Positions 1 through 60,407 of a stretch of DNA of 60,407 nucleotides are shown here, in pieces. The stretch covers positions 1-60,407 of the forward strand of contig CAIRBK010000084.1 of the NCBI GenBank assembly GCA_903876795.1, read 5' to 3'. Below the pieces are notes generated by a model. It worked only from the letters and a program-made list of their open reading frames with translations. It did not search any database and had not been told where the DNA came from. Origin of the DNA: an uncultured Verrucomicrobiota bacterium (lineage in GTDB: Bacteria > Verrucomicrobiota > Verrucomicrobiia > Opitutales > Opitutaceae). Numbering within the stretch: the stretch's first letter is position 1; each line of letters begins with the position of its first letter. The position numbers and the translations under genes were made by a program.

Positions 1-1
1 C

Positions 2-139
2 ATCGAAACCTACCTGGCCGAACGAAACCTCACCCCAAAGCCCTACCGCTGGCGTGCAGACGGCGCCTCCATCCTAAAGAAAATCAGCGCCGCCCGTGCC
101 GCACTCAATAGTAAAGACATTAAAGGGTCAGCACACTAG
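2..139 (+). mobile_element. IS630-family transposase, C-terminal fragment (cut by window edge)
   Basis: The reading frame is open from base 2 to a TAG at 137-139 and encodes 45 residues. The stretch YLAERN-TPKPYRWRAD followed by ILKKISAARAALNS matches the usual C-terminal end of IS630-type DDE transposases (Y-hydrophobic-x-N-x-PKPF-W-A-x3-IL-K). The rest of the gene lies outside the window, so completeness cannot be judged. Its stop codon overlaps the stop codon of the converging AraC-type gene. I see no terminal inverted repeat within the window. Confidence 0.65.
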
Positions 140-918
140 CGGAAATATGCCCGCCGGTACTCGGAAGCCGAACGCCCGAAGAACTTCTTGAACGCCCGGC
201 AAAAGTTCTCGGCGTTGGGGTAACCGACCTCGGCGGCCAGCACCTTGATCGACTGGTTGCCCGTGGCCAAGGCGTGGCCGGCAATGCGCAGCCGTTTTTG
301 AATCAAGTACTGGTGCGGGCTTTCTCCTAAATGCGCGCGGAACAATAGGTGCAGATGCGAAACGCTCACCCCGGCCGCCTTGGCCACGTCTTCCAAAGAC
401 ACCGGCTTGGCATAGCTGCGATTGATGAAGTCGGTGGCCAGGCTCAGCTGCGGATGAACCGCCTGCGTCCGTTCCAGCGAGCGAGACCGCTCCAGCTCGA
501 ACCCGAGCCGCGCCAGGATCAGGTCCCCGATCACATCCCTGTCCATCGCAGCGTAATGGAACGCGTGCAACAACTCAGCGGCAAAGGCGTGCATCGACTT
601 GCGATCCTTCCACTGAAAACACCGCGGCCACTCCAGCCTCCAATTCTTTTGCCGGCACTCGAACCTGACGACGTAGCAATGATAGTAGCTCTCCGCCGGC
701 GATTCCGAAACCGACACTTGCCCGGCTTGGTGGCAGAACACACTGCCTTCCCCGTGCAGCACGGGCGTCTCTTCAAAACCGTAAACAGAGCCTTCCTGGA
801 TAATCTCCAACAACACCTGGTTGCCCGCCGCCCAGGCCGGCTTGCGCGACCCACCCGCTGGACTTTTGTAGGTTCCGAACCCGATCAAATGCAAAGGTAG
901 ATTTCGCCAGCTGTTCAT
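136..918 (-). CDS. AraC-family transcriptional regulator
   Basis: Encodes 260 aa from an ATG at 918; an in-frame TTG lies six codons upstream. The last ~105 residues form the double helix-turn-helix of AraC/XylS regulators: VSLEDVAKAAGVSVSHLHLLF (first HTH, split here only for description) and then IKVLAAEVGYPNAENFCRAFKK with the typical FFGRSASEYR end. The N-terminal ~150 residues look like a cupin-type effector-binding domain (HGEGSVFCHQAGQ region), which is inferred. It diverges from the sugar isomerase/oxidoreductase genes at 1013-2944, so it probably controls them in response to a sugar or its derivative. The 94 bp between the two starts must hold both promoters. Confidence 0.88.
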   Translation of the reverse strand: MNSWRNLPLHLIGFGTYKSPAGGSRKPAWAAGNQVLLEIIQEGSVYGFEETPVLHGEGSVFCHQAGQVSVSESPAESYYHCYVVRFECRQKNWRLEWPRCFQWKDRKSMHAFAAELLHAFHYAAMDRDVIGDLILARLGFELERSRSLERTQAVHPQLSLATDFINRSYAKPVSLEDVAKAAGVSVSHLHLLFRAHLGESPHQYLIQKRLRIAGHALATGNQSIKVLAAEVGYPNAENFCRAFKKFFGRSASEYRRAYFR

Positions 919-1012
919 AGATTTAGTCAATTCCAACCGGTAACGGACTCTGGTATGGTCAGAATTATCAACCCTTCATGTAGCTTTTAACAAGCCGACT
1001 CCACCAAATCCC

Positions 1013-1828
1013 ATGTTACCTCAAATCACCGTTCAGTTGTACAGCGTCCGCGACCTGGCGAAGGATGACTATGCCGGCACGATCCGGGCCATAGCCGAAA
1101 CCGGTTTTGGCCACGTCGAGCCAGCCGGTTATCCCGGCACCACCGCGAAGGATGCAGCCAGGCTTTTCCAGGAACTCGGCCTGAAGGCGCCCTCCGCCCA
1201 CACCAAACTCCCGGTCGGCGACCACAAAAACGCGGTGATCGAGGAAGCCCTCCTGATGGGTCACCGTTACCTCATCACCGGCTGCCCGCCTCGCTTCCAG
1301 GAAAACTACACTTCGCTCGACCGCGTGAAGGCGATGGCCGACCTCTACGTCCAAGCCGCCGATAACCTCAAGCCGCACGGCCTGCAGATCGGTTATCACA
1401 ACCACGACTGGGACCTCGCCGTGGTGGACGGACGCCGCGCCTACCAGGTCTTCCTGGAAAACACCCCCGGCTCGGTTCTTTACGAGGCCGACATCTTCTG
1501 GGTCGCCCGCGCCGGCCTCGACCCGGCGGCCTTTATCCAGGAGATCGGGCCGCGCGGCAAAGTCCTCCATTTCAAGGACGGCATCGTGTCCGCCCAGGCC
1601 ACCTTCAAGACGGCCGACACCGAGAGCGGCAAAATCATGGTCAGCGATTCGATTCCCTTCCGCGCCGCCGGCACGGGGCAAGTTGACCTGATCGCCTCAT
1701 CCAAAGCCGTGCGTCACGCCGAGTACATCGCGGTCGAGCTCGACAGCTTCGAGGGCGACATGCTGCAAGCGGTCAAGGACAGCTACCTTTACTTCACCTC
1801 CCGCCGGATTGCCCAGGGCAACAAATAA
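1013..1828 (+). CDS. Sugar phosphate isomerase/epimerase (xylose isomerase-like TIM barrel)
   Basis: 271 aa, the usual size for the AP-endonuclease-2/xylose-isomerase-like TIM barrel family. The expected metal-site segments are visible in order: GYHNHDWDL (His), YEADIFW (Glu/Asp), VLHFKDG (His) and a C-terminal VELDSFEGD (Glu). The start MLPQITVQLYSVRDLAKDD is typical of this family. It lies 12 bp before a Gfo/Idh/MocA oxidoreductase and opposite an AraC regulator, an arrangement common for catabolism of sugars or inositol-type polyols through keto intermediates. The substrate cannot be read from sequence. It is expected to be cytoplasmic, as no signal peptide is present. Confidence 0.85.
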   Translation: MLPQITVQLYSVRDLAKDDYAGTIRAIAETGFGHVEPAGYPGTTAKDAARLFQELGLKAPSAHTKLPVGDHKNAVIEEALLMGHRYLITGCPPRFQENYTSLDRVKAMADLYVQAADNLKPHGLQIGYHNHDWDLAVVDGRRAYQVFLENTPGSVLYEADIFWVARAGLDPAAFIQEIGPRGKVLHFKDGIVSAQATFKTADTESGKIMVSDSIPFRAAGTGQVDLIASSKAVRHAEYIAVELDSFEGDMLQAVKDSYLYFTSRRIAQGNK

Positions 1829-1840
1829 AAATCTCACGCC

Positions 1841-2944
1841 ATGTCTCACAAAATCGGAATCGGCATCATCGGCTGCGGCAACATCTCCCAGGCCTACTTC
1901 AATGGCGCCAAACTGTTCGAGGTGCTCAAGGTCGTGTCCTGCGCGGATATCAATACCCAGGTCGCGGAGGCGAAAGCCGCGGAAAACGGCTGCAAGGCCC
2001 AAACGGTCGACGAGCTGCTCGCCAATCCCGAGGTGCAGCTGGTGATAAACCTGACCATCCCGGCCGTGCACGCGCAAGTCAGCCTGGCGGCGCTCAACGC
2101 CGGCAAGCACGTCCATAGCGAGAAACCCCTGTCGGTAAGCCTCGAGGACGGTCGGAAAATCCTCGCCACCGCCGAGGCCAAAGGGCTGCTAGTCGGTTGT
2201 GCCCCGGACACTTTTATGGGCGGCGGCTACCAAACCACGCGCAAGCTCATCGACGACGGCTGGCTCGGCAAAATCGTAGGCGGCACCGCCTTCATGATGA
2301 GCCGCGGCCCCGAGAGCTGGCACCCGAACCCCGCGTTCTTTTACGAGACCGGCGCCGGCCCGATGTTCGACATGGGCCCTTACTACATCACCGCGCTCGT
2401 GCACCTGCTCGGGCCCGTGAAGCGCGTGAGCGCCATCACGACCAAGGCGTTTGATCAGCGCATCGCCACTTGCAAGGAACAGTTTGGCAAGTTGCTGCCG
2501 GTCCAGCTGCCAACCCACTACTCCGGTGCGCTGGAGTTTCACTCCGGGGCCGTTGTCACCGCGACGATCTCCTTCGATGTGCATGCCCACGGGCATAGCC
2601 CGATCGAAATCTACGGCACCGAAGGTTCGCTGAAGGCCCCCGATCCGAACACCTTCGGCGGCCCGATCGATCTGTGGACTTCCTCGACTTGTGAGTGGCA
2701 GAAACAGGCCTTCAGTCATCGATACCTGATGAACTCGCGAAGCATTGGTGCCGCCGACTTGGCCTACGCCATCCTCAGCGACGGCCGGCGCCGGCACCGC
2801 GCCAGCGGTGCCTTGGCCTACCACGCTCTCGACGTCATGCACTCTTTCGGAAAATCGTCCACGACCAACCGGAGCATCGAGATCACATCCCGCCCCGCGC
2901 AGCCCGACGCGCTCCCCCTCGGCCTGATCGAAGGTCGCCTCTGA
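1841..2944 (+). CDS. Gfo/Idh/MocA family NAD(P)-dependent oxidoreductase
   Basis: 367 aa. The N-terminal Rossmann fold begins with IGIIGCGNISQAYF (GxGxxx dinucleotide loop), followed by the diagnostic HVHSEKPLSVS (the EKP catalytic-site lysine motif) near residue 95. The middle and C-terminal parts match the alpha/beta substrate-binding domain of the family (GAGPMFDMGPYYITALVHLLGP). Probably co-transcribed with the preceding isomerase (12-bp gap). It likely oxidises or reduces a sugar or cyclitol hydroxyl using NAD(P); the specific substrate is unknown. Length is normal for the family and no signal sequence is seen. Confidence 0.88.
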   Translation: MSHKIGIGIIGCGNISQAYFNGAKLFEVLKVVSCADINTQVAEAKAAENGCKAQTVDELLANPEVQLVINLTIPAVHAQVSLAALNAGKHVHSEKPLSVSLEDGRKILATAEAKGLLVGCAPDTFMGGGYQTTRKLIDDGWLGKIVGGTAFMMSRGPESWHPNPAFFYETGAGPMFDMGPYYITALVHLLGPVKRVSAITTKAFDQRIATCKEQFGKLLPVQLPTHYSGALEFHSGAVVTATISFDVHAHGHSPIEIYGTEGSLKAPDPNTFGGPIDLWTSSTCEWQKQAFSHRYLMNSRSIGAADLAYAILSDGRRRHRASGALAYHALDVMHSFGKSSTTNRSIEITSRPAQPDALPLGLIEGRL

Positions 2945-3104
2945 GGCGATCCACCTCGCCGCCCCGTTCCCACGACCAACTTCATTTGTTTTGACGCCGG
3001 TGCCGCCGGCGCTCCCGAGTTGCGCCCTGCCCAGGTCGAACAGGCAGCACTTCCACGCGGACGCCGCCTTGCTGGCACGTTAACTGCAAGGCGGGAGTCG
3101 GCTT

Positions 3105-4130
3105 ATGCTCTCGATCGCCTCCGTCACCCAACGCTACGGAACGGTCACCGCCCTGGCCGACCTGTCGCTCGACATCCGTCGCGTGGACTTTTTCGGCCTG
3201 CTCGGCCCCAACGGCGCGGGCAAGTCCACCACGATGGCGCTCATCGCCGGCCTGCGCTCGCCCCAAGCCGGCACGATCACCTTCGACGGCCGCCCGCGGG
3301 CGGCGGCCCTGGCGGACGGCGGGTTTTCCCTAGGGCTCGTGCCCCAGCACATCGCGTTCTACGAGGATCTCAGCGCCGAGGAAAACCTCCGCATCTTCGG
3401 CGAACTCCAGGGACTGCGCCGGGCCGACCTGCGCGCGCGCATCGACGCCGCGCTCGCCGCCGTCCAGCTCGGCGAGCGCCGCCGCGACCTGGTGAAAACC
3501 TTTTCCGGTGGCATGCAGCGCCGGCTCAACCTCGTCGCCGCCCTGCTCCACCGCCCGCAACTGCTGCTCTGCGACGAGCCCACCGTCGGCATCGATCCAC
3601 AGTCGCGCCAGGCCATCTTCACCTACCTCGCGCAGCTCAACCGCGAGGGCCTCACCATCGTCTACTCCACCCATTACCTGGAAGAGGCCGAGCGGCTCTG
3701 CTCGCGCATCGGCATCATCGACCACGGCCGGCTCCACGCCCTCGGCACCGTGGACGAACTCCTGGCCCGCCTGCCGTTCGACGAGGAAATCCGTTTTCCC
3801 GCCACCGCCGCCACCGCGCCGCTGGTCGCGCAACTGGACGCGCACGGCACGCTGGCGACCGCGGACGGCATGTACCGCTTCCGCCCGCACGCGCACACCC
3901 GGCTCTCCACCTTTTTCGCGCTGGTCGAAGCCCTCGCGTTGCCCGGCCGCCTGTTCACCTGCCAGCGGCCCAGCCTCGAAGCGGTCTTCCTCCACCTCAC
4001 CGGCAGTCAACCGCGCGACTCCAGACTCGTGATCGCTCTCGCCAACATCCTCGTCCCACCGCCGGCCGCTTGCCAGCCGAGACCACCAGCGCCAACGGCA
4101 CTGGCGAAAGCCTGCTGTCACAGCTCGTGA
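3105..4130 (+). CDS. ABC transporter ATP-binding protein with aberrant C-terminal tail
   Basis: 341 aa. Walker A GPNGAGKST (about residue 37), signature FSGGMQRRLNL and Walker B LLLCDEPTVGID are all intact, followed by the H-loop STHYLEEAERL. This is the ABC-2 exporter ATPase class (DrrA/CcmA-like). The normal C-terminus of this family ends near LEAVFLHLTG plus a few residues. Here the frame runs on for about 35 low-complexity residues (Pro/Ala-rich) to a stop at 4130. Those residues overlap, in another frame, the coding sequence of the broken permease at 4076-4774. The ATPase core may still be functional, but its cognate permease is truncated. Confidence 0.85.
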   Translation: MLSIASVTQRYGTVTALADLSLDIRRVDFFGLLGPNGAGKSTTMALIAGLRSPQAGTITFDGRPRAAALADGGFSLGLVPQHIAFYEDLSAEENLRIFGELQGLRRADLRARIDAALAAVQLGERRRDLVKTFSGGMQRRLNLVAALLHRPQLLLCDEPTVGIDPQSRQAIFTYLAQLNREGLTIVYSTHYLEEAERLCSRIGIIDHGRLHALGTVDELLARLPFDEEIRFPATAATAPLVAQLDAHGTLATADGMYRFRPHAHTRLSTFFALVEALALPGRLFTCQRPSLEAVFLHLTGSQPRDSRLVIALANILVPPPAACQPRPPAPTALAKACCHSS

Positions 4131-4774
4131 AAATCGAGACCGTCCAGGTCGTCGGCGCCGAGGTGAAAAGCCCCGTCGCCACCAACCTCGTCGGCGGCTG
4201 GGCCATCCAGTTCCTGCTCTTCGCCCTGAGCGCATCCGCCACCAGCCTTTTCCGCGAGCGCGACGCGGGCATTTTCCAGCGCCTGATGGCCTCGCCCGTG
4301 ACGCGCGCGCACATCCTGTGGGGAAAATTTTGCTGCGGCGCCGCGCTCGGCCTGCTCCAACTCCTCGTGCTCTTCTTCGCCGGCAGCGTGCTGTTCGGCA
4401 TCGAAGTCTGGCCGCATTTCCTGCCGCTTCTCGTCGTGTGCCTGTTCGCCGCCGGCGCCTGCACGTCGTTTGGCATGTTGCACGCCGCGTTCGCGCCCAA
4501 CGCCGAGGCCGCCTCCGGCCTCGCCACGTTCTCGATCCTGCTCATGAGCGCCCTCGGCGGCGCCTGGTTTCCCCTCAGCCTCATGCCCGAGTTTATCCAG
4601 CAACTCGCCCGCCTCACCCTTGTCTACTGGTCGATGGAAGGCTTCAGCGCGGTGCTCTGGGCCGGACGTTCGTTCGCGCAACTGCTCCCCATACTCGGCG
4701 TGCTCGGCGGCATCACCGCCGTCGTGATGAGCCTGGCGATCTGGCGCTTCAACCGCAGTCGGCTCTTCGACTGA
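4076..4774 (+). pseudogene. ABC-2 type permease, 5'-truncated remnant
   Basis: In the frame ending at 4774 the translation becomes convincingly protein-like from about 4076: SLLSQLVKIETVQVVGAEV, then a series of hydrophobic segments (WAIQFLLFALSASATSLF, LLQLLVLFFAGSVLFGI, ATFSILLMSALGGAWFPLSL, LLPILGVLGGITAVVMSLAI) ending WRFNRSRLFD. This is the C-terminal half of an ABC-2 permease. Full-length relatives carry roughly 200 further residues (first transmembrane helix and an extracellular region), but here the sequence directly upstream is the 3' end of the ATPase gene in another frame. No plausible start or ribosome site precedes it. I read this as an internal deletion that removed the ATPase stop and the permease 5' half. 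Confidence 0.72.
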
Positions 4775-4850
4775 CGCCCGCCCGCGCCGGCACCGGCGCC
4801 AAAAATTCCGGCGTGTGTTTCCCACCCGGTCGGGTAGATCAAGAACTCCC

Positions 4851-6125
4851 ATGTCCGCCGACCTCGCCCAACTCGTCACCTCGATCGCCCAACGCGCCCG
4901 CGCCGCCTCCCTCGTCCTCGCCACGATCCCGACCGCGCGCAAGGACGCCGCACTGCTGCGCCTCGCCGAGTTGATCCCCGCCGACTCAACCGAACTCCTC
5001 GCCGCCAACGCCCGGGACCTGGCCGACGCCGAGGCCAACGGCCTCGCCAAACACCAAATCGAGCGACTTAGCCTCTCCCCCGCCAAGCTCGAACACCTCG
5101 CCGAATCCGTCCGCCAGGTCGCCGCCCTCCCCGACCCCGTCGGCACCACGCTCGAAGATTGGACGCGCCCCAACGGCCTGCGAATCCGCAAACGCCGCGT
5201 GCCTATCGGCGTCATCGGCATCATTTACGAGGCGCGCCCCAACGTTACCATCGACTGCGCCATCCTCTGCCTCAAGTCAGGCAACGCCGCCATCCTCCGC
5301 GGCGGCAAGGAAATCTTCCACACCAACACCGCCTTCGCCGCGCTCATTACCCGGGCCCTCGCCGAGACCGGCCTGCCCGCCGACTCCGTCCAGCTCATCC
5401 CCACCACCGACCGTGCCGCGCTCAACACCCTGCTCAAGCTCGACACGCTCGTGCACTGCATCATCCCCCGCGGAGGCGAGAGCCTCATCCGCTTCGTCGC
5501 CCAGAATTCCACCATCCCCGTAATCAAGCACTACACCGGCGTGTGCTTCGTTTACGTCGACAAGGCCGCCGACCTCGCGATGGCCGAAAACATCCTGCTC
5601 AACGCCAAGACCCAGCGCCCCGGCGTATGCAACGCCGCCGAGCAACTCCTCATGCATGCCGACATTGCCGCACAGGCCCTCCCCCGCCTCGCGGCCGCCT
5701 TGGTCGCCAAGGGGGTTCAACTCCGTTGCGATCCTGCCTCCGCCGCGATCCTGCAAAAGGTCCCTCTCGCCCACGCCGCCGCTGCGGCCGCGGACTTCAC
5801 CGCCGAGTTCCTGGACCTTGTCCTCGCGGTGCGCGTGGTGCCCGACCTGGAAACGGCCGTGGCCACCATCAACCGCGACAGCTCCGGGCACACCGAGGCC
5901 ATCGTCACGGAAGACTCTGCGGCCGCCGCTGCGTTCCAGCTCGCCGTGGACAGCGCCGTGGTCTCCTGGAACGCCAGCACTCGTTTCAACGACGGCTTCG
6001 AGTTCGGTTTCGGCGCCGAGATCGGCATCAGCACCGACCGCCTCCACGCCCGCGGTCCTATGGGTCTGAACGAGCTCTGCACCTACAAATATGTGATCGA
6101 CGGCTCGGGCCAGGTGCGCACCTGA
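4851..6125 (+). CDS. proA: Gamma-glutamyl phosphate reductase (proline biosynthesis)
   Basis: 424 aa from the ATG at 4851; an in-frame GTG 12 codons upstream adds residues not found in the family. Reduces gamma-glutamyl phosphate to glutamate semialdehyde with NADPH, the second step of proline synthesis. Recognisable segments: RKRRVPIGVIGIIYEARPN, LKSGNAAILRGGKE, the catalytic-cysteine region NAKTQRPGVCNAAEQLL, and the C-terminal FGAEIGISTDRLHARGPMGL. proB is not adjacent. It is separated by 76 bp from the broken ABC permease and probably has its own promoter there. Confidence 0.95.
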   Translation: MSADLAQLVTSIAQRARAASLVLATIPTARKDAALLRLAELIPADSTELLAANARDLADAEANGLAKHQIERLSLSPAKLEHLAESVRQVAALPDPVGTTLEDWTRPNGLRIRKRRVPIGVIGIIYEARPNVTIDCAILCLKSGNAAILRGGKEIFHTNTAFAALITRALAETGLPADSVQLIPTTDRAALNTLLKLDTLVHCIIPRGGESLIRFVAQNSTIPVIKHYTGVCFVYVDKAADLAMAENILLNAKTQRPGVCNAAEQLLMHADIAAQALPRLAAALVAKGVQLRCDPASAAILQKVPLAHAAAAAADFTAEFLDLVLAVRVVPDLETAVATINRDSSGHTEAIVTEDSAAAAAFQLAVDSAVVSWNASTRFNDGFEFGFGAEIGISTDRLHARGPMGLNELCTYKYVIDGSGQVRT

Positions 6126-6281
6126 ACGGCCGAGCAGCGTCCGCCAAGCAGATCCGCCCAAAGAATCTCCTGTAAAACGGCCCAACAAAAACTTGACGAC
6201 CCTGCACAAAGACGAGACGTAATGACGCTCATAAGACATGCGCGAACCGCCCCATTCGCGTCATGCGAGGATTCATATATT

Positions 6282-7057
6282 ATGAAAAAACTGACGTATA
6301 AACTCTGGGGCTTGGCGGTTGCTACGACCTTCGGCCTCTCCTTAACCGCCTCCGCGCAGAATCTGCTCATCAACGGAACCTTTACCGCTGATTTTTCTGG
6401 AGAAAGTATGGCACAGTGGACCGACCCAATCAACTCGGATAACTGGGTTCAGTATTACCTGTTCACCGACAAGCCTAATGCGGTAACGGGGTGGATTTAC
6501 ACCTTGGGACCCGCCCTAATCAACGCCAATAATTAGAACACGGTCGAGGCCGCCGAAGACACCTATCAACAGCGCAGTACCGACAATGCACTCGGTTGGT
6601 CTAGCACGATCAGCGGTTGGTATCCGACTTTTGGCGGAGATTCGAATAATCGAGGCGGTAGCTTCACACAAAGCTTTACCGCCGCTTCCAGCCAAGACTA
6701 CACGGCTTCACTGGATGTACCTACATCGCTGTTGGAGAAAACGTGGCCCTCACCTTCGGGGTTTACAGGAGTTCCGACGATTCCGCATTGGGAACCTATA
6801 CCGCTTCGGTAAGCAACGACGGCCTCACTCCAGACTGGAAGACGGTCAGCTTTAGTTTCACCACTTCTAATACTGTTACCGATACCAACTTATACTTCAA
6901 GGTTTACGACACCTCGATTTCCGGACCCTCGACAGACGTCGCTTTCATCAACGCCTCGGTCTCGGCCATCCCCGAGCCGTCCACCTTTGCCGCGGTTGCC
7001 GGCGGGCTGGTCCTTGGCGCCGCCCTCCTGCGTCGCCGTCGCCCGGTCCAATCCTGA
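6282..7057 (+). pseudogene. PEP-CTERM sorting-domain protein, disrupted by a stop and a frameshift
   Basis: The ATG at 6282 opens a signal peptide (MKKLTYKLWGLAVATTFGLS, cleavage near TASAQ) and an exported beta-rich protein (NLLINGTFTADFSG). A TAG at 6534-6536 stops it after 84 codons. The same frame continues with protein-like sequence (NTVEAAEDTYQQRSTDNALG, GGSFTQSFTAASSQDYTASL) to about 6718, where a one-base shift moves to the frame that ends at 7057. That part finishes with the PEP-CTERM signature: IPEPSTF, then a hydrophobic helix AAVAGGLVLGAALL and an RRRR tail. PEP-CTERM tails direct anchoring and sorting at the envelope in exopolysaccharide-producing bacteria. GC is lower than in neighbouring genes. 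Two independent lesions suggest decay, though an assembly error is possible. Confidence 0.78.
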
Positions 7058-7084
7058 TCCCACGGACACGCGATTTCCTTACCC

Positions 7085-7114
7085 AGCCCGACGCAGAACG
7101 CGTCGGGCTTTTTT
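7085..7114 (+). terminator. Rho-independent terminator after the PEP-CTERM pseudogene
   Basis: A perfect 9-bp stem, GCCCGACGC (7086-7094) with GCGTCGGGC (7100-7108), loop AGAAC, followed by six T. It lies 28 bp after the pseudogene's stop and just before the 3' end of the converging CNNM-family gene. Confidence 0.85.
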
Positions 7115-7123
7115 GGGCCCGGC

Positions 7124-8458
7124 TCACGCCACCGGCACCAGCCGCTGCACCTTGACCCGCCGCACCCGCTCAGCGTGGACATCCAACAGGGTCACCTGGT
7201 AATCGCCGACGGTGATCGTCTCGCCCCGGCGGGGCAGCCAGCCGCAATGCCGCTGTATCCACAGGGCGACCGTCTCCTTCGGCAGCCACTCAAAGGTCCA
7301 ACCCGTCTCCGCCTGCAACTCGCGCATCGTGAGCGCGCCGCTCACGACGATGAACTGCTCGTTGAACTCGAAGATCGGCCCGTGCTCGATGTCGAACTCG
7401 TCGCGGATGTCGCCCACGATCTCTTCCAGCACGTCCTCGAAACTCACGATGCCGGCCGTGTTGCCCGCATCATCCAGCACCAGCGCCAGGTGATTCCGTG
7501 AAGAGCGAAAGAGCTCCAGCATGGAGTGGATGGGCGTCTTGAGCGTAAACGTCAGCGCCGGCCGGACCAGCGGCTCGAACGATTCCTGAGCCCCCAGAGC
7601 CTGGATCTGCCAAAGCCACTCGCGCACCAGCAGCACGCCCTCGCACGGGTCGAGCGAATCATTCTTGAACACCGGAAACCGGCTGTGACCGCTCATCTGG
7701 GCGATGCGCAGGTTTTCGGACATGGGCCGGTCGAGCCACAGCCCCACGATCTGCTCGCGGGGATGCATGATCTGATGGGCGCGGATCTCGCGCAGTCGCA
7801 GAGAACGAATCATCAGCTTGTTGATCAACGAGTCGCCGGGATGGGAATGCCGGGCATGGCTGAGCACATATTCGAGCTCCTCCGAGCTGAACGCGCCCTC
7901 GCCCTCGCCTGCCGGATCAAGCCCCGCCCAGCGCAGGAAGCGGTTGGCCGTTCCGTTGAGCAGCCAGATGAAGGGAAACAGCGAGTAATAAAAAACGATC
8001 AACGGCGCGGCCGCGAACAACGACACCGCCTTGGGCCGCTGGATCGCGAGCGACTTGGGCGCGAGCTCGCCGAAGATAATGTGGAGAAACGTGATCACCG
8101 CGAAGGCCGTGGCAAACGACACCGACGACACCGTGGTCGGCTCGGTGACGCCGAACATCCCCAGCACAGGCTCCAGTCGATGGGCGATGAATGGCTCGCC
8201 GACCCAGCCCAGTCCCAGGCTGGCCAGGGTGATGCCGAGTTGGGTGGCCGACAGGGCGGCGTCGAGCTTGTTGGTCGCCATCAGGGCGAACTTGACCCGC
8301 CACCCGCCCGTCTTGGCCATGGGCCGCAGCTGGCTGGCGCGCACCTTGACCAGGGCAAACTCGGCCGCGACAAAAAATCCGTTGGCCGCCACCAGGGTTA
8401 GAACGATCACAATCTCCAACGTAATGCCAAAAAAGAGGTCCATTGAGCAAATCGCCAT
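7124..8458 (-). CDS. CNNM/HlyC-CorC family membrane protein (DUF21, CBS pair, CorC domain)
   Basis: 444 aa. The N-terminal ~190 residues hold the DUF21 (CNNM) membrane domain with hydrophobic helices (LEIVIVLTLVAANGFFVAAE, FATAFAVITFLHIIFGELAP, LFAAAPLIVFYYSLFPFIWL). A CBS pair follows (REIRAHQIMHPREQIVG and ALVLDDAGNTAGIVSFEDVL), with the family hallmark FEDVLEEIVGDIRDEFD, and then a C-terminal CorC_HlyC domain (MRELQAETGWTFEWLPKETV). Such proteins are inner-membrane, often linked to Mg2+/Co2+ homeostasis; older annotations as hemolysin are not supported by function. An alternative ATG lies five codons downstream at 8443, and neither start has a clear ribosome site. Confidence 0.9.
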   Translation of the reverse strand: MAICSMDLFFGITLEIVIVLTLVAANGFFVAAEFALVKVRASQLRPMAKTGGWRVKFALMATNKLDAALSATQLGITLASLGLGWVGEPFIAHRLEPVLGMFGVTEPTTVSSVSFATAFAVITFLHIIFGELAPKSLAIQRPKAVSLFAAAPLIVFYYSLFPFIWLLNGTANRFLRWAGLDPAGEGEGAFSSEELEYVLSHARHSHPGDSLINKLMIRSLRLREIRAHQIMHPREQIVGLWLDRPMSENLRIAQMSGHSRFPVFKNDSLDPCEGVLLVREWLWQIQALGAQESFEPLVRPALTFTLKTPIHSMLELFRSSRNHLALVLDDAGNTAGIVSFEDVLEEIVGDIRDEFDIEHGPIFEFNEQFIVVSGALTMRELQAETGWTFEWLPKETVALWIQRHCGWLPRRGETITVGDYQVTLLDVHAERVRRVKVQRLVPVA

Positions 8459-8562
8459 GCTGGCGGCGAACGCGCCGCCCCGTCGAGTTTCAACATGTGC
8501 CCGGCGTCACAGCCGAACTTTCGCTTGGCTGTGCGGGGGTTCGCCCCCCAACATTCCCGTTC

Positions 8563-9243
8563 ATGGCCTCTTCCCAGGAACGACCGGTGATTCACGCCCT
8601 CCGCGGTTGGCGCAAGCTCGCGCTCCGGCCGCTGGGCACGGTCATGCACCTGTGGGGTCGGTCCTTGCACGTGGTCGCCTCGCCCGAAACCGAGCGCAAG
8701 TTGAGGCTGAACACAGGGCCGGTCGCCTTCGTGCTTTGGCACAACCGTCTCTTTGTCACCGCCGAGATTTTTCGCCGCTACCGCGGCGGACGGCGTATCT
8801 ACGGCTTGGTTAGCCCCAGCAAGGACGGGGCTTGGCTGGAGGCGTTTTTCTCCTTGATAGGCATCCGCGCCGTGCGCGGATCAAGTCACAAACTCGGTCG
8901 CGAAGCCGTCACCACCCTTGTAGATGTGTTGAGGGCCGGCCATGACATCGGCATCACTCCGGACGGACCACGCGGCCCTCTCTACGAGTTCAAGGCCGGC
9001 GGATTGATCGTGGCGCGTCGTGCCCAAGCACCGCTGCTGCTGGTCGGCTGCCACTACTCGTCATCCTGGCAGCTCCGCAGCTGGGATAAGTTCCACCTGC
9101 CGCGGCCCTTTTCGAGACTGCGGCTGTACTGTGAAGAAATTCCAACGGAACAACTCGGCGACAGGGACTCAGGCGCACAAGCCCTGCAAAGCCGCCTGCG
9201 CACCATGAACCCCGACGAACCGTCAAACCATGTTGTGGTTTAA
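8563..9243 (+). CDS. Lysophospholipid acyltransferase-family protein (DUF374)
   Basis: 226 aa from the ATG at 8563; a longer in-frame start at 8443 adds 40 residues without family similarity. Features of the DUF374 acyltransferase-like group are present: VAFVLWHNRLFVTAE (HNR in place of the classical HX4D), YGLVSPSKDGAWLEAFFSLIGIRAVRGSS (described piecewise: SPSKDG and IRAVRGSS), the GHDIGITPDGPRGP motif, and APLLLVGCHYSSSW. The family is related to LpxL/PlsC-type enzymes, and a role in envelope lipid acylation is inferred. Its stop overlaps by 4 bp the stop of the convergent gene at 9240-9695. Confidence 0.82.
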   Translation: MASSQERPVIHALRGWRKLALRPLGTVMHLWGRSLHVVASPETERKLRLNTGPVAFVLWHNRLFVTAEIFRRYRGGRRIYGLVSPSKDGAWLEAFFSLIGIRAVRGSSHKLGREAVTTLVDVLRAGHDIGITPDGPRGPLYEFKAGGLIVARRAQAPLLLVGCHYSSSWQLRSWDKFHLPRPFSRLRLYCEEIPTEQLGDRDSGAQALQSRLRTMNPDEPSNHVVV

Positions 9244-9695
9244 AACGCGGGCGAAACCACCAGCGAGGAACCGGGTTCAGCGACGAAGTTTTCGCCCACC
9301 GACCAGATCTGGTCATTGATCAGCAGCTTGAAAACGACCGGAGCGGAGACACTCGGGAGCGAGATGCTCCATTGGCTGTCCCCCACGCTCTCCATGGCGA
9401 CACCGGCTTCCCAGCTCAGGCCCTGGCCCTCGCCGCGGATAAAGAGCGTGTTGCCGAAGCCGACATCAATCTGCGCGGAAATGGTGGTCGAAACCAGTTT
9501 GCGAGGGGCTGTCTTCGTAACCGGGGCGACGGCGATCTTCTCGGAGGGCGCCTCGACAACGGCCGTGCGCTTGGGGGCGGCGGCGGCCTTTTTTACGGTC
9601 TTGGCCGGGGCTTTCTTGGCGGCGACTGCGGCGACAGGCTTGGCGGCAACGGCGGTGGAGGGCTTGGCGACTTTGGCCGTGGTGGATTTTTTCAT
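9240..9695 (-). CDS. Lys/Ala-rich N-terminal tail fused to a possible carbohydrate-binding (CBM20/48-like) domain
   Basis: 151 aa. Residues 1-~65 are almost entirely Lys, Ala, Pro, Val and Thr (KVAKPSTAVAAKPVAAVAAK, KKAPAKTVKKAAAAPKR), resembling histone H1-like DNA-binding tails. Residues ~70-151 look like a compact beta-sandwich: FGNTLFIRGEGQGLSW, then a conserved-looking W, then VFKLLINDQIWSVGENF. The G-x-G-x-x-L-x-W ... FK ... W pattern resembles starch- or glycogen-binding modules (CBM20/CBM48, AMPK-beta type). That similarity is my inference from pattern only. The promoter side (9696-9943) is AT-rich. Function unknown. Confidence 0.7.
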   Translation of the reverse strand: MKKSTTAKVAKPSTAVAAKPVAAVAAKKAPAKTVKKAAAAPKRTAVVEAPSEKIAVAPVTKTAPRKLVSTTISAQIDVGFGNTLFIRGEGQGLSWEAGVAMESVGDSQWSISLPSVSAPVVFKLLINDQIWSVGENFVAEPGSSLVVSPAF

Positions 9696-9943
9696 AGTAT
9701 TAATATCTTAGTAATAAGGTTAAGCGAACGGGAGACTTTGGATGCGGATTTCATGCATCAACAGCAAATTGAGGACCAACTGGCAGACACGCTAAGATTT
9801 AACCGGTTCGTCGAATAACCAGAAGCCCCGCGAATAAAGGTATAGCTTACGCTGTCGGCACCGTTGGCCGGTAAATTTCGGGGCGTCTGCAAAATGATGT
9901 TTACTCGCGAGGCACGTCCCCAAAGATAAAACCCTCTCCTGAT

Positions 9944-10019
9944 GGGGCAGTAGCTCAGTTGATAGAGCGCTTCGTTCGCAATGAAGAGGTCGTGGGTTTG
10001 ATTCCCATCTGCTCCACCA
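9944..10019 (+). tRNA. tRNA-Ala (anticodon CGC)
   Basis: A 76-nt cloverleaf with encoded CCA. The acceptor stem GGGGCAG/CTGCTCC contains the G3:U70 wobble pair that identifies tRNA-Ala. The D arm is GCTC...GAGC, the anticodon stem CTTCG/TGAAG with a 7-base loop TTCGCAA giving anticodon CGC (reads GCG), and the T arm GTGGG-TTTGATT-CCCAT. All lengths fit a standard type I tRNA. It lies 68 bp before the histidine kinase gene on the same strand, and no terminator is evident between them. Confidence 0.97.
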
Positions 10020-10087
10020 TTTGGTGCCAAGCCACCCTTGTTTGCCGTTGCCTGAATGCCCCGCCAAGGCACGTTCTCTTCCACGAC

Positions 10088-11128
10088 ATGGGGAACGCGC
10101 TACGTCTCTTAATCTTTTGCCTCGCGCTTGCAGCCGTCGGGTTGTCCGCCGCGATCGGTGAACTTTGGCTGAAACGGCGCGCACACCAACGGCTGCAAAA
10201 CGCCCAAGAGTCCGCACACCTCATCAAACCCGTGCTCGCCGCGCATCAGGGGGACCAGCAGAAAATCACCCTGCTTCTCGTGGTGGTTTCTTTTTCTTCG
10301 CTGGTGGCCATCGCTCTGGCGGCGAACCGGCGTCCCGTCAATTCGTCATTGTCGGAGGAAATCGGTCGCTCGCGGGGTGAAATGAAACAAGTCGAACGGC
10401 TGGCCCGAACCGCCGTGGCCACCGAGGAGGCTCTGTGCTACGAGCGCGCGGAACGCCGTCGCGCCGATGAAAACGCCAGGCTGCACCAGCTTTTGCTCGA
10501 CCAGGCGATCAGTGACAAAATCCGTCTCGGGCGGGACCTCCACGATGGCGTCATCCAATCGCTCTACGCCACCGGGCTCACTCTCGAATCTTCGCGGCAA
10601 AAACGACCGTCCGATCAAGCCGGTGCCGACGCCCTCTTCGAGCGCGGGATGCAAATGCTAAATGGAACCATCCGGGATATACGCGCCTACATTCATTCGC
10701 TGTCCGATTCGCAGGCCCCGGTTCGCCGTGATTTCTCAAATGCTCTGTCCGCCATCCTCAACACCCTCAAAGGCGAGCGGCCGGTTGAGTTTGCCGTGCG
10801 CATCGACGAAGCCGCCGAAGCGCGAATGGGAGCCACGCAAATACCCGACGTGCTCCAGATCATCCAGGAGGCCGTGAGCAACGCACTGCGCCACGGTGAC
10901 GCCTCCCGGATCGATATCCGCCTCCATCAGGATGATGACCACTTGGCCTTGCTCGTGCAGGACAACGGCCGGGGATTCGATCCCGTTCTCTCCAAACCCG
11001 GGGGTCACGGCCTGGCCAATCTCAAGGCCAGATCGGGGCTTCTGGGCGCGGAGTTGCGCCTGGACAGCAAGCCCGGTCAAGGCACCCGCCTGGCCATCAC
11101 CTTTCCCGTGACCACGACCCGGCCATGA
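10088..11128 (+). CDS. NarX/DegS-type sensor histidine kinase (HisKA_3)
   Basis: 346 aa from the ATG at 10088; upstream in-frame codons run through the tRNA and are not coding. Two transmembrane helices (residues ~5-22 LRLLIFCLALAAVGLSAAIG and ~55-77 ITLLLVVVSFSSLVAIALAA) enclose a short periplasmic loop. A coiled region is followed by the HisKA_3 phospho-acceptor motif GRDLHDGVIQSLYATGLTLE (His in DLHDG) and a HATPase with N box QEAVSNALRHG, G1 DNGRGFDP and G2 GHGLANLKARS. There is no recognisable ligand-binding domain beyond the small loop. It overlaps the response regulator by 4 bp (ATGA), so the two are translationally coupled partners. Confidence 0.93.
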   Translation: MGNALRLLIFCLALAAVGLSAAIGELWLKRRAHQRLQNAQESAHLIKPVLAAHQGDQQKITLLLVVVSFSSLVAIALAANRRPVNSSLSEEIGRSRGEMKQVERLARTAVATEEALCYERAERRRADENARLHQLLLDQAISDKIRLGRDLHDGVIQSLYATGLTLESSRQKRPSDQAGADALFERGMQMLNGTIRDIRAYIHSLSDSQAPVRRDFSNALSAILNTLKGERPVEFAVRIDEAAEARMGATQIPDVLQIIQEAVSNALRHGDASRIDIRLHQDDDHLALLVQDNGRGFDPVLSKPGGHGLANLKARSGLLGAELRLDSKPGQGTRLAITFPVTTTRP

Positions 11129-11799
11129 ATACGAAAACCACCCCGATCCGGCTCGTCATTGTTGACGACAGCGAACTTGTCCGTGTCGGCCTCCAAACCC
11201 TGCTGCAAGGAGCTACCGGACTCCAACTGTGCGGCGTCGCCGCGTCGGCCGCGGAAGCTGTGGTCATCTGCAAACGCGAGCACCCCGATGTCGTGCTTCT
11301 CGACATACGACTGCCGGATGGCAACGGCATCGAAGTATGCAAACGCCTGATGGCCGACGGCGGCGATACGCGCGTGATTTTCCTTACATCAAGCTCTGAA
11401 CAGGAAATCGTGGACGAGGCCATCCATGCGGGTGCCCACGGTTATCTGCTCAAGGAAATCAACACCCCTGCCCTCCTGCAGGGTATTCGTGACGTGGCCG
11501 CGGGAAGATCGATTCTCGATCCGCAAATCACCGCCCGCCTGATGGATCTTTTAAAAAATGAACGCACCAAACCCCTCGTCGCCAGCCTCTCACCCCAGGA
11601 ACAACGGGTCCTCGCGTTGATAGCGGCTGGACACACCAACAAGGAAGTGGCGGCCGAAATGGGACTGGCCGAAAAAACGGTCAAAAACTACCTCAGCACC
11701 GTCTTCGAGAAACTCCATGTAACCCGCCGCGCGCAGGCGGCCGCCTATTACACTCAGGCCGCCGCGCGCTCACTAGGGTCCAACGGCCCTAGTCGTTAG
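11125..11799 (+). CDS. NarL/FixJ-family response regulator (REC plus LuxR-type HTH)
   Basis: 224 aa. The receiver domain (residues ~8-125) has the acidic pocket VDDSE, the phospho-acceptor Asp in VVLLDIRLPDGNG and the conserved Lys in GYLLKEI. The C-terminal LuxR/GerE HTH is LSPQEQRVLALIAAGHTNKE, then VAAEMGLAEKTVKNYLSTVF. It is the cognate regulator of the preceding kinase. Its stop codon lies inside one of three palindromes (11773-11867) that separate it from the pseudopilin-like genes. This suggests that it controls those genes or itself, which is an inference from position. Confidence 0.94.
   Translation: MNTKTTPIRLVIVDDSELVRVGLQTLLQGATGLQLCGVAASAAEAVVICKREHPDVVLLDIRLPDGNGIEVCKRLMADGGDTRVIFLTSSSEQEIVDEAIHAGAHGYLLKEINTPALLQGIRDVAAGRSILDPQITARLMDLLKNERTKPLVASLSPQEQRVLALIAAGHTNKEVAAEMGLAEKTVKNYLSTVFEKLHVTRRAQAAAYYTQAAARSLGSNGPSR
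11773..11792. promoter_or_regulatory. Palindrome CTAGGG-N8-CCCTAG at the 3' end of the response regulator gene
   Basis: CTAGGG (11773-11778) and CCCTAG (11787-11792) form a perfect 6-bp inverted repeat. The same half-sites recur at 45725-45742 ahead of the polysaccharide operon. It could be an operator for the NarL-type regulator or an RNA hairpin; the sequence alone does not decide. Confidence 0.45.
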
Positions 11800-11826
11800 G
11801 GTCCAAAAACAGGCTTAAGACCCTAA
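11796..11826. promoter_or_regulatory. Inverted repeat TTAGGGTC-N15-GACCCTAA
   Basis: A perfect 8-bp inverted repeat, 11796-11803 with 11819-11826. It contains the stop codon of the response regulator (11797-11799). It carries an AGGGTC core like the neighbouring palindrome. There is no T-run, so a terminator role is unlikely. Confidence 0.5.
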
Positions 11827-11840
11827 CCATTCGGGCCGGA

Positions 11841-11867
11841 CTGGGTGTAGAGTCATCTCACACCCAG
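11841..11867. promoter_or_regulatory. Inverted repeat CTGGGTGT-N11-ACACCCAG directly before a GTG start
   Basis: A perfect 8-bp arm pair (11841-11848, 11860-11867), extendable by AGA/TCT with a bulge. It ends three bases before the GTG start of the first pseudopilin gene, where a ribosome-binding site would be expected and none is visible. In RNA it could hide or present the start region; in DNA it could be an operator. Confidence 0.45.
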
Positions 11868-11870
11868 AAC

Positions 11871-12518
11871 GTGAACCCGCATAATCCAGCCCCCCGCCCG
11901 GGCCTTTTCTTCCAGAGCAACCGCAAACCGCGAGTACGCGGCGCCACGCTTGTCGAATTGGCAATCTCCTCGACCCTCCTCGCCATCGGCATGGTGGCGA
12001 TTTTCGGATCGTTGCTTTATTCGCGCAAACTCAGTGATGGCAGCGTCAGTCAAAACGCGGCCATCACCGTCGTCCAAGGCTACATTGAGCAGATGAAAAA
12101 CATGGAATTCGACGATCTGCCCTACATCACATCAACGGGCACCGTGATTGCCGGGGCGGGCGCGACCTCGAAAGAAATACCCACTCGACTGAGCGCCACG
12201 GTGTCGGACTCGCTCACCATATCCACAGCCACGACCCTGCCCTCGCTGTCCACGCTGGGGATCACCGCCTCGACGGAAATCACCGGGGTCAACGAAAATA
12301 CCAAGACGATCGACGTCAACAGCACCCCCAGCGACACCATCGACGATCTGCGCCTGAATCTCCGCGTTTGGATTCAAGACATAAGCAATCCAAGCATTAG
12401 CGCCACTCAGGTTCGATCCATCACGATCCAATACGCATGGCAGAGCGGCTTCGGCACCAATGCCCGCATTTATCGCAGTTCCGTCCGCACCATCCGCTCC
12501 AACGTCCCTACTTACTGA
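11871..12518 (+). CDS. Type II/IV pseudopilin-like protein (PilV/GspI-like)
   Basis: 215 aa with a GTG start; no ATG is available before the pilin motif. After a basic leader of ~24 residues comes the prepilin peptidase site G/ATLVELAISS with Glu at +5 and a hydrophobic helix TLLAIGMVAIFGSLLYS. The remainder is Thr/Ser/Ile-rich, with no conserved domain I recognise. It is the first of three consecutive genes with N-terminal pilin-like helices, suggesting a small pseudopilus or type IV pilus tip complex. No secretion ATPase, platform protein or peptidase is in the window, so the assembly machinery must be encoded elsewhere. Confidence 0.8.
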   Translation: MNPHNPAPRPGLFFQSNRKPRVRGATLVELAISSTLLAIGMVAIFGSLLYSRKLSDGSVSQNAAITVVQGYIEQMKNMEFDDLPYITSTGTVIAGAGATSKEIPTRLSATVSDSLTISTATTLPSLSTLGITASTEITGVNENTKTIDVNSTPSDTIDDLRLNLRVWIQDISNPSISATQVRSITIQYAWQSGFGTNARIYRSSVRTIRSNVPTY

Positions 12519-12519
12519 T

Positions 12520-13203
12520 ATGACCCGAAAAAACGCCAACCCCCGTTCGGGGCGACCACCCGGTGGCCACGGTGGCATGACTCTCGTGGAAATCATGATC
12601 GTCCTCGGAATCACTTCGCTGGTCCTGGGAGGCCTGTTCAGCTTTTTTATACAAAGCCTCAACATCTACCATTTCGACTCTGGAAAGCTTCTGGTGAACA
12701 GGGACATGCGCACGTTCACCGCCGAGATGACCGACAATGCGACCTATGCCAATTACTTCGTGATCTACCCCTCGTTCACCGCGCGCTCGCTCACCGTCGA
12801 TGGCGTGACATCCAACAACAAAATCTACCCCGGCCAGTCGGGAAACATGCTGGTGTTGGTTTATCTCGATCCGGCCGACGACAGCAAAATCAGCCGCATC
12901 GTGGGTTATTATCGTGACCCCAAAGAATCCGACGGCGAGGCACCCGTGCGAAAATTTGAACGGTCCTTCAGCCCGAGCAGCACGGAGAACCTTTGGACAC
13001 TCTTGCCCGCAACGACCACCGCACAGACCAATCCCGAGGTCATCGAGCTTTCGAGAAACATAGGCTCCCAGTCCCTTTTCTACAATTTCTACGGCCGCAG
13101 CGTGCTCGTGAAATGCGACATCATTCATCGCACCAACACCGGCGCCAACCGCTACGAGCGCGCGACCAACACCTATAATTTCACCGTCTCCCCCCGCGGT
13201 TGA
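12520..13203 (+). CDS. Prepilin-type protein (PilW/GspJ-like)
   Basis: 227 aa from the ATG at 12520, one base after the previous stop codon. The leader is rich in Arg/Gly/Pro, and the processing site GGHGG/MTLVEIMIVLG has Glu at +5, followed by the helix ITSLVLGGLFSFFIQS. The globular part ends with FYNFYGRSVLVKCDIIHRT and a beta-rich C-terminus, as in PilW/GspJ minor pilins. Tight spacing indicates co-translation with its neighbours. Confidence in the prepilin class is high, and the exact minor-pilin role is inferred from gene order. Confidence 0.82.
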   Translation: MTRKNANPRSGRPPGGHGGMTLVEIMIVLGITSLVLGGLFSFFIQSLNIYHFDSGKLLVNRDMRTFTAEMTDNATYANYFVIYPSFTARSLTVDGVTSNNKIYPGQSGNMLVLVYLDPADDSKISRIVGYYRDPKESDGEAPVRKFERSFSPSSTENLWTLLPATTTAQTNPEVIELSRNIGSQSLFYNFYGRSVLVKCDIIHRTNTGANRYERATNTYNFTVSPRG

Positions 13204-13212
13204 CCACCTCCC

Positions 13213-15633
13213 ATGCCCGCCATGAACCCGCCCCATGCCTCCGCCCGCGGCTCCATCATCCTTGGTGTCGTGATCTTCACCAGCGTCTCGCTGTTGATCA
13301 TCGCCAGTCTGCTCAGCTGGAGCATGACGGAACGCAAGATGAACTACCGTCACGCCCTGCGTCTGGAGGCACGCAGCGCCGCCGAGGCCCTTGCGGAATA
13401 CGGTTTCGCCCAGATTAGGGAAAAAATGGCCACACGCAGCACGATCAGTCTCGACCCCGCCGGCTCCGACGCCCTCGCCATGCCCCCGACCAGTTTCTGG
13501 TCCGGCAGCAACGTCCGAGTATCGGACAATGAGCTCATTGGTGGAACCGTTGAAATCATTCCGGCATCCGGAGCGTCGTATTATTACAACCCCGCCAATC
13601 CAAATAACGAAAACGACCCCTTGAGCGGGAAAAATGTATTTCGACGAGATATACGCGTGATCGCCAAAGCCACCGTCGCCCCCCCAAACAATCAGGGCGG
13701 AGCCATCACCGCCTATATGTCTCAACGCATCTCGGTTCGCGGCGCCCCCCTCTTCGCCCACGCGATCTTCTACAACATGGACCTGGAGATTTTCAACGGC
13801 CCGGCCATGACCATCACGGGCCCCGTCCACACCAACGGCAACCTCTACCTCTACCCGGATAATTCGCTCACCTTCACCGACAACGTCACCGCCTCGGGAC
13901 GCATCTACCACGCCAAGAAACCGGGCGACAATTCGGCCGACGGCAACAGCGCGGCCGGCCGCACGGGCTCGGTGAACTTCCGCAACACCTACGGCCAATA
14001 CCTCAACCTTCGCGACAGCACTGTCTGGAAAGACAGCACCCAAGGTGCCGGCACGGCCGCCGCCGACTGGAGCGGCTTCCGCGATTACAGCTCCCAGCGG
14101 TGGAACGGCTATCTCCAAACCGCCGCCCATGGCGTGGACAACTACTCCCCGGTCGCCATCGGCCGCTACCTGGAAGACACGTCACCGGGCGTCGGCTCAG
14201 ACGACTCGGTAAACTCCGGCCGCTCCATCATTGAACCTTCCAACTGGCCCACGGATACCACGGCCTCCGACTACGTTTCCAGAAAGGAAGTGGAGCAGCA
14301 AAAATACGCCAACGACGCCGGCATCTACATTTCCGTCGATCCCGCCACCCGATCAGTCTCGGTCTCCAGCAGGAGCAAGACCGACCCCACCAAGAACAAA
14401 GTTCTCACCCTTCCCTCCGGCAACACCTTGGTGACCTACAAGGCTTATGAAGCCACATCGACCTACAACACCACCGAGTCGCTGAAAACCTACGCCGTCA
14501 CCACCACCGGCACCGGATCCAATGCGGGCAAATTCAAATACAAGCCCACGACCACGTCCACTACCACGCCGATGACGATCACCTACACCAGCAGCGGCAG
14601 CACCACCACGTCGGGCTCGAGCGTCACCAACTCGCCGACCACGGGATCGGAGACGGCCTGGCGGACCAGCCCGCCATCCGACCACAACTCCACCACCGTC
14701 GCCAGCACAACACCAACCACGCCGGCATTCACGGCGGGCAACCAGGGAATGTACGACCGCCGTCGCAAAAAAGGGACTGATCTGATCGAACTCGACATGG
14801 ACGCCTTGCGCAAAGCCGTCGCCGCCATGGACGGAAAAAGCACGGCTCAAACCAGCTCCGGCTCCGCCTCGGTGACCTCATCCGACACCATAGTTGGTCT
14901 GACCACGAGCGACTGGACCGGCATCGTCTATGTCGAAGTCCAGGGAGGCCCCACCACCGATCCAAAAACCGGCCTTACCAATGGCGCCACGGCCCCCGAG
15001 AGCATGCAGACCAGCGTGCGGATCATCAACGGCAAGGGCAAGGTCGCCTCCTACGGCACCGCCAACGAGGGCCTTACCATCGCCACCAACGCCCCCGTTT
15101 ATATCAAAGGCAACTTCAACGCCGACGGCTCCACCTCCACCGCGAGCCCCAACTCCGCAACCGATCCGGAGACCGGCGAAGTCCCCGCCGCGATCGTCGG
15201 CGATTCCGTGACCATCCTCTCCGAAAACTTCAACGACGCCACCACTCACTCCACCGCCAGTCCGACCGCCTCCACAAACACCATCGAGGTTTCGGCCGCG
15301 CTGCTGGTGGGCCTGACCCCCACCAACAAAGACGGCACCGGCAATACCAGCGGTGGCGCCCACAACCTTCCGAGATTCCTGGAAAACTGGAGCGGCAAGA
15401 GTGTCTTTATCCGCGGCTCGCTGGTCTCCCTCTTCGAGTCGCGCGTGGCCACCGAACCGCACAGCTCCTCGGGTTATTATTCCCCGCCCGCCCGCAACTG
15501 GGGCTTCAACTCCATCTTCCGCAACGGCCGCTACCCACCGGGCACTCCTCGCGTGATGTCTTATCGCCGCGTGGACTTCACCGACCTGAACGCAGCCGAA
15601 TACGAGGACGCCCGGACGTCCTTCAACTGGTAA
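13213..15633 (+). CDS. Large pilus-associated protein with PilX/GspK-like N-terminus
   Basis: 806 aa. The N-terminus is ARGSIILGVVIFTSVSLLII, then SLLSWSMTERKMNYRHALRLEARSAAEALAEY (given here as landmarks SLLSWS and EARSAAEALAEY). This is the PilX/GspK-type helix, in which position +5 is not Glu, followed by the AEA-rich amphipathic stretch. The central ~450-540 region is a Thr/Ser linker (TSTTTPMTITYTSSGSTTTS). The rest is a large exported, probably beta-helical, domain with no recognised family. GspK is normally ~320 aa, so this is an outsized version. It overlaps rdgB tail-to-tail by 11 bp. Confidence 0.7.
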   Translation: MPAMNPPHASARGSIILGVVIFTSVSLLIIASLLSWSMTERKMNYRHALRLEARSAAEALAEYGFAQIREKMATRSTISLDPAGSDALAMPPTSFWSGSNVRVSDNELIGGTVEIIPASGASYYYNPANPNNENDPLSGKNVFRRDIRVIAKATVAPPNNQGGAITAYMSQRISVRGAPLFAHAIFYNMDLEIFNGPAMTITGPVHTNGNLYLYPDNSLTFTDNVTASGRIYHAKKPGDNSADGNSAAGRTGSVNFRNTYGQYLNLRDSTVWKDSTQGAGTAAADWSGFRDYSSQRWNGYLQTAAHGVDNYSPVAIGRYLEDTSPGVGSDDSVNSGRSIIEPSNWPTDTTASDYVSRKEVEQQKYANDAGIYISVDPATRSVSVSSRSKTDPTKNKVLTLPSGNTLVTYKAYEATSTYNTTESLKTYAVTTTGTGSNAGKFKYKPTTTSTTTPMTITYTSSGSTTTSGSSVTNSPTTGSETAWRTSPPSDHNSTTVASTTPTTPAFTAGNQGMYDRRRKKGTDLIELDMDALRKAVAAMDGKSTAQTSSGSASVTSSDTIVGLTTSDWTGIVYVEVQGGPTTDPKTGLTNGATAPESMQTSVRIINGKGKVASYGTANEGLTIATNAPVYIKGNFNADGSTSTASPNSATDPETGEVPAAIVGDSVTILSENFNDATTHSTASPTASTNTIEVSAALLVGLTPTNKDGTGNTSGGAHNLPRFLENWSGKSVFIRGSLVSLFESRVATEPHSSSGYYSPPARNWGFNSIFRNGRYPPGTPRVMSYRRVDFTDLNAAEYEDARTSFNW

Positions 15634-16228
15634 GCCTGAGCAAATGCTCCGCGAGCCGGGCCCAGGCCCGGCCGCGATGGCTGAGAGTATTTTTGACCGT
15701 GTCACCAAGCTCGGCGAAACTCAGTTCGCAACCCTCGGGCACAAACAGAGGATCGTAACCAAACCCCGCCCCGCCCCTGGGCTCCTGGCTTAGTCGGCCG
15801 TCGCAACGCCCTGCAAACACCGCCTCCGCTCCCTTGGGTCCGGCAAGCAGCAGGACGCAGACAAAATACGCACCGCGCTTTTCCCCGGGCACGCCGCGCA
15901 TCACTTCGACCAGTTTGCGCAGATTGGCCGCTCCGTCGCCCAGCGGTCCCGCGTAGTAGGCCGACTCCACTCCGGGCCCCCCGCCCAGTGCATCGACGCA
16001 CAGGCCGCTGTCATCTGCGAGCACCCACGCTTCATCGGGCAAAATCGCCTTTAAGGCCAACGCCTTCTTGCGGGCGTTGCCGATAAAGGTGCCCGTATCC
16101 TCCGCGACCGGCGGCATCCCCCCGGCGGCCTTGGCCGACACGATCTCCACCGCCAACCCTCCGGCCAGGGCGAGCGAGTTCATTTCCGCGACTTTGTGGG
16201 CGTTACCTGAGGCTAAAAACAGTTTCAT
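15623..16228 (-). CDS. rdgB: Non-canonical purine NTP pyrophosphatase (RdgB/HAM1)
   Basis: 201 aa, full length for the family. It removes ITP/XTP/dITP from the nucleotide pool by pyrophosphate release. Family motifs: MKLFLASGNAHKVAEM (the N-terminal SGN-K substrate loop), AEDTGTFIGNARKKA, VLADDSGLCVDALGGGPGVE, SQEPRGGAGFGYDPLFVPEG and the C-terminal SHRGRAWARL. It overlaps the 3' end of ribD by 26 bp on the same strand, so the two are probably co-transcribed. Its 3' end overlaps the pilus gene on the opposite strand. Confidence 0.95.
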   Translation of the reverse strand: MKLFLASGNAHKVAEMNSLALAGGLAVEIVSAKAAGGMPPVAEDTGTFIGNARKKALALKAILPDEAWVLADDSGLCVDALGGGPGVESAYYAGPLGDGAANLRKLVEVMRGVPGEKRGAYFVCVLLLAGPKGAEAVFAGRCDGRLSQEPRGGAGFGYDPLFVPEGCELSFAELGDTVKNTLSHRGRAWARLAEHLLRLTS

Positions 16229-17366
16229 CGATCAAAATCTTTTCGGGATAGCCGACCCGGCCGCGCATCAACGCGTCGTCGCCGAAAATCTCGTGGCGGA
16301 GATCGGTCAGGCGCACCGCCTGGTCCACCCGTTCTGGTCGCAGCCCCGCAAACATGGTCTTCGCCTTGTCATCGGCGAAAAGCAGCGGCGCGCGGTAGGC
16401 AAAAAGATAGTCCAACTGCCGCGCGCGCAGCAGCGCGCTGAGGAGCTGCGAGCCGCCCTCGAAATAGACGCCGGTGATCTTTTCCCCAGCGCAGCGCCTC
16501 CGAAAATCGGCGAAATCCACCCGCTGCGCCCCGGTTTCCAGCACCCAGACTTGCACGCCCAGGTCGCGCAGCTTGCGCACATAGCCCATGCCGCCGTGCT
16601 GCGTCGTCACCACGATCGTGCGTTCCCGCTGGTCGTCGGTATAAACGTCGGGCAGGTGCGGGCTTGCCGCCGTCCGTAGCAAGCCGTCGAATACAAAACG
16701 CAGCGGGCACCAGGTCCCTCCGTCGGCCGTGCGCGCCGTGAGCCGCGGGTTGTCCTTGAGGACCGTCATGGCCCCGACCGCGATGCCCGGAAAATACCGC
16801 CGCCAGGCATGCACGTCGGCGCGGGCCGCCTCGCCCGTGATCCACTTCGACTCGCCGGAGCGACAGGCGATTTTTCCGTCGAGCGTGATCGCCACCTTGG
16901 CGGCCAGCAGGGGCGCCCCGGAGACGATCCAGTGGTTGAAGATCAGGTTGAGATCGGCGCATTCAGCCGCCAGCACGCCGCCCGTCACGTCCACGCCGGC
17001 GGCGCGCAACACTTCCAATCCCCTCCCCGCATGGGCCGGATTCGGGTCGGTCGCCCCGACGACCACACGCCTTATGCCCGCCGCGCGGATTGCGTCGCAA
17101 CAGGCCCCCGTGCGCCCGTGCGTCGAGCAGGGCTCCAGGGTCACATAAAGCGTCGCGTCCGGCCTCGGGGCGCGACCGAGCGCCGCCAGCGCCGCACGCT
17201 CGGCATGAGGCCCGCCGTCTTGCGCGTGAAAGCCTTCGGCCACCACCCGGCCCCCCTCGACGATCACCGCCCCCACGAGCGGATTCGGATGCGTGCGCCC
17301 CCAAGCCTGTCGGGCCAGGGTGATCGCCCGGCGCATAAAAAATTCGTCCTGTGCGGGATCGGTCAT
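16203..17366 (-). CDS. ribD: Bifunctional riboflavin deaminase/reductase RibD
   Basis: 387 aa. The N-terminal deaminase domain (residues 1-~145) has the zinc site HAERAALAALG and LEPCSTHGRTGACCDAI. The C-terminal reductase domain begins near PLLAAKVAITLDGKIACRSG and contains WITGEAARADVHAWR and YFEGGSQLLSALL. It catalyses steps two and three of riboflavin synthesis: deamination of the GTP-derived pyrimidine, then NADPH-dependent side-chain reduction. The riboflavin synthase gene is separate, at 39713-40309. No FMN riboswitch is visible in the short upstream gap (17367-17417). Confidence 0.95.
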   Translation of the reverse strand: MTDPAQDEFFMRRAITLARQAWGRTHPNPLVGAVIVEGGRVVAEGFHAQDGGPHAERAALAALGRAPRPDATLYVTLEPCSTHGRTGACCDAIRAAGIRRVVVGATDPNPAHAGRGLEVLRAAGVDVTGGVLAAECADLNLIFNHWIVSGAPLLAAKVAITLDGKIACRSGESKWITGEAARADVHAWRRYFPGIAVGAMTVLKDNPRLTARTADGGTWCPLRFVFDGLLRTAASPHLPDVYTDDQRERTIVVTTQHGGMGYVRKLRDLGVQVWVLETGAQRVDFADFRRRCAGEKITGVYFEGGSQLLSALLRARQLDYLFAYRAPLLFADDKAKTMFAGLRPERVDQAVRLTDLRHEIFGDDALMRGRVGYPEKILIDETVFSLR

Positions 17367-17417
17367 CGGAGGAGCCCAGTCATCCCGCGCACCCCGCCAA
17401 ATGACAAATGCGAAAAC

Positions 17418-18053
17418 TTATCCGCGCACATAGGGATTACCCCGTTTCTCCACTCCTACCGCCGTGGCCGGCCCGTGCCCGGGATACACCACGGTGGAGT
17501 CCGGCATGGTGTATATCTGGCTGCGTATCGCGTTCGTGAGTTCCTCCCGGCTTCCGCCCGGCAGGTCGGTGCGCCCGATGCTGCCGGCGAACAACGCGTC
17601 ACCCACGAAGGCCGCTGCGTCTTTCCCAAAGTAAAACAGCACGTTCCCCGGGCAATGCCCCGGCACATGCCGCACCTCGACGGGGCGACCCAACGCTTCA
17701 AAGCGCTCGCCCTGCACGACCCAGTGGTCGATTGTCAGCGGCTCCAGCTTGATTTGGCTGCCGAGGAACGCCGACATGATCTGCGGTGTCTCGAAGAAAT
17801 GCCGGTCCGCCGCATGTCCGCGCGTCCTGGCCCCGGTCGCACGGACGACCTTGGCCGCATCCTGCGTATGATCCCAGTGGCCGTGCGTGAGCCAGAGCTC
17901 GACCAACCGGCAGCTCTCGGCCGCCAGGATCGGTTCCGCCTGCCTCCAGATGTCTCCCGGGGCGTCGATGAGCACCGCCTGGCCGAGCGCGGCGTCGGTC
18001 AGCAGGTAGGCGTTGGTTTCGATCGGACCCGCAGGCAGCACATGGATTTTCAT
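17418..18053 (-). CDS. MBL-fold metallohydrolase (glyoxalase II-like)
   Basis: 211 aa from the ATG at 18053, which starts MKIHVLPAGPIETNAYLL; longer in-frame starts reach into the leuB leader. The metal-binding motif THGHWDHTQDA (HxHxDH), GHCPGNVLFYF (second His), GDALFAGSIGRTDLPGG (bridging Asp) and a final VVYPGHGP are all present, so it should be an active dinuclear zinc hydrolase. Small proteins of this kind hydrolyse thioesters such as S-lactoylglutathione or other metabolites. The real substrate is not evident. It diverges from leuB. Confidence 0.88.
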   Translation of the reverse strand: MKIHVLPAGPIETNAYLLTDAALGQAVLIDAPGDIWRQAEPILAAESCRLVELWLTHGHWDHTQDAAKVVRATGARTRGHAADRHFFETPQIMSAFLGSQIKLEPLTIDHWVVQGERFEALGRPVEVRHVPGHCPGNVLFYFGKDAAAFVGDALFAGSIGRTDLPGGSREELTNAIRSQIYTMPDSTVVYPGHGPATAVGVEKRGNPYVRG

Positions 18054-18061
18054 GGGTTTAA

Positions 18062-19258
<1,197 letters not shown>

Positions 19259-19278
19259 GCCGCACTGTGGATTCCCGG

Positions 19279-19322
19279 CAAAGGCCAAGGGGGTAACCTT
19301 GCGATCCCTCCTTGGCTTTTGC
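19279..19322. terminator. Likely bidirectional terminator between leuB and the CheB-CheR gene
   Basis: AAAGGCCAAGGGGG (19280-19293) can pair with CCCTCCTTGGCTTTT (19306-19320) around a ~12-base loop, with A- and T-runs on the two outer sides. It sits between convergent stops at 19258 and 19341. Confidence 0.6.
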
Positions 19323-19340
19323 CGTGTTGGCAGGCAGCCC

Positions 19341-22034
19341 TCAGTTCGCTGCGGGTGGGGTCGGCTTGAAGTGCGATTCCGCCGCCAGCTTCCGGACGAT
19401 TGTCATGTCGGTGAACGTGATCACCACGCCTTCAATCCGGTTGTCCATCGTGCGGTAGGGCATGACTCGCAGGGCAAACCAGCGACCATCGCGGGTCGTC
19501 AGCGCCTTCTCGACCGGCACGAGCGACCGGAGCACCTCGGCCGCGTCCACCGCGAGTTCCGGGTAGAGCTGGTTGCAGGCGAGGTCCGTCACCGGACGCC
19601 CAACATCCCCGGGGATCAGGTTCATGAGCTTGGTCGCATGAGGAGTGAAGCAACGCACATGGAGTGAGTGGTCCAAAAACAGCGTGGCGATCTCCGTGCT
19701 GTTGAGCAGGTTTTTCATGTCGTTGCCGGCGGAGGACAACTCGTCGAGTTTCGCCTGCAACTCGGCGTTCACCGTCTGCAGTTCCTCGTTGAGCGACTGC
19801 ATCTCCTCCTTGGCGGTGGTGAGTTCCTCATTGGTGGACTGAAGCTCTTCGTTGGTGGACTGGAGTTCCTCGTTGGCCGATTTCAGCTCTTCTTGGGATG
19901 TGAGCATGGCTTCGCGCGTGCTCTGCACCTCCTCGCGCGCCAGCATAAGCTCCTGGGTAAGCGACCGCACGCGCTCGTTGATGAGACCGGCCTTGGAGGT
20001 CCGGCCTTTGCCGATCAAGGCCGGATCGACCACTTCGGTGAAGACGATCATGACCAGTCCGGCCAAGACGCCTTTGGCCGTGATCGCCTGCACGGTGGGC
20101 TTGACGAAATAGGACGTGTCGCCGGCCTCGATCTTGCAGGCGCGCCCGGACACCGCCCCCTCCTTGGCCAGGGCTTTTCTGAATATGGCCCCCAGTTCGT
20201 AGCGCAGGCTCTCGCGCACCATGGCGAACACGTTCCAATTGGCCTTGCCGGCGACCGGCTCCAGATAACGGCTGGTATGCCCGCCAAGATAAAGAATATC
20301 ACCCTGATTGTTGACCAAAACCGCCGAGGGCCCATGGTGCTTTAGCAGCCAGTGTTCGGCCGAGGCCTGAAGCGTATCCGTCACGGACACCGGGCCCGAG
20401 ACGGCAAGGGCGGATTCGGGTTTGTTCGCCACATAGGAAGAGGGAAAATCCACGAGACCTGCGACCGGGACGGGCTCGCGCCGGCGAAAAATCCGGGAAC
20501 TGCCTTCGGACGGCTCGAACAGTTTGGAAAAACCGCCGATAGTCTCCGCGCTGCCCAGGAACAGTGTGCCGCCCGGTTTGATGCTGTAGTAAAACAGCGG
20601 CAGCAGTTTTTTCTGCAGTTCCGGCGTAAAGTAGATCAGCAGATTGCGGCAACTCAGGATGTCCAACCGGGTGAAGGGCGGATCCATGATGATATTGTGG
20701 GGGGCAAAGACGATCATCTCGCGGATCTCCTTGGCGATGCGATAGCCCCCGTCCTCATTGACGAAGAACCGCGCCAGTCGCTCCGGCGAGACGTGCTCCG
20801 CGATAGTCGCCGGGAATAGCCCCTGGCGCGCGCGCGCCACCGCGTCGTTATCCAGATCGGTGGCGAAAATCTTGAGGGTGGCGGGGGGCTTTGAATGCTT
20901 TCGTTCAAGTGCCTCCTTGAAGATGATCGCCAGCGAATACGCCTCCTCGCCCGTCGAACAACCCGCGACCCAGGCGCGCAGAACGATGCCGGCCCCGCCC
21001 TTTTCCAGAAGGGGCGGCAGCACCTCGTCGCGCAACTTGTCCCAATTGGCCGGATCACGGAAAAAGGAGGTCACACCGATCAATAACTCGCGAAAGAGAA
21101 ACTCGACCTCCTGGGGATTCTCCCGAAGGCAGCGGATGTAATCCTCGATTTTGATAATCTGGTGCAGCCCCATCCGGCGCTGGATGCGCCTTTGCAACGT
21201 GCTCCGCTTGTAGAGTGAGAAGTCGTGGCCGGTGTTTCCACGCAGCACCGAGATCACTTGCCTCAACGAGCTTTCGGCTTCCGGTATCTCCTCCCCTTCC
21301 GCCGCGTTTGGCAGCGGCGCCTGTTGCAAATGCTCAAGGAGCAGCCCGGGCAGCTCGTCCACCGGAGCGACGATGTCGGCCAATTTCGTCTCGACGGCGC
21401 TGCGAGGCATATCGGTGAATTTGGCCGTCGCGGGATCCTGTACCAACACCACGCCGGCCCGCTGTTTGATGGCCTTGATTCCCTCGGTGCCGTCGGCTCC
21501 CATGCCCGAAAGAATCACCCCCACGGAGCGTTCTTGCTGATCCTCCGCCAAGGCGCGGAAAAACGAATCGATGGGCAACCACCGCCCCCGGGGAGCGCCC
21601 GGCGCCGACAGACGCAACACGCCGCCGACGATACTCAGGTCCTTCCCGGGTGGAATCACATAAACAAAATCCGGCAGCACCCGGGTGCCATTTTTGATTT
21701 CGACGACCTTGAAGGGCGTGCTCGCCCGGAGCAGTTCGGGCAAGAGATCCTTACGCGTCGGATCCAGATGCTGCACAACGACGATGGCCCAGCCGCTCCC
21801 CTGCGGCGTATGCCTCAGAAACCTCTCGATCGCATCCAAGCCGCCGGCCGACGCCCCGATACCCACGATCGTCAACTGGGGCTGGGGACGAAGCGCCTTC
21901 TCCGATTTCTTGGCGTTCGTATCGGCCCGAACCGCACGGGGAACCTTGGCGACTACGTTCGGCCTTGGCCCGGCGGGCTTTGGCGCGGGGGGGGCGGCTA
22001 GGTTCTTTTTCAGGACGGATCGTTTTTTTGGCAT
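19341..22034 (-). CDS. CheB-CheR-PAS fusion (chemotaxis-type methylesterase/methyltransferase)
   Basis: 897 aa from the ATG at 22034; seven residues more if an upstream codon is used. In order: a basic/Pro-rich linker (~1-50); a CheB methylesterase domain (~55-240) with GASAGGLDAIERFL (catalytic Ser), VVQHLDP (His) and LSGMGADGTEGI (Asp) but no receiver domain; a CheR methyltransferase (~255-520) with VTSFFRDPANWD, the SAM site WVAGCSTGEEAYSLAI and LLIYFTPELQKKL; an uncharacterised segment; a long coiled coil (ELKSANEELQSTNEELQ and repeats, ~680-745); and a PAS domain (TEIATLFLDHSLHVRCF). No kinase domain or kinase gene is next to it, and no receptor genes are in the window. Confidence 0.92.
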   Translation of the reverse strand: MPKKRSVLKKNLAAPPAPKPAGPRPNVVAKVPRAVRADTNAKKSEKALRPQPQLTIVGIGASAGGLDAIERFLRHTPQGSGWAIVVVQHLDPTRKDLLPELLRASTPFKVVEIKNGTRVLPDFVYVIPPGKDLSIVGGVLRLSAPGAPRGRWLPIDSFFRALAEDQQERSVGVILSGMGADGTEGIKAIKQRAGVVLVQDPATAKFTDMPRSAVETKLADIVAPVDELPGLLLEHLQQAPLPNAAEGEEIPEAESSLRQVISVLRGNTGHDFSLYKRSTLQRRIQRRMGLHQIIKIEDYIRCLRENPQEVEFLFRELLIGVTSFFRDPANWDKLRDEVLPPLLEKGGAGIVLRAWVAGCSTGEEAYSLAIIFKEALERKHSKPPATLKIFATDLDNDAVARARQGLFPATIAEHVSPERLARFFVNEDGGYRIAKEIREMIVFAPHNIIMDPPFTRLDILSCRNLLIYFTPELQKKLLPLFYYSIKPGGTLFLGSAETIGGFSKLFEPSEGSSRIFRRREPVPVAGLVDFPSSYVANKPESALAVSGPVSVTDTLQASAEHWLLKHHGPSAVLVNNQGDILYLGGHTSRYLEPVAGKANWNVFAMVRESLRYELGAIFRKALAKEGAVSGRACKIEAGDTSYFVKPTVQAITAKGVLAGLVMIVFTEVVDPALIGKGRTSKAGLINERVRSLTQELMLAREEVQSTREAMLTSQEELKSANEELQSTNEELQSTNEELTTAKEEMQSLNEELQTVNAELQAKLDELSSAGNDMKNLLNSTEIATLFLDHSLHVRCFTPHATKLMNLIPGDVGRPVTDLACNQLYPELAVDAAEVLRSLVPVEKALTTRDGRWFALRVMPYRTMDNRIEGVVITFTDMTIVRKLAAESHFKPTPPAAN

Positions 22035-22292
22035 GGCGTTTGGACAAAGACGCAAACAAGAGGTGCGACTGATCGACGACCCAAGTGCGCAGAGAACATC
22101 GGTGACCCACTTAAATGCCTAATACAACATCGACGTAGGCCATGCCGCGAAGTTGTAACCACACTGATTGCCCGCGTCCGCCTGTATGAGGAAACTTGCG
22201 GCAGCGCCCCGGAACCAATCCCGGCCCGCCTGCCATTCACGCCTTGCTAAGCAACCGCCCGGCCTCTGTGCTGAGACACTTATTTTTGCTCC

Positions 22293-25160
22293 ATGACCTC
22301 AGCCGAGATCCGCCAGTCCTTCCTCGATTTCTTCCATCAGCAGGCCCACACGATCGTCCCCTCGTCGTCCCTCCTGCCCGACTCTCCCGGACTGCTCTTC
22401 ACCAACGCCGGCATGAACCAGTTCGTGCCCATTTTTCTCGGTGACAAAACCGCCGACGTCTCCACCTGGGCCGGCGTCCGCCCCGCCAAGGACACCCGCG
22501 CCGCCGACACCCAGAAATGCATCCGCGCCGGCGGCAAACACAACGACCTCGAAGACGTCGGCTACGACACCTACCACCACACGCTCTTCGAGATGCTCGG
22601 CAACTGGTCCTTCGGCGACTACTTCAAAAAAGAGTCGCTTACCTGGGGCTGGCATTTGTTGACCAAGGTCTGGGGCATCCCCGCCAAGCGCCTCTTTGCC
22701 ACCGTGTACGCGCCCAAGCCCGGCGACCCCTCGGAGTTCGACCACGAGGCCGCCGCCATCTGGACCGAGCTCTTCGGGGCCGAGGGCCTCGACCCAGCGA
22801 TCCACATCGTCCACGGCAACCGCAAGGACAACTTCTGGCAGATGGGTGACACCGGTCCCTGCGGCCCCTGCTCCGAGATCCATTTTAACCTGCTCGAAAG
22901 CGACAACGAGATCGAAGGCCGCAAGGGCGTGAACAGCTCCAGCCCTCGCTGCATCGAGATCTGGAACCACGTCTTTATCCAGTTCAACGCCAACGCCGAC
23001 GGCACCTTCTCCCCGCTCGCCGCCAAACACGTCGATACCGGCATGGGCTTCGAGCGCGTCGCCGGCATTTACGCCACGACCAAGGGCTTCACGGACTTCT
23101 CGCCCGAACCGTCCAACTACAACGCCGACGTCTTCGCCCCGCTCTTCGCCAAGGTCGCCGGGCTCTCCGGCAAAACCTACCTCGGCACCGTCCCCGCCAA
23201 ACGCGAAGGCCTCACCGAACAGGAAAACACCGACGTCGCCTTCCGCGTGTTGGCCGACCACGCCCGCACCATCAGTTGCGCCATCGCGGACGGCATCATG
23301 CCCGGCAACGAAGGCCGCAACTACGTCATCCGCCGCATCCTCCGCCGGGGCATCCTCTACGGAACGAAGCTCGGCCTGAAGACCGGCTTCTTCGAGCAAC
23401 TCGTCGCCCCCGTCGTCGAAAGCCTCGGCCCGGTTTTCCCCGAGTTGGTCGAACGCCAGGACATCATCCGTCGCGTAATCCGCAGCGAGGAGGAGAGCTT
23501 CGGTAAGACTATCGAACGTGGATTGGAAGTATTTCAATCTTACTGCCGTAGCAAAGACGCAGAGTCTGAATCCTATCGTATAGCCGTTCAACTGGGAGGC
23601 GTTGTTCAAATCCGCGCTATTGATGGTCGCGAAGGCGTATTCTTCGAAAAGTTCTGCGTTAAACCCGACAACGTGTTTCCTGGCTCTGCTGCCTTCCAGC
23701 TCTACGACACCTACGGCTTCCCCCTCGACATGACGCAGCTCCTCGCCACCGAGCGCGGGCTCACCGTCGATACCGTAGAGTTCGAGCGCCTCATGGAGGA
23801 ACAACGCAACCGAGGCCGCGCCTCCACCAAGAAGGAGATCGTCGTCGCCGCCACCGAAGGTGCCGAAGCAGCCGAGGCCAAACCCACGCCGTTCATCGGC
23901 TATGTCATCGGCAAATCCGAATCCTTTGCCGTCACCGTCACCGAGGTCTTACGCGCCGAGAAAGACACCTACCTCGTCTTCGACCAGACGCCTTTCTACG
24001 CAGAAATGGGTGGCCAGCTAGGCGACTGCGGCGTGCTCCTCGCCGGAGGCCAGGCCGTCCAGATCAGCGACACTATCAAAGACAAGTCCGGCCGCCATCT
24101 CCACAAGGTCTCCAACCTCGAAGGCAACATCCTCCCCGAGGCTCCGCGGGGCTCCCAGCCCGTCACCGCCGCCTTCCTCCAGTCGCTGGTCGCCAGATCG
24201 GTCGAGGCCGGCGTGAACATGGTCCACCGTCGCGCCATCCAGCGCCACCACACCGCCACGCACCTGCTGCACTTCGCGCTGCGCCGCGTGCTCGGCACGC
24301 ATGTGCGCCAGGCCGGCTCGCTCAACGCCCCTGACCGCATGCGCTTCGACTTCGCGCACTTCGAGGCAGTCACTCCGTCCCAGATCCACGAGATCGAAAG
24401 CATCGTCAACTGGCGCATCCTCGATAACGCCGAGGTCAAGGGCTACGAGACCGACTTCGACGCCAAGCCCAAAGGCACCCTCGCCTTCTTCGGTGAGAAA
24501 TACGGCAAACGCGTTCGCGTCGTGGACATCGGCGGCTACTCGCGCGAACTCTGCGGCGGCACGCACACCAACACCACCGGCGAGATCGGCCTGTTTAAGA
24601 TCGTCTCCGAAGGCGCCGTAGCCGCCGGTACCCGCCGCATCGAGGCCGTGGCCGGACAGGCCGCCGTGGACTTCGTGCGCTCGCACGAGGAAAAACTAGC
24701 CGCCGCCGCCGCCAAGATCGGCGTGCCGCTCTCTCAACTCGATCAAAAGCTAGACTCGCTCCTCGCGCAGAAGGCCGAGACCGAGAAGAAGCTGAAGGCC
24801 TACGAGCAACGCGCCGCCGCCGCCCTGGCCACCGAGCTGGCCGCCAAGGCCACCACCAAGGACGGCCTGCCCTACATCTCGTCCGTCGTCACCGTCGAAG
24901 CCCCCGAGGCCCTCCGCGAACTCGGGTCGCAGGTTCTCGGCAAACTCGGCGAAGGCGTGGTCGTGCTCGGCGCCGCCTTCGGTGCGGATAAGGTCTCGCT
25001 GGTGGCCTTCGCATCGCCCGCCGCGATCAAAGCCGGTCACCAGGCCGGCAAGATCATCGGCACCCTCACCGCCCAGCTCGGCGGCAAAGGCGGCGGCAAA
25101 CCCGACTTCGCCATGGGCGGCGGCAAAGACGCCTCCAAACTGGCCTCAGTCCTCGGTTAG
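22293..25160 (+). CDS. alaS: Alanyl-tRNA synthetase with an unusual internal segment
   Basis: 955 aa. Attaches alanine to tRNA-Ala and clears Ser/Gly mischarging. N-terminal class II core: SFLDFFHQQAHTIVPSSSLL, FTNAGMNQFVPIFLG, WNHVFIQFN and GMGFERVAGI. The editing domain has HHTATHLLHFALRR (HxxxH) and LCGGTHTNTTGEIGLF. The C-terminal DHHA1-type domain ends GGGKPDFAMGGGKDASKLAS. Between EEESFGKTIERGLEVFQ and FQLYDTYGFPLDMT relatives usually have a short link. Here about 50 residues intervene, encoded by DNA of ~49% GC (88/180 over 23521-23700 by hand count, against ~62% nearby). The frame is intact. Confidence 0.95.
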   Translation: MTSAEIRQSFLDFFHQQAHTIVPSSSLLPDSPGLLFTNAGMNQFVPIFLGDKTADVSTWAGVRPAKDTRAADTQKCIRAGGKHNDLEDVGYDTYHHTLFEMLGNWSFGDYFKKESLTWGWHLLTKVWGIPAKRLFATVYAPKPGDPSEFDHEAAAIWTELFGAEGLDPAIHIVHGNRKDNFWQMGDTGPCGPCSEIHFNLLESDNEIEGRKGVNSSSPRCIEIWNHVFIQFNANADGTFSPLAAKHVDTGMGFERVAGIYATTKGFTDFSPEPSNYNADVFAPLFAKVAGLSGKTYLGTVPAKREGLTEQENTDVAFRVLADHARTISCAIADGIMPGNEGRNYVIRRILRRGILYGTKLGLKTGFFEQLVAPVVESLGPVFPELVERQDIIRRVIRSEEESFGKTIERGLEVFQSYCRSKDAESESYRIAVQLGGVVQIRAIDGREGVFFEKFCVKPDNVFPGSAAFQLYDTYGFPLDMTQLLATERGLTVDTVEFERLMEEQRNRGRASTKKEIVVAATEGAEAAEAKPTPFIGYVIGKSESFAVTVTEVLRAEKDTYLVFDQTPFYAEMGGQLGDCGVLLAGGQAVQISDTIKDKSGRHLHKVSNLEGNILPEAPRGSQPVTAAFLQSLVARSVEAGVNMVHRRAIQRHHTATHLLHFALRRVLGTHVRQAGSLNAPDRMRFDFAHFEAVTPSQIHEIESIVNWRILDNAEVKGYETDFDAKPKGTLAFFGEKYGKRVRVVDIGGYSRELCGGTHTNTTGEIGLFKIVSEGAVAAGTRRIEAVAGQAAVDFVRSHEEKLAAAAAKIGVPLSQLDQKLDSLLAQKAETEKKLKAYEQRAAAALATELAAKATTKDGLPYISSVVTVEAPEALRELGSQVLGKLGEGVVVLGAAFGADKVSLVAFASPAAIKAGHQAGKIIGTLTAQLGGKGGGKPDFAMGGGKDASKLASVLG

Positions 25161-25369
25161 GCCTTGTTTCTGAAAACAATCGGGTCGGCGTGAGAGGAAA
25201 AGCGGGCTCGTGCAAGGCGACCGAGAGAAAGGCGACCCGGCGGGTCGTGCCGTCGAGGTCAACGCCGGCCCGGCCGGCTTCTCCGCTCACTCGCGGAGTT
25301 CGACGACCTGAGTTATTGCGAAACACACCCTGGCGCGCCAAAAGCTCCGAAGCTAAGCCCGCTCGCTCT

Positions 25370-25726
25370 TTACAACGCGCCCGCCGCCCAGGCGGGGAGC
25401 TTCAACTTTCGGTCTCGCACGTGATCAAAGAGCAGGTTTTGCAGCCACTCGCGCGAACAGGAACAAGCGGTCACCTCGATGAATCGCCACTGCCCCTCCT
25501 CCAGGATACGGTAGGAATCAATCCGCAACGTCACCGTCTCCGACTCACCTAGGAGTTCGCCGATGACGACGACCGTCTTGCCCCGGGAATCGATTTTCAA
25601 CTCGCGCACACGCCCGTAGCGGCCGGCCAGGCTGTTGAGATAAGCAAGCGCGACCCGGCTGGCGACGGCGTCTTTGGCGGCGTTGAACACGCGCTCAACC
25701 TCGCCCGGATTCGCTGGCTTTGGCAA
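25370..25726 (-). CDS. Conserved-looking small protein of unknown function
   Basis: 118 aa with a TTG start at 25726; an internal GTG (VFNAAKD, about residue 13) preceded by a GGCGAGG-like site is an alternative. The sequence reads as a compact alpha/beta protein: an amphipathic N-terminal helix (RVALAYLNSLAGRYGRV), then beta strands with alternating charge (LKIDSRGKTVVVIGELLGES and VTLRIDSYRILEEGQWRFIE). There are two close cysteines (TACSCSREW) and a C-terminal helix (LQNLLFDHV). No domain is recognised. It is convergent with alaS (209-bp gap) and divergent from cysE. Confidence 0.6.
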   Translation of the reverse strand: MPKPANPGEVERVFNAAKDAVASRVALAYLNSLAGRYGRVRELKIDSRGKTVVVIGELLGESETVTLRIDSYRILEEGQWRFIEVTACSCSREWLQNLLFDHVRDRKLKLPAWAAGAL

Positions 25727-25818
25727 TACCGGTCATCCCCCACCACTCCACCCACCCCGGAGATTTATGATCTGGATTTGACCCGTGGAGAGGTCGCGTG
25801 GAGTGTCGAAATCCACCA

Positions 25819-26757
25819 ATGACGTTGGAAGACATCACCAAGGCGCTCCTGTCCTCTTATGAGACCGACGGAGGCATCAATCACCTCGACGGCATCAACC
25901 TGCCTTCCGACGAGTCGGTCAACCACCTCGCGTCCGACTTCATGCACCTGCTCTTCCCCGGTTTTTTTGAACACACACCGTTGAGCAAGCGGGATGTCCC
26001 CCACGTCACGGCGACCCGCCTGGCATCCATCCAAACCCGCCTGGCCGACAACATCGAAAAAGCCCTGCGCCATTCCCGGGATCCCGAAGCCGGCACCCGC
26101 TCCATCAAGCTGTCCATGCAATTGCTCGGTCGCCTCCCCTACATCCGCAGCATCGTGCAGACGGATGTGCAGGCCGCCTACGCCGGCGATCCGGCGGCGC
26201 GCAGCGTCGAGGAAATCATCCTCGCCTACCCCTGCGTGCTGGTCATCTCCCTGCAGCGCGTCGCCCACGAGCTCCACAAGCTGGGCGTGCCGATTCTTCC
26301 CCGGATGCTCACCGAATACGCGCACGAACGCACCGGCACCGACATCCACCCCGGTGCGCAGATCGGCACCCACTTCTTCGTCGATCACTGCACCGGCGTG
26401 GTGATCGGCGAGACCGCCCGCATCGGCAACCATGTAAAGATATATCAAGGTGTCACTCTGGGCGCGAAGTCGTTCGAGTTGGACAACGACGGTAACCCGA
26501 TCAAGGGCGTGAAGCGTCATCCGGACATCGACGACCATGTGACCATCTACGCCCACGCCACCATCCTCGGGGGCGACACCCGGATCGGCGCCCATTCCAT
26601 CATCGGGGCCAACGTCTGGATCCTCGAACCGGTGCCCGCCAACAGCATCGCCTACTACAAAAACGAAAATCTCGTCATCCGCTCGCGACGCAAAAAGGAA
26701 CAAGCCCTCGAGTCCCGCGAGGCCGCCGAAATGCAGGCCTGGGACTGGGCGATTTAG
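25819..26757 (+). CDS. cysE: Serine O-acetyltransferase (cysteine biosynthesis)
   Basis: 312 aa from the ATG at 25819; a GTG seven codons upstream is possible. Transfers acetyl from acetyl-CoA to serine, forming the precursor for cysteine. The C-terminal half carries the left-handed beta-helix hexapeptide repeats with catalytic segments GTDIHPGAQIGTHFFVDHCT (given in part), GVVIGETARIGNHVKIYQGV and HPDIDDHVTIYAHATILGG. The long N-terminal region (~170 residues) is of the EpsC/plant-like extended class, with VLVISLQRVAHELHKLGVP. A divergent promoter region is shared with the gene ending at 25726. Confidence 0.92.
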   Translation: MTLEDITKALLSSYETDGGINHLDGINLPSDESVNHLASDFMHLLFPGFFEHTPLSKRDVPHVTATRLASIQTRLADNIEKALRHSRDPEAGTRSIKLSMQLLGRLPYIRSIVQTDVQAAYAGDPAARSVEEIILAYPCVLVISLQRVAHELHKLGVPILPRMLTEYAHERTGTDIHPGAQIGTHFFVDHCTGVVIGETARIGNHVKIYQGVTLGAKSFELDNDGNPIKGVKRHPDIDDHVTIYAHATILGGDTRIGAHSIIGANVWILEPVPANSIAYYKNENLVIRSRRKKEQALESREAAEMQAWDWAI

Positions 26758-26779
26758 GGCGGGTTTCCGGGACGGCGCG

Positions 26780-27844
26780 TCAGCGACGCTGGCGACCGGC
26801 GACTCCCCACGCCAAGTCACGGGCAAAAAACGGACCGCGATAAATCATCCCGGTGTAAACCTGCACCAACGTCGCGCCCGCATCGAGTTTCTCCGCCGCC
26901 CCGCGCGTGTCGGTGATGCCGCCCACGCCGATGATCGGCAGTTTCCCGAAGGTCGCCCGCGAGATGTAGTTCACGATTTCGGTCGAGCGACGTTCCAGCG
27001 GATGCCCGCTGAGACCGCCCGCCTCGTTCACCTCTGCAAACATTCCGGGGCGCGCCAACGTGGTGTTGGTCGCGATCACTCCCGCCAGGCCGAACTCCGC
27101 GATCACCCCGAGGGCCGAGTCGATCTGCGGCCACGACAAATCCGGCGCGATCTTGAGGAGAACAGGCAGCAGTTTACCGCCGCGACTGACCGCGCGCGCC
27201 CGGTTGGCCGCCATGATGGCGCCGAGCAATTCCCGCAGGGGCTTCTCGTCCTGCAGCGTGCGCAGCCCCGGCGTGTTGGGACTGGAGACATTGAGCACGA
27301 GGTAATCGGCGAAGTCGGCCAGTCTGGCGAAGCTCTGCAGGTAGTCCTCCACCGCGCCCTCAAGCGGGGCGATCTTGGACTTGCCCAGGTTGACCCCCAG
27401 AGGAATGCGACGGCTCCCCGGCCCGGGATGCCGCGCCAGACGCGCGGCCACCGCCTCGGAGCCCTCGTTGTTGAACCCCATGCGATTGATGACCCCCTCC
27501 TCGGCGGGATAGCGAAACATGCGCGGCTTGGGATTGCCCGGCTGGGCGAGGGCCGTGACGGTGCCGATCTCCACATGGCCGAAACCCAACGCCGCGGCGG
27601 CCTGCCAGGCGCGGGCGTTTTTATCGAACCCTGCGGCCAGGCCGATGGTGTTGGGAAACACCAGACCGAAAGCCTCCACGGGCCGGTAGCGCGAAACCGG
27701 CAGGCGGTTGCAGGCCTCCAGCAGTCGGCACAGCGGAGGAACCCGCCCCAACAGCGCGAGGGCGTTGACGCCCAACTCGTGCGCCGGCTCGGAATCCAAC
27801 TTGAACAGCGCCGGCCGCAAAACCTTCTCGTAAATGTAGCCCAT
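26780..27844 (-). CDS. pyrD: Dihydroorotate dehydrogenase (quinone), class 2
   Basis: 354 aa from the ATG at 27844 (MGYIYEKVLRPALFKLDSE). Oxidises dihydroorotate to orotate at the inner membrane using quinone and FMN, for pyrimidine synthesis. The N-terminal helical quinone/membrane-docking extension typical of class 2 is present. The core has GLAAGFDKNARAW, VEIGTVTALAQPGNPKPR, RMGFNNEGSEAVA, YLVLNVSSPNTPGLR (catalytic Ser type), LLKIAPDLS, IATNTTLARPG, and the C-terminal IIGVGGIT and LVQVYTGMIYRGP. It is convergent with cysE. Confidence 0.95.
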   Translation of the reverse strand: MGYIYEKVLRPALFKLDSEPAHELGVNALALLGRVPPLCRLLEACNRLPVSRYRPVEAFGLVFPNTIGLAAGFDKNARAWQAAAALGFGHVEIGTVTALAQPGNPKPRMFRYPAEEGVINRMGFNNEGSEAVAARLARHPGPGSRRIPLGVNLGKSKIAPLEGAVEDYLQSFARLADFADYLVLNVSSPNTPGLRTLQDEKPLRELLGAIMAANRARAVSRGGKLLPVLLKIAPDLSWPQIDSALGVIAEFGLAGVIATNTTLARPGMFAEVNEAGGLSGHPLERRSTEIVNYISRATFGKLPIIGVGGITDTRGAAEKLDAGATLVQVYTGMIYRGPFFARDLAWGVAGRQRR

Positions 27845-28090
27845 GATTGTCGGCACACTGGGAACCGACCTCCAAAAAATCAAGAGCCCGGCCACCGCCT
27901 CCGCCCGGTGATTTCACCCACCTGTTTTGTGCTTGTTATCGGAAAATGCCGCCGCACGCTGCGCGCCAATATCACCCCGCACTTAAGCGGCGGCCAAGCG
28001 TGTCGAATATCTTTCAAAGAAATCTTTTTTCGCGGTTTGACTCCATCACCGCGCGCTCTCTTTGCTCCGACCAATCCCAAGAAAACTGTC

Positions 28091-28876
28091 ATGGCTAAAT
28101 CCTCCGCAACTCTCGACTGGTGCATTGTTCGTCTCGGTGAAGACCACAACTGGTGGGTGGACGAAGTGAGCGACTCCGTCCGCTGGGATGTGGACGGCCT
28201 AAGCATCATCGACCCCCGCCAAATGGCCCACCTGATAGAACTGGTGGAGCCGCTCCGCGATTACGGCTTCGACCAGGATGTCATGGAGGCCGCCTTCATC
28301 CCCTTCCGCATCGACAAGGAAGCCGGCGAACAGCGCGTGCGCCTCAAGCGGGTGAAAGACTCGCTCTTCGAGTCCGATGAAAAACTCTTCGCCCTCGCGG
28401 ATGTCCTCGACGAGGAAAACGGCCCCTACGCCGATCTGCTCGACCACCTGACCCGCTGCCGCGTCAAGATGCTTAACGACATCTTCGATTTTGATTCCAA
28501 ACTCACCGTGGACGAGGTCGAGGACGAGATCCGCGAAGACCAGAACACCAGTTTCATCGAGGGCAAGGCGATCCACACCTTTGACGAGCTCGGCGCCATT
28601 CTGGACTACGTCCCCGCCGGCTGGGAAACCGAGGATGGCGAAGAGCGCGCCGGCAAGGACGACGAGACCATCGACGACGAGGACCTGCCCGAACTCGACG
28701 AGGACGATGAGAAAACCCTCGAAGGCGACTCTTCACTCAAGTGGGACGAGGACGAGGAGTCCGACGACGAAGAGGAGAAGAAAGACGGCGACAAGGAAGA
28801 CGACGAGGACGAAGAGTCCGACGACGATTCCGAGGACGAAGACGAAAAGCCCAAAGCCCGTCGCAAGAAACGCTGA
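28091..28876 (+). CDS. Protein with folded N-terminus and highly acidic C-terminal tail, unknown function
   Basis: 261 aa from the ATG at 28091. The first ~165 residues look folded and acidic (LDWCIVRLGEDHNWWVDEVS, MAHLIELVEPLRDYGFDQDV, LLDHLTRCRVKMLNDIFDFD). From ~185 on it is nearly pure Asp/Glu/Ser/Lys (DEDLPELDEDDEKTLE, DEDEESDDEEEKKDGDKEDD), ending in a basic KPKARRKKR. Such a tail resembles nucleic-acid mimic or chaperone tails, but no family is recognised. It is followed by a strong terminator and stands as a single transcription unit divergent from pyrD (246-bp gap). Confidence 0.75.
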   Translation: MAKSSATLDWCIVRLGEDHNWWVDEVSDSVRWDVDGLSIIDPRQMAHLIELVEPLRDYGFDQDVMEAAFIPFRIDKEAGEQRVRLKRVKDSLFESDEKLFALADVLDEENGPYADLLDHLTRCRVKMLNDIFDFDSKLTVDEVEDEIREDQNTSFIEGKAIHTFDELGAILDYVPAGWETEDGEERAGKDDETIDDEDLPELDEDDEKTLEGDSSLKWDEDEESDDEEEKKDGDKEDDEDEESDDDSEDEDEKPKARRKKR

Positions 28877-28904
28877 TGTCACTTCAACCCTGAACAGATT
28901 TCCC

Positions 28905-28933
28905 GGCGGCTCCCTGAAGGGGCCGCCTTTTTT
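28905..28933 (+). terminator. Rho-independent terminator after the acidic-tail gene
   Basis: GGCGGCTCC (28905-28913) pairs with GGGGCCGCC (28919-28927) around a short CTGAA loop, followed by six T. It lies 28 bp after the stop codon. Confidence 0.85.
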
Positions 28934-29035
28934 GCGGAAAGGTGTCCCCATTGGACTCCGACAAACAGAGACACCAAGGCTGGCAACGGCGGAACCAAGA
29001 CAAGCTCCTGACCAGCTCGCGGACGAAGCCGGCGG

Positions 29036-29923
29036 TTACGCGGCCTCGCCCGGTCCGCAATCGTCCAGGCTGCGCTGAACCGCATCCAACCGGCGTTGCA
29101 CCGGCAACTGCAGGCACGCGAGCTTGTCGGGCGTCAACTGAAGGGGCGCCAACAGGCGGCCATCGACGGCGGCAACGGAGACCTTGGCGTCGGCGCAGAC
29201 ACGGGCGCTTATCCACCTGGCGCAGTAAAGCAGGCAATTAAGCCGGCGATGTGCGGCCGAGTTGAGCGGAGCATGTTGCCAGCGTACCGGCTCGGACATC
29301 TCGGGAGGGAACTCCCAGCCGCGCAACACCTCGGCACCCACATCCGCGCTCGTGAACCCGAGCAGCACTCGTTCGCTTTCACTGAAATCCTTCGGGAAGC
29401 CCCGACCGAAAAACCCCAGTGTGGGCATCGCGCGTTGCAGCCATTGGTCGATCGCCACCATGCCCACCCCATGAAGCAACCCGAGGGAGTAGGCCACGTT
29501 CGTATCCTCCCCGCAGAGCTCGGCCAGCGATTCCGCCGCCAAACCGCAGGCGATTGATCGCCGCCAAAACTCGTCGGCATCGATCGAATAGGAAACCAGG
29601 GGTTGCACCAGCACTTGCTCGGCCACCGCATTGGCCACGATTTCGAAAATGTGGTCGAACCCAATGCGATTGACCGCCGCCGCGACCGAGTGGCACCGCG
29701 CGCCGCGTGAAAATAAAACGCTATTGGCCGCCTGCAACACCCGGGCGGAAATGCCCGGGTCGAGGCGCACCAGATCGATGATCTGACGGATATCGACGTT
29801 GGTGTTGACCAAATGACGCTTCAGCAGCGGCAGCACTCTCGGCGCGGACGGCGGAAAACGCAGCCCCTGCGCCACCACCGAGGAGGTGTTCTTTTCAGAA
29901 GGAACTGTGAGGGGCGCATTCAT
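29036..29923 (-). CDS. HDOD-domain signalling protein
   Basis: 295 aa. The HDOD domain covers about residues 20-225: LPLLKRHLVNTNVDIRQIID, VRLDPGISARVLQAANSVLF, AVNRIGFDHIFEIVANAVAE, FWRRSIACGLAAESLAEL and YSLGLLHGVGMVAIDQWL. The catalytic His-Asp pair of true HD phosphohydrolases is absent (LLHGVGM in place of LLHDIG), as usual for HDOD. Members act in signalling, motility and stress control, usually without known enzymatic activity. No GGDEF or EAL domain is attached. The downstream neighbour at 28091-28876 is convergent, and the upstream neighbour ahcY has its own terminator. Confidence 0.88.
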   Translation of the reverse strand: MNAPLTVPSEKNTSSVVAQGLRFPPSAPRVLPLLKRHLVNTNVDIRQIIDLVRLDPGISARVLQAANSVLFSRGARCHSVAAAVNRIGFDHIFEIVANAVAEQVLVQPLVSYSIDADEFWRRSIACGLAAESLAELCGEDTNVAYSLGLLHGVGMVAIDQWLQRAMPTLGFFGRGFPKDFSESERVLLGFTSADVGAEVLRGWEFPPEMSEPVRWQHAPLNSAAHRRLNCLLYCARWISARVCADAKVSVAAVDGRLLAPLQLTPDKLACLQLPVQRRLDAVQRSLDDCGPGEAA

Positions 29924-30025
29924 TTATCTTCATGCTTCTCTGACCCTATTTTACGTCACATTTACACGGAACTTTTGCCCAGAATAGGGAGTTTCCCCCA
30001 TTTTGGTCATGACTCGCTCGACAAC

Positions 30026-30054
30026 AAAAAACCGCCGGCTGCGTGGGCCGACGG
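30026..30054 (-). terminator. Rho-independent terminator of ahcY
   Basis: On the minus strand CCGTCGGC and GCCGGCGG (plus 30047-30054 and 30032-30039) form an 8-bp stem with one G:U pair and a 7-base loop, followed by six T (plus-strand A-run 30026-30031). It begins 29 bp after the ahcY stop codon. Confidence 0.85.
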
Positions 30055-30083
30055 TTCGAATAGCCAACCTATGAATACAAAAC

Positions 30084-31523
30084 TCAGTAGCGGTAATGCT
30101 CGGGCTTGAAGGGACCGTCCGCAGAGACGCCCAAGTATTCGGCCTGAGTCTTGGTGAGCCGGGTCAGCTTGGCGCCGATCTTTTCGAGATGCAGCCGGGC
30201 CACTTCTTCGTCGAGGTGCTTGGGAAGGCGATAAACGCCGACCGCATAGGTGTCCTTGTTCTTCCAGAGATCGATCTGGGCGAGCGTCTGGTTGGTGAAG
30301 CTGTTGGACATGACGAACGACGGGTGTCCGGTTGCGCAGCCAAGGTTCACCAGGCGGCCTTCGGCGAGCAGGTAGATGCTGTTGCCCTTGGGGAAGGTGA
30401 ACAGGTCGTATTGCGGTTTGATGTTCACACGCTTCACCCCCTTGGCCTTGTAGAGGCGGTCAACCTGGATCTCGTTGTCGAAGTGGCCGATGTTACAGAC
30501 GATGGCCTGGTCTTTCATCTTGGCCATATGCTCAAGGGTGATGACGTCCTTGTTGCCCGTGGTCGTGACGTAGATGTCGGCGATTCCCAGGGTGCTCTCG
30601 ACGGTGTTGACCTCGAAGCCTTCCATGGCGGCCTGCAGGGCGTTGATGGGGTCCACCTCGGTGACGATCACGCGGGCGCCGAAGCCCTTGAGGGAAAACG
30701 CGGAGCCCTTGCCCACGTCGCCGTAGCCGCACACGCAGGCGACCTTTCCGGCAATCATCACGTCGGTGGCGCGTTTAAGACCGTCGGCCAGGGACTCGCG
30801 GCAACCGTAGAGGTTGTCGAACTTCGACTTGGTGACAGAGTCGTTTACGTTAATCGCAGGGACCAGCAGCTTGCCCTTCTCGTGGAGCTGATAGAGGCGG
30901 TGCACGCCGGTGGTGGTTTCCTCGGAAACACCGCGCCATTCCTTTACCATGGCGGTGAAGATGCCGCTCTGGGTCTTGGCGATTTTCTTGAGGAGGTCCT
31001 TGATGACCTGCTCCTCGTGCGATCCGGACTTGGAGTCCACCCACTTGTCGCCCTGCTCCATTTCGTAGCCCTTGTGCAGCAGCAGCGTGACGTCGCCGCC
31101 GTCATCGACGACGAGTTGCGGGCCCTTGTCGCCGGGGAAGCTGATGGCTTTCCAGGTCAGATCCCAGTATTCCTCAAGCGTCTCGCCCTTCCAGGCGAAG
31201 ACCGGCACGCCGGATTTGGCAATGGCGGCGGCGGCATGATCTTGGGTCGAGAAGATATTGCACGACGCCCAGCGCACGTCGGCGCCCAGCGAGACGAGCG
31301 TCTCGATGAGTACGGCGGTCTGGATTGTCATGTGCAACGAACCGGTGATACGCACGCCCTTGAGCGGCTTCTTGGCGCCGAATTTTTTGCGAAGGGAAAC
31401 CAGACCGGGCATCTCGTGCTCGGCGACGTTGATTTCCTTGCGGCCCCAGTCGGCGAGGCCGAGGTCGCGCACGATGAAGTCCTGGCCCTTGGGCACGTTT
31501 TTAAGAGGAGAAACGGATGACAT
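30084..31523 (-). CDS. ahcY: Adenosylhomocysteinase (S-adenosylhomocysteine hydrolase)
   Basis: 479 aa from the ATG at 31523 ([10 protein letters not shown]). Splits S-adenosylhomocysteine into adenosine and homocysteine, relieving product inhibition of methyltransferases. Landmarks: [39 protein letters not shown], the NAD site [35 protein letters not shown] and the C-terminal [20 protein letters not shown] with a KPEHYRY end. The length and the presence of the segment around [19 protein letters not shown] fit the longer bacterial/eukaryotic form. It lies 44 bp downstream of metK on the same strand and is probably co-transcribed with it. Confidence 0.97.
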
Positions 31524-31567
31524 GATGGTGGTGGTGACTGTCGGGATGCGATGTGAACGGCTGCGGG

Positions 31568-32788
31568 TTATTTTTTCACCGCAGCCTTGAGTGCCGCGAC
31601 CTTGTTGGTCTGTTCCCACGGCAGGTCGGCTTTGCCGAAGTGGCCGTAGTTGGTCGTGGTGCGGTAGATCGGGCGAAGGAGATCGAGCTGTTTGACGATG
31701 TCGGCGGGCTTGAAACTGAAAACCTTCTGGATGGCGTCGGTGATCTTCTCGTCGGAGACGGTGCCGGTGCCGAAGGTGTTGACGTAAACGCTCACGGGAT
31801 TCGGGTGCCCGATGGCGTAGGCGAACTGGACCTCGGCTTGTTTGGCGAGACCGGCGGCGACGATGTTCTTGGCGACCCAGCGGCCCATGTAGGCGGCCGA
31901 GCGGTCAACCTTGGACGGATCTTTGCCGGAGAAGGCGCCGCCGCCGTGGCGGCCCCAACCGCCGTAGGTGTCGACGATGATCTTCCGGCCGGTGAGGCCG
32001 GAGTCGCCCTGAGGCCCGCCGATCACGAAGCGGCCGGTGGGGTTGATCAGGAACTCCGTGTTCTTGGTGAGCAGAGCGTCCGGGAGGACTTTCTTGATGA
32101 CGTTCTTGATGAGGAACGACTCGATCTCGGCGTGCTTCACCGCCTCGGTGTGCTGCGTGGAGATGACCACGTTGACGATCTCAGTGGCGACACCGTCCAC
32201 ATAACGGACGGACACCTGGGACTTCGCGTCGGGGCGCAGCCAAGGAGCCTTGACGGAGCGTTGGCCCTTGCGGATCGCGGTGAGCTCGCGACCGAGACGG
32301 TGCGCGAAGATGATCGGCGCGGGCATCAACTCCTCGGTCTCGTCGGAAGCGAAACCGAACATCAGGCCCTGGTCTCCGGCACCCTGCTCGGCGTGCTTCT
32401 TGCCCTCGGCCTTCTTGGCGTCAACGCCCTGGGCGATGTCGGCCGATTGGGCGGTCAGGTAATTATTGATAAATACGGAATCGGCGTGGAAGACGTCATC
32501 GTCGTTCACGTAGCCGATCTCGCGGATGGCGTCGCGGATGACCTTGCCGACATTGATGACCTCCTCGATGGGCTTGGTCTTGCCGGTCTTCTTGTCTTGG
32601 ATCTTGGGGATGGTAATCTCGCCGCCGACAACGACGATGTTCGATTTGACAAAGGTCTCGCACGCCACGCGCGCGGTTTTGTCCAACGCCAGGCAGGCGT
32701 CGAGGATGCTGTCGGAAATGAGGTCGGCAACCTTGTCAGGATGCCCCTCGCCCACGGACTCGGAGGAAAACACGAATGAGTTGGCCAT
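31568..32788 (-). CDS. metK: S-adenosylmethionine synthetase
   Basis: 406 aa from the ATG at 32788 ([19 protein letters not shown]). Makes SAM from methionine and ATP. Signature segments: [27 protein letters not shown] (the GAGDQG signature), [40 protein letters not shown] and the closing [16 protein letters not shown]. With ahcY downstream it forms two steps of the activated methyl cycle. A ~270-bp leader separates it from the divergent aroQ. I looked there for a SAM or SAH riboswitch and could not identify one. Confidence 0.97.
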
Positions 32789-33060
32789 AAGAAATGGCCG
32801 CAAACCAAGCATCGTTGGAACAGTATCGCAAGTTAAATATCAACATATGCGCATCCCATGATATGAAGCGTGGCTGTCAATATGCCTCAAGGATACCGAC
32901 CTGAAAAGCCGTCACAGGATCGTCGGGAAATCAGGACGGAGTCGGGGTAAACACCCACCGGCGGATACCCGATCAAAAGACAGCCTGCGCGACCTCGTCT
33001 CCGTATGAAAGAAGGCGTGACGCTCCCGCCCATTGTCCTGTAAAGGCATAGGACGCTACG

Positions 33061-33489
33061 ATGAAAACCATCGCCATACTCAACGGCCCGAACCTCGACC
33101 GACTCGGCAAACGCGAACCTGAAATCTACGGCAGTGCCACGCTGGCCGACCTTGAGGCGGGCCTGCGTGCGGAATTCGGCGCCACTGCCCGTCTTGTGTT
33201 TTTCCAGTCCAACCACGAGGGGGCTCTTATCGACCAGATCGCGGCCTTGGCCGACGCCAAAGCAGATGGTTTGGTGCTAAATGGTGGCGCCTTTACGCAC
33301 ACCAGTGTCGCCCTGCGCGACGCGCTCGCAGGTGCCGGCATCCCCACCGTGGAAGTTCACATATCCAATCTCTACAAGCGTGAAGACTTCCGCCACGTTT
33401 CACTCACCGCCCCGGTCGCCATAGCCGTCATCACCGGACTGGGGCTTGAAGGCTACCATGCCGCCATACGATTTCTCTTAAAACGGTGA
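33061..33489 (+). CDS. aroQ: 3-dehydroquinate dehydratase, type II (shikimate pathway)
   Basis: 142 aa, normal for the dodecameric type II enzyme. Motifs: [19 protein letters not shown] (substrate loop with the catalytic Arg and Tyr region), [51 protein letters not shown] and a C-terminal [14 protein letters not shown]. It converts 3-dehydroquinate to 3-dehydroshikimate. The downstream NusG-like gene starts inside its stop codon (4-bp overlap), so the pair is translationally coupled. Confidence 0.96.
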
Positions 33490-33992
33490 ACGCTACGGAC
33501 ACTGGTGAGGCCGGCTGGCTGGTGTGCCATACCAAGCCGCGTTGCGAAAAAAAATTCTCCGCCCTGCTAACGGCGGAGAAATGCGAACACTATCTGCCAC
33601 TCGTTCAAAGTGTTAAGCACTACGGGCCGCAGATCAAACGCTTTACCAAGCCGCTTTTTCCAGGCTACTTATTCGCACGCGTGTTTTTGACGAACAAGGC
33701 CCGCATTTATCAACAAGACCTGCTGGTGCGCACGTTGCCGGTCGGTGATGAAGCGCTCTTGCTCAGGCAAATCGAGATGGTGCGCACCCTGGTGGCTTCC
33801 GGCGTGGAGCTTACCGTGCGCCCACCGCTGCAACGCGGGGCTCGCGTGCGCGTAGCCGGCGGCCCCCTCTGGGGTTTGGAAGGCGTGGTTGACGATCCTT
33901 CCAATCCCAAGGGCGTCGTCGTGTCCGTGGATGTGCTTCAGCAGGGCCTCCTCGTCCATCTCCCCCCCGAACAACTTGAGCTTTTACCCTGA
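33486..33992 (+). CDS. NusG-like transcription elongation/antitermination factor (RfaH/UpxY/LoaP class)
   Basis: 168 aa with a GTG start inside the aroQ stop. The N-terminal NGN domain begins [20 protein letters not shown] and continues [20 protein letters not shown] then [14 protein letters not shown], the conserved PLFPGYLF core. The C-terminal KOW domain is [20 protein letters not shown] followed by [20 protein letters not shown]. It lacks the genomic context of the housekeeping NusG (secE, rplK), and the WxxxxTKPR-E start is typical of specialised paralogues that control long polysaccharide or secondary-metabolite operons. Its target is not evident from the local context. Confidence 0.85.
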
Positions 33993-34114
33993 GACGGTCA
34001 TGAAAATCGTTTCCGTTTTCCGGCTGAAATCAAGGAGCCTCCGGCTCGTCCAAAAGATGTCCGCCACCGCGTGCTCGCGATTGTCAACGACTGCCGGACC
34101 AGTAGCCTGAGCGA

Positions 34115-34477
34115 ATGACAAACAAAGACATCATCGATCAAGACGCGATAGAGAACCTGCGCGCACTGAATCCCGATGACGGCGATGTATTTTTAAAAGA
34201 AATACTGGATATTTTTTTTGACGACACGCCGATGAGGATCGCAGATCTGAGGGCTCAGAGGGCGGCCGGCGATGCCGCCGGCTTTATTAGAGCGGCCCAC
34301 AGCATCAAGGGCAGCTCAAGCAACGTGGGCGCGAAGGAATTGCGCGCGCTGGCCGAACGACTGGAGCATCATTGCCGAAATCATGGCACCGAGGGAACCG
34401 CGCAGGATATCAATGACCTGGAGTCTGCCTTCGCTCGGGCCAAGGAGACGCTCCAACGGCTGATCAAGCCGGTATGA
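34115..34477 (+). CDS. Stand-alone histidine phosphotransfer (Hpt) protein
   Basis: 120 aa, a single four-helix Hpt domain. The phospho-acceptor is in FIRAAHSIKGSSSNVGAKEL, with the downstream helix RALAERLEHHCRNHG. The N-terminus has the expected LNPDDGDVFLKEILDIFFDD helix. It relays phosphate between hybrid kinases and response regulators, and neither partner lies next to it. It is separated by 122 bp from the NusG-like gene and converges with opgH, with 15 bp between stops. Confidence 0.88.
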   Translation: MTNKDIIDQDAIENLRALNPDDGDVFLKEILDIFFDDTPMRIADLRAQRAAGDAAGFIRAAHSIKGSSSNVGAKELRALAERLEHHCRNHGTEGTAQDINDLESAFARAKETLQRLIKPV

Positions 34478-34492
34478 CGCCGTGGCCGGCGT

Positions 34493-36652
34493 TCAACGAT
34501 ACAACGCCGTGGTCGGCGTAAGAGTCAGGACGTTGTATTGCCGCATCGCCAGACGCCACCACTCAGCCAGTGCGGAGCTGGGCTGCTTCCAGAGTTCTTC
34601 ATGCAGCCAGATCATGGACTCGGCATCCAGCAGCAAGGCGAGCGTCTCCTTGGTGGTCAGGCGGGCCGGCCCTTCGCTGAGCAAGCGATGGCGAAGCAGG
34701 GCAAACCAGTCGCGCGACTCCTCGCTGGGACGTCGCTGTCTCAACATGGATACATGCACGGCGTTGATATACGGATCCAGCACCGCCTGGAGCAGTCCGT
34801 AATCGTTGCGCAGCGACTCGATCGGGCGCATATGTTTATAGCACTCGGCCAGGTTTTGAGTCAGCCGCCCGAGTTCGTGCGGAGGCCGCGTCTCCTCGGG
34901 GGTAAGGAAGATGCCCAACTTCCGGGCATGGGCGCCCAGCGACCCCTTGCTCAGCATGATGGACACGGGAATCGCCAAAACGAGGCCGGCCAGGACGGGG
35001 CTTAGCCACCAGAAAAAAGCCGGTAACAGGATAAACGAAGACACGCCCCACACCAAACCGAAGAACGTATGTCCTCCGTGAGTAAGAATGGCCTCCCGCC
35101 AATCGGTGCCGTCCTCGACTCCGCGGCGTTGAGTGACCCAGGAAACCCCTTGGCCGAGGAGGGTTGAAAACACGAAGCGACTGTTGAACAGCATGTGGAC
35201 CGGGGCCAGCAGGGCTGAAAAGAAAATCTCCAGCAACGTGGACAAGACCAACGGTCCGCGCCCTCCGAAACGTCCGGCATCCTCGGCTCGCTGCAAAGTC
35301 GTGAACAAGCTCACTATCTTCGGCAGGAAGAGCAGCAGCATGGTGAACAGGAAGAGGAAAAGTGCCTCGGGGATCTCGAACGCATGGCCAAATACCCAGA
35401 TGTATTTCTCGTAGGCGGCCGCAGACATGCCGGCCGCTCGCAGTTGGTTAAACACATGGATCGTGCTTACCACCATGAAGAGAAGCCAAAGCGGGCAGGA
35501 GACATAGGCCATCACTCCCATTAGAAGGTGGAACCGATTGGCCGGACGGAAACCACGGGCGGTAATCAACCAAGAGTGCTGCATGTTGCCCTGGCACCAG
35601 CGACGGTCGCGCTTGGCGCTGTCAATCAAGGTGGGCGGCCCCTCCTCGTAGGTGCCCTCTATGTCATGGGCGAGCCAGACCTGCCAGCCCGCCTTGCGCA
35701 TCAGGGCGGCCTCGACGAAATCGTGCGACAGGATGCGTCCGCCGAAAGGCTCGCTTCCAGGCAAATCCGGCAGCGCACAATGCTCCATGAAGGGCTGGAC
35801 TCGGATGATCGCGTTGTGCCCCCAGTAATTGCCGTCCTGCTGCTGCCAATAGTTCAGGCCCGCGAGAAAGATGGGGCTGTAGAGGCGATTGGCGAACTGC
35901 TGCATCCGGGCGTAGAGAGATTCTCCGTAAACCAGGCGTGGCGCGGTCTGGATCAGGCCGGCCTGCGGGGTTTTCTCCATCATGCCCACAAGCTTCACGA
36001 TGGCGTCGCCGGTCATGATCGAATCCGCGTCGAGCACCACCATGTACCGGTAACGCTTGCCCCAACGCCGGAGGAAATCAGCCACGTTGCCGGCTTTTTT
36101 GTTAATCTGCTGACGGCGTTTGCGATAAAAAATCCGACCGAATCCGTTGACCTGCTTGCACAGCTCGACCCAGGCGATCTCCTCCTGAATCCACTGGTTG
36201 GGCTTGTTGGAATCACTCAGGATGAAGAAATCAAAATGCGCCATCTTGCCGGTGGCTTCCAGTGACCGGTAGATCACACGCAAACCTTCGAAGACACGGC
36301 TGACATCCTCGTTGAACACCGGCATCACGATCGCCGTGCTCGCAAGCGGGATGTCCTCGTTGCCCCAATCGATCACCCGCGTGATGCGCTGGCGGTCACC
36401 GCCGCGATTGATGACATAGAAACCCAGCATGGCCGTGACAAATCCCACCGCGACCTGGGCGAACAGAATGACAAAAAGCACCAGCAGCAACCACTCCAGA
36501 CCGCGGATTTTGTCGTCACGCCAGAGGAGGTCGGCCATGAACCATGTGGCCACGCTGGTCAGCAGGAGCACCGATGAGTAAAACACCGCGCGTCGGCGGC
36601 GCAGTCGCTCTGGCCGTATGAACTGATAAAGACCGGTGGGAGAGGTTGTCAT
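34493..36652 (-). CDS. opgH: Osmoregulated periplasmic glucan glucosyltransferase OpgH
   Basis: 719 aa from the ATG at 36652 (MTTSPTGLYQF). A GT2-family inner-membrane glucosyltransferase that builds the beta-1,2 glucan backbone. Landmarks: the first helices (FYSSVLLLTSVATWFMADLL), MPVFNEDVSRVFEGLRVIY, DADSIMTGDAIVKLVGMME (DxD), WGHNAIIRVQPFMEHCALPD, ILSHDFVEAALMRKAGWQVW, and the QxxRW box as DRRWCQGNMQH, followed by several C-terminal helices. It is shorter than the 847-aa E. coli protein, chiefly in the N-terminal cytosolic part. It is the last gene of the minus-strand run, 8 bp after the small TM protein. Confidence 0.95.
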   Translation of the reverse strand: MTTSPTGLYQFIRPERLRRRRAVFYSSVLLLTSVATWFMADLLWRDDKIRGLEWLLLVLFVILFAQVAVGFVTAMLGFYVINRGGDRQRITRVIDWGNEDIPLASTAIVMPVFNEDVSRVFEGLRVIYRSLEATGKMAHFDFFILSDSNKPNQWIQEEIAWVELCKQVNGFGRIFYRKRRQQINKKAGNVADFLRRWGKRYRYMVVLDADSIMTGDAIVKLVGMMEKTPQAGLIQTAPRLVYGESLYARMQQFANRLYSPIFLAGLNYWQQQDGNYWGHNAIIRVQPFMEHCALPDLPGSEPFGGRILSHDFVEAALMRKAGWQVWLAHDIEGTYEEGPPTLIDSAKRDRRWCQGNMQHSWLITARGFRPANRFHLLMGVMAYVSCPLWLLFMVVSTIHVFNQLRAAGMSAAAYEKYIWVFGHAFEIPEALFLFLFTMLLLFLPKIVSLFTTLQRAEDAGRFGGRGPLVLSTLLEIFFSALLAPVHMLFNSRFVFSTLLGQGVSWVTQRRGVEDGTDWREAILTHGGHTFFGLVWGVSSFILLPAFFWWLSPVLAGLVLAIPVSIMLSKGSLGAHARKLGIFLTPEETRPPHELGRLTQNLAECYKHMRPIESLRNDYGLLQAVLDPYINAVHVSMLRQRRPSEESRDWFALLRHRLLSEGPARLTTKETLALLLDAESMIWLHEELWKQPSSALAEWWRLAMRQYNVLTLTPTTALYR

Positions 36653-36660
36653 GCGCAAGG

Positions 36661-37248
36661 CTACCGGGTTGCCAGAAATATGCCCAGCAAGGAGCCCAAA
36701 AAGAAAAGCCACAGAACCAGCAGCCGCAGCATCGGCCATTTTTCGATTGTTTCCAGGGTCTCACCGGCGGCCTCGGTGATCGGGCCGAGGTCGATATCAC
36801 GCGGGACCATGCTCGACACCGCCATGTCGGGTCCCGCCTGGATGGAACTGCTGCGCACGGACGCGGCGAAATCGTCGGGGATGGTCTTGCGATCCAGAAA
36901 CGCGTAAGGCCATTTTTGCGGGCCCTCGCACAGGAGCATGGCCACCCGACCCTCGATGGCGATGCGGTCGTGGGGGACACCTTTGTAGCCAAGAAGATCG
37001 GCAAACCACTCATCCATCATCACGGCGGTCTCCTCGGCGGCCAGCGTGGTGGGATCGGTGGCGGGATTCTGGGCATGGCGTCGAGCCGCCCGCTCCAAGA
37101 CCGCTTGGATCAAGCGACTTTGATGGAGGCGGTTATGAATACGATGGGCGCGCAGATAATCCTCGGTGCGCACATACGCGGCATTCCACGCCTCCATCGT
37201 GCCGGTGGGCGGCCGAAAAGTCGCGAGTTGAGCCTCTACGGGTTCCAC
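36661..37248 (-). CDS. Single-TM protein of unknown function embedded between opgG and opgH
   Basis: 195 aa using the GTG at 37248, which overlaps the opgG stop by 13 bp and is preceded by a TGGAGC ribosome-like site; an ATG at MEAWNAAYVRTEDYL is an alternative. The body is soluble and helical (RTEDYLRAHRIHNRLHQSRL, AVMMDEWFADLLGYKGVPHD, KWPYAFLDRKTIPDDFAASV). It ends in one transmembrane helix (LRLLVLWLFFLGSLLGIFLA), so it should be tail-anchored in the inner membrane. No family is recognised. Position and coupling imply a role in periplasmic glucan synthesis. It might supply what the N-terminal cytosolic part of longer OpgH proteins provides. Confidence 0.75.
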   Translation of the reverse strand: MEPVEAQLATFRPPTGTMEAWNAAYVRTEDYLRAHRIHNRLHQSRLIQAVLERAARRHAQNPATDPTTLAAEETAVMMDEWFADLLGYKGVPHDRIAIEGRVAMLLCEGPQKWPYAFLDRKTIPDDFAASVRSSSIQAGPDMAVSSMVPRDIDLGPITEAAGETLETIEKWPMLRLLVLWLFFLGSLLGIFLATR

Positions 37249-38753
37249 AGGTAGCTCCAGGTTTCGGACAGAATATGCGGCGGTTTTTGCAGGAAGCAAC
37301 GTAGCTCCGCGGGACGCCCGCTACCGTCGGGCTTGATGGCGAACGCTACCCGCCAGCTTCCGTTATAGGGGTTCTTCTCGATGCTTTGATGAACCAATTT
37401 GGCACCCGCGCCGACCGACACGTCGGCGGTGATGTCCGGCGTGGCACGTTGATTGGCGAGATAAGGTCCGGTGAAATCGACCCAGAAGCGAACCAACTCG
37501 GGTTCGTGGGTGGCGGACCGACCTATGCGGGTGGCCACGGCGTAACCGGCTGGCGGCACGCGACCTCCCTTGCCCTCGATGAACCAATGCAGCCTGTATT
37601 CGAAATTAACCGGCTCCCCCAGGGGAGGCAGCGTGGCGGGCACCCAAAATGCGACAATGTTATCCTGGGTCTCGTCGGGTGTGGGCAACTCCACCAGTCG
37701 CACGTCTCCGCGGCCCCATGCGCCGAGCGGCTCGACCCAAACGCTGGGGCGTTCGTGGTAATGGGCCTCCAGGTCCTGATAGGAGTCGAACTTGCGGTCA
37801 CGTTGGACCAAGCCGAAACCCTTGGGGTTTTCATCCGAAAACGCCGCGACGCGGATCGACTTGGGATTGATGAGGGGGCGCCAGAGCCACTCGCCGTTGC
37901 CTCGCTGCAATTGAAGACCGTCGGAATCATGAACCTCGGGACGAAGATCATTAAAGGTCGGCGGGGAGTTTTCCCCAAACCAGTACATACTCGTGAGCGG
38001 AGCGACCCCGAACACGGCCACATCTTTGCGCCGATAGATCGCGCTCTTGATCTCCATCACGGTGGAAGGTCCGGGAGTGATCGTCATGCGATAGGCGCCG
38101 GTCACGCTGACGCTGTCCATAAGGGCATAGATGGTGATGTTCTTGGAACGGTCCGTAGGGCGTTCGACCCAGAACTCTTCGAATACGGGAAATTCTTCGC
38201 CGCCCGGCTCGGCGGTGTTGAGGGCCAGACCGCGGGCCGACAACCCGTAGCGCATGCCCTGCCCCAGCGCGCGGAAGTAGCTGGCGCCTTGGAAAACGGC
38301 GAGCTCGTCGAAGTATTCCGGCGTATTGAGCTGGTTATGAATGCGAAACCCGGTGAAACCCATGTCGCCCGGGATGGAGCCCAGATTGCGATTGGCCCCG
38401 AAGTTAAACAGATTCTTGTCGTAGCCGATCATCTCCACCTGGCCCCGGTTGGTTTCCCAGAGCTGAACGGTCCGGTTGTAGATGAAGCCCGGATGGAAAA
38501 ACTGGAGCTGGAAGGGCAACCGCTCACGCCGCCACCAGGCGGAATTGGGATTAAAGCGGATGTCGCGGTATTGGTCGTAGCTAAGATTGCGCAGGGCCTC
38601 GGGCACGCGGTTGGGCCGCTCGGCATAAGGCTTCGATGCCAGGGTTTTCGCGCTATACTGCAATACCTCGAAGTCGAAGGGCACGTCGCTGGCGCGCAAC
38701 ATACCGGAACCGATAGAGGCGAGGGTCAGCCCGATTAAAAGATGTCGTTTCAT
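37236..38753 (-). CDS. opgG: Periplasmic glucan biosynthesis protein OpgG
   Basis: 505 aa. The signal peptide MKRHLLIGLTLASIGSGMLR is cut near RAS/DVPF. The mature part shows family signatures: LSYDQYRDIRFNPNSAWWRR, LPFQLQFFHPGFIYNRTVQL, FTGFRIHNQLNTPEYFDELA, SYFRALGQGMRYGLSARGLA, VFEEFWVERPTDRSKNITIY and VEIPTP-like VRLVELPTPDETQDNIVAFW. It acts in the periplasm with OpgH, probably in branching or release of glucans. It overlaps the following small TM gene and lies 4 bp after the UDG gene. Confidence 0.95.
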   Translation of the reverse strand: MKRHLLIGLTLASIGSGMLRASDVPFDFEVLQYSAKTLASKPYAERPNRVPEALRNLSYDQYRDIRFNPNSAWWRRERLPFQLQFFHPGFIYNRTVQLWETNRGQVEMIGYDKNLFNFGANRNLGSIPGDMGFTGFRIHNQLNTPEYFDELAVFQGASYFRALGQGMRYGLSARGLALNTAEPGGEEFPVFEEFWVERPTDRSKNITIYALMDSVSVTGAYRMTITPGPSTVMEIKSAIYRRKDVAVFGVAPLTSMYWFGENSPPTFNDLRPEVHDSDGLQLQRGNGEWLWRPLINPKSIRVAAFSDENPKGFGLVQRDRKFDSYQDLEAHYHERPSVWVEPLGAWGRGDVRLVELPTPDETQDNIVAFWVPATLPPLGEPVNFEYRLHWFIEGKGGRVPPAGYAVATRIGRSATHEPELVRFWVDFTGPYLANQRATPDITADVSVGAGAKLVHQSIEKNPYNGSWRVAFAIKPDGSGRPAELRCFLQKPPHILSETWSYLWNP

Positions 38754-38757
38754 TGGT

Positions 38758-39705
38758 CTACAGGAAGTATGAGCGTTGTTTATCCGAAATCGTCAATCCG
38801 GCTCGTTCCATGACTTTAAGCAAATCTTCCCAGGTGGCCCGCTTGGCTTTCTTTTCGGCGGCGGGCCCGGCGGCTGCTTGGCGCAGCAAATAGCTGGGAT
38901 GATAGGTCACCATCACGGGTTTTCCGCAAAACTCGCGCCACTGGCCCCGGACATCGCCGAGCGTCTTGAAGCTGCCCGCACCGAGCAGGCCTTTGGCTGC
39001 GGTCGCACCGACCGCCACGATCAGGGTCGGGGCCACCACCTCGATCTGCGCACGCAGAAAGGGCAGACAAAACGCCATCTCTTCCGGCGTGGGCTCGCGA
39101 TTGCCAACCTGCTCCATGCCGGACGGCGTCGGTATCTGCGGGCGCCAGTTCATGATGTTGCCGATGTAGACCTCCTCGCGCTTTAGGCCCATGGCACCAA
39201 TCATGCGGGTGAGCAACTGGCCGGCGGGGCCGACAAAAGGCTCGCCGCGCACCTCCTCCTCGGCACCCGGCGCTTCACCGATGAACATGATTTTGGCGTC
39301 CAACGAACCCACGCCGAGCACCACTTGTTTGCCAGGGCGCACGTTGGCCATGCAGACCGGGTGAGTGAGGACTTGTGAGCGCAACCACTCCCAACGGGAG
39401 GTTTTGTCGCCGGCAGGAAGTGTGAACACCGGCGGGGGGGGCAACCGATTGGAGGGGGCATCGGCCTTGGTCGCGCCCTCCGCAGCCCTTGGCGTCCTTG
39501 CGGGTTCCGCCGAAGCGGGCCGCACCGAATCGGTCTGCCGGAGGGGCGCGGGGGACGGGCTTGCGACGGGCTTGGAAGCAACTGTCCGGGAGGCGACCGC
39601 CTTGCGCAGAGCGGCGATGCCCTCTGGCGACACGCAAACCGAGGTCACGCCCGTCGATTTAAGGCGTTTGAGTTCATCGGTCAGGGCGGTTAGCGCGGCG
39701 CGCAT
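38758..39705 (-). CDS. Uracil-DNA glycosylase, family 4-like, with altered Fe-S ligands
   Basis: 315 aa. A low-complexity N-terminal ~100 residues (Ala/Pro/Ser) precede the catalytic domain. Motif 1 is [20 protein letters not shown], then [14 protein letters not shown], and motif 2 is [13 protein letters not shown]. Family 4 enzymes hold a 4Fe-4S cluster with four cysteines: CxxC before the first strand, one in a KCRPP motif and one in CxPfL. Here only HPVCMANV (one Cys), NIMNWRPQ (Trp in place of Cys) and FCLPFL (one Cys) are found, so two ligands are missing. It removes uracil from DNA if active. Neighbours are riboflavin synthase and opgG in one tight run. Confidence 0.88.
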
Positions 39706-39712
39706 GAAGGGG

Positions 39713-40309
39713 TCAGCCTCGGTGGGCTACGACGAGCTTCTCGACATACTTGCCGAGCAAGTCGAACTCCAAGTTGACCGCCGAGCCTGCCCGCTTCTCA
39801 CGCAGATTGGTCACTTGTAAAGTGGTCGGAATGATCCAGACGGCAAACGAATCACCGGCCGTCTCCGCCACCGTGAGCGAGATGCCGTCGATGGTGATGC
39901 TTCCCTTATGGATGAGATAACGCCCCTGGCCCGCAGGTGCTTGGACTTTAAGATAATGATCCGCGCCGCGGGGCTCGAAAACCTCGATCACGCCAAGACC
40001 GTCGATATGCCCGGTGACGAAGTGTCCCCCGATTTTCCCGCCAAACCGCAAGGCGCGTTCAAGGTTCACCGCCGCGCCCTCCTCCAAGGTGGAGAGATTG
40101 GTCAGGCGACGGGTTTCCTCCAGCACGTCGAACCATAGATGCCGGGCATCAAACCGCGTCACGGTGAGGCAGCAGCCGTTGACCGCGACGCTGTCGCCGA
40201 GGGCGACATCCCGCACCGCGACCTCGGCCGCGATCTGGAGTTTCCACGAATCGGCGCCTCGCGTAAACGCGACGACCTTGCCGGTTTCCTCGACGATACC
40301 TGTGAACAT
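39713..40309 (-). CDS. ribE: Riboflavin synthase, alpha chain
   Basis: 198 aa, a tandem repeat of two lumazine-binding barrels. Repeat one starts MFTGIVEETGKVVAF and includes GDSVAVNGCCLTVTRFD. Repeat two has GGHFVTGHIDGLGVIEVF, LIHKGSITIDGISLTVAETA and IIPTTLQVTNLREKRAG. It dismutates two 6,7-dimethyl-8-ribityllumazines to riboflavin. It sits 6 bp after the PDZ protein and 7 bp before the UDG gene, far from ribD in this window. The gene is also called ribC in some species. Confidence 0.96.
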   Translation of the reverse strand: MFTGIVEETGKVVAFTRGADSWKLQIAAEVAVRDVALGDSVAVNGCCLTVTRFDARHLWFDVLEETRRLTNLSTLEEGAAVNLERALRFGGKIGGHFVTGHIDGLGVIEVFEPRGADHYLKVQAPAGQGRYLIHKGSITIDGISLTVAETAGDSFAVWIIPTTLQVTNLREKRAGSAVNLEFDLLGKYVEKLVVAHRG

Positions 40310-40315
40310 GGGGGA

Positions 40316-41722
40316 TTACTTTAGTTTTACGCGCAGAACGGCGGTCTCGCCGTTGCGACTGGTGAGCAGCACAAAATCGGTCCGATTGGCATCGGCCTCG
40401 ATCACGGCAAGCCGGGCGACCGCCTCCTCGTAGGTTTTCACCTCGGAACCATCCACTTCTTGGATCCAATCGTCCTGACGGAGTCCGGCGGTGCCGGCCG
40501 GACTGTTGTTTTTGACGAATTGGGCGATCACGCCTCTGCGCGCGGCGAGTTTCACGCGGCGATTGATGCCGTCGCCATAAACGAATTCGCGGGCGGTGAA
40601 CCCGAGCCGCTCAAAATAGGTGCGGTCGGCCTCGCGAAACATCTTCGGCTGCTCGTCGATCTTGGCCTGGACTTCGATCCGCTCGGAACCGCGCAGGACC
40701 GTCAACGACACCGTGTCGCCCGGTCTGCGCAATGCCAGCGTGCGATCAACAAACCCCACCACCACTCGGTCGGGCTTGAAACGCGGAAGCGGTTTCCCGT
40801 CGATGGCCAGAATAATGTCGCGATTCTTTATGCCTGCTGCTTCGGCCGGACTGCCCTCAAGCACCTCGCTCACCACGCAGCCGGACTGGTCGCCGAGCTT
40901 GAGAAACGTGGCAACTTCAGGGTCCATCGGCTGGAGGCCGTAGAGCCCCGACCACGCGATTGGGCGTCCCGAACGGCTGGCCGGGATGCGCGCTAGCCAG
41001 GGGGCGACCTCCGCCGCGAGCATGAACACGCTGCTTTCCTCCGTATTCATCAGAATGATCGGCAGTCCGCGGTCATTCCGCGAATACTGCAGGTACGTCT
41101 GGCCAAACCCGGCGATAGCCACTCCGGCAAAGGAGCCACCCGGCGAGAAAACGGGCAATCCCGGAGCCGCCAGATCGGCCAGTGCGATTGCCGTGCGCTC
41201 CGGCATCGAGGTGATGTATGAGATCCGGCTGGCCATGAAGTAGGGTTTGAAATCCTCATCCTTTCCGCGCAACGCGATGCCCCAAAACTCCTCGCCGACC
41301 ACCGGTTCGGCGGCGGGCGTCGGGGCGGTGAACGCCGTCACCGGCACCAGGCTCGCGCGCAACCGCTCCTCAACACGCACGAAATGCCACCCGCTCACCG
41401 GATCTTGGCCGAGATATTCGGCGGACGAGTAGTCGCTGGCCGGCCGGCCCGGCAGATAGACACGGAAGTCCTTGAGTTTGTCCGGCGGCACAAAGGAATT
41501 GATCGCCCCAGGGGGCAGCACCAGCGTGCCGGCCGAGTCGGCCACCATCGCCGGGGTGATCGAGGGACGTCGATCCAGTTCAGTTTCGGTGAAAAACTCA
41601 ACGGCGACGATGGCCTTCACCCGCTCATTGAAGAGATCCGGCAGCGAGGCCGCACGGGCCAACGGGCCGAGACAAAGCGCCATGGCGGCCAGCGACAAAT
41701 GAAGGCGAAGGGACTTCCTCAT
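40316..41722 (-). CDS. HtrA-like PDZ protein with a degenerate, probably inactive protease domain
   Basis: 468 aa with a signal peptide (LHLSLAAMALCLGPLARAAS). The first ~230 residues occupy the place of the trypsin-like domain, but the expected GNSGG is replaced by GLPVFSPGGSFAGVAIAGFG, and no TNAHV-type His motif is seen. Two PDZ domains follow: VVSEVLEGSPAEAAGIKNRD and VIAQFVKNNSPAGTAGLRQD. It overlaps the active HtrA gene by 4 bp (ATGA), so the two are made together. It may be a regulatory or adaptor subunit of the active protease, located in the periplasm. This is inference from sequence and pairing. Confidence 0.82.
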   Translation of the reverse strand: MRKSLRLHLSLAAMALCLGPLARAASLPDLFNERVKAIVAVEFFTETELDRRPSITPAMVADSAGTLVLPPGAINSFVPPDKLKDFRVYLPGRPASDYSSAEYLGQDPVSGWHFVRVEERLRASLVPVTAFTAPTPAAEPVVGEEFWGIALRGKDEDFKPYFMASRISYITSMPERTAIALADLAAPGLPVFSPGGSFAGVAIAGFGQTYLQYSRNDRGLPIILMNTEESSVFMLAAEVAPWLARIPASRSGRPIAWSGLYGLQPMDPEVATFLKLGDQSGCVVSEVLEGSPAEAAGIKNRDIILAIDGKPLPRFKPDRVVVGFVDRTLALRRPGDTVSLTVLRGSERIEVQAKIDEQPKMFREADRTYFERLGFTAREFVYGDGINRRVKLAARRGVIAQFVKNNSPAGTAGLRQDDWIQEVDGSEVKTYEEAVARLAVIEADANRTDFVLLTSRNGETAVLRVKLK

Positions 41723-43089
41723 GGTTTTAAAATATACAGGGATACCCGCCGGTCGGACTCGGCCTCAATCAAAGCCGGGGCGGGTTTCGCAACAAAGTCG
41801 GCGTAGAGTCGCTTGGCGAGTTCCAAGGAGACCACACGCTCCTGGTTGATTTTGGTGATGATGTCGCCCCGGCCCAATCCGGCCACGGCGGCCGGGAACC
41901 CAGCCTGCACGCCGATGACCAAAAGCCCCGTGTCGTCGTCGAGTTGGTTCTCGCGGGCGTACGCGCGCGACACCTTGCGCACCGTCAGGCCCCATTTCTC
42001 AAACGCCCACTCCTCGCCCTGGCGGCTTTCCAATTTTTCCGTAACCAAAACGGGCGCCAACGCCTGGTCGCCGCGCTTGACCGCGAGCGTCACGGTCGCA
42101 CCGACGGGCTGGCTGGCGATGATGTTCAGAATGGGCGGCAACTGCTCGGGGAAACGCCCGTCGACCGGCGCTCCGTTGATCGTGAGCACGATGTCGCCTC
42201 CGCGCAGCCCGGCGCGGGCCGCCGGCGAGCCCGGATCGACGCTGTTGATGAGCATGCCGGTGTTCTGCTTGAGCGCGTAGAAACCTTCGAGATCGAGCAG
42301 GGCTCCGGGAACGATGCCGAGATAGCTGCGGGTGATCGCGCCGTCGGCGGCCAGTCCCGCGACGACGCGCCTGGCGATGTTGGCCGGGATGGCGAAGGCC
42401 AGGTTGTCCGCACCCAGATAACCGCGTGAATTGATACCGACCACGCGGCCGGATTCGTTGACCAGCGGACCGCCGGAGTTGCCCGGGTTGATGGCCGCAT
42501 CCGTTTGCAGCCAGGTGTTGAACAGGCCGGTTTCGTAGCCCTTCACCCCGCGGTTGTCGGCGAAAAACCGGCGGTTGTTGGAGATGATGCCCCGCGTCAC
42601 CGTGCGCGTGAGGCCGTGCGGCGTGCCGACCGCATAGACCGTCTGCCCGGGAAACAATTGGTCCGAATCGCCGAAGTCCGCGTGGGTAAACTTCAGCCCG
42701 CGCCGCTTCACCTCGGCGAGATCGATGCGCAGCAGCGCCAGATCCGTCCAGTGATCCCAGCCGACCAGGGTGGCGTTCACCCGCTCCAGGCTCGCCAGCG
42801 TGACCGAGAGCTCGACCGCGCGCGGGCTGGCCACATGGGCGTTGGTGAGAATGAGGCCGTCCTCCGACACGATCACGCCCGAGCCGATGCCGGCGGTGAA
42901 ACGCCGCGCCCCCGTGTCGAACGACTCCTCGCGCACGTCGATGCGCACGACCGCCTCCAGCAGCCGGGTGAACCCGCGCGAAACCGAGGCATCGACCGTG
43001 TTCGCCCAAGCGATGAACGCGAAGACAAAAACCGTGATGGTTCGAGTGATTGACGGCAGGGGGGATTCCTTCACCGTGGCGGGTTTCAT
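41719..43089 (-). CDS. Periplasmic serine protease, HtrA/Deg type with PDZ domains
   Basis: 456 aa from the ATG at 43089 ([10 protein letters not shown]); other in-frame starts reach into leuS. A signal/anchor helix ([20 protein letters not shown]) precedes the trypsin-like domain with the full triad: [15 protein letters not shown] (His), [13 protein letters not shown] (Asp) and [19 protein letters not shown] (Ser). Two PDZ-like regions follow ([19 protein letters not shown] and [18 protein letters not shown]). A protein quality-control role in the periplasm is expected. It is the first gene of the minus-strand run down to opgH. Only 3 bp separate its start from the divergent leuS start. Confidence 0.92.
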
Positions 43090-43092
43090 CCG

Positions 43093-45702
<2,610 letters not shown>

Positions 45703-45724
45703 AAAGACCTCCGGGCACTTGGTA

Positions 45725-45742
45725 CTAGGGTATAACCCCTAG
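45725..45742. promoter_or_regulatory. Palindrome CTAGGG-N6-CCCTAG before the polysaccharide operon
   Basis: CTAGGG (45725-45730) and CCCTAG (45737-45742) lie 79 bp upstream of the FecR-domain gene. Half-sites are identical to those at 11773-11792 beside the NarL-type regulator. It may be an operator for a LuxR-type regulator. Confidence 0.4.
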
Positions 45743-45763
45743 CGATTTTGGGCTGAGTCAGGC

Positions 45764-45784
45764 AAAAGGAACGCAATTCCTTTT
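45764..45784. terminator. Hairpin AAAAGGAA-CGCAA-TTCCTTTT between leuS and the FecR gene
   Basis: A perfect 8-bp AT-rich stem with a 5-base loop, flanked by further imperfect pairing (GGCTGAG at 45751 side, CTGAGCC at 45795 side). It could be a weak terminator of leuS or a leader structure of the operon starting at 45822. Confidence 0.4.
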
Positions 45785-45821
45785 CGCGCTGAGCCAAGAT
45801 CACATTCGGCGCACCCCAGCC

Positions 45822-46721
45822 ATGAAGCTCTTCATCACTCCCCACGCCAAGGCTCAGCTAGTCTTGGCGGCGTTTTTGTTTTCGATCACCAGCGCCCCGC
45901 ACACGCACGCGCAGGACGCCAAGCGTAAAAATCCCACCAGCAAGCTCTTCGTGGCCGACGTGGAAGGCAATTCATCAATCAACACCGGTGAAAAAATCGA
46001 GGATCTCACAAAAAAAAGCGTGCACACCGCCGAGGGAACCGTCGTGGAGACCAAGCCCGAAGCCCGCAGCGCCATCGTGCTGTCCAACGGCACCGGCATC
46101 GCGTTCGAACCGGATACCCGCCTGGAGATGAGGCGGTTTCAACAGGAGCCGTTTACCCCCAATCGCACCGACCTGGAGACCGAACCGTCCATCTCCCAAA
46201 CGCAGGCGACGGTTGCCCGAGGCAGCATCGGTATCTGCACCGCCAAGATGGTGGCCGGAAGCACCATGTCCTATAGCACTCGCCACGCCGACATCAACAT
46301 TCGCGGCCGCAAAGTGGTCATTGTAACAAACGACAACTCAACGGTCGTATCGTCGCTGGAGGGTGACGTAACCATTCGCGGCAGCACCGGCTCGGCCGGT
46401 CAATTCATCAGATCCGGCCAACAGGCAATCATCACCCGACGTTCCGCGATAGAGCCTCCCTTGGTCACCGTCCAACCAATACCCCAACAGGACATGGAGG
46501 CCATCGGAGAAAAAGCATCCCTTGCCTGCATGGCCCGGCGCACCGTTTATTTCGACGTCGCCGAACGCAAAAACAACATCGAACCCCCCCCCCTGACGAC
46601 CGCCTTCGACACGCCCCCTCCGGATACCGATACGCTGGTCCCTGTTGAGGTGCTGCCCGGCGTGATCCCTGCTCCCAGCACGGTAAGCCCGTTCGAGATC
46701 CGCAGAAGCGGGATCAATTAA
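45822..46721 (+). CDS. Exported FecR-domain protein
   Basis: 299 aa. The signal peptide ends near TSAPHTHAQ/DAKR. A FecR-like beta domain follows: KSVHTAEGTVVETKPEARSA, IVLSNGTGIAFEPDTRLEMR, ARGSIGICTAKMVAGSTMSY and VVSSLEGDVTIRG. The last ~90 residues are Pro-rich and unstructured. In this clade FecR-domain proteins often accompany exopolysaccharide loci rather than iron uptake; no TonB receptor or ECF sigma factor is adjacent. It is the first of four same-strand genes leading to the Wza/Wzc pair. Confidence 0.8.
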   Translation: MKLFITPHAKAQLVLAAFLFSITSAPHTHAQDAKRKNPTSKLFVADVEGNSSINTGEKIEDLTKKSVHTAEGTVVETKPEARSAIVLSNGTGIAFEPDTRLEMRRFQQEPFTPNRTDLETEPSISQTQATVARGSIGICTAKMVAGSTMSYSTRHADINIRGRKVVIVTNDNSTVVSSLEGDVTIRGSTGSAGQFIRSGQQAIITRRSAIEPPLVTVQPIPQQDMEAIGEKASLACMARRTVYFDVAERKNNIEPPPLTTAFDTPPPDTDTLVPVEVLPGVIPAPSTVSPFEIRRSGIN

Positions 46722-46730
46722 TCGGCTGCA

Positions 46731-47885
46731 GTGCCAAATTCGACCAATATGGCCGCCTGGAAACGCTGGCTGACCACATCCGCGCGCGTCTCCATCTTCA
46801 ATCTGACAACCTTGTCCTCGTCCGCTTTGGTCAACTTTAACGAGGGCCGCGATCAGCTCTTCGCCACCGCCTCCCTTTCGGCAGGATACGACTCCAACAT
46901 CTTCGCTTCAGATGCCGGCAAGGGTGACGTTGTCACCACCGGTTCCCTAAGACTTGAATACCTGCGGCGCGCCGGCCTCATCGGTGTCAATGGTGCGGTG
47001 GAGTGGACGCAGGGCAGCTTCGCCTCCAACCCATCCGAGGATTTCTCCGATCCCTCGCTCTCGCTGGAGTTGGTAAAGGAATCCGGCCGCACGACTGGCT
47101 CCTTCACCCTGACCGGCAACCGTCAAAGCAAGGCCGACCCCGCCCTCAATCAGCGCACCGTGTCTTGGAACCTCGCGGCAGGTCTGAACGTGAAATACCC
47201 CGTGATCCGACGCTACAGCGTGACCGGCACGCTCGGCTACGGATTGCTCAAATACACCGAAAAATCCTCCGAACTGGCCGACCTGAGAACCGTGAGCGCC
47301 GGTTCGGATCTGTTCTACGCCTATACTTCTGAACGCGACCTCTTGGTCGGCTACAGAATACGCCAAAGCGACACCTCCGCCAATAACCAGTCCGTGGACC
47401 ACTCCATCACGGGCGGCGTATCCGGAAAAATCATCTCGAAACTCAGGGGCAGCATCCGCGCCGGCTACCAAATCCGCGAGGAAGGCGCGTCCGGAAGCAC
47501 ATTTGGCAGCACCACCGCCTCGGCCTCGGTTACCTGGGCGGTAAACCGGCGCTTCACGATAACGGGCACCGTCAGCAAGGATTTCGGCACCACGGCGTAT
47601 GAATCCAGCACCGACAACCTCTCCTTCAATCTGGACGCGCAGTATGTGATCCGAAACCGCTGGTCGCTCTACGCAGGTCTCGGATTCGGCTACTCCGACT
47701 ACCTGAACGGCACGGATATCGGCCGCTCCGATTACTATGGCAGCTGGAGCTTTGGCCCTTCATATGAATTGAATGAGCATTTCAAAGCATCGCTCACCTA
47801 CAGCTATTTCCAAAACTGGTCGAGCAGCTCCATAGCCAACTTTGACCGGCATACCCTCACACTGAACCTAACCTCCCGCTGGTAA
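46731..47885 (+). CDS. Outer-membrane beta-barrel protein of the polysaccharide operon
   Basis: 384 aa with a GTG start; an ATG six codons later is possible. After a short N-terminal hydrophobic stretch the sequence is a long series of amphipathic strands: LFATASLSAGYDSNIFASDA, GSLRLEYLRRAGLIGVNGAV, DLFYAYTSERDLLVGYRIRQ, LYAGLGFGYSDYLNGTD. It ends in an aromatic strand LTLNLTSRW, the typical C-terminal signature of outer-membrane barrels. Asp/Asn-rich loops (SAGYDSNIF) are common in barrels encoded with exopolysaccharide export genes. It probably helps polymer passage or anchoring; the exact role is unknown. Confidence 0.75.
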   Translation: MPNSTNMAAWKRWLTTSARVSIFNLTTLSSSALVNFNEGRDQLFATASLSAGYDSNIFASDAGKGDVVTTGSLRLEYLRRAGLIGVNGAVEWTQGSFASNPSEDFSDPSLSLELVKESGRTTGSFTLTGNRQSKADPALNQRTVSWNLAAGLNVKYPVIRRYSVTGTLGYGLLKYTEKSSELADLRTVSAGSDLFYAYTSERDLLVGYRIRQSDTSANNQSVDHSITGGVSGKIISKLRGSIRAGYQIREEGASGSTFGSTTASASVTWAVNRRFTITGTVSKDFGTTAYESSTDNLSFNLDAQYVIRNRWSLYAGLGFGYSDYLNGTDIGRSDYYGSWSFGPSYELNEHFKASLTYSYFQNWSSSSIANFDRHTLTLNLTSRW

Positions 47886-47892
47886 CCCCGGT

Positions 47893-48507
47893 ATGATGCG
47901 GCGATTTCTTCACATCCTGTTCTGCCTTTCAACCATGTGCGTAGGCTCCCTTTCCGCACAGACTCCCTCCCTCGCACGCACCGCACCGGCCTACAAAATC
48001 GCCCTCACCGACCTCCTGCGCATAGACATCTATCAAGAGGAAGATCTGCGCACCGTTTCCCGGGTCGATGCCAAGGGGCATGTCAATCTACCCCTGGTGG
48101 GCGAAGTCTCCGTGGTCGGCCTTGCCGTAAGCGAGGCCCAAAAAGCGGTCGAGATCGCCTACCGGGATGGCCGCTACCTGCGCAATCCCCAAGTCACCAT
48201 CAATATCGAGACCTACGCGGCCCGTGAGGTATCCATCCAGGGCCAGGTCCGCTCCCCGGGTCGCTACCCGCTGCCCATCGAGACATCCATGACGGTCCTC
48301 GAACTGGTCACCCGCGCCGGCGGTTTTACCGACACAGCCAAGGGCACTGCGGTCAACGTCACCCGCGTCACTGCGGACGGTAAAAAAAGGGTTTTCACCA
48401 TCGATGTGGACAGCCTCCTGAAGGGTAAGGATCGGGCCAATATCAACGACAACTCCCTTCTGCTTGAACCCGGAGACATTATCTTTGTCCCCGAACGCAT
48501 CATCTAA
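47893..48507 (+). CDS. Wza-like polysaccharide export protein (Poly_export plus SLBB)
   Basis: 204 aa. The signal peptide MMRRFLHILFCLSTMCVGSL ends near SLSAQ. The Poly_export domain is YKIALTDLLRIDIYQEEDLR, then VDAKGHVNLPLVGEVSVVGL. The SLBB domain is VSIQGQVRSPGRYPLPIETS with VLELVTRAGGFTDTA. The C-terminus EPGDIIFVPERII is typical. It has no lipobox cysteine, so it is shorter and simpler than E. coli Wza, closer to the GumB/EpsA class. It lies 7 bp before the co-polymerase/kinase gene. Confidence 0.92.
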   Translation: MMRRFLHILFCLSTMCVGSLSAQTPSLARTAPAYKIALTDLLRIDIYQEEDLRTVSRVDAKGHVNLPLVGEVSVVGLAVSEAQKAVEIAYRDGRYLRNPQVTINIETYAAREVSIQGQVRSPGRYPLPIETSMTVLELVTRAGGFTDTAKGTAVNVTRVTADGKKRVFTIDVDSLLKGKDRANINDNSLLLEPGDIIFVPERII

Positions 48508-48513
48508 AGCATC

Positions 48514-50670
48514 ATGTGTGCGGCCACCAAACCCCCTTTCGCATCCAAATCCGCCGGACGCGATGAAGAGATCGTCGAAAACCGCACGTTGCGTGATTAT
48601 TATATCATCCTGCGCGAGCGCCTCTGGGTGGCCCTCCCGCTGGCCCTCCTCGTGGCGATCAGCATAGGCTACTATCAATCGCGCACCACCCCCCTTTATC
48701 GCAGTTCGGCGACTCTGCAGATCGAAAAACCCGAAAAAGTGGTCACCAGCCAGGAGGTCGTCGATACCGGCATCAACAGCGACATCGATCTCAACACCTA
48801 CCTGCAGGTCATCGCCAGCGCCAAGATGCGCACCCGCGTCCAAGAGTCGCTGACCCCAAAGGAGCGCGAAATCCTTCAGCGCCCCTACCTCAAAGATCTT
48901 CCTCCCGGTGCCGCCCCCCCCACCGGACTCGACCTCGGCAGCATGTCCGTCCAGTCCGTCCGCAGCACTTTTCTCGTCAGCATCAGCGTCTCCCATCGCG
49001 ACCCGGATGCCGCCGCCCTGCTGGCCAACCGCTACATTGAACAATTCATCGAAAGCCTCCTTGAAAACGTGAGCGGCGGTCACGACTACGCCGTCAAATT
49101 CCTCAGGGATCGAGCCACCCAGCTCCAGGAGGAGGCGCGGGTGGCCGAGCAAAAGCTCCAGGACTACATGAGGGCCAAGAACCTCGTGTCGCTGGACAAC
49201 AGCACCAACATCGCCCAAGCCCGGCTGAGCTCCGTCAACTCAGCCCTGCAAAACGCGCGCCTCGAACGCATCACCGTTGAGGAACAATTCGGCCTCGTTG
49301 AGCGTTATCGCCTGGAAAATCGCAACCTCCTGGAAATCACCTCCATCGCCGGCTATGGCTCCGTGCCCGACCTCAGCAGGCAACTCGAAACCCTGCGCCG
49401 CGACCAATCCTTGCTAGCCGAGCGCTATCTGGAGCGCCACCCCAAGATGATCAACGTCGGCAACGCCATCGCCGTCGCCAGCCGGCAACTCGATGATGCC
49501 ATCGCTCTCGCCGTGGCCGACCTCAAGACCAGCCTCGAACGCGCCCGCTCCAACGAGAAAACCTTGGAGCTCGAATACGCCGCCCAGGAAAAAGAACAGC
49601 TCCGCCTGCGCGATCTCTCCATCGAATACCGCAGCCTCGAAAACCAGGCCCAGGTCGCCAAAAACAACTACTCCCAGATCCTCGACCGCCTCACCCAGGC
49701 CACCACCTGCAAATACCTCGAAAAAATCCCCGTCCGCCCCCTCGACATGGCCCAGCCGGCCAACAAGCCCTACACGCCCGACCTAAGCCGCATCGCCCGC
49801 ACCGCCATCGGCGTCGGTCTGCTCGTCTTCTTCGGTGTGGCGATCGGCCTGAGCTTCATGGACGATCGCATCAAGAGCGCCTGGGACATCGAACATTTCA
49901 TCGGCGTCAACCTCCTGGGGATCATTCCCGACCTCTCCGCACTGCCAGATACCGAGAAACACAATATCCTCTTGGCTAACCGCAACTCCTCGGGGGTCGA
50001 ACCGTTCCTTGGCGTCTACAGCTCCGTAAAGATCCACTCAAAACTAGACTTCCCCAAGTCCATACTGGTCACCAGCACCATCCCCGGGGAAGGCAAGACG
50101 CTCGTTTCCTCCAACCTCGCGGGCAGCTTCTCCCGTCACGGAAAATCCGTCCTCCTAATCGACTGCGATCTGCGCAGACCGATGATGCACCGCCACTTCG
50201 ATCGCTCCAACGAAAACGGCCTCATCACCTGGTTCGAAAACGGTGCCCACCTCGACGGTGATCTGATTCGCAACGCCCACCTGGGCATCACTTCCATTGG
50301 AGAAAATCTGTCATTACTCACCTCCGGCGGCCGATCCAAGACCCCGACGCAACTCCTGGAGAATCCGGTTTTCGGCCAGCTGTTGGATAAACTCAAAAAA
50401 CACTACGACCTGATCATCGTCGATTCACCTCCCCTAGGCGCCGTGACCGACTCCTTGCTCATCGCCGAGCGGGTGGACGAGGTCATTTATGTGTGCCGCT
50501 TCAATCGCGCCTTTCGCAAACACATACGGCTTTACATCAAAGCTCTTCGCTCCGGCAAAAACGAACTCCTCGGCATCGTCCTCAACGGCCTCACGCCGCG
50601 GCGCATCGAGTATTACTCCAATTACCGCTACTACCGGAGCTACAAGAAATACTACGCCACCCAGGACTAA
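48514..50670 (+). CDS. Polysaccharide co-polymerase fused to BY-type tyrosine kinase (Wzc/GumC-like)
   Basis: 718 aa. The N-terminal Wzz-like domain starts at RDYYIILRERLWVALPLALL with the first TM helix, followed by a long periplasmic coiled coil (EEARVAEQKLQDYMRAKNLV to LERARSNEKTLELEYAAQEK). The second TM helix is TAIGVGLLVFFGVAIGLSFM. The BY-kinase domain has Walker A VTSTIPGEGKTLVSSNLAGS, Walker A' VLLIDCDLRRPMMHR and Walker B DLIIVDSPPLGAVTDS. The C-terminal tail carries an eight-tyrosine cluster (EYYSNYRYYRSYKKYY), the autophosphorylation site. It controls chain length and export of an exopolysaccharide. No glycosyltransferase follows in the window. Confidence 0.95.
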   Translation: MCAATKPPFASKSAGRDEEIVENRTLRDYYIILRERLWVALPLALLVAISIGYYQSRTTPLYRSSATLQIEKPEKVVTSQEVVDTGINSDIDLNTYLQVIASAKMRTRVQESLTPKEREILQRPYLKDLPPGAAPPTGLDLGSMSVQSVRSTFLVSISVSHRDPDAAALLANRYIEQFIESLLENVSGGHDYAVKFLRDRATQLQEEARVAEQKLQDYMRAKNLVSLDNSTNIAQARLSSVNSALQNARLERITVEEQFGLVERYRLENRNLLEITSIAGYGSVPDLSRQLETLRRDQSLLAERYLERHPKMINVGNAIAVASRQLDDAIALAVADLKTSLERARSNEKTLELEYAAQEKEQLRLRDLSIEYRSLENQAQVAKNNYSQILDRLTQATTCKYLEKIPVRPLDMAQPANKPYTPDLSRIARTAIGVGLLVFFGVAIGLSFMDDRIKSAWDIEHFIGVNLLGIIPDLSALPDTEKHNILLANRNSSGVEPFLGVYSSVKIHSKLDFPKSILVTSTIPGEGKTLVSSNLAGSFSRHGKSVLLIDCDLRRPMMHRHFDRSNENGLITWFENGAHLDGDLIRNAHLGITSIGENLSLLTSGGRSKTPTQLLENPVFGQLLDKLKKHYDLIIVDSPPLGAVTDSLLIAERVDEVIYVCRFNRAFRKHIRLYIKALRSGKNELLGIVLNGLTPRRIEYYSNYRYYRSYKKYYATQD

Positions 50671-50849
50671 ACGCGCTTCGAGCGGTATAACCGTTTACCA
50701 AGAACGAATGCCTCCTCGCTTGTCATTGGCCCGCGGTGGCAAGCGGGCTCAATGAGCCGTTTCCCGTTCCACGCCGGCTTGAAACCACGCCGGAATAGCC
50801 CGACGACCAGTCTTGTCATTCGCCAGTCGTCATTTGTCATTCCTCATTC

Positions 50850-51692
50850 GTGATCTCCGCCTTCCTGCCTCCCGATTTCAACCCCCAGCGCCCCGTAGCA
50901 CTTATCGCCGGACAAGGCATCTACCCCGTGCTCGTGTCCCAGGCCATCCGCCGGGCCGGAGTTCCTCTGCGACTGATCGCCTTTGACGAAGAAACCCGCG
51001 CCGACCTGGTGGATTCGTTCCCTGCGGCGGAACGGCGCACGATTCAAGTGGGCCAGCTCGGCAAAATGCTCGACGCCTTGGAGGACTTCAAAGCCGGTTA
51101 CGCACTCATGGCCGGGCAGATCACCCCTCGCCGGCTTTTCCGGGGGCTCCACCCCGATCTCAAGGCGGCCCGGATCCTCATGTCACTCAAACGCCGCAAC
51201 GCCGAGACCATCTTCGGGGCTATAGCCGATGAGATAGAAAAGATCGGCGTTAACCTGCTCGACGCCCGCAGCTTCATCGACGACCAACTCGCCGCCCCTG
51301 GCTGCATGACCGGGAAAAAGTTTCCCATCGACGAAGACTACGTCGCCCACGGCGTGCAGATCGCCAAGGAGTCCGCGCGCCTCGACATCGGCCAGGGCTG
51401 CGTCGTCCGCAAGGGCACCGTCCTCGCCGTCGAGGCCTTCGAGGGCACCGACGCCATGATCCGCCGCGCCGGCGAGTTCAAAACCGACGAAGCCCTCTTC
51501 GTCAAAACCGTCAAGGCACGTCAGGACTACCGCTTCGACGTCCCCTGCTTCGGGCTGAAAACCCTCGAAACCATGCGCGAGGCCGAGATCAAGGCCGCCG
51601 CCCTTGAAGCCGGCCGCGTCATCCTCATCGACAAGCCCGCCGTCGTCGCCCAGGCCAAATCCTGGGGCATCCATCTGCTCGGCTTCGAGTAA
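50850..51692 (+). CDS. lpxI: UDP-2,3-diacylglucosamine pyrophosphatase LpxI (lipid A synthesis)
   Basis: 280 aa with a GTG start. It hydrolyses UDP-2,3-diacylglucosamine to lipid X, an alternative to LpxH. Family landmarks: VALIAGQGIYPVLVSQAIRR, VGQLGKMLDALEDFKAGYAL with MAGQITPRRLF, GVNLLDARSFIDDQLA, DIGQGCVVRKGTVLAVEAFE, GTDAMIRRAGEF and VLIDKPAVVAQAKSWGIHLL. Its presence indicates an LPS-bearing outer membrane. The 180 bp before it contain several TGTCATT-like repeats. Confidence 0.93.
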   Translation: MISAFLPPDFNPQRPVALIAGQGIYPVLVSQAIRRAGVPLRLIAFDEETRADLVDSFPAAERRTIQVGQLGKMLDALEDFKAGYALMAGQITPRRLFRGLHPDLKAARILMSLKRRNAETIFGAIADEIEKIGVNLLDARSFIDDQLAAPGCMTGKKFPIDEDYVAHGVQIAKESARLDIGQGCVVRKGTVLAVEAFEGTDAMIRRAGEFKTDEALFVKTVKARQDYRFDVPCFGLKTLETMREAEIKAAALEAGRVILIDKPAVVAQAKSWGIHLLGFE

Positions 51693-51773
51693 CCGGCTTC
51701 CGTAACGCCCGCCGCACGCTACCCTCTAGCGACGGCACTTGCTCCCGGCGTTTTCCGAGACCACCTTTTACCC

Positions 51774-52259
51774 ATGAAACACGATGTCATACCAGTGATC
51801 GTCAAAGGCGTGATGCCCACCTCCAACGGGTGCGCCGTCTTTCTGGGCGACGACCACAAGACTTTTGTGATCTACGTGGACCACTCCGTCGGCAACGCCA
51901 TCCAGATGACCTTGGACGGCGTCAAAAAGGAACGCCCCCTCACGCACGACCTGATCGGCCACATGCTCACCGGCCTCGGCGCTACCATCGACCACGTCGT
52001 CATCAACGACGTCAACGAGGGCACCTTTTTCGCCCGCATCCTCCTTCGCATGGAAAACGAGCTGGGCAAGAAAATCGTCGAACTCGACGCCCGCCCGAGC
52101 GATTCCACGGTGCTCGCCCTCCAGCACCGCCGACCCATCTTCGCGGCCCGCAAAGTCTATGACTCCGTCGAGGACATGACCGAGATCCTCGAGCGCGTCC
52201 TGCGCCAGCAAAACGAGGACACCGAGTCCGCCGAAGGCGAAGGCAGCGACGACAAGTAA
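51774..52259 (+). CDS. Bifunctional nuclease (BFN/DUF151) family protein
   Basis: 161 aa. The BFN domain spans most of the protein: GCAVFLGDDHKTFVIYVDHS, VGNAIQMTLDGVKKERPLTH, DLIGHMLTGLGATIDHVVIN and FFARILLRMENELGKKIVEL with the hallmark DARPSDSTVLALQHRRPIFA. An acidic C-terminal tail (EDTESAEGEGSDDK) follows. Plant and Thermotoga relatives have been described with nuclease activity, but the role in bacteria is unsettled. It lies between lpxI and the tRNA-dihydrouridine synthase gene on the same strand. Confidence 0.9.
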   Translation: MKHDVIPVIVKGVMPTSNGCAVFLGDDHKTFVIYVDHSVGNAIQMTLDGVKKERPLTHDLIGHMLTGLGATIDHVVINDVNEGTFFARILLRMENELGKKIVELDARPSDSTVLALQHRRPIFAARKVYDSVEDMTEILERVLRQQNEDTESAEGEGSDDK

Positions 52260-52378
52260 TCCCGCCGCGCAGGCCGCGAGTTCACTCGCTCCCTGCCTGG
52301 TTTTTTCCACCCTCAGTGTCACCCCCTTCGTCCCTCGCCATTCCGCCTTCGCCATTACCCGCTCCCTCGGCGCCGGGT

Positions 52379-53425
52379 ATGACGCTCACCGCCCTCGCCC
52401 CGATGCAGGACGTGACGGATCTGGCCTTCATGCGGGTCATCGCCCACTACGGAGCGCCGGACTTTTTTTTCACCGAATTCTTCCGCGTCCACGCCCAGTC
52501 TCGCCTGGAGAAACACATTCTCCGGTCGATCGACGAAAACGCCACCGGCCGCCCCGTGTTCGCACAGCTGATCGGCGAAGATCTCCAACACCTCGCCCGC
52601 TCCGCCACCGAACTCCTCCGCCACCCGGTCGCCGGCATCGACCTCAACATGGGCTGCCCCGCCCCCAAGGTTTACAAGAAAAACGTCGGCGGCGGCCTCC
52701 TCCGCGACCCCGCCAAGATCGACGAGATCCTCGGTATGCTCCGCCAGACCGTGCCCGGCCTGTTCACGGTGAAAATGCGTATCGGCTTCGACGACACCAC
52801 CCACTTCGAACGCATCCTCGATCTGGTCAACAAACACGACGTCGATCTGCTCAGCCTTCACGGACGCACGGTTAAGGAGATGTATCGCAGCGAGGTCCAC
52901 TACGACTACATCGCCCTCGCCGCGCGGCGTGTGAAATGCCCGCTCCTGGCCAACGGCAACGTCACCTCAGCCGCGACCGCCGTGCGCGTGCTCGCCGACA
53001 CCCGGGCCGCCGGCGTGATGATCGGCCGCCATGCCATCCGCAACCCGTGGATCTTCCGCCAATGCCGCGAGGCCTTCGCGCAACAACCCGTCACGCCCGT
53101 CACCCTGGCCGATGTGCGCGGCTACGTGGAACGCCTCTACCTGGCCACGCGCGTCGAAGGACTCCCCGAGCGCGTTCATGTGAACAAGATGAAGAAATAC
53201 CTCAATTTCGTCGGCCAAAGCGTCGACGCCACCGGGGCGTTTCTTCACGAGATGCGCCGCACCGAGACCGAGGCGCAGCTCTTCGGCGTGTGCGACCGTC
53301 ACTTGCTCGCCGAACCCTCCAGGCTTTTCGCCGACGAACCCTACCCCGGCGTCATCGCCAGGCCCAATTGCGAAACCCCCTCCGCCGATGCGGACGGTTG
53401 TTCGCTCGAGACGGTCACCGCGTAG
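52379..53425 (+). CDS. tRNA-dihydrouridine synthase family protein
   Basis: 348 aa from the ATG at 52379 (MTLTALAPMQDVTDLAFM); a GTG at 52316 would add 21 Pro/Ser-rich residues. The FMN-dependent TIM barrel shows FAQLIGEDLQHLARSATEL, VAGIDLNMGCPAPKVYKKN (catalytic Cys region NMGCPAPKV), GGLLRDPAKIDEILGMLRQT, TVKMRIGFDD, LLSLHGRTVKEMYRSEVHYD and LLANGNVTSAATAVRVLADT with GVMIGRHAIRNPWIFRQ. It reduces specific uridines in tRNA to dihydrouridine. Which Dus subclass it belongs to is uncertain; it is closest to DusB/DusC-like sequences by impression. It converges with hemB. Confidence 0.9.
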   Translation: MTLTALAPMQDVTDLAFMRVIAHYGAPDFFFTEFFRVHAQSRLEKHILRSIDENATGRPVFAQLIGEDLQHLARSATELLRHPVAGIDLNMGCPAPKVYKKNVGGGLLRDPAKIDEILGMLRQTVPGLFTVKMRIGFDDTTHFERILDLVNKHDVDLLSLHGRTVKEMYRSEVHYDYIALAARRVKCPLLANGNVTSAATAVRVLADTRAAGVMIGRHAIRNPWIFRQCREAFAQQPVTPVTLADVRGYVERLYLATRVEGLPERVHVNKMKKYLNFVGQSVDATGAFLHEMRRTETEAQLFGVCDRHLLAEPSRLFADEPYPGVIARPNCETPSADADGCSLETVTA

Positions 53426-53465
53426 TCAAAGGCTTGGACGTTCCACGCGCGGCCGTCTGCGAACT

Positions 53466-54473
53466 TCACGATAGCTGCGCCGCCATCTCCTTGGCAAAGT
53501 AGGTTAAAATCATGTCGGCCCCGGCACGCTTGATCGCCAACAGCGACTCATGCCTTGTCCGCTCCAGATCAAGCCAGCCAAGCCGCGCGGCGGCCTGGAT
53601 CTGCGCATACTCGCCCGAAACCTGATAGGCGGCGACCGGCCGTCGGGTCGCCTCGCGCACCTCCCGGATAATATCCAGGTAGGCGCCGGCGGGCTTGACC
53701 ATCAGGATGTCGGCCCCTTCCGCCTCGTCCAGGGCCACCTCGGTCAGGGCCTCGCGGCGATTGGCCGGATTCAGTTGATACGTGCGCTTGTCCAAGCTCC
53801 GTGTGCCGGCGGCGGCGGCACTGCCCACCGCATCTCGGAAGGGCCCGTAATAGGCCGAGGCAAATTTCGCCGAATATGCCATGATCGCGGTCTCCGTGCG
53901 GCCGGCCGCGTCAAGCGCGCTGCGGATGGCTCCGATACGCCCGTCCATCATGTCCGAAGGCGCCACGAAATCGACCCCGGCCTGCGAGTGCAGCACCGCC
54001 ATGCGGGTCAAAATCTCCACCGTGGCGTCATTGGCCACATCGCTTCCGTCGGCGGTGAGCACGCCGTCGTGGCCATGCGTCGTGTAAGGATCGAGCGCGA
54101 TATCCGTCATCACGACCAAGCCGGGCAACGCCTTCTTCACGGCGCGCACGGCCCGCAGGATCAGCGCGTCTTCGTCGAGCGCGGCGGTGCCGGCGTCGTT
54201 CTTGAATTTTTTATCCAGCTTGGGAAACAGGGCCACCGCAGGCACGCCCAGCTTCGCCAGCGCCCGGCACTCCTTCACCAGATCGGCAACGTTGAAACGC
54301 GACACGCCCGGCATGGAGTCGATTGGCTCCGGCGCACCGTTGCCGTCCACGACAAACAGCGGCGCGATAAAATCCGCAGGGCGCAGCCTCGTCTCCTCGA
54401 CCAAGGAGCGCACCGCAGGGTTGCGGCGAAGACGTCGGGGGCGATGAGATATATCCAGTTGAAAAGAGGCCAT
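53466..54473 (-). CDS. hemB: Delta-aminolevulinic acid dehydratase (porphobilinogen synthase)
   Basis: 335 aa from the ATG at 54473 (MASFQLDISHRPRRLRRNP). It condenses two aminolevulinates to porphobilinogen for heme. Landmarks: LRPADFIAPLFVVDGNGAPE, DSMPGVSRFNVADLVKECRA, DIALDPYTTHGHDGVL (the metal-site region lacks a Cys triad, suggesting the Mg2+-type enzyme), VDFVAPSDMMDGRIGAIRSA, MAYSAKFASAYYGPFRDAVG and the Schiff-base Lys in ILMVKPAGAYLDIIREV. It is divergent from cysS, with a 113-bp shared upstream region. Confidence 0.96.
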   Translation of the reverse strand: MASFQLDISHRPRRLRRNPAVRSLVEETRLRPADFIAPLFVVDGNGAPEPIDSMPGVSRFNVADLVKECRALAKLGVPAVALFPKLDKKFKNDAGTAALDEDALILRAVRAVKKALPGLVVMTDIALDPYTTHGHDGVLTADGSDVANDATVEILTRMAVLHSQAGVDFVAPSDMMDGRIGAIRSALDAAGRTETAIMAYSAKFASAYYGPFRDAVGSAAAAGTRSLDKRTYQLNPANRREALTEVALDEAEGADILMVKPAGAYLDIIREVREATRRPVAAYQVSGEYAQIQAAARLGWLDLERTRHESLLAIKRAGADMILTYFAKEMAAQLS

Positions 54474-54586
54474 GATTGACCCCAGGCAAACAGGCCGACG
54501 CGCGCGCCGCCATCCGTTTTTCACCCCACCCAAAAAACACCTTTCCGCCCAAGTCGAAAATCTGTTATCGCTGACCCCTTAATTTC

Positions 54587-56038
54587 ATGGCCATCACGCT
54601 CCACGACTCGCTCACCCGCGAGCCCCGCGAACTCCGCCCCGCGCAACCCGACGGCGTCTTCCGCTTCTACAATTGCGGCCCGACCGTCTACGCCGCCGCG
54701 CACATCGGCAACTTCCGCACGTTCGTGATCAACGACCTCCTGCGCCGCCTGCTCGAGCTCGAGTTCGGACCGGACAAGGTCAGGCACGTCCGCAACCTCA
54801 CCGACGTGGACGACAAGACCATCCGCCGTTCCCGCGAGGAAGGCCGGCCGCTCGGCGAGGTCACGAAGCAGTGGACGGATAAATTCCACGCCGATTGCAA
54901 GGAACTCAACTGCCTGCCGCCGCACGAGGAGCCCCGCGCCGCCGACCCGCGTTTCATTCGCGAGCAGGTCAACATGATCGAGGTGCTCATGGAAAAGGGG
55001 AACGCCTACCGCGCCCCCGACGGTTCGGTCTATTTCAAAGTCTCCTCCTACCCCGACTACGGAGTGCTTTCCCGCGTCAAAGAACGCGAGCTTCAGGTCG
55101 GCGCCACGCTCAAGTCGGCCGCCGCCGACGCCGACGAAAAGGAAGACGTCAGCGACTTCGCCCTTTGGAAGGCCCACAAGCCCGAGGACGGCGACGTCCA
55201 CTGGCCCGGCCCTCGCGGCGCCGCCCCCGGCCGCCCGGGCTGGCACATCGAGTGCAGCGCCATGAGCAAGGCCCTGCTCGGCCCCACCATCGACCTGCAC
55301 ACGGGCGGTGTGGACCTGCTCTTCCCTCACCACGAAAACGAAATCGCCCAGAGCCAATGCTGCAACGGCACCACCTTCGCCCGTCACTGGTATCACAGCG
55401 AACACCTGCTCGTGGACGGCAAGAAGATGAGCAAGTCGCTGGGCAACCTCTACACCCTCGACGACCTCAAGGCCAAAGGCTTCAGCCCCGCCGCCCTCCG
55501 CTACGCCCTGCTCGCCGGCCACCCGCGCAAACAGCTCAACTTCACCCTCGATTCCCTCCGCGCCGCCGAGAGCGCGCTAAAAAAACTAACTGCTTTTGCT
55601 GCGACTGTAGCCAAGGCCGCCGATTGGCAGTTCGACGATCTTTTCGATCCCAAAAATATTTATCGCCCACCCGCCAATACGCTTTTGGCAGCAGCCATTT
55701 CACCGCTCAAAGACGATATGAATACGCCTCAAGCATTAGGTAGTCTGTTTCAAATGGCTGACCTGGCAAAAATGGGTGGAGCAGATGCAAAATTGATAGC
55801 AGTGGATCTAGCTCAGTTTTTATTCATTTTTGGGTTCGATCTACGTGAGATAATCAAAGCCAAGGGAACAGCCGAAATCCCCGCCGACATCACCGCCCTC
55901 GCCGAAAAACGCTGGGCCGCGAAACAGTCCAAAGACTTCGCCGCCGCCGACGCCCTCCGCAAAGACCTGACCGCCGCCGGCTGGACCATGCTCGACCGCA
56001 AAGACGGCTACGCCCTGGAACCCGCGAAAAAAGCCTGA
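54587..56038 (+). CDS. cysS: Cysteinyl-tRNA synthetase
   Basis: 483 aa. The zinc and HIGH-type signature is RFYNCGPTVYAAAHIGNFRT (Cys ligand, AHIGN). Further landmarks are VRHVRNLTDVDDKTIRRSRE, GRPGWHIECSAMSKALLG, DLHTGGVDLLFPHHENEIAQ and the KMSKS loop GKKMSKSLGNLYTLDDLKAK. The C-terminal DALR-type helical region and a closing RDGY-like KDGYALE follow. About 55573-55865, covering the DALR region, has ~44% GC (105/240 over 55621-55860 by hand count) against ~68% just upstream, with A/T-ending codons. The frame is intact. Confidence 0.96.
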   Translation: MAITLHDSLTREPRELRPAQPDGVFRFYNCGPTVYAAAHIGNFRTFVINDLLRRLLELEFGPDKVRHVRNLTDVDDKTIRRSREEGRPLGEVTKQWTDKFHADCKELNCLPPHEEPRAADPRFIREQVNMIEVLMEKGNAYRAPDGSVYFKVSSYPDYGVLSRVKERELQVGATLKSAAADADEKEDVSDFALWKAHKPEDGDVHWPGPRGAAPGRPGWHIECSAMSKALLGPTIDLHTGGVDLLFPHHENEIAQSQCCNGTTFARHWYHSEHLLVDGKKMSKSLGNLYTLDDLKAKGFSPAALRYALLAGHPRKQLNFTLDSLRAAESALKKLTAFAATVAKAADWQFDDLFDPKNIYRPPANTLLAAAISPLKDDMNTPQALGSLFQMADLAKMGGADAKLIAVDLAQFLFIFGFDLREIIKAKGTAEIPADITALAEKRWAAKQSKDFAAADALRKDLTAAGWTMLDRKDGYALEPAKKA

Positions 56039-56086
56039 TCGCACCTCCGACGCTCAACACTCAACTCTCATCTCCCACCTTTTCCC

Positions 56087-58018
56087 ATGTCGATGACTCC
56101 GCTCGAAGAACTACGCCACTCCGCCTCGCACATCCTCGCGACGGCCATCCTGCGCATCTACCCCGATGCCAAACTCGACATCGGTCCGCCCACCGACACC
56201 GGCTTCTACTACGACATCGACCTCGATCATAAACTCACCCTCGAAGACCTCCCCAACATCGAGGAGGAAATGAAAAAGGTCGCCGGCGAAAACCAGCCGT
56301 TCCTCCGCAAGGAAGTCTCCCGCGAGGAGGCGATCGAGATCATCCAGTCGCGCGGTCAGGAACGCTACAAACTCGGCCGTCTCGCCGACATTCCCGAGGG
56401 AGAAAAAATCTCCTTCTACCAAAACGGCGAGTTCATGGACCTCTGCGCCGGCACCCATGTGCGCTACTCGTCCAAGCTGAAAGCCTTCAAGCTCCTTTCC
56501 ATCGCCGGTGCCTACCACCGCGGCGACGAGAAGAACAAACAGCTCCAACGCATCTACGGCACCGCCTTCCCCACCAAGGAAGAACTCGCCCAATACCTCG
56601 AGCGCATCGAGCAGGCCAAGGCCCGCGACCACCGCAAGCTCGGCCGCGATCTGAAACTCTTCCACATCGACGAGGACGTCGGCCAGGGCCTCATCCTCTG
56701 GACTCCCAACGGCGCCATCGTGCGCCAAGAACTTCAGAACTTCATCAGCGACGAACTGCGCAAGCAGGGCTATTCGCAGGTCTTCACCCCGCACATCGGC
56801 AAGCTCGCGCTCTACAAGACCTCCGGTCACTTCCCCTACTACAAGGAGTCGCAGTTCCCCGCCATACCCGAGCCCGATCAATTGGCGCAAATCGCCTCCG
56901 AGGGTTGCGGCTGCGCCGAGATGACCTCACGGCTCGAAGCCGTGTCCTCCCACTTTGCCGCCGCCATCAACGAGCGCGCCGGCAAGGAGGTCATCGGCCA
57001 GGACCGAGTCATGGACCCCACGCGGCTCCTGGACGGCTTCATGCTGAAGCCGATGAACTGCCCGCATCACATCAAGATTTTCGCATCGCAGCCGCATTCC
57101 TACCGCGACCTGCCCGTGCGCCTCGCCGAGTTCGGCACCGTGTACCGCTGGGAGCAGTCCGGCGAGTTGAACGGCATGACGCGCGTGCGCGGCTTCACCC
57201 AGGACGATGCCCACCTCTTCTGCACGCAGGAGCAGGTCGCCGCCGAAATCCAGGGCTGCCTTTCCCTCGTAAAAACCGTGCTGACCACGCTCGGCATGTC
57301 CGACTACCGCGTGCGCGTCGGCCTGCGCGACCCCGACGGAAAGAAATTCGCCGGCAATCCCGAGCAATGGGACCTCGCAGAGGCCGCCTGTCGCGACGCC
57401 GCCAAGACCCTCGGCGTGCCCTTCACCGAAGAGCCCGGCGAGGCCGCCTTCTACGGACCGAAGATCGACTTCGTCATCAAGGACGTGATCGGCCGCGAAT
57501 GGCAGCTCGGCACCGTGCAGGTGGATTATGTGCTCCCCGTGCGCTTCGACCTTCACTACATCGGCGCCGACAACGAAAAGCACCGCCCCGTGATGATCCA
57601 CCGCGCGCCCTTCGGTTCGATGGAGCGTTTCTGCGGCGTTTTGATCGAACACTTCGCCGGCGACTTCCCCGTGTGGCTGGCCCCCGAACAGGTGCGCCTC
57701 GCCCCCATCAGCGACAAGATCGGCGACTACGGCACCCAGCTCCTGAAACAACTCCGCGACGCCGGCATCCGCGCCACGCTAGACGAGCGCAACGAAAAGC
57801 TCGGCGCCAAACTCCGCCGCGCCGAACTTGAAAAGGTGCCCTACACACTCGTACTCGGCGGCAAGGAAGCCGAGACACAGTCCGTTTCCGTCCGCAGCCG
57901 CGCCAAGGGCGACGAAGGCACGATGCCCTTCGCCGACTACCTCGCGCGCGTCGTTGACGAGATCAAGACCCGCTCCCTGCCAGTTAAGATTGAGCGCACC
58001 GTCGAGAAAAAGCCCTGA
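56087..58018 (+). CDS. thrS: Threonyl-tRNA synthetase lacking the TGS domain
   Basis: 643 aa. It begins directly with the editing domain (LRHSASHILATAILRIYPDA, with HxxxH, and DLCAGTHVRYSS); the usual ~60-residue N-terminal TGS domain is absent, and the preceding gene ends 48 bp upstream, leaving no room for it. The class II core has YKTSGHFPYYKESQFPAIPE, LKPMNCPHHIKIFASQPHSY (zinc Cys), LAEFGTVYRWEQSGELNGMT, RVRGFTQDDAHLFC, and a C-terminal anticodon domain (FPVWLAPEQVRLAPISDKIG). About 65 extra residues (EPDQLAQIASEGCGCAEMTS to VIGQDRVMDPTRLLDGF) sit between motif 1 and the zinc Cys. It is followed by a REPIN. Confidence 0.95.
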   Translation: MSMTPLEELRHSASHILATAILRIYPDAKLDIGPPTDTGFYYDIDLDHKLTLEDLPNIEEEMKKVAGENQPFLRKEVSREEAIEIIQSRGQERYKLGRLADIPEGEKISFYQNGEFMDLCAGTHVRYSSKLKAFKLLSIAGAYHRGDEKNKQLQRIYGTAFPTKEELAQYLERIEQAKARDHRKLGRDLKLFHIDEDVGQGLILWTPNGAIVRQELQNFISDELRKQGYSQVFTPHIGKLALYKTSGHFPYYKESQFPAIPEPDQLAQIASEGCGCAEMTSRLEAVSSHFAAAINERAGKEVIGQDRVMDPTRLLDGFMLKPMNCPHHIKIFASQPHSYRDLPVRLAEFGTVYRWEQSGELNGMTRVRGFTQDDAHLFCTQEQVAAEIQGCLSLVKTVLTTLGMSDYRVRVGLRDPDGKKFAGNPEQWDLAEAACRDAAKTLGVPFTEEPGEAAFYGPKIDFVIKDVIGREWQLGTVQVDYVLPVRFDLHYIGADNEKHRPVMIHRAPFGSMERFCGVLIEHFAGDFPVWLAPEQVRLAPISDKIGDYGTQLLKQLRDAGIRATLDERNEKLGAKLRRAELEKVPYTLVLGGKEAETQSVSVRSRAKGDEGTMPFADYLARVVDEIKTRSLPVKIERTVEKKP

Positions 58019-58026
58019 ATTCCAAC

Positions 58027-58112
58027 GTCGGAGCCCGTTTACCGGCGATGAAAACCGTCCGAAAACCCGAGTGTATTCGTATCTCGATCATCGCCCGTAA
58101 ACGGGCTCCGAC
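58027..58112. repeat. REPIN-like inverted repeat, copy 1
   Basis: The left arm (58027-58050) begins GTCGGAGCCCGTTTAC and ends GGCGATG. The right arm (58089-58112) is its reverse complement with one mismatch in 24. The spacer is 38 bp. It lies 8 bp after the thrS stop and 15 bp before the TPR gene start. A related copy lies at 58610-58696. Confidence 0.85.
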
Positions 58113-58127
58113 CTTCCGACACTCCCC

Positions 58128-58607
58128 ATGACCGACTGGAAACCCGAACTCGACGCCATCGTCGGCTCCCGCCATGGCGGCCGTGCCGACCATGTGCCCG
58201 ACTTGCTGCGCAAGCTGGACGCGCGCTTTCCCAATGTGGCGGAAATCCACCACCAGCTCGCCTGGACCCTCGAAACCGCCGGCAAGGCCGGCGACGCCCT
58301 GCCTCACTACGAAAAGGCCATCGCGCTCGGCCTAAACCCCAACGAACACGCCAACGCGCTCATCGGTTTCGCCACCACGCTGCGAACGCTTGGCCAGGCC
58401 GGTCGGGCGGCCGAGGTGCTCCGCTCGGGCCAGGTGCAGTTTCCCGACAACCGCGAGTTCGATGTTTTTCTCGCTCTCACGCTGCACGATCTCGGACAAC
58501 ATGCCGAGGCGCTGCGCCTCGCGCTTACCTCGCTCGCCGACACGAGCGATGATCCGGGCCTCACCGCTTATCAACGCGCCATCCGCTACGCGGCGGGGCA
58601 GCTCTGA
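58128..58607 (+). CDS. TPR-repeat protein
   Basis: 159 aa, no signal peptide. TPR-like helical pairs are visible: VAEIHHQLAWTLETAGKAGD then ALPHYEKAIALGLNPNEHAN, and LIGFATTLRTLGQAGRAAEV then LRSGQVQFPDNREFDVFLAL, followed by LTLHDLGQHAEALRLALTSL. This short type matches the small 'tetratrico-peptide' hypothetical proteins found in many bacteria; the function is unknown and presumably protein-protein binding. It is flanked on both sides by REPIN-like repeats, the second starting two bases after its stop codon. Confidence 0.85.
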   Translation: MTDWKPELDAIVGSRHGGRADHVPDLLRKLDARFPNVAEIHHQLAWTLETAGKAGDALPHYEKAIALGLNPNEHANALIGFATTLRTLGQAGRAAEVLRSGQVQFPDNREFDVFLALTLHDLGQHAEALRLALTSLADTSDDPGLTAYQRAIRYAAGQL

Positions 58608-58609
58608 AC

Positions 58610-58696
58610 GTAGGAGCCCGTTTACGGGCACTATGGGTGATATGGTAACGACTCGGTAGTCGGCATGGTTTTCATCGCCCGTAAACGGGCTCCTAC
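58610..58696. repeat. REPIN-like inverted repeat, copy 2
   Basis: The left arm (from 58610) is GTAGGAGCCCGTTTACGGGC. The right arm (58673-58696) is CATCGCCCGTAAACGGGC then TCCTAC, its reverse complement. The spacer is longer and differs from copy 1, except that both copies keep GATG/CATC and GTTTTC-type sequence next to an arm. Confidence 0.85.
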
Positions 58697-58713
58697 CTTT
58701 TCAACCGGGCACA

Positions 58714-58743
58714 AAAAGACCCCGTCTCGCGACGGGGTCTTTT
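58714..58743. terminator. Bidirectional Rho-independent terminator (TPR gene / glnB)
   Basis: A 13-bp perfect stem AAAAGACCCCGTC / GACGGGGTCTTTT with loop TCGC (58727-58730). A- and T-runs on the two sides allow function in both directions between the convergent TPR and glnB genes. Confidence 0.92.
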
Positions 58744-58773
58744 GACGTAATCGATCTTATGGATGCAGCATGA

Positions 58774-59124
<351 letters not shown>

Positions 59125-59138
59125 CTATCCAATTGTGT

Positions 59139-60407
59139 TTAGTTGATGTAGCCTTCTTCGCCGTGTTCGGCGGTATCCAGGCCGGAGGATTCGACCTCGG
59201 GGGAGGCGCGCAGGCCGATGGTGGCCTTGACCACATAGGCGATTACGACGGTGGCGACCACCGAGAGGACCAGCGTCAAGCCGATGGCCTTGACCTGCTC
59301 GAGCCAGAGGCTGTTGCCCACCACGTCCTTGAGGTTGATGGCGAGGTTGCCGTTGACCTCGTGCGTGGCCAGGAAGCCGGTCAACAGAGCGCCGAGGGTG
59401 CCGCCAACCGCGTGCACGCCGAAGGTATCCAGCGCGTCGTCGTAACCGAACACGGCCTTGAGCTTCACACAGAAGATGAACGGAACCACGCCGGCGAGGA
59501 TGCCGATGAGCACCGCGCTGGACGCGTTGACGAAACCGGCGGCGGGCGTGATCACGACCAGACCCGCGACGGCGCCGGAGCAGAAGCCGAGGATCGAGGC
59601 GTGCTTCTTGAAGATGAACTCCAGACCGGCCCAGACGGCCGAGGCGACCGCGGCGGCCAGCGTCGTGGTCATGAAGGCGTTGGCGGCGACACCGTCGGCG
59701 GCGGCCGCAGAACCGGCGTTAAAGCCATACCAGCCTACCCAGAGCATGCCGGTGCCGACCATGCACAGCACCATGCTGTGGGGAGCGAAGGACTCCTTGC
59801 CGAAGCCCAGGCGCTTGCCGAGGATCAAGCAGAGCACCAGCGCGGACCAGCCCGAGCTCATGTGCACCACGGTGCCGCCGGCAAAGTCGATCGCCTTTAT
59901 GGCGGCCGTGGCGTTCCACACGCCGTTCATGAAGCCGTTGACGCCCCAAACCATGTGGGCCAGCGGGAAGTAGACGACGAACATCCACAGCGCGATGAAG
60001 GTCATGATCGCGGTGAACTTCATGCGCTCGGCAATCGCGCCGACGATCAGCGCCGGGGTGATGATCGCGAACATCATCTGGTACATCGCAAAAACATTCT
60101 GGGACACCCAGTACGCGTAGTCGCCGTTCGGCATGCTATCGACGCCCTTCAGGAAGAAGAACTCGGAGCCGCCCAGGAAGGCGCTGTCGTAGTTCTTGCC
60201 AAACACCCAGCTGTAACCGACCGCCCACCACAGGATGGTGACCAGTCCGGCGCAGCCCAAACACTGGGCCAGCACGGACAGCACGTTCTTGCGGCGCACC
60301 AGGCCGCCGTAGAAGAGCGCCAGGCCGGGCAGGGTCATAAACAGCACCAAGGCGGCGCTGGTCATCATCCAGGCATTGTGGCCCGGGCCGGGACCGCCAA
60401 CCTTCGA
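59139..60407 (-). CDS. amtB: Ammonium transporter AmtB (5' end beyond window)
   Basis: 422 codons are visible and the frame is still open at the window edge, so the start and any signal peptide are missing. Family features: WMMTSAALVLFMTLPGLALF, YGGLVRRKNVLSVLAQC, MFAIITPALIVGAIAERMKF, FPLAHMVWG, DFAGGTVVHMSSGWSALV (the conserved DFAGG-VVH with pore His), GTGMLWVGWYGFNAGSA and FGVHAVGGTLGALLTG (second pore His). About eleven helices are expected. It transports ammonium/ammonia across the inner membrane and is gated by the P-II protein encoded next to it. Confidence 0.96.
   Translation of the reverse strand, partial: SKVGGPGPGHNAWMMTSAALVLFMTLPGLALFYGGLVRRKNVLSVLAQCLGCAGLVTILWWAVGYSWVFGKNYDSAFLGGSEFFFLKGVDSMPNGDYAYWVSQNVFAMYQMMFAIITPALIVGAIAERMKFTAIMTFIALWMFVVYFPLAHMVWGVNGFMNGVWNATAAIKAIDFAGGTVVHMSSGWSALVLCLILGKRLGFGKESFAPHSMVLCMVGTGMLWVGWYGFNAGSAAAADGVAANAFMTTTLAAAVASAVWAGLEFIFKKHASILGFCSGAVAGLVVITPAAGFVNASSAVLIGILAGVVPFIFCVKLKAVFGYDDALDTFGVHAVGGTLGALLTGFLATHEVNGNLAINLKDVVGNSLWLEQVKAIGLTLVLSVVATVVIAYVVKATIGLRASPEVESSGLDTAEHGEEGYIN

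Follow-up and report, generated by a model that had tools for sequence, protein, structure and literature searches.

Two closely related inverted-repeat units stand on either side of a single gene for a TPR protein, raising the questions of what these units are, which enzyme would have moved them and whether the enclosed gene moved with them. The window (the whole stretch of 60,407 nucleotides analysed here) is contig C84 of a 3.57-Mb draft assembly of 103 contigs with 98% completeness. An earlier note on this DNA took the units for REPIN-like elements, and saw in them a hint of a resident RAYT transposase outside the window or of a composite mobilisation of the enclosed gene. REPINs, GTAG REPs and the association of RAYTs with REPs are already well known. 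A RAYT has been shown, in E. coli and for two enzymes of group 3, to bind a single-stranded REP through its GTAG and hairpin and to cut nearby (PMC8266576). REPINs, which have two such ends, are believed to be copied into new sites that are mostly intergenic (PMC3116915), and Opitutus terrae, a verrucomicrobium, has been reported to be strongly enriched in GTAG repeats (PMC3733652).

Two REPINs in the gaps flanking a TPR gene

Each unit is an inverted-repeat dimer of a 24-nt palindrome with the layout GTAGGAG-stem-loop-stem-CGATG, forming two inverted head-out REPs within one hairpin, and both lie exactly where the earlier note had placed them (Table 1). The arms of REPIN 1 are complementary at 23 of 24 positions, as that note had counted, and a repeat search lengthens them to 28 nt at 93%. 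In REPIN 2, 58610-58629 pairs with 58677-58696 at 20 of 20 positions; its left arm is without the GATG tail, carrying ACTA there, and has three mismatches to the 24-mer. The GTAG at one palindrome end, by which the GTAG REP superfamily is recognised, is present in REPIN 2 and the main consensus and reads GTCG in REPIN 1. We identify the two units, which lie in opposite orientation and one in each gap, as REPINs composed of GTAG-type REPs paired head-out.

Table 1. Features in and around the REPIN-flanked TPR locus (window coordinates)
Feature	Position	Strand	Remarks
thrS, threonine-tRNA ligase	56087..58018	+	upstream neighbour; TIGR00418, 675 bits, above cut-off
REPIN 1 (86 bp)	58027..58112	.	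two head-out REPs, GTCGGAGCCCGTTTAC-type, between thrS and TPR gene
REPIN 1 arms	58027-58050 (+), 58089-58112 (-)		24 nt each
TPR protein gene	58128..58607	+	480 bp, 159 aa; PF12688, 4.1e-16; resident, outside mobile unit
REPIN 2 (87 bp)	58610..58696	.	directly 3' of TPR stop codon
REPIN 2 arms	58610-58633 (+, tail worn), 58673-58696 (-)
G+C hairpin, A/T-flanked	58714..58743	.	separate, outside REPIN; by eye; absent from terminator scan output
P-II-like nitrogen regulator gene	58774..59112	-	convergent neighbour; NF008111, 3.3e-51, 172 bits, under cut-off 202

The 17-nt core occurs at four places in the window with up to three mismatches against 0.39 expected, a number attained by none of 100 shuffles, and an inverted-dimer scan of the 60-kb window returned three dimers, REPIN 1 and REPIN 2 among them, against a shuffled mean of 0.33. 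A chance hairpin is ruled out by this core excess and by the genome-wide copies described below. The third dimer, at 11784-11838 (CGGCCCTAGTCGTTAGGGTC / GACCCTAACCATTCGGGCCG, 85% paired), is unlike REPIN 1 and REPIN 2 in sequence. Each copy was folded as RNA on both strands: the energies run from −48 to −56 kcal/mol, with z-scores of −8.1 to −10.2, and in every case not one of 200 shuffles did as well. No T-run follows REPIN 1 or REPIN 2, so that the pattern of an intrinsic terminator, a G+C-rich hairpin with a T-run directly behind it, is not seen at either; a terminator scan gave two hits against 1.0 expected, within the TPR gene and in the REPIN 2 spacer, and an Rfam search gave three weak matches only, all far under gathering scores. 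The separate hairpin downstream of REPIN 2 probably serves both convergent genes as a bidirectional terminator.

The likeness of the two REPINs, 77% over about 97 nt by BLAST, includes the spacer, whose own similarity score was equalled by one of 5000 shuffles, with the orientation picked after the repeat search. Among the BLAST matches listed, the closest relative of each REPIN is the other one, the other four matches spanning an arm only. The shared spacer and this mutual nearness raise the possibility that one REPIN arose from the other by short-range copying, with its orientation reversed.

A REP family dispersed through the genome and its relatives

In the genome-wide count that the earlier note had called for, the stem-relaxed core (up to one mismatch) matched 59 places in the assembly against none in a reversed control. 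A second pattern, which prescribed the head and tail and left most of the stem open (up to two mismatches), gave 67 matches against 10 in the control, and in its 17 exact matches 61 of the 68 freely varying stem cells pair despite differing stems. The commonest core is CCTGCTTGCAGG, and the main 24-mer is found at 51 places with up to three mismatches; the window core CCCGTTTACGGG is a minor variant, its 24-mer reaching 13 places at the same tolerance, other variants included. The fetched REP places comprise 17 head-out pairs and 41 singles under a loose pair rule, by which arms lie within five mismatches of one of four typed cores. Pair length is 84-87 bp in the five pairs with CCCGTTTAC-like arms and 75-80 bp in 10 of the 12 others.

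Beyond this assembly, the main 24-mer (up to three mismatches) was present in 41 of 141 genomes, none of which gave a control match. Within the family of the window it occurs in 40 of 90 genomes, its own included, and among the 51 genomes from other families of the order at one place in a single genome. A scan of named genomes with the arm of the window, which may omit records of its own genome, returned six stretches in two MAGs labelled 'Verrucomicrobia bacterium', a second arm completing a 75-86-bp pair at five of the six places; no RAYT match at E<=1e-3 was found in 8-kb pieces around these stretches.

The same REP flanks RAYT genes in relatives

In G007, a genome of the same genus, the gene order is secA-REPIN-RAYT-REPIN, with paired REPs on both sides of a gene for a protein of 195 aa that scores 92.8 bits against the 80-bit cut-off of the RAYT model NF047646 and matches E. 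coli TnpA-REP (PDB 4er8) at 5.2e-8 over residues 43-171. The combination of secA, REP and RAYT recurs in G042, G084, G028 and G085, making with G007 five genera and five of 30 RAYT loci, and GTAGGAG or GTGGGAG REPs lie in the flanks of 11 of the 30, with stems that vary among genomes. Relatives of the G007 RAYT retain the His-x-His and Tyr motif stretches. Thus the same REP stands beside a RAYT in the same genome in G007, G042, G084 and others. Taken together with the dispersed copies and head-out pairs, this association indicates that reading the units as REPs and REPINs, as the earlier note did, is right. Two side observations come from these loci: the secA stop codon TAG in G007 (contig C62, L068:1478-1501) comes from the GTAG of a REP, and in G075 (L106:1351-2526) a RAYT has next to it an extended series in which the REPs GTAGGAGCGCGTTTACGCGCGATG and GTAGGAGCGTGCTTGCGCGCGATC alternate.

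In the window's own genome, secA is followed by a REPIN without a RAYT behind it and then by a convergent membrane-protein gene. The distance of the secA REPIN from the stop codon differs in each genome, the next gene in the own genome differs, and inspection by eye shows that in G010, G002 and G012 secA is followed by palindromes unrelated to this REP (the secA search covered fragmented drafts); for these reasons the secA slot is suggestive only, and orthology of the secA REPINs by exact position is unsupported because the distances differ. In a tree of 39 RAYTs, the 11 GTAGGAG-associated RAYTs fall within one branch (99/99), with the C24 and C88 genes of the own assembly outside it, the C24 row being long and unsure. 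The secA-side genes are ungrouped in a largely unresolved part of the tree (four changes, with 103 of 500 shuffles as low), leaving a single origin of the secA-side RAYTs unsupported by the tree.

RAYT-like genes of the assembly

The resident RAYT expected by the earlier note was borne out to the extent that RAYT-like genes exist, and failed in that none has the REP of the window in the flanks examined. NF047646 matched four genes, which lie on contigs C24, C33, C75 and C88; in descending order the four scores are 79.4, 68.3, 35.2 and 34.9 bits (none above the cut-off), and an IS200-like gene on C86 scored 66.7 bits against a cut-off of 55. The REP was absent from 15-16 kb around each of the C86 and C24 genes, from about 1.5 kb per side of the C88 and C33 genes, and from one side of the C75 gene; the contig end truncates this gene at its start, leaving its other flank unseen. 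Contig C75 does carry a REP (C75:3031), some 2.3 kb past the end of that gene. In the flanks covered, which include only one side of C75, the assembly thus yielded no RAYT flanked by GTAGGAGCC REPs, the arrangement that the earlier note had proposed to look for. When the own genome was queried with the G007 RAYT, nothing matched at E<=1e-20. A search for remnants near the fetched REPs, with five RAYT queries against 306 kb of own sequence, recovered only genes already known as RAYT-like or IS200-like, plus a single match of 23 residues (E 0.46).

The C24, C88 and C33 genes have their own, different palindromes on both sides (by eye). Three RAYT-like genes (L024:8240-9075, L035:1260-1990 and L036:1200-2140) are each bracketed by palindromes that differ from one another, indicating that several REP/RAYT-like pairs coexist in the genome. 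The IS200-like gene (150 aa; L023:5640-5950, on C86 of the own genome, G000) adjoins repeated GGTATGGCGATGGGCCTTTGGCCCGG palindromes, another REP-like family. As candidate mobilisers we rejected the IS200-like gene, from whose surrounding 15 kb the REP is absent, and the C24 RAYT, whose adjoining palindromes differ.

Single REPs predominate in the own genome

Within three mismatches of the main 24-mer, the own genome holds 6 pairs and 39 singles, accounting for all 51 places. Hand counts of pairs to singles in genomes with a REP-flanked RAYT were 18:5 (G042) and 9:8 (G007); in G029, where no RAYT match was found, the ratio was 19:24. Fisher tests of the own genome against G042, G007 and G029, with places taken as independent, gave 2e-7, 0.002 and 0.002, making it the most singlet-rich of the four genomes compared. 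This pair rule is strict and scores mixed-stem pairs as singles, the looser rule giving the 17 pairs and 41 singles noted above. The excess of singles fits what would be expected if singles are worn-out pairs, as described for REPINs in PMC3116915, and the own REPIN population looks decayed. By contrast, the G029 counts indicate that pairing alone is not a marker of RAYT presence.

These counts bear on the possibility that a cognate RAYT is present in this genome but unassembled, or that one of the resident RAYTs (C24, C33, C75 or C88) mobilises the REPINs in trans. A small gene may be missing from a draft of 103 contigs with 98% completeness, four RAYT-like genes are encoded, and the C75 gene is cut at a contig end with a REP 2.3 kb away. 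However, the different palindromes around the C24, C88 and C33 genes, the position of C24 (subject to its unsure row) and C88 outside the branch of GTAGGAG-associated RAYTs, and the lowest pair-to-single ratio of the four genomes all argue the other way, and we judge this explanation unlikely, if still the strongest of the alternatives.

The TPR gene is stationary

Beyond REPIN 2 lies a convergent pair of genes for the P-II-like regulator and an ammonium transporter. The TPR protein is present in 38 of 141 genomes, the own genome included, where it has a single match. Across fragmented drafts in which some loci are cut by contig ends, thrS is found in the TPR locus in 24 of 30 loci examined (own included); almost all of these lack the REPINs, and 16 of the 30 loci contain glnK. 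The gap between thrS and the TPR gene shrinks to 11 bp in G011 and 0 bp in G003. The REP scan was positive in both TPR gaps only in the own genome and in G010, which has one REPIN per gap with stems CCTGC and CGAGC, unlike the own stems. G001 has a CGAGC-stem REPIN 3' of the TPR gene, missed by the scan owing to an extra base, and G002, G004, G008 and G009 have other inverted repeats in one or both gaps (by eye). REPIN presence or absence thus differs between species, and the TPR gene is resident and stationary.

Unrelated palindromic dimers (GTGGGAGCGAGC.., TTACACAGAGGGCACGAG.., GTAGGCCGC.., GTAGCGCAGACTTCCAGTCTGC..) were seen in the TPR gaps of sister species (L167, L168, L170-L173). Nine sister stretches, 112.6 kb in total, yielded 12 dimers in a crude scan, six of them inside TPR gaps, a lead only since the scan was post hoc and the stretches were centred on the gaps.

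Whatever their mobile origin, the hairpins might have been retained for a role in RNA, stabilising or damping the thrS and TPR transcripts in a manner resembling 3' processing. Both REPINs directly follow stop codons and fold strongly on both strands, and sister species carry unrelated palindromic dimers in the same gaps. Against this, most relatives lack REPINs there, the gap being 11 bp in G011 and 0 bp in G003, neither copy is followed by a T-run, and the Rfam matches are weak; we consider such retention rather improbable. A composite unit, in which two REPINs would carry the TPR gene, is suggested by inverted copies flanking one gene and was one of the readings offered by the earlier note, but it is hardly credible given a thrS-TPR neighbourhood that persists without REPINs, the glnK genes at 16 of 30 loci and the single TPR match in the own genome. 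The alternative named in that note, a local duplication of a terminator-like hairpin in a genome with two copies and no RAYT-like gene, would suit two copies that are mutual closest relatives among the matches listed, and is ruled out by dozens of dispersed copies whose stems vary yet pair, as well as opposed by the REPs around RAYTs in relatives, the four RAYT-like genes and the lack of a T-run.

A REPIN population that may have outlived its transposase

We therefore regard it as highly probable that the REPINs are non-autonomous miniature elements inserted around a stationary TPR gene, their cognate RAYT apparently lost and mostly singles left. Two GTAG-type REPINs would have entered the two gaps, the copying being done in trans by a RAYT, an enzyme of the Y1/HUH type that reads GTAG and the hairpin on single-stranded DNA. 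The enzyme would cut near the bound REP, after which two-ended REPINs would be copied to new, mostly intergenic, places. Loss of the cognate RAYT in this lineage would then leave mostly single REPs and some pairs, REPIN 1 and REPIN 2 among them, and transcripts that read through the REPINs are predicted to carry strong hairpins downstream of thrS and of the TPR gene. In this scheme we infer movement by RAYT, loss rather than missing data, and the order of insertion.

A more specific version holds that the REPIN population outlived its transposase: an ancestral secA-side RAYT was lost, its orphans wear to singles, and the gaps are re-used by successive REP families. With the REP on C75 and the G029 counts weighed in, we put this version forward tentatively, as somewhat less than an even chance. 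If true, it would provide a natural before-and-after series for testing REPIN persistence without RAYT: G007, with a REP-flanked RAYT, and the genome of the window, in which none was found, share a genus and a REP, making decay after loss measurable. A model of REPIN persistence counts RAYT evolution (gain and loss) among the main issues that it leaves untreated beyond an elementary appendix (PMC8049555). The less ordinary feature here is the probable absence of a cognate RAYT beside a still recognisable REPIN population, with a close relative that has it; in the literature searched with a few wordings, no paper on RAYT loss in Verrucomicrobia was found.

Comparison with known systems

E. coli REPs have a bulged stem (PMC8266576), unlike the perfect stem here, although E. 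coli TnpA-REP (PDB 4er8) is the protein matched by the G007 RAYT. The REPINs of Pseudomonas fluorescens SBW25 (Bertels and Rainey 2011, PMC3116915) are likewise inverted REP pairs forming one hairpin, mostly extragenic, with single REPs as remnants and with the same REP beside a RAYT, here in relatives; they differ from the present case, in which singles are more numerous than pairs and the assembly yielded no cognate RAYT. The GTAG REPs of Opitutus terrae and other bacteria (Di Nocera 2013, PMC3733652) share the GTAG end, a short stem-loop, head-out (HH) dimers and extragenic location, and the two extra bases and 3-bp tail are in the style of GTAG-1/2, whereas REPIN 1 has GTCG for GTAG; the O. 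terrae family is compared here by description only. In the group 3 REPtron Mb of Marinomonas sp. MWYL1 (PMC8266576), the stem letters differ from those here. The REP layout is shared and consists of GTAG, two bases, a 5-bp perfect stem and a TTTA loop, the arm of the window being GTAG-GA-GCCCG-TTTA-CGGGC, and the T12-A15 pairing of REP Mb (PMC8266576) fits the C-G/T-A swaps at the same place here.
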